A stretch of DNA of 39,055 bases from Alphaproteobacteria bacterium (GTDB lineage Bacteria > Pseudomonadota > Alphaproteobacteria > Sphingomonadales > Kordiimonadaceae), in the NCBI GenBank assembly GCA_013372975.1, contig JABXIS010000047.1, positions 1-39,055 on the forward strand, written 5' to 3'. Of the stretch, positions 1-39,055 are shown in pieces (positions within the stretch are counted from its first letter, which is position 1; every line of letters begins with the position of its first letter). The notes under the pieces were generated by a model that saw nothing but the letters and a program-made list of their open reading frames with translations, was not told where the DNA came from and ran no database searches. Position numbers and translations under genes: made by a program.

Positions 1-579
1 ATCGAAGGCGAAGTTAAGAACATCACCGAATTCGGTCTGTTTATCGGCCTCGACGGCGACGTTGATGGCATGGTTCACCTGTCCGACCTCGATTGGGAGC
101 GTTCCGGTGAAGAAGCCATCCAGGACTACAAAAAAGGCGACACTGTTAAAGCCGTTGTTCTGGACGTTGACACCAAGAAAGAGCGTATCTCTCTTGGCAT
201 CAAACAACTGTCTGGCGACCCATTCGCAAACGTTTCTTCCAAGAAGAAAGGCGAGCAGGTTACCTGTGTTGTTAAAGCCGTTAACGAAAACGGTATCGAA
301 GTTGAAGTTGGCGACAGCGGCGTAACAGCCTTCATCCGTCGTTCCGACCTCGCTCGTGACCGCGCTGACCAACGCCCAGAGCGTTTCGCTGAAGGCGACA
401 AGGTTGACGCAATGGTAACTGGCATGGACAAAGGTTCCCGCAAGATGAACCTGTCCATCAAGGCTCTTGAAGTTGCAGAAGAAAAAGCTGCTGTTGAGCA
501 GTATGGTTCTGCAGACTCTGGTGCAAGCCTCGGTGATATCCTTGGTGCAGCGCTTGAGAAAGCCAAAGAAGACAAATAA
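1..579 (+). CDS. rpsA: 30S ribosomal protein S1, C-terminal part (5' end outside window)
   Basis: The frame is open from base 1, so the gene begins upstream; 192 residues are visible. They contain two S1 RNA-binding (OB-fold) repeats. The first opens at the window edge (GEVKNITEFGLFIGL, then DGMVHLSDLDW) and the second covers about residues 80-155 (GEQVTCVVKAVNENG, then GVTAFIRRSDL). A short acidic Ala/Glu/Lys tail follows, ending KAKEDK. S1 binds mRNA at the 30S platform and assists initiation on structured or weak-SD messages. A strong terminator follows 29 bases after the stop, so ihfB probably has its own promoter although the rpsA-ihfB order is conserved in proteobacteria. Identification is firm; only the number of upstream S1 repeats is unknown. 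Confidence 0.96.
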   Translation: MEGEVKNITEFGLFIGLDGDVDGMVHLSDLDWERSGEEAIQDYKKGDTVKAVVLDVDTKKERISLGIKQLSGDPFANVSSKKKGEQVTCVVKAVNENGIEVEVGDSGVTAFIRRSDLARDRADQRPERFAEGDKVDAMVTGMDKGSRKMNLSIKALEVAEEKAAVEQYGSADSGASLGDILGAALEKAKEDK

Positions 580-607
580 TCGGTTTTCCCTTCGGGGACC
601 TGATTTG

Positions 608-642
608 AAGGCCGCTCCAATTGGGGCGGCCTTTTCTTTTTT
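608..642 (+). terminator. Rho-independent terminator after rpsA
   Basis: A 9-bp GC-rich stem (GGCCGCTCC with GGGGCGGCC, one G-T pair) closes a 4-base AATT loop and runs into TTTTCTTTTTT. It lies 29 bases after the rpsA stop codon and before the ihfB leader. Confidence 0.88.
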
Positions 643-837
643 GGATCGGGTCAGGCATTTGTTCGACTCGCAAATTTGCCATCAAACAGGCTTGCCGAAT
701 CGATTCTTTTGTTAAAAGTTCTTTTAATTGAAAGGCTTATCTTGACGAGGCTGTCATCAGATGGCACGTTTATGAAAACCACATCGTATATCCGGGTTTT
801 GAGTGCACCAGAATTTGGCCCCCAGGGGAGGACACAG

Positions 838-1116
838 ATGATCAAATCTGAGTTGATTGCAAAAATAGCCGAAGCCAACCCGCATCTCTATTATCGGGAT
901 GTGGAGCGTATTGTTTCCAAAATTTTCGATGAAATCACATCGGCCTTGTCACGCGGCGACCGTGTTGAACTCAGGGGCTTTGGCGCTTTCTCCGTTAAGG
1001 AACGCCCCGCACGTGTTGGTCGGAACCCTCGCACAGGTGAGAAGGTGGAAGTAGCTGAAAAGCGTGTTCCCTACTTCAAAACCGGTAAAGACTTACGTGA
1101 ACGCCTGAACAACTGA
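838..1116 (+). CDS. ihfB: Integration host factor beta subunit (IHF-beta)
   Basis: A 92-residue DNABII-family protein, the normal size for IHF-beta. It heterodimerises with IHF-alpha and bends DNA sharply in the nucleoid, acting in transcription, recombination and replication. The N-terminal helices ([20 protein letters not shown]) and the beta-arm signature with the intercalating proline ([12 protein letters not shown], then [16 protein letters not shown]) are clear. Position after rpsA supports IHF-beta over HU or IHF-alpha. The frame extends upstream to 676, but the start at 838 is chosen because AGGGGAGGA lies just before it and the family N-terminus is MxKSELI. The unused upstream stretch probably holds the promoter. 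Confidence 0.95.
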
Positions 1117-1148
1117 TCTATCGGCCTGTTTATTTCTGAAAGTTTGTT

Positions 1149-1511
1149 ATGGCCCAGTCTCTTGCCAGCCTGATTCGACGTTTGTTCTGGATTGCGCTGG
1201 CAATTTTGCTGGTTTTTTTCTCGGTGAATAACCGGATGCCGGTTCAAATCTCTTTCACGCCTTTTGAGCTTGAGATGGCCATCCCAGCATTCCTGCTGGT
1301 TTTTGTCGGTATCTTTGTTGGCTTGCTTCTCGCGGGTGGGGTCACGGGGTGGCTGCGGCTTCAGGGGTTTGCGCGCCGCCGGAAGGCAGAACGTCGCGCG
1401 TCCTATCTGGAAGATCAGGTGTCAGCGCTTTCTGAAGATGCTCATGAAACACGGGCACGGAAAGCCCATGACACAGCCGCATTGACAACAGATGATCAGT
1501 CTAAACACTGA
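1149..1511 (+). CDS. lapA: LapA-like inner-membrane protein (DUF1049)
   Basis: A 120-residue small membrane protein with two hydrophobic segments, about residues 11-27 and 45-66, followed by a basic cytoplasmic stretch (RRRKAERRASYLEDQ) predicted to form a short coiled coil. This is the LapA/YciS architecture. In Escherichia coli LapA works with LapB in assembly and control of lipopolysaccharide synthesis. The family assignment rests on topology, size and position after ihfB; sequence identity to E. coli LapA is expected to be low. No lapB follows: the next gene lies on the other strand and its stop codon directly abuts this one with no bases between. It is 32 bases after ihfB and probably cotranscribed with it. 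Confidence 0.8.
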   Translation: MAQSLASLIRRLFWIALAILLVFFSVNNRMPVQISFTPFELEMAIPAFLLVFVGIFVGLLLAGGVTGWLRLQGFARRRKAERRASYLEDQVSALSEDAHETRARKAHDTAALTTDDQSKH

Positions 1512-2102
1512 TTAGTTGTCACTAGCCCCACAGATGCTTTCTGCCAAAATCTTCTTGAAAGACTTTTCGCTCACCAGCCTTGAGTAGTGCTCGTTTTCCT
1601 CGAGTTTTATCCAAACTGACATGGTTGGGAACGCCGCGCCGTCACATGAGGAGTGGTTAATCGCCGTTTCTTCGCCTGTGCTGATATTAAATCCCATGCT
1701 CAGGCCGTTGTGTCCGGGGGTTTGGGAGAGTTGGTGGGCATTAATCTGTAACTGGCGGGCTTCTTTGAGGCTCTCTCGGGGTATCTTGAGAACAATGGCG
1801 TGTGTCTGACCGATGGCAGTGGGAAGCATCGTCATTTCTGGTCCGGACCGGATAATATCAAAATCAATGTCACCCGAAAATGCTGGGGCGCCGCCTGCTG
1901 TTCCAGCAAGAGACAGACGAACGTTTCTGATATCAATACCTTCCGGCAACCGAATGGCCAGACGCGTGGTCTCGGGATTCACCTCAAGAAAATCAACATT
2001 TCTGTATTTCCAGAGTGTACCCATATCAAGATGGGAACAAGCTGAGGTAAGGACTGTCAGTAAAGCCAGTGTGATCAATCGTTTCTTGGCTTTGATCGCC
2101 AT
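1512..2102 (-). CDS. Predicted lipoprotein of unknown function
   Basis: A 196-residue protein with a basic N-terminus, a hydrophobic run and a lipobox (LTSAC, Cys22), so it should be an acylated periplasmic or membrane-anchored protein. The mature part begins SHLDMGTLWKYRNVDFLEVNPETTR and is mostly beta-like; I recognise no enzyme motif. Several cysteines occur late (NHSSCDGAAF, ESICGASDN) and could form a disulfide. Start choice: an ATG at 2117 is possible, but the one at 2102 has GGGGGA upstream and gives a standard signal peptide. It is transcribed toward lapA, tail to tail with no gap, and is divergent from pyrF with a 139-base spacer that must hold both promoters. Confidence 0.72.
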   Translation of the reverse strand: MAIKAKKRLITLALLTVLTSACSHLDMGTLWKYRNVDFLEVNPETTRLAIRLPEGIDIRNVRLSLAGTAGGAPAFSGDIDFDIIRSGPEMTMLPTAIGQTHAIVLKIPRESLKEARQLQINAHQLSQTPGHNGLSMGFNISTGEETAINHSSCDGAAFPTMSVWIKLEENEHYSRLVSEKSFKKILAESICGASDN

Positions 2103-2241
2103 AACATAGTCCCCCATTTGTTTGTTTGGTGATTAAAGGTGCTGATCTATTTCTCGATTGAGTCCATTTCAGGGCCTTGCCAAAGGGCACCGTTGGCGGG
2201 TACTTCTGCTGCATTAAGCCTGCTTTAAAAAAGGACACCCG

Positions 2242-2955
2242 ATGAAACCCAGTGACCGCATTTTCTGTGCCCTCGATACAACGGAAACAGGTGAGGCTGT
2301 GGCACTTGCAGAAAAACTCAGGGGAACTGTGGGAGGCATCAAGCTTGGGCTCGAATTCTATTGCGCGAATGGCGCTGATGGTTTCAAAGCCGTAGCCGAT
2401 ACGGGCATGCCTATATTTCTGGATCTTAAATTCCACGATATTCCAAACACTGTCGCTGGTGCGATCCGCGCGGTGGCGCCATTGGGGCCCAAGATATTGA
2501 CAATCCATACCCAGGGCGGGCCAGAGATGATGCGCCGGGCTGCCGAAACGGCGGCAGAAGAAGCGCTTCGCCATGGTTTCCAGAAACCATGGGTCACCGG
2601 TGTTACCATCCTGACCAGCATGGATGATGCAGACCTTCATGCTATCGGCGTTCAGGACACTGTTGCCGATCAGGTGGCCCGCCTCGCGACGCTTGCGCAT
2701 CAAAGTGGACTCGATGGCATGGTGTGCAGCCCCAAGGAAATTTCTCTGGCTCGTGGTGCAACCAGTCCGGATTTCAAGTTGGTGGTGCCAGGTATTCGCC
2801 CTGCAGGTAGTGCCAAAGGGGACCAGAAGCGTGTGATGACGCCTTCCGATGCAGTAACTGCAGGCGCAGATGTGCTGGTTATCGGGCGGCCAATTACACA
2901 GGCTGACGATCCGGCAGCCGCAGCGAGGGCGATTGCGGAAAGCATCAACGGTTAA
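2242..2955 (+). CDS. pyrF: Orotidine 5'-phosphate decarboxylase
   Basis: A 237-residue TIM-barrel enzyme that decarboxylates OMP to UMP, the last step of de novo pyrimidine synthesis in the cytosol. The charged catalytic array is intact: the GIKLG strand with Lys34, and DLKFHDIPNTV with Asp61, Lys63 and Asp66. The phosphate-binding C-terminal region is also clear (VPGIRPAG, ADVLVIGRPI). Length is typical for the short proteobacterial form. The start has an AAAAAAGGAC leader just upstream. In several gammaproteobacteria pyrF follows lapA-lapB; here an opposing lipoprotein gene intervenes. Confidence 0.96.
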   Translation: MKPSDRIFCALDTTETGEAVALAEKLRGTVGGIKLGLEFYCANGADGFKAVADTGMPIFLDLKFHDIPNTVAGAIRAVAPLGPKILTIHTQGGPEMMRRAAETAAEEALRHGFQKPWVTGVTILTSMDDADLHAIGVQDTVADQVARLATLAHQSGLDGMVCSPKEISLARGATSPDFKLVVPGIRPAGSAKGDQKRVMTPSDAVTAGADVLVIGRPITQADDPAAAARAIAESING

Positions 2956-3095
2956 TTTTTCTCGCGGGTCTGCATGTGGCAGGTAGGGAACAAATCCGTT
3001 TGCCGCACACTTGGCTCTATCGGGCGCATTTTGCGAGGCTTTGCTTGGGTAAATGAAACAATAGCCAGCCTGATAACCAGGTACGGCACGCATAT

Positions 3096-4004
3096 ATGCT
3101 TGAATATATTGAATGGTCAAAAACGGCGCGCGAGATCCCGCAAGAGGATCAGACAGACTTCTTTGATACGCCGCTCCCCCATACAACAGTTTTCAGGTAC
3201 CAGACGGCGGATTTTGTCCTACCGCTCCATAGTACACATTTTTCTTTGAAATTTACCTTGAAGGGTGTCGAGGATTATCAATTCAAGCACCGGTCCGTGA
3301 AGCTTGCCTCCGGGTCATGCCTGTTCACCAATTTTGGCGCGGAGCATGGCAGCAGTGCCAATGAGCCGGTGGAAAGTGTTTCAATCTATTTTCCAAAAGG
3401 CCTGGAGGATACTTTGTATGCTTCGTTGCAGGAGACTGTAGCGCAGGCTCTTGAAAAGGGTACCTCGAAAACATACCGAGAAATGCCACACGTTGCTTTT
3501 TCGCCAACTGCACGTACACAGCAGCAGTTATACAGTCTGCTTTCTAGATTGTCAGACAACCATGAAAGTGATCATGGAAGCGAACTGGAAGACGCAACCG
3601 CTGAACTGGCAATGAGTTCGATGGCAGACGTGTTGAACTTGGCTCCGCCATGGGTATTGGCTGATATTGTCAAATCGAGCGTTCGAGACGAGCTGTTGTC
3701 GCGCGTTATGCGGGCTCGTGATTTCATAAGCGACAGAGCAGGCTTAGGTTATGATATCGATGAAGTGGCCGACGTTGCTTGCCTTTCCAAATATCATTTA
3801 ATCAGGACATTTGGTGAAGTTGTTGGGGAGACGCCGGGAATATATGCCCGGCGGTGTCGGATGGAGTTTGTGCGCACCAATCTGTCGCCCCAAAAAGATT
3901 GGGCCCCCAGGGATTGGATGCGGGCCGCCCGTATGGCTGAATACAGCAGCTCACGGCGTTTTAAGGAGGCCTATTTGAAACGTTATGGTCATGATCTTGT
4001 TTAG
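3096..4004 (+). CDS. AraC-family transcriptional regulator
   Basis: A 302-residue protein. The N-terminal ~190 residues look like an AraC-type sensing domain with beta-rich segments (HSTHFSLKFTLKGVEDYQF, GSCLFTNFGAEHGS). The C-terminal ~100 residues are the double helix-turn-helix: first HTH around DIDEVADVACLSKYHLIRTF followed by the linker GETPGIYARRCRMEFVR, second HTH around RAARMAEYSSSRRFKEAY with the closing YLKRYGH. It binds DNA and probably activates a nearby gene; the exported-protein gene 76 bases downstream on the same strand is an obvious candidate, but no operator is identified. The effector is unknown. Confidence 0.85.
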   Translation: MLEYIEWSKTAREIPQEDQTDFFDTPLPHTTVFRYQTADFVLPLHSTHFSLKFTLKGVEDYQFKHRSVKLASGSCLFTNFGAEHGSSANEPVESVSIYFPKGLEDTLYASLQETVAQALEKGTSKTYREMPHVAFSPTARTQQQLYSLLSRLSDNHESDHGSELEDATAELAMSSMADVLNLAPPWVLADIVKSSVRDELLSRVMRARDFISDRAGLGYDIDEVADVACLSKYHLIRTFGEVVGETPGIYARRCRMEFVRTNLSPQKDWAPRDWMRAARMAEYSSSRRFKEAYLKRYGHDLV

Positions 4005-4080
4005 GGAAACGTAAATTCGCAATTTTTGTCGCATTGGCTTGGCTACAATTGTTTTGTTTGAAACCAGGAAGGACATGGCA

Positions 4081-4803
4081 ATGAATTCATCTGTGAAGGC
4101 GGGATGCATTTGTTTGTTTTTAGCCTGCGCGGTAACAATGCCATTATCAATGGCATGGGCGGACCTTAAGGGCGACGAGAAGGCGATTTCGCTTGCGCAT
4201 GAGATGCTTGATGCCATGGGCGGGCGCGATGTCTGGTCAAATGCGGTCTGGATGCATGTGGTTGAACGCTCTTATTCTCCCAGCCAGAAAAAGGCCTTGC
4301 GACATGAAGCTTGGCGTGGGCTTCAAGTGGAGAAAGCACGCTATACCACAGCAAATGAGGACATTGCCTATGAGCAGGCGTGGGATGCTGACGCGGGCTG
4401 GCGAATACGCAACGGTGAATATCAGCAATTTGATGAAGAGCGTCATCGCTTGGAGACAGATTTTTGGTACCGGGAAATTTACACTATGTATCACCGGCTT
4501 GCAGCAGGTGACCCTGCCTTGACGCTGACTTTGAACGGGGACCGTGGCTTTCGGGTTGCGGATGTAAATTCAGGCGCTCCCCTTGGAAGCTTTACCATTA
4601 GCGCAGAAGGTGGTGTCCTCGTATGGAGCTCTGGCGACAGTGAGTTTGACGTGACTTATGTGTATGGCCCGCTGAGATCATTCGGTCAGATCAGGCTTCC
4701 AGAATGGGGCGCGCAGACAAATGGCGGTTGGCGTTTCAATTATGTCGAGGCTACGTTACACAGCACCCCGATGGAAGACGATATGAGACCTCCGATGAGG
4801 TAA
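4081..4803 (+). CDS. Exported protein of unknown function
   Basis: A 240-residue protein with a signal peptide (hydrophobic core CLFLACAVTMPLSM, predicted cleavage after AWA at residue 27). The mature part starts with a helix containing MLDAMGGRDVWSNAVWMHV and continues as alternating beta strands rich in aromatic residues. This resembles the beta-clam of periplasmic carrier-like proteins related to outer-membrane lipoprotein-sorting factors. That fold assignment is a guess from pattern; no catalytic motif is visible. Starts at 4039, 4075 and 4081 share the frame; 4081 is preferred because AGGAAGGA lies about 8 bases upstream. It follows the AraC-family gene and may be its target. Confidence 0.6.
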   Translation: MNSSVKAGCICLFLACAVTMPLSMAWADLKGDEKAISLAHEMLDAMGGRDVWSNAVWMHVVERSYSPSQKKALRHEAWRGLQVEKARYTTANEDIAYEQAWDADAGWRIRNGEYQQFDEERHRLETDFWYREIYTMYHRLAAGDPALTLTLNGDRGFRVADVNSGAPLGSFTISAEGGVLVWSSGDSEFDVTYVYGPLRSFGQIRLPEWGAQTNGGWRFNYVEATLHSTPMEDDMRPPMR

Positions 4804-4857
4804 ACAGCTCTTCAGTCTGGACCAAACCTCATTAGCGAATGGCATCGGAAGGTTCAG

Positions 4858-5760
4858 TTAAGTCAGTGGCAGGTTCAGAGGCCGCGTCACGTTTCCGCGT
4901 TCGCCTTCAAAATACGGCCGGTCTGCCACCATTTTATCTCTCATGAACCGGGTAAAAGTGCGGACGCGTCCATTGCGACGCATGCTTTCATGCATCAAAA
5001 GCCAGAGCTGCATCTTGTGAGAGGGCACAAGCTTTCGAAGGCAAAGGAATTTTCCGTCCTCTGCTGCGCTTTTACAGGCCATATGGCCAACACCAATGCC
5101 GGAACGCATAGCCTGCAATACCCCATTTGCCGTGTTCACACGGGTTATCTTACTTGGCGCGAGGCCAAGTTCTTTCATCCAGTTGTCAGACCATCCATCG
5201 CTCCAGAGCACCCAAGGCAAGTCATTCAGGGGTGTTCCTGGCGGGTGGCGATTAATCAGCTCTGTGGAACCGAATATTCCGAAGGCATGATAGGCGATTT
5301 GGTAACCCACGTAATTTTCCGGGGGGTGATTTGTAGCACGTAATACAACGTCTGCTTCACCACGATCGAGATTGACCATTTGCTGGTTCAGCCGAAGGTC
5401 GATTTCGACTTCTGGGTAGCGCTCCGTAAATTCTCTAAGATGGGGCATCACACCGATGCCCGTAGCGTCAATGGTTTCGAATCTGATTCGGCCTTTCAGG
5501 GTGCCCGCATCTTCTGACGTGTTTCTGATTGCAACTGCCGCTTCAGCCATGTCACGGGCTTTTGCGATTATGGCAGTACCGGAATCTGTAAGTGTCACTC
5601 CTGAAGCAGTGCGCCGCAGCAGAATAGTCCCAAGATCATTCTCCAGTTGGGTCATGCGGCGAGAGATGGAGCTATGGCTTAGGTCCAGTTCGTTCGCCGC
5701 TTTTGCGAAGGACCCGGTGCGCACGCAGCATTCCAGAATTCTTACATCGTCCCAGTTCAT
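4858..5760 (-). CDS. LysR-family transcriptional regulator
   Basis: About 300 residues, normal for the family. The N-terminal winged HTH occupies residues 1-60 (WDDVRILECCVRTGSFAKAA, then LSHSSISRRMTQLENDLG, then LLRRTASGVTLTDSG). The periplasmic-binding-protein-like effector domain follows (GRIRFETIDATGIGVMPHL, LNDLPWVLWSDG, GIGVGHMACKSAAEDG). It most resembles the large group of single-target LysR regulators in proteobacteria. Starts at 5769 and 5760 are both possible; 5760 gives the usual MxWDDxR opening. It is divergent from the exported ferredoxin-fold protein at 5861, the classical arrangement for a LysR regulator and its target. The inducer is unknown. Confidence 0.88.
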   Translation of the reverse strand: MNWDDVRILECCVRTGSFAKAANELDLSHSSISRRMTQLENDLGTILLRRTASGVTLTDSGTAIIAKARDMAEAAVAIRNTSEDAGTLKGRIRFETIDATGIGVMPHLREFTERYPEVEIDLRLNQQMVNLDRGEADVVLRATNHPPENYVGYQIAYHAFGIFGSTELINRHPPGTPLNDLPWVLWSDGWSDNWMKELGLAPSKITRVNTANGVLQAMRSGIGVGHMACKSAAEDGKFLCLRKLVPSHKMQLWLLMHESMRRNGRVRTFTRFMRDKMVADRPYFEGERGNVTRPLNLPLT

Positions 5761-5763
5761 TCT

Positions 5764-5777
5764 GTGCATATTTGCAC
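5764..5777. promoter_or_regulatory. Short dyad in the divergent LysR promoter region
   Basis: GTGCA-TATT-TGCAC, a 5-bp dyad with a 4-base centre, overlaps the start region of the LysR gene and faces the divergent gene at 5861. A further TGCAC appears near 5805 in TATGCACC. It could be an autoregulatory LysR site, but the dyad is short. Confidence 0.3.
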
Positions 5778-5860
5778 AACTGATGTGTAATGTCAGCTCT
5801 TCTTATGCACCTTTGAATCCTTTTAGTCTTTATGAGGAACGACAAAAGAGGACAGTTCAT

Positions 5861-6571
5861 ATGATTAACCGAATAATGCTTTTTGTTGCCAGCATGTGGA
5901 TGTTTGGCCTCAACGCCACACCCGCGCTGGCCAATGAGCAAACCTTCACATTTGAAAAGGGCCATACAATTGACTTCCTGTATATTACCAACCGGGCAAA
6001 GCCGACCCGTACATTTCAGGAATATATTGACGAGGTTGGTCCTTCGGCCCGCAAGCTGGGCTTCCGTTCGCTAGGTGGTATCCGGATTGCTGGCAAGCCG
6101 ACGCAGGGGAACTTCTTTCCTGACTTTATCGCGCTTGGAGTATGGCCTGGAGGCCTGGATGCCCGCAGAAAGGCCCTCGAGAAGTTACTTGAAGCGGCAC
6201 CAAATCTGCACAGCCTCAGGATGGATATCTGGTCTGCCTTCAATATGACCAACTATGCATTTGAAGAAGAAGTGCAGCTGGAGATGTCAGCAGATAATGT
6301 CTATATCCTGACTGCATACTGGATGGCGCAATCCACTGAAATGAAGTCCCTGGAAGCGGCATTGAAAGAAACTACGTCAAACCTTGGCGGTGTCGTAAAG
6401 CTGATCCTCAAGGACGGTAGGTCACCATTTCAGTACGAACATAATCCAGATTTGTTGGTCATTACCGAATGGGAAAATGAGGCGGAAGCTGCTCTTTATA
6501 CAGAAGAAAGCAAAGGTCTGAATGCGCTGGGGGTGCGCCATGTAAACCAGTTTCCAATCAAGTTGCCTTAA
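5861..6571 (+). CDS. Exported protein with two predicted ferredoxin-like (DUF1330-like) halves
   Basis: A 236-residue protein. Residues 1-24 form a signal peptide (core IMLFVASMWMFGLNA, cleavage after PALA). The mature part has two similar halves, each with a beta strand, a helix and a phrase about progress and identity of a small alpha+beta barrel: HTIDFLYITNRAKPTRTFQEY with RKLGFRSLGG, then NVYILTAYWMAQSTEMKSLE with LLVITEWENEAEA. This suggests a tandem dimeric alpha/beta-barrel fold, as in DUF1330/EthD-type proteins, but secreted. That is inference from pattern. The start at 5861 is chosen for the signal peptide and AAAAGAGGAC upstream; the open frame continues uselessly back to 5456 through the LysR gene. 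It probably depends on the divergent LysR regulator. Confidence 0.6.
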   Translation: MINRIMLFVASMWMFGLNATPALANEQTFTFEKGHTIDFLYITNRAKPTRTFQEYIDEVGPSARKLGFRSLGGIRIAGKPTQGNFFPDFIALGVWPGGLDARRKALEKLLEAAPNLHSLRMDIWSAFNMTNYAFEEEVQLEMSADNVYILTAYWMAQSTEMKSLEAALKETTSNLGGVVKLILKDGRSPFQYEHNPDLLVITEWENEAEAALYTEESKGLNALGVRHVNQFPIKLP

Positions 6572-6635
6572 AAGGAATACATGGAAGAGCCCACAGATGG
6601 TTGAGATATTGGGTTGGGAGGTGACGTGAATAAAA

Positions 6636-7034
6636 TTAACGTAGTTCTTTGCGTATTACGAGCTTCAGTCCGGACCAAATCTCGTCAACGGCACAGACTT
6701 TGACATCTACGAGGCCGAGCGGGAGGGCGACCTCCCGCACAACGCCTTCGGTCATATCCGTTGGGACTTTGGCCGTTTTCTTTGGCCAGCTGATCCATAT
6801 CATGCCGTTTCGCTCCAAGATTTCCATCAAACTCTTCAATTCTGCCTCGAAGAGGGCTCGTTCGGTGTAGAAACTGTGGATGAAGTCGCAGGGTGTGCCT
6901 GAGGTGGTTACGCCTACAGGCAGAGGCCCCAATAGAGTGCCATAATGGTCTGGCGCATGAAGTGTACGAATGACGAAACCGTCCTTGATGCCGAGCTTCT
7001 TGATCAGCGGTGTTCCTGAATATCCCGCCGTCAT
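6636..7034 (-). CDS. DUF3052 family protein
   Basis: A 132-residue cytosolic protein opening with the family signature AGYSGTPLIKKLGIKDG and containing a central FIHSFYTERALFEAELKSL helix and MIWISWPKKTAKVPTDMTE. These are the hallmarks of the DUF3052 family, whose function is unknown. The conserved SGTPLxKKLGI and WPK segments are present. Its start codon is one base beyond the stop codon of the TraB/GumN gene upstream in the operon, so the two are almost certainly cotranscribed and translationally coupled. Confidence 0.8.
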   Translation of the reverse strand: MTAGYSGTPLIKKLGIKDGFVIRTLHAPDHYGTLLGPLPVGVTTSGTPCDFIHSFYTERALFEAELKSLMEILERNGMIWISWPKKTAKVPTDMTEGVVREVALPLGLVDVKVCAVDEIWSGLKLVIRKELR

Positions 7035-7035
7035 T

Positions 7036-7893
7036 CTATTGCTCTCGTGCTACTTGGATGCCCATGTTCTCCAGCGCTGATTGGACGGAATTATCGCCAA
7101 CAAGATGGGCTGTACCCACGGCCATGAAAAAGCTCCCCGGTTTTTGCAGAAGAAGGGATAGCTTGTTTGCCCAATCTCGGTTGCGGCTATAAAGCAGATG
7201 GTCTCCAAGGCTTGCTTTCTTCATCACGCCACCGTTGAGAATTGTGTCCAGTGTCTCGATATCGCCGTCGAGCCATGCAGCATGTAGCCGGTCCATCTCT
7301 GATTTGACGTTCTGGGACTGTACAAGCGCGTCGATCAACAATGCCTTGTCCTGTTCGGCGTTCAGTCCGGCAAACATTTGTGCCTGTTGGCTTGCTGTTT
7401 CGATGCCCAGAATCGGAATCCGATTCTTCAAAGCTTCTTCGATCAGGATTTTGTCGGCGCCAGTGGAAAGGTCAAATCCGTTTTTCGTCAGGCTGATGAC
7501 GGTTAGTGACATACTGGCAAACCAAGGGCGAACATTTTCGAAAATAGCAGGGGGCAGGTCCAGTTGGCGGTTCACCCGTATCACGTCATTATAGATGCCG
7601 TTGCCGACCAGGGCGCGCATGGATTGCCCGAGCGGCAACTCTCCGGCCTCTTTGAACAGCGGCCCGGCCCGACTGATTTCTTTTTCATCCAGTTCCACGA
7701 TCAACGCGTCAGTTGCTGCGAAAGCATTGGTAATGTTGGCGTTTGCCCATGTAGTGTTGGGTTTGAGGATGTGGATAGTGCCAAAAATATGGATTGTCGT
7801 ATCGTCGTCGGCGATACGCCACAGGGCCGGCGCCGCAACGCTTTGAAAGCTTATGAAAAAGAAACAAGCAGTGATCAGAATAAGGCGTTTCAT
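7036..7893 (-). CDS. TraB/GumN family exported protein
   Basis: A 285-residue protein with a signal peptide (core LILITACFFFISFQ, cleavage near VAA at residue 21). The TraB/GumN family features are clear: IHIFGTIHILKP near the start of the mature part (the GTxH motif), an acidic ELDEKE, and near the C-terminus FMAVGTAHLVGDNSV. Members of this clan include the Tiki metalloprotease family, so a periplasmic metal-dependent hydrolase is plausible but unproven. The start at 7893 is chosen over 7911 because AGGAG lies 5 bases upstream. It is the first gene of a two-gene leftward unit with the DUF3052 gene. Confidence 0.82.
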   Translation of the reverse strand: MKRLILITACFFFISFQSVAAPALWRIADDDTTIHIFGTIHILKPNTTWANANITNAFAATDALIVELDEKEISRAGPLFKEAGELPLGQSMRALVGNGIYNDVIRVNRQLDLPPAIFENVRPWFASMSLTVISLTKNGFDLSTGADKILIEEALKNRIPILGIETASQQAQMFAGLNAEQDKALLIDALVQSQNVKSEMDRLHAAWLDGDIETLDTILNGGVMKKASLGDHLLYSRNRDWANKLSLLLQKPGSFFMAVGTAHLVGDNSVQSALENMGIQVAREQ

Positions 7894-7991
7894 CTTTGCT
7901 CCTGCCAACACGTTCGTCTTTCATCTTTTCATGTGACCGAGAATGATACAAGCAAGCGATGTCGCGAATCCCGATATCGCAATGAATCTGC

Positions 7992-8020
7992 TTGCAAATG
8001 GCCGCTTCCAGCGTTATACA
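7992..8020 (+). promoter_or_regulatory. Candidate sigma-70 promoter for rpmI-rplT
   Basis: TTGCAA and TATACA separated by 17 bases lie in the 214-base leader between the divergent TraB gene and rpmI. Each box matches the consensus at four of six positions. The rest of the leader shows only weak dyads (AGCAAGC with GCTTGC around 7950-7996), and I cannot name a ribosomal-protein autoregulatory structure there. Confidence 0.38.
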
Positions 8021-8107
8021 GCGCGCTTCATCGAGCCATCCGGCCAGTAAAGGGCTGCCGTGTTGGTTCAAATATGTCGGAACTTTCAGTTTAAGTAAGG
8101 ACAAAAA

Positions 8108-8305
8108 ATGCCCAAGATGAAAACGAAGTCGAGCGTTAAAAAACGCTTCAGCTTAACCGCTTCTGGTAAAGTTCGTGCAAACCAGGCTGGTAAACAGCAC
8201 GGTATGATCAAGCGCACCAACAAGCAAATCCGCAACCTCCGTGGCACGACCGTTCTTTGTGACGCCGACGCTACGATCGTTAAGAAGTTCATGCCCTACG
8301 GCTAA
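8108..8305 (+). CDS. rpmI: 50S ribosomal protein L35
   Basis: A 65-residue, very basic protein with the L35 signature [20 protein letters not shown] and a closing KKFMPYG; length is typical. It belongs to the large subunit. AAGGAC lies just upstream of the start. It is followed after 37 bases by rplT, the universal partner. A perfect small hairpin has the stop codon as its loop. Confidence 0.97.
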
Positions 8306-8311
8306 GCCGTA
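8297..8311 (+). promoter_or_regulatory. Hairpin centred on the rpmI stop codon
   Basis: TACGGC-TAA-GCCGTA is a perfect 6-bp stem whose 3-base loop is the rpmI stop codon. It lies between two ribosomal-protein genes and could affect release or coupling to rplT. It is too short and lacks the T-run for a terminator. Confidence 0.4.
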
Positions 8312-8342
8312 TCGGGTCCTTCAGGTTTAGGAGAAATATACC

Positions 8343-8702
8343 ATGGCACGTGTTAAGCGCGGTGTAACATCGCACGCTCGTCACAAGAAGGTCCTCGAGG
8401 AAGCCAAAGGCTACCGGGGCCGTCGCAAGAATACCATCAAAGTTGCTCGTCAGGCTGTTGAGAAAGCCGGCCAGTACGCATACCGTGACCGCAAAGCCAA
8501 GAAGCGCACTTTCCGCGCTCTCTGGATCCAGCGGATCAACGCCGGTGCGCGTGCACTTGGTCTGCCTTACGGCCAGTTCATGCATGGTCTGAAGCTCGCT
8601 GGTGTTGAGCTGGACCGCAAAGTACTGAGCGACCTTGCTATTCATGAACCAGCTGCTTTTGAGGCGCTTGTGGATCAGGCTAAGGCCGCCCTCGCCAACT
8701 AA
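8343..8702 (+). CDS. rplT: 50S ribosomal protein L20
   Basis: A 119-residue basic protein with the L20 hallmarks [40 protein letters not shown] and [21 protein letters not shown]20 binds 23S rRNA early in 50S assembly and in many bacteria represses its own operon. Length is normal. TTTAGGAGAAATATACC precedes the start, a good ribosome binding site. A terminator follows 36 bases after the stop, separating it from pheST. Confidence 0.97.
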
Positions 8703-8737
8703 GGCTGGTTTGCGATATACGCAAACACCAAGACTTT

Positions 8738-8775
8738 AAAGAGGGCCTGGCCAGTGGCGGGGTCCTCTTTTTATT
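8738..8775 (+). terminator. Rho-independent terminator after rplT
   Basis: AAAGAGGGCC pairs with GGTCCTCTTT (10 bp, one G-T pair) and is followed by TTTTTATT. It sits 36 bases downstream of rplT and 80 bases before pheS, so pheST probably has its own start site. Confidence 0.85.
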
Positions 8776-8854
8776 TGCTTGCGCCCACATTATGGGCCAA
8801 TTGAAACATTCATTTGTTTTGATCGATTGAATTGCTCGAAAAAGCGGAAGAAAA

Positions 8855-9934
8855 ATGCAGGAACAGATTTCAGCGCTTAAGGAAGAGATTGCAGCCCAGA
8901 TTGCGGCGGCAGGTGATCTGAATGCGCTTGAGGAAGTCCGGGTCTCTACACTCGGGAAAAAAGGCAGTGTATCCCAACTGATGAAAGGCCTCGGCGGCAT
9001 GACGCCAGAGGAACGCAAGGAAATGGGCCCGGCGCTCAACGGCCTTAAGAATCAGGTGGCGGACCAGATTAGCTCGCGCAAGGAAACTCTGGAAGAGTCA
9101 GCACTTGAAGCGCGCCTTCTTGAAGAACGCGTGGACGTAACGTTGCCAGTGCAGGAGCATGCAGAGGGCAGCGTCCATCCGATCAGCCAGGTAATGGATG
9201 AAATTGCAGAGATCTTCGCGAACCTGGGTTTTGATGTGGCGGAAGGCCCTGATGTGGAAACCGATTTCCATAACTTCACCGCGCTTAATATTCCGGAAGA
9301 ACATCCTGCACGTCAGGATCATGACACTTTCTATCTGAAGCCTGATGAAAATGGTGACCGCAAGGTACTGCGTACGCACACCAGCCCGGTGCAGATCAGA
9401 ACCATGTTGGGCCAGAAGCCGCCGATCCGCATCATTGCGCCAGGCCGTACGTATCGTTCAGATTCCGATGCAACGCACACGCCTATGTTCCATCAGGTTG
9501 AAGGATTGGTGATTGACCGCGATACGCATCTTGGGCACCTGAAAGGTACGCTTGAAGCATTCCTCAAGGCTTTCTTTGAGGTGGATGCAGTTACATTACG
9601 TCTACGCCCGAGCTATTTCCCCTTCACTGAACCTTCCATGGAAGTGGACGTGCAGTGCAGCTTCGACGGCGGCACCGTGAAAATCGGTGACGGCAATGAC
9701 TGGCTCGAGATTTTGGGTTCAGGCATGGTGAATGTGAATGTACTCAAGGCCTGCAATCTTGACCCCGACGAGTATCAGGGTTTTGCGTTCGGCTGCGGTA
9801 TCGACCGATTGGCAATGCTAAAATATGGCATGAACGATCTGCGCGCATTCTTTGATGCTGATCTGCGGTGGCTCCGTCACTATGGGTTCCGCGCCCTTGA
9901 TCTGCCAACACTTGCCGGAGGTCTAAGCCGATGA
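8855..9934 (+). CDS. pheS: Phenylalanyl-tRNA synthetase alpha subunit
   Basis: A 359-residue class II aminoacyl-tRNA synthetase subunit; with PheT it forms the (alpha-beta)2 enzyme that charges tRNA-Phe. An N-terminal coiled-coil arm (about residues 1-90, [19 protein letters not shown]) binds tRNA. The catalytic core shows motif 1 ([19 protein letters not shown]), motif 2 ([12 protein letters not shown], then [20 protein letters not shown]) and motif 3 ([15 protein letters not shown]). The stop codon overlaps the pheT start in ATGA, so the subunits are translationally coupled. Confidence 0.97.
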
Positions 9935-12330
9935 AATTTTCCCTGAGCTGGCTCAAAGACTATCTGGAAACAGATGCGAGCCTTGAAGAAATCGTAGCAA
10001 AACTGAACGCCATCGGCCTTGAGGTTGATACGGTTGAAAATCCGGCTGAAAAGCTGGCACCTTTCACTGTGGCGGAAGTCTTGTCTGCAGAGAAACACCC
10101 GGATGCAGACAAACTGCGTATTTGCAAAGTGTCCAACGGTTCGGAGGAAATGCAGATCGTTTGTGGCGCCCCGAATGCGCGTGCTGGCATCAAGGTTGTG
10201 CTTGGCCGCCCGGGTGACTATGTGCCCGGCTTGGATGTGACGCTGAAGAAAGCAAAAATTCGCGGTGTCGAATCCATTGGCATGATGTGCTCCGCGAAAG
10301 AGCTGGAACTGGGTGATGATCATGACGGCATTATCGAGCTGCCTGAAGATGCGCCTGTTGGCACGCCGTATGTGGACTATGCCAAACTTGATGATCCGGT
10401 CATCGATATTGAGATTACACCGAACCGGCAGGACTGTCTGGGTGTATATGGCATTGCCCGTGATCTTGCAGCGGCTGGCCTCGGCACACTGAAAGTACTT
10501 CAGGTTGAAAAGAACGACGGCACGTTTGAAAGTGATGTGAAAGTTTCGATCGACCTGCCAGAAGAAGCCAAAAGCGCATGTACTCAGTTTCTTGGACGCC
10601 GCTTCAAGGGCGTGAAGAATGGGCCGAGCCCCAAGTGGCTGCAGGACCGGTTGAAGGCTATCGGACTGCGGCCGATTTCCAAGCTTGTGGATGTGACCAA
10701 TTATATCACCCACGATCTGGGTCGCCCGCTTCATGTATACGACGCGGGCAAACTGAATGGCGATTTGAAGGCGCGCCTTGCAGAGGCAGGTGAGAAGTTC
10801 ACTGCACTTGATGACAAGGAATATACCGCCAAGGGCGGTGAAACAGTGATCGCAGATGCCTCCGGCCCACAAGGCTTTGGCGGCATTATTGGTGGCTTGG
10901 ATACAGGCTGTTCAGATGATACGACAGACGTGGTTCTGGAAGCTGCTTTGTTTGACCCGAAGCGCACTGCTTTTACTGGCCGGGATCATGGTCTGATCAC
11001 TGATGCACGCTACCGGTTCGAACGTGGCGTGGATGAACTTTTCATCCGTGATGGTATGGAAATCGCCACCAAGATGATTCTTGATCTGTGTGGCGGTGAA
11101 GTGAGCCATGTATTTGAAGCTGGCAGCGATACCAATTGGAACAAAACAGTTCCGTTTCGCAGCGAGCGCGTGAAAACACTGGGTGGCCTTGACCTACCAG
11201 CCAGCGAAAGCGTGGCGATTCTGGAGAAGCTTGGCTTCCAGGTTGAGGGCACAGACCCCTATACCGTACATGTGCCGTCTTGGCGCGTGGATGTCGAAGG
11301 CGAGCCTGATATTGTGGAAGAGGTACTGCGCATTCACGGCCTCGACAATATCCCGAGCACGCCGCTTCCAGCCAATGATCACAAAGCTGGATCTACATTG
11401 AGCCCGCGCCAAAAGCGTGCGCGTGCTGTGAAACGGGAGCTGGCTGCGGTTGGCATGCATGAGGCCGTGACGTGGTCCTTCATGAAACAGGAGGAGGCGA
11501 CTCTGTTCGGTGGCGGCAGCGAGCGTTTGATGGTGGACAATCCAATTTCCAGCGAACTTGATTGTATGCGACCTTCTATATTGCCGAACCTGATGCAGGC
11601 CGGACAACGCAACCGCGATCGCGGCGCAGATGGAGTATCGCTGTTTGAGGTTGGGCCTATCTATCTTGACGACACCGAAACTGGCCAGCTTCTGGTGGCA
11701 ACTGGCCTGCGCGCCGGTCAATCTGGTGACCGCCATTGGGCAACTGCTGTGAAGCCTGTTGATGTTTTTGATGCCAAGCGCGATGCGCTCGCCGCACTTG
11801 CCGCTGTCGGTGCACCAACGGGCAATTTGCAGGTGTTTGATGAGGCACCAGCATATTACCACCCGGGTCGCTCGGGTACCTTGCGCCTTGGGCCGAAAAA
11901 TATTCTGGCCAGTTTTGGAGAGTTGCATCCAAAAGTGCTGAAAGCCCTGGATGTGGATGGACCAGTTGTTGGCTTTGAAGTGTATCTGGACCGAGTGCCT
12001 GCACCGAAGAAGAAAGGTGCCGCAAAAGGAGCGTTGTCAGTTTCCAATCTTCAGTCAGTCGAGAGAGATTTCGCGTTCTTGATGGACAGGGATGTGAAGG
12101 TGGAAAATCTGATTCGCGCGGTACGCGGTGCAGATAAGGCGTTCATTGCAGATGTCGGTATCTTCGATGTGTATGAAGGTAAAGGTGTGCCTGAAGGTCA
12201 AAAGTCAATTGCGGTTTATGTTCAGCTTGAACCGAAAGACGAGACCTTCACAGATAAACATATTGAAGAGATTTCTGACAAGATCTGCGGTGCTGCAGAA
12301 AAAGCTGTGGGGGCTGTCTTGCGCGGTTAA
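9931..12330 (+). CDS. pheT: Phenylalanyl-tRNA synthetase beta subunit
   Basis: A 799-residue protein of normal length. In order it has an N-terminal fold with [20 protein letters not shown]; an EMAP/OB-type tRNA-binding domain at about 40-150 ([37 protein letters not shown]); the B3/B4 editing domain (about 210-390, where misacylated Tyr-tRNA is hydrolysed); B5; a catalytic-like core (about 480-680); and a C-terminal ferredoxin-like anticodon-binding domain (FSxx-type, [18 protein letters not shown]). It begins inside the last codons of pheS. A hairpin terminator follows 24 bases after the stop. Confidence 0.97.
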
Positions 12331-12354
12331 CAATACAAATTCTTTATGAAATTC

Positions 12355-12391
12355 ACCGATCGGGGCTTGCAAAAATTCCCTGATCGGTTTT
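12355..12391 (+). terminator. Rho-independent terminator after pheT
   Basis: ACCGATCGGGG pairs with CCCTGATCGGT over 11 bp (one G-T pair) around a 12-base loop and runs into TTTTC. The T-run is short, so efficiency may be moderate. Confidence 0.7.
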
Positions 12392-12461
12392 CATATTGGG
12401 TTTCGGGAGGAAAAAGGTTACTGGCGATTGCCATACCTTTGGTAGTGCGTGGGTGTGAAAT

Positions 12462-13448
12462 TTGGCGACGAAGCAAAAAAAACCTGATGCAAAAGTACCG
12501 CTGAAACTGCGTTTGAAAGCCTGGTGGGAGGGCTATGATCAAGACGAGATCAAAAAGCGCATAGCCAGCCGTACGATGGCACCGCAGGAAGAGGAGCCGG
12601 CGAAAGAAGAAGCGCCGAAACAGATGGATGCCGAATCTATCGATCCTTGGGATGCGGCAACCGTCGATATTGCGCAATATATCTGGGGAAAAGGCTTCTG
12701 TGGTCCCGGGGGGCCTGAGTATATTGTTTCGCTATCCAAACTTCTGGCTCTCAGTCCTGAGATGTCCATGCTGCAGATTGGCGCAGGCCTTGGTGGTCCT
12801 TCCCGCGTACTTGTTGACCGTTTCGGCGTGTGGATAACAGGGTTTGAAGAATCCGAAATGCTTGTGGATAAGGGACGCAAGCTTGCCAAGATGGCTGGAC
12901 TGGAGAAGAAGGCGCAGCTTGAGCAATATAGCCCGGAGGGTTTCGAAGGCTTTGACCGGAAGTATGATCGTGCGTTGGCCAAGGAGGCTTTGTTCACGAT
13001 TGAAGACAAAGCCAACATGATTTCCAAAATTGAAGAAAAGCTGAAACCAGGCGGCCTGTTCCTGATGACGGAATATGTGATCGGGTCGGACGCTGTTCTT
13101 GGTAAAGACAAATACAAGGAATGGGTGGTAGGCGAACGCCGGCATCCTTACCCTGTGCTATCCGATGAACTTGTGGATCTTCTGAAGAAGAATCACCTGC
13201 AGGTGCGCGTATCTGAAGATATCAGCCTTCAATATGTTGAGATGATCAACCAGGCCTGGGCCGGAGCAGACGAAGTGGCGGCCAAACTTGCCAAGCGCGA
13301 AGATGGCACCATGATGATTCAGACGCTTATGCGCGAAGCTGAATTCTGGACCCGCCGCAAGAAGCTTCTGGAATCTGGTGATCTTAAGCTTTGGCGGATT
13401 GTGGCCAACAAGAAATCTGGTGGCCCGTCCATGATGTCGGATTGGTAA
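12462..13448 (+). CDS. SAM-dependent class I methyltransferase, substrate unknown
   Basis: A 328-residue protein with a charged N-terminal extension (about 1-60, lysine- then glutamate-rich) and a Rossmann-type methyltransferase core. The SAM motif I is MLQIGAGLGGPSRVLVDRFG, followed by an acidic strand end (VWITGFEESE) and the post-motif strand with GGLFLMTEYVIG. It resembles the small-molecule and phosphoethanolamine N-methyltransferase-like group, but the substrate cannot be read. Start: an in-frame TGA at 12456 leaves TTG at 12462 as the first usable codon; the next in-frame ATG would remove the basic leader. GTGGGTGTG upstream is a weak ribosome site. It is convergent with the exporter gene, the two stop codons 4 bases apart, and no terminator separates them. 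Confidence 0.75.
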   Translation: MATKQKKPDAKVPLKLRLKAWWEGYDQDEIKKRIASRTMAPQEEEPAKEEAPKQMDAESIDPWDAATVDIAQYIWGKGFCGPGGPEYIVSLSKLLALSPEMSMLQIGAGLGGPSRVLVDRFGVWITGFEESEMLVDKGRKLAKMAGLEKKAQLEQYSPEGFEGFDRKYDRALAKEALFTIEDKANMISKIEEKLKPGGLFLMTEYVIGSDAVLGKDKYKEWVVGERRHPYPVLSDELVDLLKKNHLQVRVSEDISLQYVEMINQAWAGADEVAAKLAKREDGTMMIQTLMREAEFWTRRKKLLESGDLKLWRIVANKKSGGPSMMSDW

Positions 13449-13452
13449 AGGC

Positions 13453-14358
13453 CTAGTTTTTGCTGCCCGCGGCTTTGCTGGAACGAGCCACCCAGATACC
13501 TGCCAATACGGCACTCCCGCCGACAAGGTGAAGGGGGCCCAGGGCTTCCCCAAAAATCCACCATGCCAGAACAGCGGACAATACCGGCTGCAAGAGCAGG
13601 CTGAGTGCACCGAGCGTCGCCGGTACATGCGCCAGCCCATACACGATCAGGCTTTGCCCTAAAACCTGAGCTATCAGTGCAAGGCCAACAAGGGGTAACC
13701 ATCCCTCCATGCTTTGAGGAAGGACAGGATCGTCCGTGAAGGCAAGAGGGATTGCAAGCAAGGCCGTGGATACAAGTGCCGTACCAGCCATCAGCAGTGA
13801 CAATGAGATATGTTTTCTTGCGCGAGCCGCTGCAACGATATAGGCCGCGTAGAAGGTGGCTGTCAGGATACCCAGCATGTCGCCCGAGAGATAGGCAGGG
13901 TTCAGTTCGACGTTCTGGCCTATCAGGACACCGGCGCCAACAAGCGCCAGTATCATCCCAGCGATGAAACGTCGGTTGATCCGCTCGCCGAACAATAGGA
14001 AGCCATAAATGGCAGCAAATATGGTTGCCATATTGGCGAGAAGAGTGGCGTTTGCAACAGTGGTTTGAGCGATTGACCAATGCCAAACGAAGAGTTCAAT
14101 TGCAAACAGAGCTCCGACCACGCCGATCCAGCTCAGTTGTTGCTTATCAATTTCTTTGCGGGGTGCAGACAAATCAATGCGCGACTGAATCAGATGAAAA
14201 GCGATCAAAAATGGTGTGGCCAGGGCAAGGCGCCAAAAGGCTGACGCAGATGGGCTGACATCTGACAGGCGCACAAAGATCGCGGCGCAGCTGATGCCGG
14301 CAGCGCCAAGCAAAAGAGCAGAAAAACCGCGGGAAAAATCATCTCTAAATAAAGCCAT
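13453..14358 (-). CDS. EamA/DMT-superfamily transporter
   Basis: A 301-residue integral membrane protein with about ten hydrophobic segments arranged as two EamA repeats. The first repeat contains AAIFVRLSDVSPSASAFWRL and VANATLLANMATIFAAIYGF; the second contains AAYIVAAARARKHISLSLLM and VPATLGALSLLLQPVLSAVL. Drug/metabolite transporters of this type export amino acids or other metabolites; the substrate is unknown. The open frame extends to 14472, but the ATG at 14358 starts the usual MxLFRDDF cytoplasmic tip directly before the first helix. It ends 4 bases from the methyltransferase gene and is divergent from acs with 147 bases between. Confidence 0.85.
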   Translation of the reverse strand: MALFRDDFSRGFSALLLGAAGISCAAIFVRLSDVSPSASAFWRLALATPFLIAFHLIQSRIDLSAPRKEIDKQQLSWIGVVGALFAIELFVWHWSIAQTTVANATLLANMATIFAAIYGFLLFGERINRRFIAGMILALVGAGVLIGQNVELNPAYLSGDMLGILTATFYAAYIVAAARARKHISLSLLMAGTALVSTALLAIPLAFTDDPVLPQSMEGWLPLVGLALIAQVLGQSLIVYGLAHVPATLGALSLLLQPVLSAVLAWWIFGEALGPLHLVGGSAVLAGIWVARSSKAAGSKN

Positions 14359-14505
14359 TGCGTACAAGATAGCGTGCTTTGAGATGCAGGATAGAATAAA
14401 TTCGACAATATCACTGCAAAAAATGACATCGTTGCCATTGTGGGGGTTGCAACCGACTTGGACACCCGTCATGATCGCCGTTGCGTTTTAAGGAGGGAGT
14501 TGGCA

Positions 14506-16443
14506 ATGAGCGAGATAGAGATTTTTCCGGTGCCTCAATCGGCTAGGGAAAACACCCGCTGTACTAAAGAGCAATATGATGCGCTTTACGCACGATCCGT
14601 TTCTGACCCAAAGGGCTTTTGGACAGAACAGGCACAGCGCATTGACTGGATGAAGCCTTTCTCAAAGGTAAAAGATACCAGTTTTGTTGGCGATATCTCG
14701 ATCAAATGGTTTGAAGATGGAACGCTGAATGCGTCTGCCAACTGCATCGACCGCCATTTGCCCGACCGAAAAGATGAAACGGCTATCATTTGGGAAGGCG
14801 ATGACCCGGCTGAAAGCAAGCATATTACCTATGGTGAGCTTTACGAGAAGGTTTGCCGTTTCGCGAATGTATTGAAGGACCGGGGCGCCAAGAAGGGCGA
14901 CCGAATCACCATTTATATGCCGATGATCCCGGAGGCCGTATATGCCATGCTTGCTTGCGCGCGCATTGGCGCAGTGCATTCTGTGGTGTTTGGTGGCTTT
15001 TCCCCTGACGCGTTGGCTGGCCGTATTCTTGATTGTGAATCAACCTTTGTAATCACGGCCGATGAGGGATTGCGGGGAGCGAAAAAAGTACCGCTTAAAG
15101 CAAATGTCGATAAAGCGCTTGAGCAGTGCCCGGACGTGACAAGCGTTGTTGTAGTCAAACGTACAGGTGGGGACATTGGGTGGGATGACGCTCGTGATAT
15201 CTGGTATCATGAGGCCGCTGCAAATGTGGCGGCTGATTGCGCGCCCGAAGAGATGAATGCCGAAGACCCGCTTTTCATTCTCTATACATCAGGCTCTACT
15301 GGCAAACCGAAGGGTGTGTTGCATACCACGGGCGGATACATGGTTTGGGCATCCATGACCCACGAATATGTCTTCGATTATCGTGAGGGTGAGATCTACT
15401 GGTGCACAGCTGACGTTGGTTGGGTAACAGGCCACAGCTATATCGTATATGGTCCGCTTGCAAACGGGGCGACGACACTGGTTTTTGAAGGAGTGCCAAC
15501 ATACCCGGACGCAGGCCGTTTCTGGCAGGTTGTTGAAAAACACAAGGTGAATATTTTCTACACCGCCCCCACTGCCATTCGCGCGCTTGAGCGGTTGGGC
15601 GACGATTTTGTCACGCAGCATGACCGGTCTTCTATCCGGCTTTTGGGTACCGTAGGCGAACCGATCAACCCTGAAGCATGGCACTGGTACCACAGGGTGG
15701 TTGGTGAAGAGCGTTGCCCGATTGTCGATACCTGGTGGCAAACAGAAACTGGCGGGGTGATGATCTCACCCCTGCCCGGCGCGACGGATCTTAAACCCGG
15801 ATCCGCGACCAAACCAATGTTCGGCGTGAAACCTGCGCTTGTCGACCAGGAAGGCAACTTTCTTGAAGGCGCTACCTCTGGAAATCTGGTGGTGACCGAC
15901 AGCTGGCCTGGCCAGATGCGCACTGTTTATGGCGACCACGAACGGTTCAAGCAGACCTATTTTTCCACGTATGAAGGCCTGTATTTCACCGGCGACGGCT
16001 GTCGGCGGGATGAAGACGGATATTACTGGATCACGGGCCGGGTGGATGATGTGATCAATGTATCAGGCCACAGAATGGGTACTGCTGAAGTGGAATCTGC
16101 GCTTGTAGAGCACGACCTCGTTTCAGAGGCTGCGGTTGTGGGCTTCCCACATGACATCAAGGGTCAGGGCATTTATGCCTATGTTACTCTCCATGCCGGC
16201 ACAGAGTCGTCAGATCGGCTCAGGAAGGATCTTGTGGCCCTTGTACGTCAGGAAATCGGCCCCATCGCGAGCCCTGATTTTATTCAGTTCGCCCCGGCTC
16301 TGCCAAAAACACGATCTGGTAAGATCATGCGTCGGATCCTGCGCAAAATTGCCGAAAACGAATATGGTAATCTTGGGGATACATCGACTTTGGCGGAACC
16401 TGGCGTGGTTGATGATTTGATCGAAAACAGGCAAAATCGCTAG
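14506..16443 (+). CDS. acs: Acetyl-CoA synthetase (AMP-forming)
   Basis: A 645-residue adenylate-forming enzyme that activates acetate to acetyl-CoA with ATP, normal length for Acs. An N-terminal ACAS domain precedes the AMP-binding domain with the P-loop [12 protein letters not shown], the strand [15 protein letters not shown], the A5 motif WWQTETGG, and the hinge [18 protein letters not shown]. The C-terminal mobile domain carries the catalytic lysine in [16 protein letters not shown] (around residue 605), the site acetylated in Pat/CobB-type control. The start at 14506 is set by AAGGAGGG 8 bases upstream. A perfect GGTTGCAACC palindrome at 14445-14454 lies 51 bases upstream and might be an operator. 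A terminator follows directly. Confidence 0.96.
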
Positions 16444-16450
16444 AATGTGG

Positions 16451-16477
16451 AAGGGGGTTTCGGCCCCCTTTTCGTTT
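16451..16477 (+). terminator. Rho-independent terminator after acs
   Basis: AAGGGGG pairs with CCCCCTT around a TTTCGG loop, followed by TTCGTTT, 7 bases after the acs stop codon. Confidence 0.82.
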
Positions 16478-16558
16478 ACAATTCAAACTCCCGAAATCGT
16501 GACTGTCAAATTTCCTGCTTTGCCCTACATAAAGAAGGCCGCAGTCAGGGGAGGTTGC

Positions 16559-17239
16559 ATGATTACATTCTATAGTGCCGCGACACCAAACGGTTACAAG
16601 GTCTCCATCATGCTGGAGGAGCTTGGACTGAATTACGAACTTAAAGAAATCAGCCTTGCGGCCGGCGAGCAGAAGGAAGATTGGTTCCGCGAGATCAATC
16701 CCAATGGCCGTATTCCCGCGATAGTCGATCATGACGCAGATGATCTTGTCATTTTTGAATCGGGTGCAATCCTGATCTATCTGGCGGAGAAAACCGGAAA
16801 ATTGCTATCGCTGGAATCTGCCGAGCGATCCCGGACCCTTCAATGGTTGATGTTCCAGATGGGCGGTGTGGGGCCAATGCAGGGGCAGGCAAATGTTTTT
16901 TACCGCTATTTCCCAGAGAAGATCCCTGCAGTTATCCAAAGATACCAGAACGAGACATTACGCCTTTATGGCGTGTTGAATGACCGTCTGTCCCAAGCCC
17001 CGTATCTTGCCGGCGATAATTATAGCATTGCCGATATTGCCAACTGGCCATGGGTTCGGGCCCATGCTTGGGCCGGTCTTTCTCTGGATGGATTGGGTAA
17101 CCTGCAACGCTGGATGGAAACAATAGAGTCGCGTCCGGCGGTCGGGCGTGGTCTGCAGAAACCACCCCGTCCCGACCTTACACAAAATGAAAATAGTGAA
17201 AAATTCGTCGCAGCGGCACAGAAGATGCTGCAAAGCTAA
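16559..17239 (+). CDS. Glutathione S-transferase, YfcG/Nu-class-like
   Basis: A 226-residue cytosolic protein. The N-terminal thioredoxin-like domain (about 1-85) shows [33 protein letters not shown] and [14 protein letters not shown], which match the Nu-class pattern in which an Asn/Thr rather than Tyr assists glutathione or its disulfide. The alpha-helical domain has [19 protein letters not shown] and [14 protein letters not shown], also YfcG-like. Such enzymes reduce disulfides with glutathione. The start at 16559 is preceded by AGGGGAGG. Length is about normal for the class. Convergent with the hydrolase gene. Confidence 0.85.
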
Positions 17240-17259
17240 GGCAGCACGGTTAGAGAAAG

Positions 17260-17871
17260 TCAGCTGAAAGTGGCAACAATTTTGTCCATCGCGCCGTTCC
17301 AGTTGCCTTCTGCTGTTTGACCTGACGCTTTTCTGGGGGTCAGGTCGTGATTGCCATCCGGCGCCCAATGTAGGCTGAAACTTTCAGGCAACTGCAGAGT
17401 ATCCAGCAGCGCTTTTCCGCCAAAGGCATCTCTTTCGCCTTGCAGGATCAGTGTGGGTAGATTGATCTTTGGAAAGTGATCTGTCCGCAATTTCTCCGGC
17501 TTGCCGGGAGGGTGAAAAGGGTATCCGAGACACACAAGGCCATTGCAGATAGAGTTGTCTTCGGCGGCTACCATGCTTGCGATACGACCACCCATTGACT
17601 TCCCACCAATCAATAGTGGCCCATCGGGGCGGATTTCTTCAATCGTTTGTCTGAAAGCCTCCACCAGTTTTGGCGCCCGGTCCGGGGGTCTTTTTTTTCC
17701 ATCTTCCTGCCGTTTTTCCATATAGGGGAAATTGAATCGCAGTACCTCATACCCTCGCTTAGCCAGGCCTTCTGCAAAGGCCTCCATAAAGGGGCTATCA
17801 GCAGGTGCGCCTGCGCCATGCGCCAGAAGGATTGTGCCGTTCAATGCGGTGCCATTACGTAACAATGTCAT
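17260..17871 (-). CDS. Alpha/beta hydrolase, KANL3/Tex30-like
   Basis: A 203-residue compact hydrolase. After ILLAHGAGAPADSPFM (oxyanion region) the nucleophile lies in GGKSMGGRIAS (Ser92), with LVCLGYPFHPPGKPEKLRT typical of this small family. The probable triad completes with Asp148 (LILQGERDAFGG) and His175 (PDGNHDL). All three catalytic residues are present. The physiological substrate is unknown; family members are cytosolic esterase-like proteins. It is 34 bases downstream of the hybrid kinase gene on the same strand and could be cotranscribed with it. Confidence 0.82.
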   Translation of the reverse strand: MTLLRNGTALNGTILLAHGAGAPADSPFMEAFAEGLAKRGYEVLRFNFPYMEKRQEDGKKRPPDRAPKLVEAFRQTIEEIRPDGPLLIGGKSMGGRIASMVAAEDNSICNGLVCLGYPFHPPGKPEKLRTDHFPKINLPTLILQGERDAFGGKALLDTLQLPESFSLHWAPDGNHDLTPRKASGQTAEGNWNGAMDKIVATFS

Positions 17872-17905
17872 AAATTCTCGGGTCCTGTGGCGAGGTGGAT
17901 ATGAA

Positions 17906-20155
17906 TTAGCGTTTTATATCAATGAATTGTCGAATGGTTTCAAGAAGGATCGCTGGATCAATGGGTTTTGTCACATAACCGTCCATGCCTTCGGCTAGAT
18001 ATATTTCTCGTTCTCCCTTGATGGCATTTGCGGTCAAAGCCACTATGGGGAGGTGATCAAAAGGCTCTCCCAGTCTACGGATCTGACGCTGTGCCTCAAG
18101 TCCGTCCATTTCTGGCATATGAATATCCATTAATATCAGGTCACATCCTGGGACGCCTGTTTTCGCGGCCTGGTCAGAGAGAAAGTCAAAAAGCGATCTT
18201 CCGTTTTCGAACAATTGCACGGTTATCCCTTGTCGGGTTAACAGGGTTTCCACAAGGCGGCGAATTACCGCATTGTCTTCTGCGAAAAAGACAACAGTCC
18301 CCCCGAGTGATGCTTCGCCTTTTTCGATATGCTTAGCTTGTGGTTTGAGCACCGAGTTTTCTGAGGAGGCTGTCTGTTCATTGGCAGGAAGGCGGCTGAA
18401 AAGCCTTACGCTGAATGTTGACCCTTTGCCGAACTCGCTTTCAAAGAAAAATGAACCGTCAAGCAACTCAGTCAGCTCTTTGCAAATTGCCAATCCCAAA
18501 CCGGCCCCCGAAACATTGTTGACGGCAAGCGAGTGTACTTGCTCGAAGCGGTGCGTTAGCCGCTTCTGGTGATGTTCCTCGATGCCGATGCCGGTGTCCT
18601 TAACGTCGATCTGATATTGGCAGAAACCGGGCCGCTCAGAGCGTTGAAAAGACAGCCTGACGTCTACTGATCCTTCGGTAGTGAATTTTATGGCATTGCC
18701 AATCAGGTTAACAAGGATCTGCCTAAGCAACTTCTCGTCCTGCAATACTGTGGTGGGGCCAAATCCTGATTCCTCAAATGTAAGCTCCAGGCGTTTTTCA
18801 TCGGACAGAGGCCTCATGGCACTGATGACGGAGACAATGAGTGCTTGCAGGTTTATCGGGGAAAGAGCGGGATGTGTTGCGCCACTTTCCAATCTCGCAA
18901 GGTCGAGAATATCGTTTATTAGCTGTAGCAGGTTTTTGGCCGAATCCAGCGATATCTGTATATTTTTTTTGGTTTCTTCACTGGGATTGGTCTCAAGTGT
19001 CAGGCCAAGAAAACCTATGATGCTGGTAAGTGGCGTCCTCATTTCATGGCTCATGTTTGCCAGAAAGGTGGATTTCGCCTTATTGGCGGCTTCGGCCCTG
19101 ATGGACGCGGCCCGCAACTGATCCCTGACCAGTTCCAGACGGTTTTTCTGCTTTTTGGTGTGATAGAGCCAGCCAACAGCGATCATGAAAAAGGGCATGA
19201 GGCCCAAGGCTGTTTTCCAGATCAATGAATAGTCAGTTGGTGTTGGCGCACTGGCCAAAGCCCATTTTCGCTGGATTTCATTGCGCTCAGCCACTGTGAT
19301 GGTTGCGAGCGTCTTGTCGATAATTGAGATCAGTTCCGGCCAGTCCTTGCGAGCGGCGAAATATAGCGAATAGTTTTCGAGCGAGGCGGGGGCCGCTATT
19401 CGGATATTCATGACCCCAAGCTGGCGCGCGATGTAGATCGCTGACAAGCCGTTGCCAATCACTGCGTCAATATCCTTATTGGAAAGCGCCAATAGAGCAT
19501 CGTCGTAGCTATCAAAAAGGCGGGCTTCTACAGATGGCGCGAAATTCCGGAGAAAGGCAGGATCAGTACTTTCCCTCAGCACGCCAACCGGTTGTTTGGC
19601 AAGATCTTGAATACCGTTGATAGGCGGTGCGTCGTCTCGCATGAGAATGACACGCCTATAGTTCTGGTAAGGTTCAGAGAAATTCAGGAAAGTCTGGCGC
19701 TCGTTAGACTTGGCAACTGCCGCCAGCAGGTCAACGGTTTGAATGCGCGCCTGTCGCATGGTTTCGGGCCAAGGTTGGTTTACAGGTGTCAGGATTTTCA
19801 AACCTGTCCTGTTTTCAATAATCCTTACATAGTCAGAAGCAATTCCCTTGTAGGCGCCGTTATCATCAAAAAACTCGAATGGTGGATAATCTGGATCTGC
19901 GCCAAGCCGGATAATGGGATGTTCTTTTATCCAGCGTTTTTCAAGGTCGGATAGTGCCAACCCCGGCAATGATTCCTGAAGAACAGGATTCCCCGTTTGG
20001 TCTTGAGCCAGGAGATTTGGTTCGGCAAAGAAACATGTCAGTAAGAAGAGAGACTTTATGAAACCTTGAAAGGGCTTCCCAATATCCTGGACCTTCAAGC
20101 GAGCCGTGAAGCGAGCTAATTCAGGAAAGCAGGAAATGGCGGCAGTGGTTGGCAT
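17906..20155 (-). CDS. Hybrid sensor histidine kinase with periplasmic binding domain (BvgS-like)
   Basis: A 749-residue protein. In order: a hydrophobic export segment around 31-50; a periplasmic solute-binding (SBP_bac_3, Venus flytrap) domain about 70-300 (IIRLGADPDYPPFEFFDDNG, IDAVIGNGLSAIYIARQL); a transmembrane helix about 308-328; a short coiled linker; HisKA with the phospho-accepting His near residue 370 (FLANMSHEMRTPLTSIIGF); HATPase_c with N box (ILVNLIGNAIKFT), G1 (DTGIGI) and G2 (GAGLGLAICKEL); and a receiver domain with the phospho-Asp near 675 (LILMDIHMPEMDG) and Lys in YVTKPID. It ends just after the receiver: there is no HPt domain, so an HPt must act in trans or the receiver is autoregulatory. 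The N-terminus is long before the export segment; a TTG start at residue 20 is possible. Divergent from sixA. Confidence 0.9.
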   Translation of the reverse strand: MPTTAAISCFPELARFTARLKVQDIGKPFQGFIKSLFLLTCFFAEPNLLAQDQTGNPVLQESLPGLALSDLEKRWIKEHPIIRLGADPDYPPFEFFDDNGAYKGIASDYVRIIENRTGLKILTPVNQPWPETMRQARIQTVDLLAAVAKSNERQTFLNFSEPYQNYRRVILMRDDAPPINGIQDLAKQPVGVLRESTDPAFLRNFAPSVEARLFDSYDDALLALSNKDIDAVIGNGLSAIYIARQLGVMNIRIAAPASLENYSLYFAARKDWPELISIIDKTLATITVAERNEIQRKWALASAPTPTDYSLIWKTALGLMPFFMIAVGWLYHTKKQKNRLELVRDQLRAASIRAEAANKAKSTFLANMSHEMRTPLTSIIGFLGLTLETNPSEETKKNIQISLDSAKNLLQLINDILDLARLESGATHPALSPINLQALIVSVISAMRPLSDEKRLELTFEESGFGPTTVLQDEKLLRQILVNLIGNAIKFTTEGSVDVRLSFQRSERPGFCQYQIDVKDTGIGIEEHHQKRLTHRFEQVHSLAVNNVSGAGLGLAICKELTELLDGSFFFESEFGKGSTFSVRLFSRLPANEQTASSENSVLKPQAKHIEKGEASLGGTVVFFAEDNAVIRRLVETLLTRQGITVQLFENGRSLFDFLSDQAAKTGVPGCDLILMDIHMPEMDGLEAQRQIRRLGEPFDHLPIVALTANAIKGEREIYLAEGMDGYVTKPIDPAILLETIRQFIDIKR

Positions 20156-20290
20156 ATTTATCCGTATCTAAAATCCACCCCCATGGCTGCAATAGGGAAT
20201 TCTTCGGTATTTTGGTTAAAAAAACGGTAAGGTAGAGGCGCGATAATTCACAAGAATGGTATTTTTAAAGGAAATGGCACGGAGGCGCAT

Positions 20291-20806
20291 ATGGCTATGT
20301 TGATGTTGTTGCGACACGCCAAATCTGATTGGGGATCCGGACACCGGGACCATGACCGACCGTTAAACCAGCGCGGAAGGGCCGCTGCCGCCAAAATGGG
20401 TGCATTTATCGCGGAAGAAAGATTGATACCGGACCAGATCATATGCTCAACGGCAGCAAGGGCACGGGAAACACTTGACGTTTTGTTAGGCGAAGTAAGT
20501 GATCACCCGCCGGTTACCTATGAAGCCAGTTTATATGGTGCAGCGGCGAGCACGATCATGCAGCTTATTGCCGCTCAGGGCCCCGAAATAAAAGCCTTGA
20601 TGCTTGTTGGTCATAATCCTGGATTTGAAGATTGTGCGATGCAGCTTGCAGCTGGCGATTCTTCTCAAGATTCTCAGGAAATTCGGCGCAAGTATCCGAC
20701 CTGTGGTCTGGCAATATTTCAATCGCCTGAGGGCTCTGTTGCGGATTTGACAGCTCATTCTGCAGTTTTGAATCGTTTTATGACGCCAAGGCTACTGACG
20801 TTATAA
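20291..20806 (+). CDS. sixA: Phosphohistidine phosphatase SixA-like
   Basis: A 171-residue histidine-phosphatase-superfamily protein without further domains. The RHG-type motif LMLLRHAKSDWG carries the catalytic His9, and the second conserved region MLVGHNPGFED supplies the other active-site His; the ICSTAARARETLD segment is also characteristic. In E. coli SixA acts on the phosphohistidine of ArcB's HPt domain and on PTSNtr phosphocarriers. Starts at 20291 and 20297 are possible; GGAGG at 20281 favours the first. It is divergent from a hybrid histidine kinase, which suggests but does not prove a common phosphorelay. Confidence 0.88.
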   Translation: MAMLMLLRHAKSDWGSGHRDHDRPLNQRGRAAAAKMGAFIAEERLIPDQIICSTAARARETLDVLLGEVSDHPPVTYEASLYGAAASTIMQLIAAQGPEIKALMLVGHNPGFEDCAMQLAAGDSSQDSQEIRRKYPTCGLAIFQSPEGSVADLTAHSAVLNRFMTPRLLTL

Positions 20807-20843
20807 AGCAAACCAAAGGTATATTGCTGGGGCTTCACAATTC

Positions 20844-20860
20844 TGGTTATTGTATAACCA
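20844..20860. promoter_or_regulatory. Perfect dyad in the sixA-lipoprotein spacer
   Basis: TGGTTAT-TGT-ATAACCA, a perfect 7-bp dyad, 38 bases after the sixA stop. It is AT-rich and lacks a T-run, so an operator or transcript-stabilising hairpin is as likely as a terminator. The remaining 210-base spacer (20807-21016) shows no gene. Confidence 0.35.
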
Positions 20861-21016
20861 TTCCTTGGATTGGCTTGGCTGTGGGACCAGTCACGCGAGA
20901 GTTGGGATGTCATGTGATCTAATCTTACGTTTGGTGAACGAGGGAACGTGCAGACTTCCCTCAGAAAGCCTGGGGTGTTATTAGGGGCAAGGAGATTGTT
21001 TGGGGAGTAATTGCGT

Positions 21017-21682
21017 GTGCCAATGATACCGCGCCTATTTGCAGTGCTGTCAGCCTTGGTGCTTGCGGCATGTGACCCCATTGCCCAGGTTCCTGCGTCG
21101 CCTCCGGCGGTTGTGGGCACACGTGCCGTGATGCAATACCATCGGCAAGAACTTTATTCTGAGATCACTGGCGTTACTGGCAAGGTAGTCACTACCGAGG
21201 TTTTCTACCAGGGGAGACAAGTTGCCGAATTTGGGGCCTACCGCGGCCTCTATATCGTAAACCGGCGGGAGCCCAATTTCCAGGTGGAACTGGATTTTGA
21301 CGAATCGGCACTTGAGGCTTTGTTCCCATTGCAAGTTGGTAAGGAAGTCAGTTTTTCTGGCAATACCAAACGATTGGATCGCGGCACATCCTACAATTTC
21401 TGGTCCAACGTGCAGGTTGTAGGCGAGAAGACCATGAAGCTGGCTTCGGGGGACCGTCAGGTCTTTGTCGTTGATATCCTGACAGAGACGGAAGGTGATG
21501 GCCGGACCATGCGTAAAACACAGACGGTTTATTTTGATCCGGAGCTATCAATGATCCTGAAATCAGTGCTTCATGAAGACGGATATAAGAATTACTGGTT
21601 CGTGGTGAAGGTTGAAAAACCAAGCGAAGGCAAGGGGCAAGCAACCCAGCCTCAGCTTCGTTCCAGCACAGTCATTATCTAA
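21017..21682 (+). CDS. Predicted lipoprotein of unknown function
   Basis: About 221 residues. The N-terminus MPMIPRLFAVLSALVLAAC ends in a classical lipobox (LAAC, Cys19). The mature part is beta-rich with aromatic positions (TEVFYQGRQVAEFGAYRGLY, KTMKLASGDRQVFVVDI, TVYFDPELSMILKSVLHEDG), like small periplasmic beta-sheet proteins; the phrase VYFDPELSMILK resembles segments in proteins that sense or carry envelope lipids, but no name is justified. Start: TTG 21011, GTG 21017 and ATG 21023 are in frame; GGGGAG at 21002-21007 is best spaced for GTG 21017. Convergent with the Rieske gene, only 5 bases between the stop codons. Confidence 0.65.
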   Translation: MPMIPRLFAVLSALVLAACDPIAQVPASPPAVVGTRAVMQYHRQELYSEITGVTGKVVTTEVFYQGRQVAEFGAYRGLYIVNRREPNFQVELDFDESALEALFPLQVGKEVSFSGNTKRLDRGTSYNFWSNVQVVGEKTMKLASGDRQVFVVDILTETEGDGRTMRKTQTVYFDPELSMILKSVLHEDGYKNYWFVVKVEKPSEGKGQATQPQLRSSTVII

Positions 21683-21687
21683 ATCTG

Positions 21688-22068
21688 TTAAGCGGAAAAG
21701 ATCGCACCGTCTCGTAGCTCGAAGTGAACGGGCCTCAGGTGCATGCCTTTACACGGGCCTAGTACGCACAACCCGTTGTGTGGCTCAAACAGAGCGCCAT
21801 GTGTGCGGCATATCAGCCGCGTGCCGCTGTGATCCAGAAATTGGTCATTAAACAGGTTCAGGGGCGTTCCTGCATGGGGGCAGCGGTTTTCGTATACATA
21901 CACTTGTTCTCCCATCCGCTGGATGATGAGCTGAAGGCGGTGCTTGCCGTCATAGAAAAGCAGATCTTTGCCGCCATGGTCCGGCAGGTCATCCAGTTTT
22001 GCCAGAAGTGTTCCGGTAGGAGGGCCGGCAGGCATGTCTTCAAGGAAAAGCGCTTTGGGGGCTTTCAT
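21688..22068 (-). CDS. Rieske [2Fe-2S] protein
   Basis: A 126-residue soluble Rieske-type protein. The cluster ligands are complete: CPHAGT (Cys63, His65) and CRTHGALF (Cys87, His90), matching C-x-H ... C-x2-H. No transmembrane or signal segment is seen, so it resembles stand-alone NirD-like/ferredoxin components of oxygenases rather than the bc1 subunit. The partner is unknown. The start at 22068 shares one base with the stop codon of the EVE gene (TGATG), which supports this start over the upstream 22092 and indicates translational coupling. Last gene of the tsaD-gpsA-YciI-EVE series. Confidence 0.85.
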   Translation of the reverse strand: MKAPKALFLEDMPAGPPTGTLLAKLDDLPDHGGKDLLFYDGKHRLQLIIQRMGEQVYVYENRCPHAGTPLNLFNDQFLDHSGTRLICRTHGALFEPHNGLCVLGPCKGMHLRPVHFELRDGAIFSA

Positions 22069-22478
22069 CAGGAAAGGCCGGCCATTCGGCAAAGAAGTGA
22101 CCAGCTAGGTTCGTCAATCGGCATGACGGACAGGCGCGCTTGACGAACGAGTGCAAGATGCGCGAGCTCAGGGACGGCTTTGATATCAGCTAACTTCACC
22201 GGTATATTGACGGGCTTCACTTGCGCCAGATCGACAAGGCAAAATTTCCCGCTGTCGTCTGTCGGGTCAGGATATGGGTCCTTGGCTACTCGGCAGATGC
22301 CAACGATTTCGCGGGCTTTGCCGGAATGGTAGAAAAACACGTCGTCACCCAAGCTCATGGCGCGCATGTTTTTCTGTGCCTGATGGTTGCGTACACCGGT
22401 CCACGGCTCGGTAGCAACACCACACTGGTCATCCCATGACCAGTCTTCCGGTTCTGATTTTACCAGCCAAAAAGCCAT
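22068..22478 (-). CDS. EVE domain protein (YTH/PUA-related)
   Basis: A 136-residue single-domain protein with the EVE signature FWLVKSEPEDWSWDDQ, WTGVRNHQAQKNMRAMSLGD and VFFYHSGKAREIVGI. EVE is a PUA-fold module related to YTH that recognises modified bases in DNA or RNA. Stand-alone EVE genes are common next to core genes in alphaproteobacteria. The family aromatic cage residues (Trp in DW and GVRNxQA) are kept. It lies 14 bases after the YciI-like gene and is joined by a TGATG overlap to the Rieske gene. The role of the modified-base binding here is unknown. Confidence 0.88.
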   Translation of the reverse strand: MAFWLVKSEPEDWSWDDQCGVATEPWTGVRNHQAQKNMRAMSLGDDVFFYHSGKAREIVGICRVAKDPYPDPTDDSGKFCLVDLAQVKPVNIPVKLADIKAVPELAHLALVRQARLSVMPIDEPSWSLLCRMAGLS

Positions 22479-22492
22479 TGTCTCTGGTCTTC

Positions 22493-22789
22493 CTAGGCTG
22501 GAACCCAGGCACCAACGGCAGCCTTCCAGGGTTTGATCTCTACTTTTTCAAATAAGCCGGCAGACGCATAGGGGTCGTTGTCGGCAAATAGCTGGACTGC
22601 CCCCTCGCTTGCGGCGTCGATGACGATCATGCTGCCCACCGGTTTTGGGTCTTCGCCTGGGGACAGAATGGGGCCGGCCAGTTTTATACGGTCGCCTGCA
22701 CCTTCGAGGTAGGACAGGTGGGCCGGGCGATTGGCCATACGGACGTCAAGGCTGTCGGCTTTGTCGTGTGCGAGGATCATGAACAGCAT
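22493..22789 (-). CDS. YciI-like protein
   Basis: A 98-residue ferredoxin-like protein of the YCII superfamily: MLFMILAHDKADSLDVRMAN, RPAHLSYLEGAG, and the LFADNDPYASAGLFEKVEI C-terminal segment that is the usual family ending. A conserved His-Asp pair (here AHDK) is often thought catalytic in the superfamily, but the reaction is unknown. It is 9 bases from gpsA, the same order as in many alphaproteobacteria (from memory). Confidence 0.85.
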   Translation of the reverse strand: MLFMILAHDKADSLDVRMANRPAHLSYLEGAGDRIKLAGPILSPGEDPKPVGSMIVIDAASEGAVQLFADNDPYASAGLFEKVEIKPWKAAVGAWVPA

Positions 22790-22798
22790 GGGTATCTC

Positions 22799-23794
22799 CT
22801 ATTGGCCTTCACTGGTGAATGGGCGGGCAAGCAGGGCTTCTGTGACAGTGCGCACATCCTTGCCCTCCTTCAGAATTTGGAAAACAGCGGCGGTTATGGG
22901 AAGCTCAAGTCCCTTCTGAGCAGCAATTTTATGAACGATTTCAACGGTATGTGCCCCTTCGGCGACGGACCGACGTTCGGCCATGATCTCAGCGAACGTC
23001 CGGCCTTCGCCGATGGCTTTCCCGAGGGACATATTGCGAGACTGGGTCGATGAACAGGTGAGAATCAGGTCCCCAAGGCCAGACAGGCCCATCAAAGTTT
23101 CGCGTTCAGCGCCATAAAGGGCGCCAAACCGCATGATTTCTGCCAGGCCGCGGGTGATCACAGCGGCGCGCGCGTTCTCGCCGATTCCGAGGCCCGCCAC
23201 GATGCCGGTGGCTATTGCCAGCACGTTCTTGATCGCGCCGCCGATTTGGGCACCCACCACATCATGGTTGTAGTATAGCCGGAAAGTGGGCTGCCCGAGT
23301 GCCGCGATCAGTTGGTCGCCAACGGTTTTGTCAGCTGTCGCAAGCGTCAGGGCACACGGCAGATTACGGGCAACTTCTGCAGCGAACGTCGGGCCTGACA
23401 GGATCGCAACGGGATTATCGGGGCACTCTTCGGCGACTGCCTCGCTGAGAAGCTTGCCTGTGGCCACTTCAATGCCCTTAGAGCAAATCACCAGCGGCAC
23501 ACCTGCAGGCACGTGAACGCGAAGGTCTCTGACCATTGAACGTAAATGTTGTGCCGGCGAAACCAGGAGTATTGCGTCTCGGTCCGCAAATTTGGACAGA
23601 TTACCTGTGGCTTTTAAGGCGGGGTCTAGGTCAATGCCCGGCAGAAACAGGGTGTTTTCGTGGGAGCCATTGATGGCCGAGACAACTTCTTCTTCGCGGG
23701 CCCACAGCAGGGTATTGCGCCCTGCCTGATTGGCTGCCGCCGCAAGCGCTGTGCCCCAGGCACCGCCGCCAAGTACACCAATTTTCTGCACCAT
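22799..23794 (-). CDS. gpsA: Glycerol-3-phosphate dehydrogenase [NAD(P)+]
   Basis: A 331-residue enzyme that reduces dihydroxyacetone phosphate to sn-glycerol 3-phosphate, the backbone for phospholipids. The Rossmann fold begins IGVLGGGAWGTALAAAAN; the substrate-binding half contains LVICSKGIE, ILSGPTFAAEVARNLP, and the catalytic-lysine helix IGGAIKNVLAIATGIVAGLG. Start at 23794 is chosen because GGGAG lies immediately upstream; the longer frame to 23821 adds residues before the fold. It lies 81 bases after tsaD and 9 before the YciI-like gene. Confidence 0.95.
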   Translation of the reverse strand: MVQKIGVLGGGAWGTALAAAANQAGRNTLLWAREEEVVSAINGSHENTLFLPGIDLDPALKATGNLSKFADRDAILLVSPAQHLRSMVRDLRVHVPAGVPLVICSKGIEVATGKLLSEAVAEECPDNPVAILSGPTFAAEVARNLPCALTLATADKTVGDQLIAALGQPTFRLYYNHDVVGAQIGGAIKNVLAIATGIVAGLGIGENARAAVITRGLAEIMRFGALYGAERETLMGLSGLGDLILTCSSTQSRNMSLGKAIGEGRTFAEIMAERRSVAEGAHTVEIVHKIAAQKGLELPITAAVFQILKEGKDVRTVTEALLARPFTSEGQ

Positions 23795-23875
23795 ATTCTC
23801 CCGGAAACTAACTGGCTGCATGCATGAAATGTCTGGGTAACAGATTGCCCTTAGGCGCCGAAAGGTGCAAGCAGC

Positions 23876-24991
23876 TTATACCTTCGCGCCCTTTTTTCCT
23901 TTGCCAACCATAGGCTTGGCATCAGTGTCGAGCGGCCAGCGCGGACGTGGCGCTTCATCCCTGTCGTCAATGTCGGGATTGGCCCTGAGGCGTTCAAGGC
24001 CAGCCCACGCGATCATGGCACCATTGTCTGTGCATAAGTCCAGTGGCGGCGCAGAAAACCTCAGATTATGCTCGGTCGCAAGCTTTTCAATCCGGCCGCG
24101 CAGATAGCTGTTGGCAGCCACACCGCCCGCCACCACCAGCGGAAAAGTGCCGTTTCCGACTTCATCGCGAAACAGAGCAATCCCGCGCTTCAACCGGTCG
24201 ATCATGCAGTCGCCGACTGTTTTCTGGAAGGCGGCGCAAATATCGGCGCGGTCGGATTTGGTGAGGATGCCTTCTTTTTCGACACATTCCTCGGCCAAGC
24301 GGCGCACGGCTGTTTTGAGGCCGGAGAAGGAAAAATCACAGCCTGGTTTACCTACCATGGGTTTGGGAAGCTTGAAGCGGGCTGCGTAGCCGAGTGCTGC
24401 TTCGGCCTCAACCTTGGGGCCGCCCGGATAGCCGAGACCCAGTAATTTTGCTGTTTTATCAAAGGCTTCGCCTGCAGCATCGTCAATCGTAGACCCAAGC
24501 CTGCGGAAGCTGTCGATGCCAGTGACAGACAAGATCTGGCAGTGCCCGCCGGAGACCAGCAGTAGCAGGTAAGGGAAGCTCACTTCCTCTACCAACCGCA
24601 CCGTAAGCGCATGGCCCGCCAAATGGTTGACGGCGATGAAAGGCTTGCCCGATGCGGCGGCGATGGCCTTGGCGGTCATGACACCTACCATCAACCCACC
24701 CACCAGGCCGGGGCCTGTGGTGGCGGCGATGCCGTCCATATCATCAAAGCCGAGGCCCGCGTCTTCCATCAATGAATTCAAAAGCTTGTCGAGATGTGTG
24801 ATATGCTGGCGGGCGGCAATTTCGGGCACCACACCGCCAAATTCGGCATGATCATCAATTTGCGACAGGACCCGATGGGCAAGGATCTGCCGGTCGGCAC
24901 TTACGATGGCGGCGGCGGTTTCGTCACAGCTTGTCTCGATCCCCAATACATAGGGGCGCTGCGGTTTTCTGCTTGTATCCGTCGCGCTCAT
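23876..24991 (-). CDS. tsaD: tRNA N6-threonylcarbamoyladenosine transferase TsaD
   Basis: A 371-residue ASKHA-fold protein that transfers threonylcarbamoyl from TC-AMP to A37 of ANN-decoding tRNAs, with TsaB and TsaE. Hallmarks: [16 protein letters not shown] near the N-terminus, the metal-binding RQHITHL (His63, His66), [14 protein letters not shown] and the C-terminal [12 protein letters not shown]-terminal extension ([13 protein letters not shown], then [13 protein letters not shown]) is basic. The start at 24991 is the natural family beginning; an upstream continuation to 25135 runs through the intergenic inverted repeat and is not used. First gene of the leftward operon and divergent from hemC, with the conserved order of alphaproteobacteria. 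Confidence 0.95.
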
Positions 24992-25029
24992 GGCCTGCCT
25001 GTTCCGTCCAAATTTCTGCGTCTTGCCCG

Positions 25030-25104
25030 AAAGGGCACAAAAAGGGGCCCTATGGCCCAAAGGGGCACACCTGCCCGGATGATAGGGCCCAAAGTGTGCC
25101 CTTT
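25030..25104. repeat. Two-part inverted repeat between tsaD and hemC
   Basis: The outer arms AAAGGGCACA (25030-25039) and TGTGCCCTTT (25095-25104) and the inner arms GGGCCCTAT (25045-25053) and ATAGGGCCC (25082-25090) are perfect complements. They are separated by a small internal loop (5 and 4 bases) and a 28-base apical loop that holds a third GGGCACA. The structure sits in the tsaD leader on the minus strand, and a T-run follows on the plus strand. Confidence 0.75.
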
Positions 25105-25170
25105 TTCGTTCGTGCGCATGCCGCAGCCGGGTCAAATTGCCCCATCGCGGCCATCATGCCCCATTTGCAC

Positions 25171-25199
25171 TTGGGCCTGATAGCATAAAGTTCTATAAG
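25171..25199 (+). promoter_or_regulatory. Candidate promoter for hemC
   Basis: TTGGGC and TATAAG separated by 17 bases. The -10 box matches five of six, the -35 box only the TTG. Transcription would begin near 25206, which fits a hemC start at 25258 and makes the more upstream GTG at 25207 unlikely. Confidence 0.38.
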
Positions 25200-25257
25200 C
25201 CCAGAAGTGACATGCGGGTACACAAGCGTGCTCGCCTTAACATCGAAAGAGGCATCC

Positions 25258-26235
25258 GTGCAAGACGCGACAGAAAACAAGAAAGTCATCCGGATCGGCA
25301 CCCGTGGCAGCCCGCTGGCGCTAGCACAGGCAGAAGATGTGAAAGCGCGCCTTCTGGCAGCGCACGACGACCTGTATGACAGCACCGTCGAAATCGTGGT
25401 GATCAAAACAACGGGTGACCGCATCCTGGACCGCCATCTAATGACAGCGGGCGGCAAAGGCCTGTTCACCAAGGAAATCGAAGACGCCCTGCTTGACGGC
25501 GATATCGACTGTGCGGTGCATTCTTCGAAAGACATGCCAACCACGCTGCCGTACGGTTTGAAGCTGGATGTGTTCCTGGAGCGCGAGGACCCGCGCGATG
25601 TATTCCTGAGTGCCAAGGCAGACAGCTTTGTGAATTTGCCGGAAGGCGCGGCGCTGGGGACCGCGAGCCTTCGCCGCCGCGCCCTGGCGCTGAGATTGCG
25701 GCCGGACCTGAAGGTGGTGACCTTCCGCGGCAACGTGCAAACCCGCATGCGCAAATTGAATGAGGGTGAGGCAGATGGCACCTTCCTGGCGCGCGCTGGC
25801 CTTAACCGCCTTGGTATGGCCGAGGCCGCCACGGAAACCCTGCCCTTGGACCAGTTCCCGCCCGCACCCGCGCAAGGGGCGGTAACGGTGGAAATCCGTG
25901 AAGGCGATATGGAGATGAACGCGCGGCTTGCGCCGCTGCATCATGCCGAGACCGAACTGGCGGTTACCGCAGAGCGCGCCTTCCTCGGATCGCTTGATGG
26001 CTCCTGTCGCACACCCATCGCCGCTTATGCGCACCTTGAAGGCAAAACCCTGCATTTCCGCGCCATGCTGCTGTCAATCGACGGAGCGCAGGTGTTCGAA
26101 CAAACCGGAACGTGCGACGCCACAATTGACCAGGCGGCCAAGCTCGGTAAAGATATCGGGGCACAGATACGGAAAGATGCTGGCGAGCCCTTCTTTGAGG
26201 CGCTGGCCCGCGCCATCGAAGCGGAGATCGCATGA
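25258..26235 (+). CDS. hemC: Porphobilinogen deaminase (hydroxymethylbilane synthase)
   Basis: A 325-residue enzyme that joins four porphobilinogen units to hydroxymethylbilane for haem and related tetrapyrroles. Family segments are all present: IRIGTRGSPLALAQAEDV, VIKTTGDRILD, GGKGLFTKEIEDALL, VHSSKDMPTTLP and the C-terminal LGSLDGSCRTPIAAYA whose Cys250 holds the dipyrromethane cofactor. The GTG start at 25258 has AAAGAGG about 6 bases upstream; the open frame back to 25207 is unlikely. The stop overlaps hemD in ATGA. Confidence 0.96.
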   Translation: MQDATENKKVIRIGTRGSPLALAQAEDVKARLLAAHDDLYDSTVEIVVIKTTGDRILDRHLMTAGGKGLFTKEIEDALLDGDIDCAVHSSKDMPTTLPYGLKLDVFLEREDPRDVFLSAKADSFVNLPEGAALGTASLRRRALALRLRPDLKVVTFRGNVQTRMRKLNEGEADGTFLARAGLNRLGMAEAATETLPLDQFPPAPAQGAVTVEIREGDMEMNARLAPLHHAETELAVTAERAFLGSLDGSCRTPIAAYAHLEGKTLHFRAMLLSIDGAQVFEQTGTCDATIDQAAKLGKDIGAQIRKDAGEPFFEALARAIEAEIA

Positions 26236-26930
26236 AGACAATCCTTGTCACCCGCCCAATGGATGAGGCGGCCCCGACGGCCGAAAAGCTGGAGGCCCAG
26301 GGCCACCGTGTGGTGATTGCGCCAATGATCCAGATTGATCCAGTGTCGTTTGAGATCCCGGACGATGACCGCAGCCTGATCATCACCAGCAAAAACGGTG
26401 CGCGCCACGGGCTTACCAATATCGGCAACAAGGAACGGCCGATTTTTGCGGTAGGACAGGAAACTGCGAACGAAGCCAAAAGGCTCGGGTTTACCAACAT
26501 CACTGTTGGGCCGGGCACGGCGCGCCAGCTGGTGCCGATCCTTCTGGAGGCGGGCATCAGCCAGAAGCGCAAATATACCCATCTTGCAGGCAATGTGATC
26601 AGCTATAATATCGCTGATGTTTTGCGCGGTGAGGATATTGACGCTGAAGCCACCGTAACTTACCAGAGCCGCCCGCTCAGAAGCTTTTCTGCCGGCGTGC
26701 AGGAAGCCATGGAAGAAGGCGAAATCGATGTAGCCCTCTTTTATTCGCCGCGCACCGCCACCACATTCGAAGAAGCGGCGGCCGAGTATGGCCGGTCTGA
26801 CTGGTTGTCGAAAATGGATGCGGTTTGCCTGTCCACACGGGTGGCGCAAAACCTGATCGGGCCATGGAAATCGGTGCGGTACGCTATTATCCCGACCGAG
26901 AAGGCGCTTTTCAGCCTGCTCGACGAATAG
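26232..26930 (+). CDS. hemD: Uroporphyrinogen-III synthase
   Basis: A 232-residue protein of two similar alpha/beta lobes, the usual HemD form, which cyclises hydroxymethylbilane with ring-D inversion. Sequence conservation in the family is low; visible landmarks are ILVTRPMDEAAPTAEKLEAQ at the start, the LIITSKNGARHGL segment, VGPGTARQLVPILLEAG and FYSPRTATTFEEAAAEYG (the C-terminal lobe loop). Position directly after hemC with an ATGA overlap is strong support. Confidence 0.9.
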   Translation: MKTILVTRPMDEAAPTAEKLEAQGHRVVIAPMIQIDPVSFEIPDDDRSLIITSKNGARHGLTNIGNKERPIFAVGQETANEAKRLGFTNITVGPGTARQLVPILLEAGISQKRKYTHLAGNVISYNIADVLRGEDIDAEATVTYQSRPLRSFSAGVQEAMEEGEIDVALFYSPRTATTFEEAAAEYGRSDWLSKMDAVCLSTRVAQNLIGPWKSVRYAIIPTEKALFSLLDE

Positions 26931-26966
26931 GCAACAAGGGGGCCGCGCCTGGCGTGGGAGTGCGAC

Positions 26967-28166
26967 GTGAGCGAAAAAGACACTGATCAGGATAAGGCAT
27001 CCGACGAGACGGAGCCGGAAATCTTGGAGGCAAGGGTGATCCATGAAAGCCCTGAGCCTGAGGCTGCCTCGCGCGCGCCTGTGGCACCCCCTAAAAAAGC
27101 ATCCTTTGCGGCCAAGGCCGGTTGGTCTGTGGCTGCCCTTTTGGCGGCCTTTACGGGCGGCGTGTATCTGGCGCCCCAGTTTGCACCGGGTTTGCAAGCT
27201 CTGGGCATTGGCCTGAACCCGCCCGCGCAGCCGGGCACAGGAACAACGGTTGACCTTTCGCCCCTGCAGGCAGACTTGGCCAATATGGCCGACGCGCTGG
27301 CCCGGCATCAGGAAATATTGGGCCAGCACGAAATGGCACTGAAGGCCGCGGCGGACGAGAATGCGGCACTGAAGAACGATCTTGCGGTGCTGGCGTCATC
27401 GGGTGCGGCGGTGGCCGATAACCCCACCGACCCGGCGGCCATTGCCACCCTGCGGGCGGATATTGGCAGGCTGACAGATGATGTTGCGCGCCTGTCGTCG
27501 CTTTCCGGCACGCAAGACCCGAACGTAACCCAGTTGACCGGTGCTCTTGCGCTGGCGCGCGCAGAAGTGGCGCAGCTTAAATCCCGCCTCGGCACCCTTG
27601 AAAGCGCCATGCAGGCGGTGCAGGCCGGTGCCCTGGAAGCCAGCCCGCGCGGGCGGCTTGTGCTGGCACTTGGCCGCATGAAGGATCAGGCCGTGATGGG
27701 TCAGCCTTATGGGGCCGCGCTTTCTGCCCTGCGGCCTGATTTTGCCGCTCTGCCAGCCCTTGATCAGCAGATGATCGGGGCGGATATCGCTTTCCTAGAG
27801 GCGCGCGGCAGTGGCATCACGCCGTTTGAAGGCCTGCTGGCCGAGTTTGACAGCGTGGCCGCTGCTGCCATCACGGCGGCAGACAAAGCCGAAGGCGGTT
27901 TCCTCGCGAACCTCTTTACCGTGCGGCGTACAGACGCGGGCGCCACCGGCATCGATGCCCAGATTTTGAAGGCTGAGCGCCATATGGCTGCGCGCGATGT
28001 GGGCGGAGCGGTGCAGGCGCTGGAGGAACTTCAGGGCCCTGCCCTTGATGCTACGGCTGACTGGCGCCAGCGCGCCAGCGATTATGCCGGTGTGATGCAG
28101 GCGTTTGACCGGCTGACCATGCGGGTAGCCACATCCGGCAATGCAAACACAGGGGCAGTGCAGTGA
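26967..28166 (+). CDS. Mitofilin/COG4223-like inner-membrane protein
   Basis: A 399-residue protein: an acidic cytoplasmic N-terminus (about 1-40), one transmembrane segment (52-69, GWSVAALLAAFTGGVYLA), then a long helical periplasmic part. Residues about 95-215 are predicted coiled coil (repeated Ala/Leu/Asp with DENAALKNDLAVLAS); the C-terminal part (LRPDFAALPALDQQM, then GGAVQALEELQGP) resembles the mitofilin-signature end. The alphaproteobacterial homologues are discussed as relatives of mitochondrial Mic60, which shape cristae; membrane shaping is a family-based expectation, not shown here. GTG start with GGGAG upstream. The stop overlaps the hemY start (GTGA). Between hemD and hemY this gene is typical of alphaproteobacteria. 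Confidence 0.85.
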   Translation: MSEKDTDQDKASDETEPEILEARVIHESPEPEAASRAPVAPPKKASFAAKAGWSVAALLAAFTGGVYLAPQFAPGLQALGIGLNPPAQPGTGTTVDLSPLQADLANMADALARHQEILGQHEMALKAAADENAALKNDLAVLASSGAAVADNPTDPAAIATLRADIGRLTDDVARLSSLSGTQDPNVTQLTGALALARAEVAQLKSRLGTLESAMQAVQAGALEASPRGRLVLALGRMKDQAVMGQPYGAALSALRPDFAALPALDQQMIGADIAFLEARGSGITPFEGLLAEFDSVAAAAITAADKAEGGFLANLFTVRRTDAGATGIDAQILKAERHMAARDVGGAVQALEELQGPALDATADWRQRASDYAGVMQAFDRLTMRVATSGNANTGAVQ

Positions 28167-29545
28167 CCCGGCTGTTTTTATGGGTAGCCGCTGTTCTGTT
28201 TCTGGCCTGGGGCGCAGCCATGCTGGCTGATAACCCCGGCGCGGTCTCTATCGATTTTCGAAGTTATCATATCAATACCAGCTTCGCCGCCATGGTGCTT
28301 GTGGCCGCCATTGTTGCGGCGCTTGCTGGCGCGACAGTGTGGCTTGTTGGCTGGATACGGCGCGATATGCCGGTTCTGGGCAAAAATGCCGAAATCAGGC
28401 GGCAGGGCCGGGGGCTTAAAATGCTCAACCAGTCGCTGGTGGCATTGAGCGCCGGGGATCACAAGATGGCCAAACGGCTGGTGGAGCAGGCCGAAGTGTT
28501 GCTGCCTCCTCAGCCCATGGTGCACTTGATTGCCGCCGAGGCCGCCACGCGCGGCGGGGACCATCAGGCGGCACAGAAACGCTATCAGGCGCTTGAAGGC
28601 ACAGAAGATGGCCGCTTCCTTGGCCTTCGCGGGCTGGTGCAGGAAGCCCGCCGGGCGGGCCACGAGAATGAAGCACTCAGGCTGGCGCGCACGGCCTTCA
28701 CGGAAAACCGCAAAAGCCCGTGGGTGCTGAAAACCCTGTTTGCGCTGGAAGTGGCCGCTGGCAACTGGGCCGAGGCGGAAGACGCGCTTCAAAAGGTTTC
28801 ACGTGAAAAACTTCTGGATTCAGAAGTGGTTAAACGCCATCAAGCAGCGCTCTCGTACGCCCGCGCGACGGAAGAAAACCTGCGGGGTGACAAGGACGCA
28901 GCGCGCAAAAGCTTCAAGAAGGCGCTGACGCTCAGGCCCGATTTTGCGCCCGCCGCCACGGCGCTTGCGAAGCTGGAATTTGCGGCGGGCAACGCCAAGC
29001 GCGCCGACAAGATGATCAAGGATGTCTGGTCAAGGAAGCCGCACCCAAGCCTGTCGAAGATATACAAGGAGCTTGATCCGGCGGAATCAGGCGCCGATTG
29101 GCTGAAGCGTGTGCGGGCCCTGACCGAGAAAAACCCGGAAGACCCGCAATCCATGCTGATGCTGGTGGATGCCCTGATGGATGCGCGCGAATATGAAACC
29201 GCCAAGCCGCTTCTGGACAAGCTCACTCGTGAGGCGCCAACCCGTGCCGCATGGCAATATAGATTGGCGCTTGCCCACGCGCTTGGGGAAAACCCTGATC
29301 CGATTGAAGCCGCGCTTGCGCACGCCGAAGATGGCGCCCGCTGGGTATGCGGCGATTGTGGCCACACACCGCGCGGCTGGTCGCCCCTGTGCACAAGCTG
29401 TGGCGGGTTCGACAGCTTCGGCTGGCATGCGGGCGAAGCCATCCGGCACTCGGGCACGCGGGACGGCGATGCCCCCATCGCCATGCTTGTGGGCGCGGCC
29501 GACATGCCATCAGACATGGCACCCCCCATGGATACGGGGCGGTAG
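28163..29545 (+). CDS. hemY: HemY-like TPR membrane protein with C-terminal zinc ribbon
   Basis: A 460-residue protein. Two membrane segments (about 3-22 and 42-66) form the HemY_N domain; then helical TPR-like repeats run from about 85 to 385 (ALRLARTAFTENRKSPWVLK, ARKSFKKALTLRPDFAPAAT). The end carries a four-cysteine module WVCGDCGHTPRGWSPLCTSC (Cys396, Cys399, Cys410, Cys413), which should bind a metal as a rubredoxin-type ribbon. HemY is associated with haem operons but its function in alphaproteobacteria is unclear. Despite the name it is not protoporphyrinogen oxidase. Starts in the preceding stop codon (GTGA), so coupled. Confidence 0.87.
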   Translation: MTRLFLWVAAVLFLAWGAAMLADNPGAVSIDFRSYHINTSFAAMVLVAAIVAALAGATVWLVGWIRRDMPVLGKNAEIRRQGRGLKMLNQSLVALSAGDHKMAKRLVEQAEVLLPPQPMVHLIAAEAATRGGDHQAAQKRYQALEGTEDGRFLGLRGLVQEARRAGHENEALRLARTAFTENRKSPWVLKTLFALEVAAGNWAEAEDALQKVSREKLLDSEVVKRHQAALSYARATEENLRGDKDAARKSFKKALTLRPDFAPAATALAKLEFAAGNAKRADKMIKDVWSRKPHPSLSKIYKELDPAESGADWLKRVRALTEKNPEDPQSMLMLVDALMDAREYETAKPLLDKLTREAPTRAAWQYRLALAHALGENPDPIEAALAHAEDGARWVCGDCGHTPRGWSPLCTSCGGFDSFGWHAGEAIRHSGTRDGDAPIAMLVGAADMPSDMAPPMDTGR

Positions 29546-29563
29546 GCACGCTACCTGAACGGC

Positions 29564-29593
29564 TTGATCGGGTGCGCGGGATTGCGATATAAA
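29564..29593 (+). promoter_or_regulatory. Candidate promoter for tRNA-Thr
   Basis: TTGATC and TATAAA with an 18-base spacer. Transcription would start near 29600, about 14 bases before the tRNA. The hemY gene ends only 19 bases before the -35 box. Confidence 0.42.
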
Positions 29594-29613
29594 TTTGTCG
29601 GCTTCACGCCTAG

Positions 29614-29689
29614 GCCGCTTTAGCTCAGTTGGTAGAGCACATCATTCGTAATGATGGGGTCACGTGTTCGAGTCACGTAAGCGGCACCA
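29614..29689 (+). tRNA. tRNA-Thr (anticodon CGT)
   Basis: A full cloverleaf: acceptor GCCGCTT pairs with AAGCGGC; D-arm GCTCAGTTGGTAGAGC; anticodon stem CATCA/TGATG with loop TTCGTAA (anticodon CGT, reads ACG); variable loop; T-arm ACGTG/CACGT with TTCGAGT; discriminator A and encoded CCA. All stems are intact. A threonine tRNA is a substrate of t6A modification, the pathway of tsaD in this window. Confidence 0.97.
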
Positions 29690-29736
29690 TTTCTTAGGCA
29701 ATTGCAAAACCACGCTCTTCGCCTTACCCTGCGCCG

Positions 29737-30159
29737 ATGCTTGAGATCACCCCCCATATCCATATCAGCGAAAGCGATTATACGCTGGCCGCCAAACGTG
29801 CGTCCGGCCCCGGCGGGCAGCATGTGAACAAGGTCTCAACCGCGGTTGAACTGCGGTTTGATGCCCGCGCCTGTGATGCCATCAGCAATGAAATGTTGAT
29901 CCGGCTTCGGAAGGCAGCCGGGCGGCGCATGACAGCCGACGGGGTGATTGTGCTGACGGCAGACGAACACCGCAGCCAGATTGATAACAAGCGCGCGGTC
30001 ACGAAGCGGTTGGTGGAGCTTCTGAAGGCCGCAGCCAAAAAACCGCGCTTCCGGGTGGCCACCAAACCCACCAAGGCATCGAAAGAACGGCGCATCGTGG
30101 CCAAAAAATCCACAGGTGACAAAAAGAAGATGCGCGGCAGGCTGAAGCTGGTGGATTAG
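29737..30159 (+). CDS. arfB: Peptidyl-tRNA hydrolase ArfB (ribosome rescue)
   Basis: A 140-residue class I release-factor-like protein with the catalytic GGQ motif (ASGPGGQHVNKVSTAVEL, Gly26-Gly27-Gln28) and a long lysine/arginine-rich C-terminal tail (about 100-140, e.g. KASKERRIVAKKSTGDKKKM). ArfB inserts this tail in the empty mRNA channel of stalled ribosomes and hydrolyses peptidyl-tRNA. The tail and absence of a codon-recognition domain exclude RF1/RF2. It starts 47 bases after the tRNA gene and is convergent with the TPR-protein gene. Confidence 0.92.
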   Translation: MLEITPHIHISESDYTLAAKRASGPGGQHVNKVSTAVELRFDARACDAISNEMLIRLRKAAGRRMTADGVIVLTADEHRSQIDNKRAVTKRLVELLKAAAKKPRFRVATKPTKASKERRIVAKKSTGDKKKMRGRLKLVD

Positions 30160-30191
30160 GGCCAGGCGGGCGGCCCAACCCTTCTATCCGG

Positions 30192-31205
30192 TCAGGCTTT
30201 TTTGATCGCCTTCTTCAGTTTTTTCACCAGTTTCTTCAGGTCATCCCCGCCGTCCTTTTCGGCGGCCAATTCCACATTCTCGCGGGCTTTATCAACGGCG
30301 CCGGTGGCCAGATAAATATCCGCCAGATAATAGCGGGCGTATGCCTCCCGGCGAGGGTGGTCAAAGTTGCCCTTGGCCAGATAGGCCTCAAGCGCCTTGA
30401 TGCCCTCGGCCTGATACTGCCCTGACATGCTGGCCACGGACCCGAGGAAATAATGGCCCAATGACGCGATCACCCGGTCTTCCTTTTCGGCGTCTTCGCC
30501 GAGGCCGTCACCGATTTCCGCGAGCGCGATAAAGTCCGCGCCAGCTTCTTCGAAGCGCTCCATCTCCCTGAGCGTCAGTCCGCGGTCCAGATAGGGGCGG
30601 GGTTTGCCGGGGAAATCCGCCATCATGGTGGCATAGGTTTCAAGCGCGCCTTCCATATCCTTGTCGTTCTGCTGCACCATGGCCGTGAGCATCAGGCCTT
30701 TCCAGCGGTCAATCTCCAGCGCTTCGGCCGCCAGTGTGCGGGCTTTGTCCTTGTCGCCGCCCACAATGCCTGGGGCCCGCAGATGAAACTGCACAAGCCC
30801 TTCGCGGGCGGGCATGTGGTTGGGGTCTAATTCCAGCGTGCGCTCAAACGCGGCGAGGCTTTTTTTGGCGTATCCGGGGGCGGAGAAAATGCTGGCCTTC
30901 CCGGCGACCTGACCGTTCGCGGCACCCCACCAATATTGGGCGTCCGCGTGATCGGCGTTCATCTCAACGGCTTTTTCCAGAAAGTCGAGCGCGTCTTTGT
31001 CCTGCCCCGCCATCACCAGCGCCTGCCCCATGCGCCAATGGGCGTCAAAGGCGGTTTCCGCTGTTTCAAGGTCAGTTTCAAAGTGGCTGATGGCCGCCTC
31101 GATATTGCCGTCGTCCAGTGCTTTTACGCCTGCCTCAATGTCGGCGCGTGCGGGCATGGTGGTGAATAACGCCAGCATGCTGGCTGAAATAAGGGCCTGT
31201 TTCAC
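30192..31205 (-). CDS. Exported TPR-repeat protein
   Basis: A 337-residue periplasmic protein: signal peptide (MKQALISASMLALFTTMPARA, cleavage after residue 21), followed by about seven to eight TPR-like helix pairs (DGNIEAAISHFETDLETAET, KDALDFLEKAVEMNADHADA, KSLAAFERTLELDPNHMPAR, GALETYATMMADFPGKPRPY) and a lysine-rich end (LKKLVKKLKKAIKKA). It should be a protein-protein scaffold. The partner is unknown. Only the C-terminal lysine-rich tail is odd for a periplasmic protein. It is convergent with arfB and divergent from the symporter gene, with 156 bases between. Confidence 0.8.
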   Translation of the reverse strand: MKQALISASMLALFTTMPARADIEAGVKALDDGNIEAAISHFETDLETAETAFDAHWRMGQALVMAGQDKDALDFLEKAVEMNADHADAQYWWGAANGQVAGKASIFSAPGYAKKSLAAFERTLELDPNHMPAREGLVQFHLRAPGIVGGDKDKARTLAAEALEIDRWKGLMLTAMVQQNDKDMEGALETYATMMADFPGKPRPYLDRGLTLREMERFEEAGADFIALAEIGDGLGEDAEKEDRVIASLGHYFLGSVASMSGQYQAEGIKALEAYLAKGNFDHPRREAYARYYLADIYLATGAVDKARENVELAAEKDGGDDLKKLVKKLKKAIKKA

Positions 31206-31361
31206 GGTGTTGCTCCCCAGTCGTGATGTTGCTGAGCATACATAAAAGCCGAATTATGGTCTAACAAAGGCTGGGGCACAGACAATTTGATACAAAAACA
31301 TCTGTGAATTCCGGCGTGCCTGCCGCTATGGTGTGGCGGGACAAAAGGGGAGGACGCCGCA

Positions 31362-32747
31362 ATGGCCGCTATCAGTTTCATTGTATTTCTGGTTTTATTC
31401 GGCATTGTGGGCATCTGGTCTGCGCGTAAAACCGGCGAAGGTGACAAGGATTACCTGCTCGCTGACGGCACGGTTTCCCCCTTCCTGACGGCACTCTCTG
31501 CCGCCGCCACCAAAAACAGCGGTTATATGTTCATCGGCCTGATGGGCTATGTGTTCACTTATGGCCTCAGTGGCATCTGGCTGGTGTGCGGCTTCCTGTT
31601 CGGTGATCTGGTGGCGTTCAGCTTTGTGCACAAACGCCTGCGCGCCGCCACGGAAGAGACGGGCGCTTTGTCCTATGCCGCGCTTCTCGCGCGCTGGGGT
31701 GGCGGCAACAAACGCATGCTGCAGCTGGCGGTGGGCACGCTCACGCTTGTGTTCCTCACAGTGTATGCCGCGGCGCAATTTTCGGCGGGTGGCAAGGCGC
31801 TTAGCGTGCTGTTTGGCTGGCCCAGCTTTGCGGGCGCGGTGATCGGCGCGGGGCTGATCCTTGTTTATTGCCTCACGGGTGGCTTGCGCGCTTCCATCTG
31901 GACAGACGCGGCACAATCGCTCGTGATGATGGGGGCGATGGTGATGCTTCTCCTGGCCAGCATATCGGGCGCGGGCGGGGTGGATGGTTTCACCACCCAG
32001 CTTGAGGCGGTGGCGCCGGGATATTTTGATCTGGGCGTGGAGCGTTTTGGCGGCATGGGGGCCTTGGCGCTGTTTGCGTTTGGTTGGCTGTTTAATGGCC
32101 TTGGCGTAACCGGCCAACCGCAGGTGATGGTGCGTTTCATGGCGCTCGATGACACGGAAAATACCCGCAAGACCGGCATCTATTATTTTGCCTGGACGGG
32201 CACGTTCCTTCTGACCACCTTTGTGGTGGGGCTGGCCACACGGCTGTATATTGACGGCACCGGCGGTTTTGATGCGGAGCTGGCGTTGCCCACGCTCGCG
32301 GGCCAGCTGATGCCTGGCGTGGCCGTGGGCATCATTTTGGGCGGGATTTTCGCCGCCACCATGAGCACCACAGACAGCCAGATATTGGCCTGCTCGGCGG
32401 TGCTATCTGAAGATTTCAAGCTGAAGGGCTGGCTGGGCGGCAAACGGCTGGCCACCTTCATGATCACCATGCTCGCCCTTCTGATCGCGCTGTTCGCCAG
32501 CGCCAACGTGTTCACGCTGGTGATTTTTGCCTGGTCTGCGCTGGCGTGCGGCTTGGGCCCGATCGTGATTGTGCATGCGCTTGGGGGGCGGCCCACGGAA
32601 GGCACCTGCCTTGCCATGATGGCCACCGGCCTCGTGACCGCCCTGATGTGGCGCGAACTGGGCCTGACAGCCATCACCTACGAAGGCCTGCCCGGCATGG
32701 CCGCCGCCTTTGTGGTGTATGGGATCGGGCGGGTGATCAGCCGGTAA
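31362..32747 (+). CDS. Sodium:solute symporter family (SSF) transporter
   Basis: A 461-residue integral membrane protein with about 12-13 hydrophobic helices and the SSF layout: FGIVGIWSARKTGEGDKDYL, the conserved start of TM2 (FLTALSAAATKNSGYMFIG), the Na-site region (GGLRASIWTDAAQSLVMMGA), and the TM8 signature GIILGGIFAATMSTTDSQIL. The tandem polar residues of the Na2 site (S/T-T-D) are present. It is closest to proline/amino-acid symporters of the PutP type by its general look, but substrate assignment is not justified. The stop codon is 7 bases before the composite repeat. AAAAGGGGAGG precedes the start. Confidence 0.88.
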   Translation: MAAISFIVFLVLFGIVGIWSARKTGEGDKDYLLADGTVSPFLTALSAAATKNSGYMFIGLMGYVFTYGLSGIWLVCGFLFGDLVAFSFVHKRLRAATEETGALSYAALLARWGGGNKRMLQLAVGTLTLVFLTVYAAAQFSAGGKALSVLFGWPSFAGAVIGAGLILVYCLTGGLRASIWTDAAQSLVMMGAMVMLLLASISGAGGVDGFTTQLEAVAPGYFDLGVERFGGMGALALFAFGWLFNGLGVTGQPQVMVRFMALDDTENTRKTGIYYFAWTGTFLLTTFVVGLATRLYIDGTGGFDAELALPTLAGQLMPGVAVGIILGGIFAATMSTTDSQILACSAVLSEDFKLKGWLGGKRLATFMITMLALLIALFASANVFTLVIFAWSALACGLGPIVIVHALGGRPTEGTCLAMMATGLVTALMWRELGLTAITYEGLPGMAAAFVVYGIGRVISR

Positions 32748-32754
32748 TACTGAC

Positions 32755-32891
32755 GTCATTCCGTGCCCCGCCGTTAGGCAGGTTTTGAGGCGGAATCCAT
32801 AAACAAAAGAAGCCTTCGCCTGTAGGCGAAGACTTTATTCGTCTCTGGACCCCGGATCGTATCCTCGGCCTTGCCTCGGGTCCGGGGTGAC
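32755..32891. repeat. Composite 137-bp repeat, copy A (arms X then Y)
   Basis: Left arm X (32755-32799) starts GTCATTCCG and ends GGAATCCA; the centre (32796-32849) is TCCATAAACAAAAG, AGCCTTCGCC, a short loop, GGCGAAGACTT and CTCTGGA; right arm Y (32849-32891) runs from ACCCCGGATCG to GGGGTGAC. Each module can form its own hairpin. A second copy with inverted, exchanged arms is at 34140-34276 and has the same length. No open reading frame or transposase is present. Confidence 0.9.
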
Positions 32892-32915
32892 GGGCGAGTG
32901 ATCCGAGACATATCC

Positions 32916-33033
32916 GTCATTCCCGCGAAGGCGGGAATCCATAGACGAGCGATGCATTGAAGATGGGACAGATGGAAGGTGGATTTCGTTCCTTCGGCCC
33001 TTCCCAAAAGGTCAGGGCCTCGCCCGGAATGAC
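32916..33033. repeat. Further repeat module with dRS3-like hairpin
   Basis: Starts GTCATTCCCGCGAAGGCGGG and ends CCCGGAATGAC, so it is bounded by the same GTCATTCC/GGAATGAC ends as arm X. Its first part, ATTCCC-GCGAAGGC-GGGAAT (32919-32938), fits the pattern ATTCCC-N8-GGGAAT known to me as dRS3 from Neisseria. The internal sequence (32952-33020) is not obviously repeated in this window. Together with copy A it fills most of the 352-base gap 32748-33099; no gene is seen there. Confidence 0.75.
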
Positions 33034-33099
33034 GGTTTAGGTTGCGGGCAGTGCGAAAGAGACGTGTGAGTGATGGTTGTTAGCAGCTGGGATTGGGCC

Positions 33100-34041
33100 T
33101 TATCCAAATGCCGCAGCATCGACGAATGTAAAGTGATTAACTTCCTTTTCTCGAATTCCCGAACAAGGAAGCAAATTGTCTACATTGAGGTTTTTAAAGA
33201 ACCGAAACTCCTCAGCAAACTGCCGATACTGCTCCCCTTCGGGTTTTAGGCAATAGTAAAATATCATGAATAATTCGCTGTCAGAAATCTGGGCTCTTAC
33301 AATGCCAATGTAGAATTGTTTCTGGCCGTCGGTAAGATCACTTTCTGACACATAGATGAAGATGTTGAAGAGCATCCGGAAGTAAGTGTGGATACCGTCA
33401 GGAGCCTTAGAGAACAAGCTACCATTGGGATGAAAACTAGGACTTCCCTCATAAAACCAGTCCGAAAATTGTTTCGCAATCTCCAATTCTGTCAGTTTTG
33501 TTTCGAGTATAGCTTTCGACTCTCTACTGAGTTGGTCTCCTGCATTTTGACGGATCTGTCGCCACTTTTGGACTATGTCATTCATCCAGATCGTGAAGTT
33601 TATTCGACCTTCATGCCGACCAACTTTGATTTCACCAATATAGGTATTGAAGTACGCCAATAGTTGATAAAAAGTATTTTCGAACTGTTGTCGGCCGAGA
33701 GTTTGGTTTTGCTGAACCATTTCTGCCTTTTGAGCTTCTAAAGTAGTTCTCGTTAACTCTAGTTCTTGACGCTGGTCTTCAAGGGTTTCGCGGGTCAACT
33801 CTAGTTCTTCACGTTGCATGAAAATCGAAATCACAATACCTGCAAAGGCGAAGCCAGAAAAAAGTGACGTTAAGCCACCAAACATGTCACCAAAGGTTCC
33901 TCGATTGCCAACATTGATCCAATCGGGACCCCAAAGGAAAGACCAAAGGGTGAAAAACCAGACCAATAGAATTAGTGCTCCAACAATGAAGGATCGTTTC
34001 TTCCAGTTTGGTCGAAGTTTCTTGGTTTCTTCTTTCGGCAT
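33100..34041 (-). CDS. Putative phage abortive infection protein (putAbiC family)
   Basis: A 313-residue membrane protein. Order: basic tip, transmembrane helix about 17-37 (FIVGALILLVWFFTLWSFLW), the segment NRGTFGDMFGGLTSLFSGFA leading into a second helix (about 55-74), then a coiled coil (about 75-118) containing a near-perfect 14-residue tandem repeat, and a soluble C-terminal domain. The C-terminal domain has the family landmarks QQFENTFYQLLAYFNTYIGE, HTYFRMLFNIFIY and GIVRAQISDSELFMIFYYCL. This matches the putAbiC family as I recall it; antiphage action is presumed from annotation of the family, and the mechanism is unknown. The start at 34041 has GAGGA 8 bases upstream; the frame to 34128 runs through a likely promoter. 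AT-richer than its neighbours and placed alone between repeats, so probably acquired. Confidence 0.78.
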   Translation of the reverse strand: MPKEETKKLRPNWKKRSFIVGALILLVWFFTLWSFLWGPDWINVGNRGTFGDMFGGLTSLFSGFAFAGIVISIFMQREELELTRETLEDQRQELELTRTTLEAQKAEMVQQNQTLGRQQFENTFYQLLAYFNTYIGEIKVGRHEGRINFTIWMNDIVQKWRQIRQNAGDQLSRESKAILETKLTELEIAKQFSDWFYEGSPSFHPNGSLFSKAPDGIHTYFRMLFNIFIYVSESDLTDGQKQFYIGIVRAQISDSELFMIFYYCLKPEGEQYRQFAEEFRFFKNLNVDNLLPCSGIREKEVNHFTFVDAAAFG

Positions 34042-34098
34042 CGTGGAAATCCTCACGAAAATTGGGGTCGGTAAAGACGATATCAGCGTGAAAAATAT

Positions 34099-34128
34099 AT
34101 TATAAAAGTTGAACCTTGGCGATGTCAT
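34099..34128 (-). promoter_or_regulatory. Candidate promoter of the putAbiC-like gene
   Basis: On the minus strand ATGACA (34128-34123) and TATAAT (34104-34099) are separated by 18 bases; the -35 box matches five of six and the -10 all six. Transcription would start near 34092, giving a leader of about 50 bases before the ATG at 34041. The promoter lies inside the repeat-bounded segment, so the cargo would carry its own expression signal. Confidence 0.55.
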
Positions 34129-34139
34129 ATCGAGTTTCC

Positions 34140-34276
34140 GTCACCCCGGACCCGAGGCGAATGCCGAGGATGCGATCCGGGGTCCATAAACAAAAAGCCT
34201 TCGCCTTTGGGCGAAGACTTCTGTTTGTCACTGGATTCCGTGTCGCAACCTGCCTGTCGGCAGGGCCCGGAATGAC
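34140..34276. repeat. Composite 137-bp repeat, copy B (arms Y' then X')
   Basis: Left arm (34140-34186) starts GTCACCCCGGACCCGAGGCG and is the near-exact reverse complement of the right arm of copy A. The centre (34183-34235) is TCCATAAACAAAA, AGCCTTCGCC, GGCGAAGACTT and CACTGGA, in the same orientation as copy A. The right arm (34231-34276) ends GGAATGAC and is the reverse complement of copy A's left arm. It ends 9 bases before the sufA stop codon and, with its hairpins, may also act as the 3' end of the suf transcript. Confidence 0.9.
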
Positions 34277-34285
34277 GGCTGAGAC

Positions 34286-34612
34286 TTAAACGTGAAAACT
34301 CTCACCACAGCCGCAGCGGCCTTTTTCGTTCGGGTTGGTGAATTTGAAGCCGGTTGAGAAAAGGCTGTCTTCCCAGTCCATCTCTGTGCCCAACAGGAAC
34401 AGGAGGGACTTGCGGTCCACAAACACTTTCACGCCTTTGTCTTCCACCACTTCATCGTCCGCTGATGGTTCTTCCACATAATCGACCGTATAGCCCATGC
34501 CCGAACAGCCGTGTGTGCTGGTCCCGAGTTTCAGGCCCACGGCATTTTCGTTTTTGGCCAACAACGCCCTGATATGGTCTGCGGCGCGGTCTGTAATCTG
34601 GATCACTGACAT
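34286..34612 (-). CDS. sufA: A-type iron-sulfur carrier protein (SufA/IscA-like)
   Basis: A 108-residue HesB-fold protein with the three cluster ligands Cys36 (STHGCSGMGY), Cys100 and Cys102 (KGRCGCGESF). A-type carriers receive clusters from the SufBCD scaffold and pass them to target proteins. Sequence type alone does not separate SufA from IscA or ErpA; operon position supports SufA. It is the last gene of the leftward suf operon, 30 bases after the sufT-like gene. Its stop lies 9 bases from composite repeat copy B. Confidence 0.9.
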   Translation of the reverse strand: MSVIQITDRAADHIRALLAKNENAVGLKLGTSTHGCSGMGYTVDYVEEPSADDEVVEDKGVKVFVDRKSLLFLLGTEMDWEDSLFSTGFKFTNPNEKGRCGCGESFHV

Positions 34613-34642
34613 TTGGGTATTCTCCTTACGCTTGATGTGGGC

Positions 34643-35179
34643 CTACAGGAGGCCCAATTCAAGCCGCGCCTCGTCTGACATCTGGGACATATCCCATGCC
34701 GGTTCCCACACAAGCGCCACTTCGGCGGATTTCACACCGGAAACGCCTTTCACTTTCAGCTCAACCTCACCCGGCATGCTTTCAGCCACCGGGCAATGGG
34801 GGGTTGTGAGGGTCATGGTGATGCGCACATGCCAGTTATCGTCGATATCCACGCCGTAAATCAGCCCCATCTCATAGATGTTTACGGGGATTTCAGGATC
34901 GTAAATTTCCCGAAGCGCTTCCACGATGCGGCCCTGAAGCTCGTCTTTGTCTGCCGGCGGCGTATCATCCTTCGCCGCGCCAGCATCCGCGCCTGCCTCA
35001 GCTTCCGCCGTTTCCTCGTTGCGGTCCTGCTCCAGGAACTTGTTGAGGAAATAGCCGCCTTCCTGTGGGCTCACAGTCGGGCGCGCCACGCCAGTTGTTG
35101 GCTGGTTTTCCGCCGGAATATCAGCGCCAGACGGGCTGGCAACATCCAGAATATCGCGTTTGTTCTCTGTATCCATCAT
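34643..35179 (-). CDS. sufT: SUF system DUF59 protein (SufT-like)
   Basis: A 178-residue protein. The first ~78 residues are a low-complexity acidic/alanine extension (EETAEAEAGADAGAAKDD). Residues about 79-178 are the MIP18/DUF59 domain with DPEIPVNIYEMGLIY (Asp94, Pro95) and TLTTPHCPVAESMP (Cys129, the usual single conserved cysteine), ending AWDMSQMSDEARLELGLL. SufT-type proteins help Fe-S maturation; a scaffold or carrier accessory role is inferred. Its ATG overlaps the sufS stop codon (ATGA). An N-terminal extension is often seen in alphaproteobacterial copies, but the length here is notable. Confidence 0.87.
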   Translation of the reverse strand: MMDTENKRDILDVASPSGADIPAENQPTTGVARPTVSPQEGGYFLNKFLEQDRNEETAEAEAGADAGAAKDDTPPADKDELQGRIVEALREIYDPEIPVNIYEMGLIYGVDIDDNWHVRITMTLTTPHCPVAESMPGEVELKVKGVSGVKSAEVALVWEPAWDMSQMSDEARLELGLL

Positions 35180-36420
35180 CCAAAGATGTCCGTTACTTTT
35201 TTGAGGCCGGCCACAAGGCGGTCCACGTCTGTTGTGTCGTTATAAATGCCGAAGCTGGCGCGCACAGTGCCCGGCACGCCGAAGCGGTCCATCACTGGCT
35301 GGGCACAGTGGTGGCCTGCGCGCACGGCAATGCCCTGACGGTCCAGGATCGTGCCGATATCGTGCGGGTGCGCATGTTCCATGGTGAAGCTGATGAGCGC
35401 GCCTTTTTCCTTCGCGGTGCCGATGATCTTAAGGCTGTTGAAGGCGGAAAGCTCCTTGGTGGCATAGTCCAGAAGCGCCATCTCGTGCGCATGGATATTA
35501 TCGAACCCGAGCGCGGTGATGTACTTGAGCGCCTCATCCACGGCGATGCCGCCAGCGATGTTGGGCGTGCCTGCCTCGAACTTGTGCGGCAGGTCATTAT
35601 AGGTGGTTTTCTCGAACGTAACGGTGGAGATCATATCGCCGCCGCCCTGCCATGGGGGCATCTTGTCGAGAAGCGCTTCCTTGCCGTAGACCACGCCAAT
35701 GCCCGTGGGGCCATAGGCCTTGTGCGCAGAGAAGGCGTAAAAATCAGCGTCCAGATCCTGCACATCAATCTTCATGTGGGGCGCGGCCTGGCAGCCATCC
35801 ACCAACACGAGGGCACCGGCGCTGTGCGCCATGCGGATGATGTCCTTCACGGGGTTGAGCGTGCCGATGGAGTTGGAGATATGCGCCACAGCCACCATTT
35901 TGGTGCGCTCGTTCAACAGGCCTGCGTAGGCTTCCATATCAAGGGAGCCATCTTCCAGCATCGGGATCACGCGGATTTTGGCACCACGTTCTTCGGCCAC
36001 CATCTGCCACGGCACGATGTTGGAATGGTGCTCCAGCTCCGCGAGGATGATCTCGTCGCCTTCCTTCAAATTCGCCCGGCCCCATGTTTGGGCCACAAGG
36101 TTGATGCCTTCGGTGGCACCGCGCACAAAGAGGCATTCCTTGGATTTGGCCGCGCCGATGAAATCCTTCACGGTTTCCCGCGTGGCTTCATAGGCCTCGG
36201 TGGCGTCCTGGCTGAATTTGTAAACACCCCGGTGGATGTTGGCATAATAGGTTTCATAAAGGCGCGTTTCGGCCTCGATCACGCTTTTCGGTTTCTGGGC
36301 CGAAGCGGCGGTATCAAGGAAGGTCAGTGGCTTGCCATAAACCGTCTCCGACAGGATCGGGAAATCCTCGCGGATTTTGGCGACGTCCAAACCTTTTATG
36401 ATCGGGGCTGCGTTATTCAT
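35176..36420 (-). CDS. sufS: Cysteine desulfurase SufS
   Basis: A 414-residue PLP enzyme that removes sulfur from cysteine for cluster assembly. Fold-type I features: LTFLDTAASAQKPKSVIEA at the start, the aldehyde-binding region VRGATEGINLVAQTW, LAELEHHSNIVPW, the PLP-bound lysine in AFSAHKAYGPTG (Lys234) and the catalytic cysteine in AVRAGHHCAQPVM (Cys372), typical of group II (SufS) desulfurases. ATG at 36420 is chosen over a TTG at 36429. Group II enzymes usually need SufE or SufU as sulfur acceptor; none is visible in the window. Confidence 0.95.
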   Translation of the reverse strand: MNNAAPIIKGLDVAKIREDFPILSETVYGKPLTFLDTAASAQKPKSVIEAETRLYETYYANIHRGVYKFSQDATEAYEATRETVKDFIGAAKSKECLFVRGATEGINLVAQTWGRANLKEGDEIILAELEHHSNIVPWQMVAEERGAKIRVIPMLEDGSLDMEAYAGLLNERTKMVAVAHISNSIGTLNPVKDIIRMAHSAGALVLVDGCQAAPHMKIDVQDLDADFYAFSAHKAYGPTGIGVVYGKEALLDKMPPWQGGGDMISTVTFEKTTYNDLPHKFEAGTPNIAGGIAVDEALKYITALGFDNIHAHEMALLDYATKELSAFNSLKIIGTAKEKGALISFTMEHAHPHDIGTILDRQGIAVRAGHHCAQPVMDRFGVPGTVRASFGIYNDTTDVDRLVAGLKKVTDIFG

Positions 36421-36434
36421 CACTCTCAACTCTG

Positions 36435-37706
36435 TTATACATCTGCGCGCTTGGCCATCCAGGCGTCCACGCGTTCTGTCATTTCGGCACGCACACTGTC
36501 ATTTTCAACCCGCTCCAGCGCTTCGGCGGTGAAGGCGGATACCAGCATCTGGCGCGCCGTGACAGGGTCAATGCCGCGGGATGTCAGGTAGAAAATGGCT
36601 TTTGCGTCCAGCTCGCCCACTGTTGCGCCGTGGCTGCATTTCACATCGTCAGCGAAAATTTCAAGCTCGGGTTTGGCGTTGGCTTCGGCCGTGCGGTCCA
36701 TCACCAGGGCCTTGAAGCTTTGGTCGGCTTCCACCTTCTGGGCGTCCTTGTCCACGGTTACCTTGCCCTGGAAGCTGGTTTTGCCGCGCGCGTCGGCCAC
36801 CGTGCGGAAAATCTGGTCGCTGTTGGTGTGCGGCTGGGTGTGGCTCACGTGCGTAAGCGTGTCGTGGCTTTGGCCGGTGGATGCAAGTGCCACGCCGTCT
36901 ACATACGCCACGCATTCCTCTGACAACAGGCGCACATGCGCTTCAAAACGTGCGATCTTGCCACCAAGCGACAGGTTACAGGCCTGATAGCTGCCTTCCG
37001 CACCCACAGTGATATGGGCCTTGGCTGTGTGAACGGCGTTTGCGCCTTCTTCCTGCAGCCGGGTGTGGGCAAGTTTGCCACCTTCGGTGATGCGCGCCTG
37101 CAGGACACTGTTGGTCCAATAGCTGCTGCCGTCACCGATGAAACGCTCAACAATATGCAGTTTGGCGGCTTCCCCCAGCTCGATCAGGTGGCGGGTGTGG
37201 GCGGCCTGTGCGTCAGCGCCTGTCATGATATGGATGATCTCAACCGGATCATCGATTTCAACGCCCGTTGGTACGCTGATCACCATACCGTCACGCAACA
37301 GCGCCGTGTTCAGAAGGCCAATGGCGTCTTGCCCGCGCACCAGCTCGCCTGCGCGGTCTTCGCTGGCGGTGAAATGGTTCACCAAGGGGCGCACGCTTGC
37401 GGCTTGCCACAGTTCGCCCATATCAGACAGGCTTTCGCGGTAACGGCCGTTCACAAACACGAACCGCGCGGCGGTTTCGGAAAGGGCTGCGGGCACCTCT
37501 GGGTCAGCATCTGATCCGGCCATCTCAAACGCGCTTGCGGTGAGGGCCTTCAGGTCTGAATAGCGCCAGTCTTCCGTCTTTTTGGTGGGGAAACCTTTCG
37601 AGAGGAAATCCGCGAGCGCCTGCGTGCGAATGCCGTCTGTGCCCGGCACAATCCCAAGAAGGCTGTCCGATTGTGCCTGATAGCTTTTTGTCAGCTCGTC
37701 ATACAT
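36435..37706 (-). CDS. sufD: Fe-S cluster assembly protein SufD
   Basis: A 423-residue SufB/SufD-family beta-helix protein, normal length. It partners SufB and the ATPase SufC in the SufBC2D scaffold. The core contains HTRLQEEGANAVHTAKAHIT and the C-terminal block LEIFADDVKCSHGATVGELD with the conserved Cys-His, followed by AIFYLTSRGIDPVTARQML. The N-terminal helical part with DWRYSDLKAL is characteristic of SufD over SufB. It is 14 bases from sufS and 26 from sufC. Confidence 0.94.
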   Translation of the reverse strand: MYDELTKSYQAQSDSLLGIVPGTDGIRTQALADFLSKGFPTKKTEDWRYSDLKALTASAFEMAGSDADPEVPAALSETAARFVFVNGRYRESLSDMGELWQAASVRPLVNHFTASEDRAGELVRGQDAIGLLNTALLRDGMVISVPTGVEIDDPVEIIHIMTGADAQAAHTRHLIELGEAAKLHIVERFIGDGSSYWTNSVLQARITEGGKLAHTRLQEEGANAVHTAKAHITVGAEGSYQACNLSLGGKIARFEAHVRLLSEECVAYVDGVALASTGQSHDTLTHVSHTQPHTNSDQIFRTVADARGKTSFQGKVTVDKDAQKVEADQSFKALVMDRTAEANAKPELEIFADDVKCSHGATVGELDAKAIFYLTSRGIDPVTARQMLVSAFTAEALERVENDSVRAEMTERVDAWMAKRADV

Positions 37707-37732
37707 AAAGATATGTCCCGTTCGCGGTTCCG

Positions 37733-38470
37733 TTAGGCAACGTCGGCGTAGCCTTTTTCCTCAAGCTCAAGCGCCAATTCCTTGCCGCCCGATTTCACGA
37801 TCTTGCCGTCGATCATCACATGCACAAAGTCTGGCTGCACATACGACAGAAGGCGCTGATAGTGGGTGATCAGGAGCACAGCCGTATCGTCGCGGCGCTG
37901 CACATTGATGCCGTCGGCAACCGTTTTGAGGGCGTCGATATCAAGGCCGGAATCTGTTTCGTCGAGAACGGCCAGCTTGGGATTCAATACAGCCATCTGA
38001 ACCATCTCGTTACGCTTTTTCTCACCGCCCGAGAAGCCCACATTGACGAAACGCTTCAGCATGTCAGGGTCCATCCCGAGCATCTTGGCCTTCTCGCGGA
38101 TCAGCTTCATGAATTCAGCCGCCGACATATCCTCTTCGCCATGCTGCTTGCGCACGCTGTTGAGTGCGGTGCGCATGAAGTTGAGGTTGGATACACCCGG
38201 AATTTCCACCGGATACTGGAAACCGAGGAACAGGCCCGCCGCCACACGCTCGTGGGGCTCCAGCTCCATCAGGTACTTGCCTTCAAATTCGATGCTGCCC
38301 GCGGTGACTTCATAATCGTCGCGGCCCGCGATGGTGTTCGCCAGCGTGGATTTGCCGGCGCCATTGAGGCCCATGATGGCGTGGGTTTCGCCCGCTTTAA
38401 TCTCAAGGCTCAGGCCTTTGATGATTTCCTTGCCGGCAACTTCGACATGTAGATTGTTGATCTTAAGCAT
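37733..38470 (-). CDS. sufC: Fe-S cluster assembly ATPase SufC
   Basis: A 245-residue ABC-type ATPase. Walker A is GLNGAGKST (residues 34-42); the Q-loop is in LGFQYPVEIPGVSN, the signature in GFSGGEKKRNEM, Walker B in LAVLDETDSGLDIDAL, and the H-loop in LLITHYQRLL. The SGLD D-loop and IPGV region distinguish SufC from transporters. Cytosolic, it drives conformational change in SufBD. 14 bases after sufB. Confidence 0.96.
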   Translation of the reverse strand: MLKINNLHVEVAGKEIIKGLSLEIKAGETHAIMGLNGAGKSTLANTIAGRDDYEVTAGSIEFEGKYLMELEPHERVAAGLFLGFQYPVEIPGVSNLNFMRTALNSVRKQHGEEDMSAAEFMKLIREKAKMLGMDPDMLKRFVNVGFSGGEKKRNEMVQMAVLNPKLAVLDETDSGLDIDALKTVADGINVQRRDDTAVLLITHYQRLLSYVQPDFVHVMIDGKIVKSGGKELALELEEKGYADVA

Positions 38471-38484
38471 AACAATTTTCCAAT

Positions 38485-39055
<571 letters not shown>

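Follow-up and report, generated by a model that had tools for sequence, protein, structure and literature searches.

Long-armed REP-like dimers with exchanged arms and co-oriented centers bracket an AbiC-like gene between a symporter gene and sufA

REPINs, which occur with RAYTs, are inverted pairs of palindromes that enclose a spacer and carry a GTAG tag. In alphaproteobacteria, CGTC-tagged REPs predominate, mainly as dimers of opposite orientation, and heterodimers are common (Di Nocera, De Gregorio, and Rocco 2013, PMC3733652). These REPs have a stem of 8 to 9 bp, a loop of 4 to 5 nt, and structured spacers of mostly 20 to 100 bp, and in the species diagrammed in that survey, REPs between convergent genes lie mostly <20 bp from both gene 3' ends (PMC3733652). 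Families with fewer than 20 units are allowed, and the parts of the 2013 survey drawn on here report no linked or dedicated transposase and no obvious reason for the preference for heterodimers (PMC3733652). The dRS3/NIME arrays of Neisseria have a suggested role in the exchange of the genes that they flank, according to the sections consulted of a review (PMC3898611).

The window analyzed here is a 39,055-nucleotide stretch of an alphaproteobacterial contig (JABXIS010000047.1). Within it, two repeats of a related kind (copies A and B) enclose an AbiC-like gene in the gap between two convergent genes. The features are as follows, in window coordinates except for the last.

31362..32747, + strand: sodium:solute symporter gene, with 7 bases from its stop to copy A
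32755..32799, + strand: copy A, arm X, a long CGTC-type REP arm of 45 nt with an inner hairpin (GTCATTCC...GGAATCCA)
32800..32845, no strand given: copy A, center, a near-palindromic hairpin of 46 bp, terminator-like on both strands
32846..32891, - strand: copy A, arm Y, 46 nt, whose - strand reads GTCACCCC...GGGGTCCA
32916..33033, + strand: composite D, a 26-nt short arm plus a degenerate long arm that falls outside the arm pattern; related to composite E
33100..34128, - strand: AbiC-like gene with a putAbiC domain
34140..34186, + strand: copy B, arm Y, 47 nt
34187..34231, no strand given: copy B, center, 45 bp, oriented as the center of A, terminator-like on both strands
34232..34276, - strand: copy B, arm X, 45 nt
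34286..34612, - strand: sufA (Fe-S biosynthesis), with 9 bases from copy B to its stop
Contig C45 (L082 1636-1735): composite E, which has its short arm in common with D and a related long arm, absent from the preliminary description

The preliminary description had presented A and B as repeats of equal length that abut the two gene ends and have exchanged, inverted arms around centers of the same orientation, and each of these points holds. Both copies are exactly 137 bp long (32755-32891 and 34140-34276), and the 7 and 9 bases listed above are all that separates them from the stop codons. When the arms of A are compared with the inverted arms of B, X is 80% and Y is 92% identical, and the centers are 85% identical in direct orientation versus 73% when inverted; overall, A is 82.7% identical to the reverse complement of B. 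Each arm begins with GTCA, continues through a palindromic stem, and ends with TCCA, with the partner arm reversed (GTCA-stem-TCCA/TGGA-stem-TGAC). Since X and Y, inverted, flank a hairpin spacer, the whole unit may fold into a single rod.

The repeats are concentrated at this locus. Screening of the source genome (G000; 3.63 Mb) with the arm pattern GTCAYYCCSN{2,32}SGGRRTCCA, in which only exact fits are recorded and nested arms may count twice, yielded six arms, compared with none for a reversed control pattern. Five of the six arms lie within the 1,538-bp (1.54-kb) symporter-sufA gap, and the sixth lies at C45:25135. The possibility raised in the preliminary description that the elements are ubiquitous intergenic repeats of random orientation was thus not borne out by the genome-wide search that it had proposed; its view of arms and center as modules also stands, and the pairing of the repeats around exchangeable cargo is taken up below. 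Composite D, which is located between A and the AbiC-like gene and had escaped the preliminary description, has a short arm with an 8-bp stem and a 4-nt loop (pattern ATTCCC-N8-GGGAAT), and composite E terminates 10 bases away from the point where the upstream ORF ends (3'). No third copy of A/B was detected in the source genome, either by BLAST (E ≤ 0.01; A and B only) or by a covariance model among the best 56 candidates per genome.

These counts bear on whether A, B, and D are separate transpositions of a mobile, REPIN-like REP dimer into a single permissive gap between convergent genes, in which case the arm swap would reflect random direction and the reversed center would be a separate accident. 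We regard this origin as a serious but not the favored possibility. Random direction does account for the inversion of the arms between A and B, and dimers elsewhere are mostly units with fixed internal polarity. However, three of the four dimers in the source genome occupy one gap, for which P is ~5e-7 under uniform insertion (at least two of the other three, given one there; D and E are counted as dimers, although just one arm of each fits the arm pattern). Moreover, inspection of the flanks by eye revealed no target duplication, and the Y1 transposase domain (PF01797) has no match in the source genome. Among the relatives with A/B-like elements introduced below, there is likewise no match in G004, and there are two in G046; overall, 13 of 59 genomes carry PF01797, i.e., 2 of 11 arm-rich genomes versus 11 of 48 others.

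Pattern-matching arms were identified in 32 of these 59 genomes (source included), 11 of which contain at least 20 arms, and the examined regions of several arm-bearing genomes include inverted arm pairs. In G038, too, there are long arms that contain an inner hairpin, several of them paired with short arms. The covariance model detected full-length relatives in G004 and G046, at one place each, both in the set of 59 relatives and in a set of 296 genomes of the order. With one element on a viral contig (IMG/VR; L205), three A/B-like elements of 134 to 139 bp were found. The L205 element (11719-11857) is a 139-bp long-armed dimer that lies on the far side of tail-type genes and may be close to a prophage end. 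Among the 59 relatives, weak covariance matches appeared in G027 and G053, and across 385 genomes of the class, the sole further match was an ordinary short-armed pair; these scans scored at most the best 56 (59 genomes), 11 (296 genomes), or 8 (385 genomes) candidates per genome, and weak copies may escape them. Tags vary: AGTC in E and ATCA in the left arm of the element in G046. On viewing, the weak matches in G053 and G415 proved to be ordinary short-armed CCGG-type pairs, and, by eye, a pattern match in L206 lacked the remainder of the element. Screening of the genome collection with a pattern for the left center half returned 38 stretches (39 matches), none with the second hairpin half within 30 bases or with a nearby pattern-matching arm, and the center-type pattern occurs in only 1 of the 296 genomes of the order, namely, the source genome. 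Rfam returned no match for 32600-34500 at E ≤ 1, and copy B had no match to plasmids or phages at E ≤ 0.001.

The centers of A and B align better in the flipped than in the unflipped relation to their arms (scores of 29.5 and 18.0; difference, 11.5). Because the center is nearly palindromic, drift was tested by simulating divergence without a flip, with 3,000 trials per ancestor and rate. A difference of 11.5 was reached in 0 of 3,000 trials for every asymmetric ancestor and rate and in 0.03 to 0.77% of trials for perfectly palindromic ancestors. Drift in a nearly palindromic sequence fails to account for the mismatch: one copy of the pair has its center reversed relative to its arms. Among the long-long elements of G046, G004, and L205, the relation of center to arms is the same in all three pairs (pairwise scores of 8.0 versus 2.5, 16.0 versus 0.0, and 23.0 versus 7.0), and with the orientation fixed among these elements, the flip in A or B is the exception. 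Joint scores were highest when one copy alone was taken as reversed (137.0 and 135.5 for A or B alone, 129.0 for both, and 120.5 for neither). We had considered A to be the odd copy and B to be the ancestral one, and this assignment was given up, as scores of 137.0 versus 135.5 do not separate the two.

The heterodimers of G038 were sampled from 28 regions (L165-L192), which were chosen among the arms listed, plus one more dimer. For short/long heterodimers, the orientation of spacer relative to arms is constant in all eight that were scored (two spacers, those of L172 and L184, are identical; the ninth long-arm locus, L171, has a truncated spacer and was left out, and the degenerate short arm of L170 was placed by hand). 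For short heterodimers, 16 of 20 were scored, the four with spacers of <15 nt being left out; the orientation is shared by 10, flipped in 1 (P = 0.034), and without assignment in 5. However, 6 of the 10 agreeing dimers formed the reference set, which was picked by eye for common orientation; the ten dimers outside this set comprise 4 that agree, the flipped one, and the 5 without assignment. To judge from these sequences, coupling of center and arms looks like the rule and the A/B pair looks like the exception. A separate observation on G038 is that the two arms of its heterodimers differ (TTCC versus TCCC or CCCC), so that one strand has a G-U pair where the other has an A-C mismatch; relative to this difference, 10 of the 11 spacers with an assignment are co-oriented, the six of the reference set included.

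A reversal of this kind might be a programmed switch in which a recombinase flips the center to set termination on or off. The center is bracketed by short inverted repeats (TCCA...TGGA), and its relation to the arms is opposite in A and B. Nevertheless, these bracketing repeats are exact over only ~4 bases, and the two centers differ at ~15% of aligned positions, a divergence which implies that the reversal is probably old; we consider a programmed inversion very improbable. A local palindrome event, such as template switching or recombination of the TCCA...TGGA repeats, would be the preferred source of the reversal.

Both copies also fold strongly as RNA, more so on the - strand. RNA fold z-scores are -3.8 (+ strand) and -6.5 (- strand) for A and -6.4 (+ strand) and -9.4 (- strand) for B. 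Intrinsic-terminator patterns, with a GC-rich hairpin ahead of a T-run, match both strands of both centers, with stems of 13 and 11 pairs on the - strand versus 7 and with better T-runs on the - strand than on the + strand at both centers. The - strand sites (32835-32810 in A and 34222-34193 in B) point the way in which sufA and the AbiC-like gene are read; with two copies, the same direction would arise by chance 1 time in 2. The whole region contains five terminator-like sites, compared with 2.6 (SD, 1.5) in shuffles. By pattern, the centers resemble intrinsic terminators and are candidates for this role. Evidence for such a role across the family is mixed: in G046, divergent ORFs flank the element, and there is no terminator call for its center; the G004 center lies downstream of a + strand ORF, and both of its strands score; and at the L205 center the + strand, which is the direction of the upstream ORF, scores, with an earlier terminator-like site intervening.

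If the centers act as intrinsic terminators or RNA hairpins, they would be read leftward in both copies, so that B would close the sufA transcript and A would close the AbiC-like transcript. In a stronger form of this idea, long-armed REP dimers would be modular insulators, in which a terminator-like center turns within fixed arms and is kept to stop neighbor transcription, sealing the incoming defense gene on both sides against the host operons. We find this stronger form unlikely. If it were true, the co-directed centers of A and B would be a product of selection, and retention of the spacer in the direction of transcription would offer a testable reason for the separation of arms and spacer.

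The gene enclosed by the repeats has the appearance of an import. Its putAbiC domain is matched with an E value of 8e-18, PADLOC matches it to AbiP (4e-10) and AbiC (1e-4), and its GC content is 42%, compared with 61% for the symporter gene and 53% for sufA. We infer that it is a foreign phage-defense gene. AbiC-like relatives are present in 8 of 296 genomes of the order (source included), and the plasmid relatives of the protein comprise four records, all with <60% identity. A promoter-like site adjoining B (34128-34099; 11 of 12 matches) is one of four in the region, compared with 1.8 (SD, 1.3) in shuffles. Within 34128-34039, this site covers the opening codons of the AbiC-like ORF, and an ATG at 34041, with GAGG nearby, makes a better start. 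Because of the promoter-like site, the sequence makes a translation start at 34041 more likely than one at 34128.

The preliminary description had gone further and proposed that A and B mark a slot for the exchange of cargo. In such a cassette slot, the two copies would be homology arms, and cargo would be swapped between strains by homologous recombination, as proposed for the Neisseria dRS3/NIME arrays in the consulted part of the review (PMC3898611). The repeats do bracket an AT-rich, defense-like gene and occupy the two extremes of the gap, which holds five of the six pattern-matching arms of the genome. We examined sufA loci in relatives, using one genome per species for both the sufA and the AbiC-like comparisons; sufA matches were found in 23 genomes, and 21 loci were examined, with G026 and G029 left out. 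None of the 21 loci has a symporter gene adjoining sufA within the sequence examined, although some offer little room (L083 ends 103 bases past sufA, and L023 has a short contig end). The DNA that follows sufA varies: 18 loci (L083-L100 range) fall into eight groups by shared downstream ORFs, four of which are single loci and four of which have two to five members. This side of the suf operon may therefore be prone to variation. However, no pattern-matching arm, whether in a fused copy or in a pair, was present at any of the 21 sufA loci (0/21), nor was one found at the seven other AbiC-like loci of the order (2.5 to 3.5 kb each). Together with the absence of a third copy in the genome, this speaks against the claim of a cargo-exchange slot. 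In addition, A and B share just 83% identity and are mutually inverted. Their longest perfect match, flanks included, is 21 bp and inverted, which means that recombination between A and B would invert the cargo rather than excise it. We therefore judge a cassette slot to be unlikely, and transcription barriers are a more likely role for A and B than a gene-swapping slot.

Overall, we think it probable that A and B represent two old copies of a CGTC REP heterodimer variant with long arms and a low copy number, that the block was imported or built with the AbiC-like gene, that one center was flipped locally, and that the repeats are in transcriptional use. The repeat block would have arrived with the foreign AT-rich gene or grown around it.

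Among described systems, the closest to A and B are the CGTC REP dimers, with which they share the outer GTC tag, the palindromic stem, the inner CCA, opposed pairing, a structured spacer, a position <20 bp from gene 3' ends, and the lack of a linked transposase, as characterized in the sections of the 2013 survey drawn on here (PMC3733652). The CGTC tag and CCA tail are present in A, B, and the short arm of D (CGTCA...TCCA); A and B are opposed dimers or heterodimers with a structured spacer; and their distances from gene 3' ends (7 and 9 bp) are within the described range. The short arm of D has the described stem of 8 to 9 bp with a loop of 4 to 5 nt, whereas X and Y, counted by hand, have a stem of 6 to 8 bp and a loop of ~24 to 27 nt with an inner hairpin. 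As X and Y fall outside this stem-loop definition, we term A and B a variant rather than plain members. They differ from CGTC REPs in their 45- to 47-nt arms, which contain an inner hairpin where those REPs have a loop of 4 to 5 nt (PMC3733652, in the sections used), in their very low copy number (6 arms per 3.63 Mb), and in the reversal of one of two spacers relative to the arms.

The resemblance to other systems is more limited. A and B are like REPINs in being inverted palindrome pairs but differ in their CGTC tag and in the absence of a Y1-family transposase from the source genome. The short arm of D resembles dRS3 of Neisseria (ATTCCC-N8-GGGAAT in the review sections consulted, PMC3898611). 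The dRS3/NIME definition calls for 20-bp repeats of this pattern arrayed with RS elements; the pattern fits D and E alone, in their short arms, no RS elements or large arrays were noticed in the gap, and A and B fall outside this definition. There are almost 700 copies of dRS3 (PMC3898611), compared with six arms here. The suggested exchange of flanked genes by dRS3/NIME resembles the slot idea of the preliminary description and is without support at this locus.

To judge by titles or the beginnings of abstracts, only the 2013 survey among the papers found seemed to treat CGTC dimers and spacer inversion, and, as far as we searched, the long arms and the reversed center are new details of a known kind of repeat. 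The parting of arms and spacer in A and B is a clear case and shows that copying does not always preserve REP units as fixed blocks, which bears on two questions left open in the portion of that survey drawn on here, namely, how heterodimeric REPs arose and how CGTC REPs move (PMC3733652).
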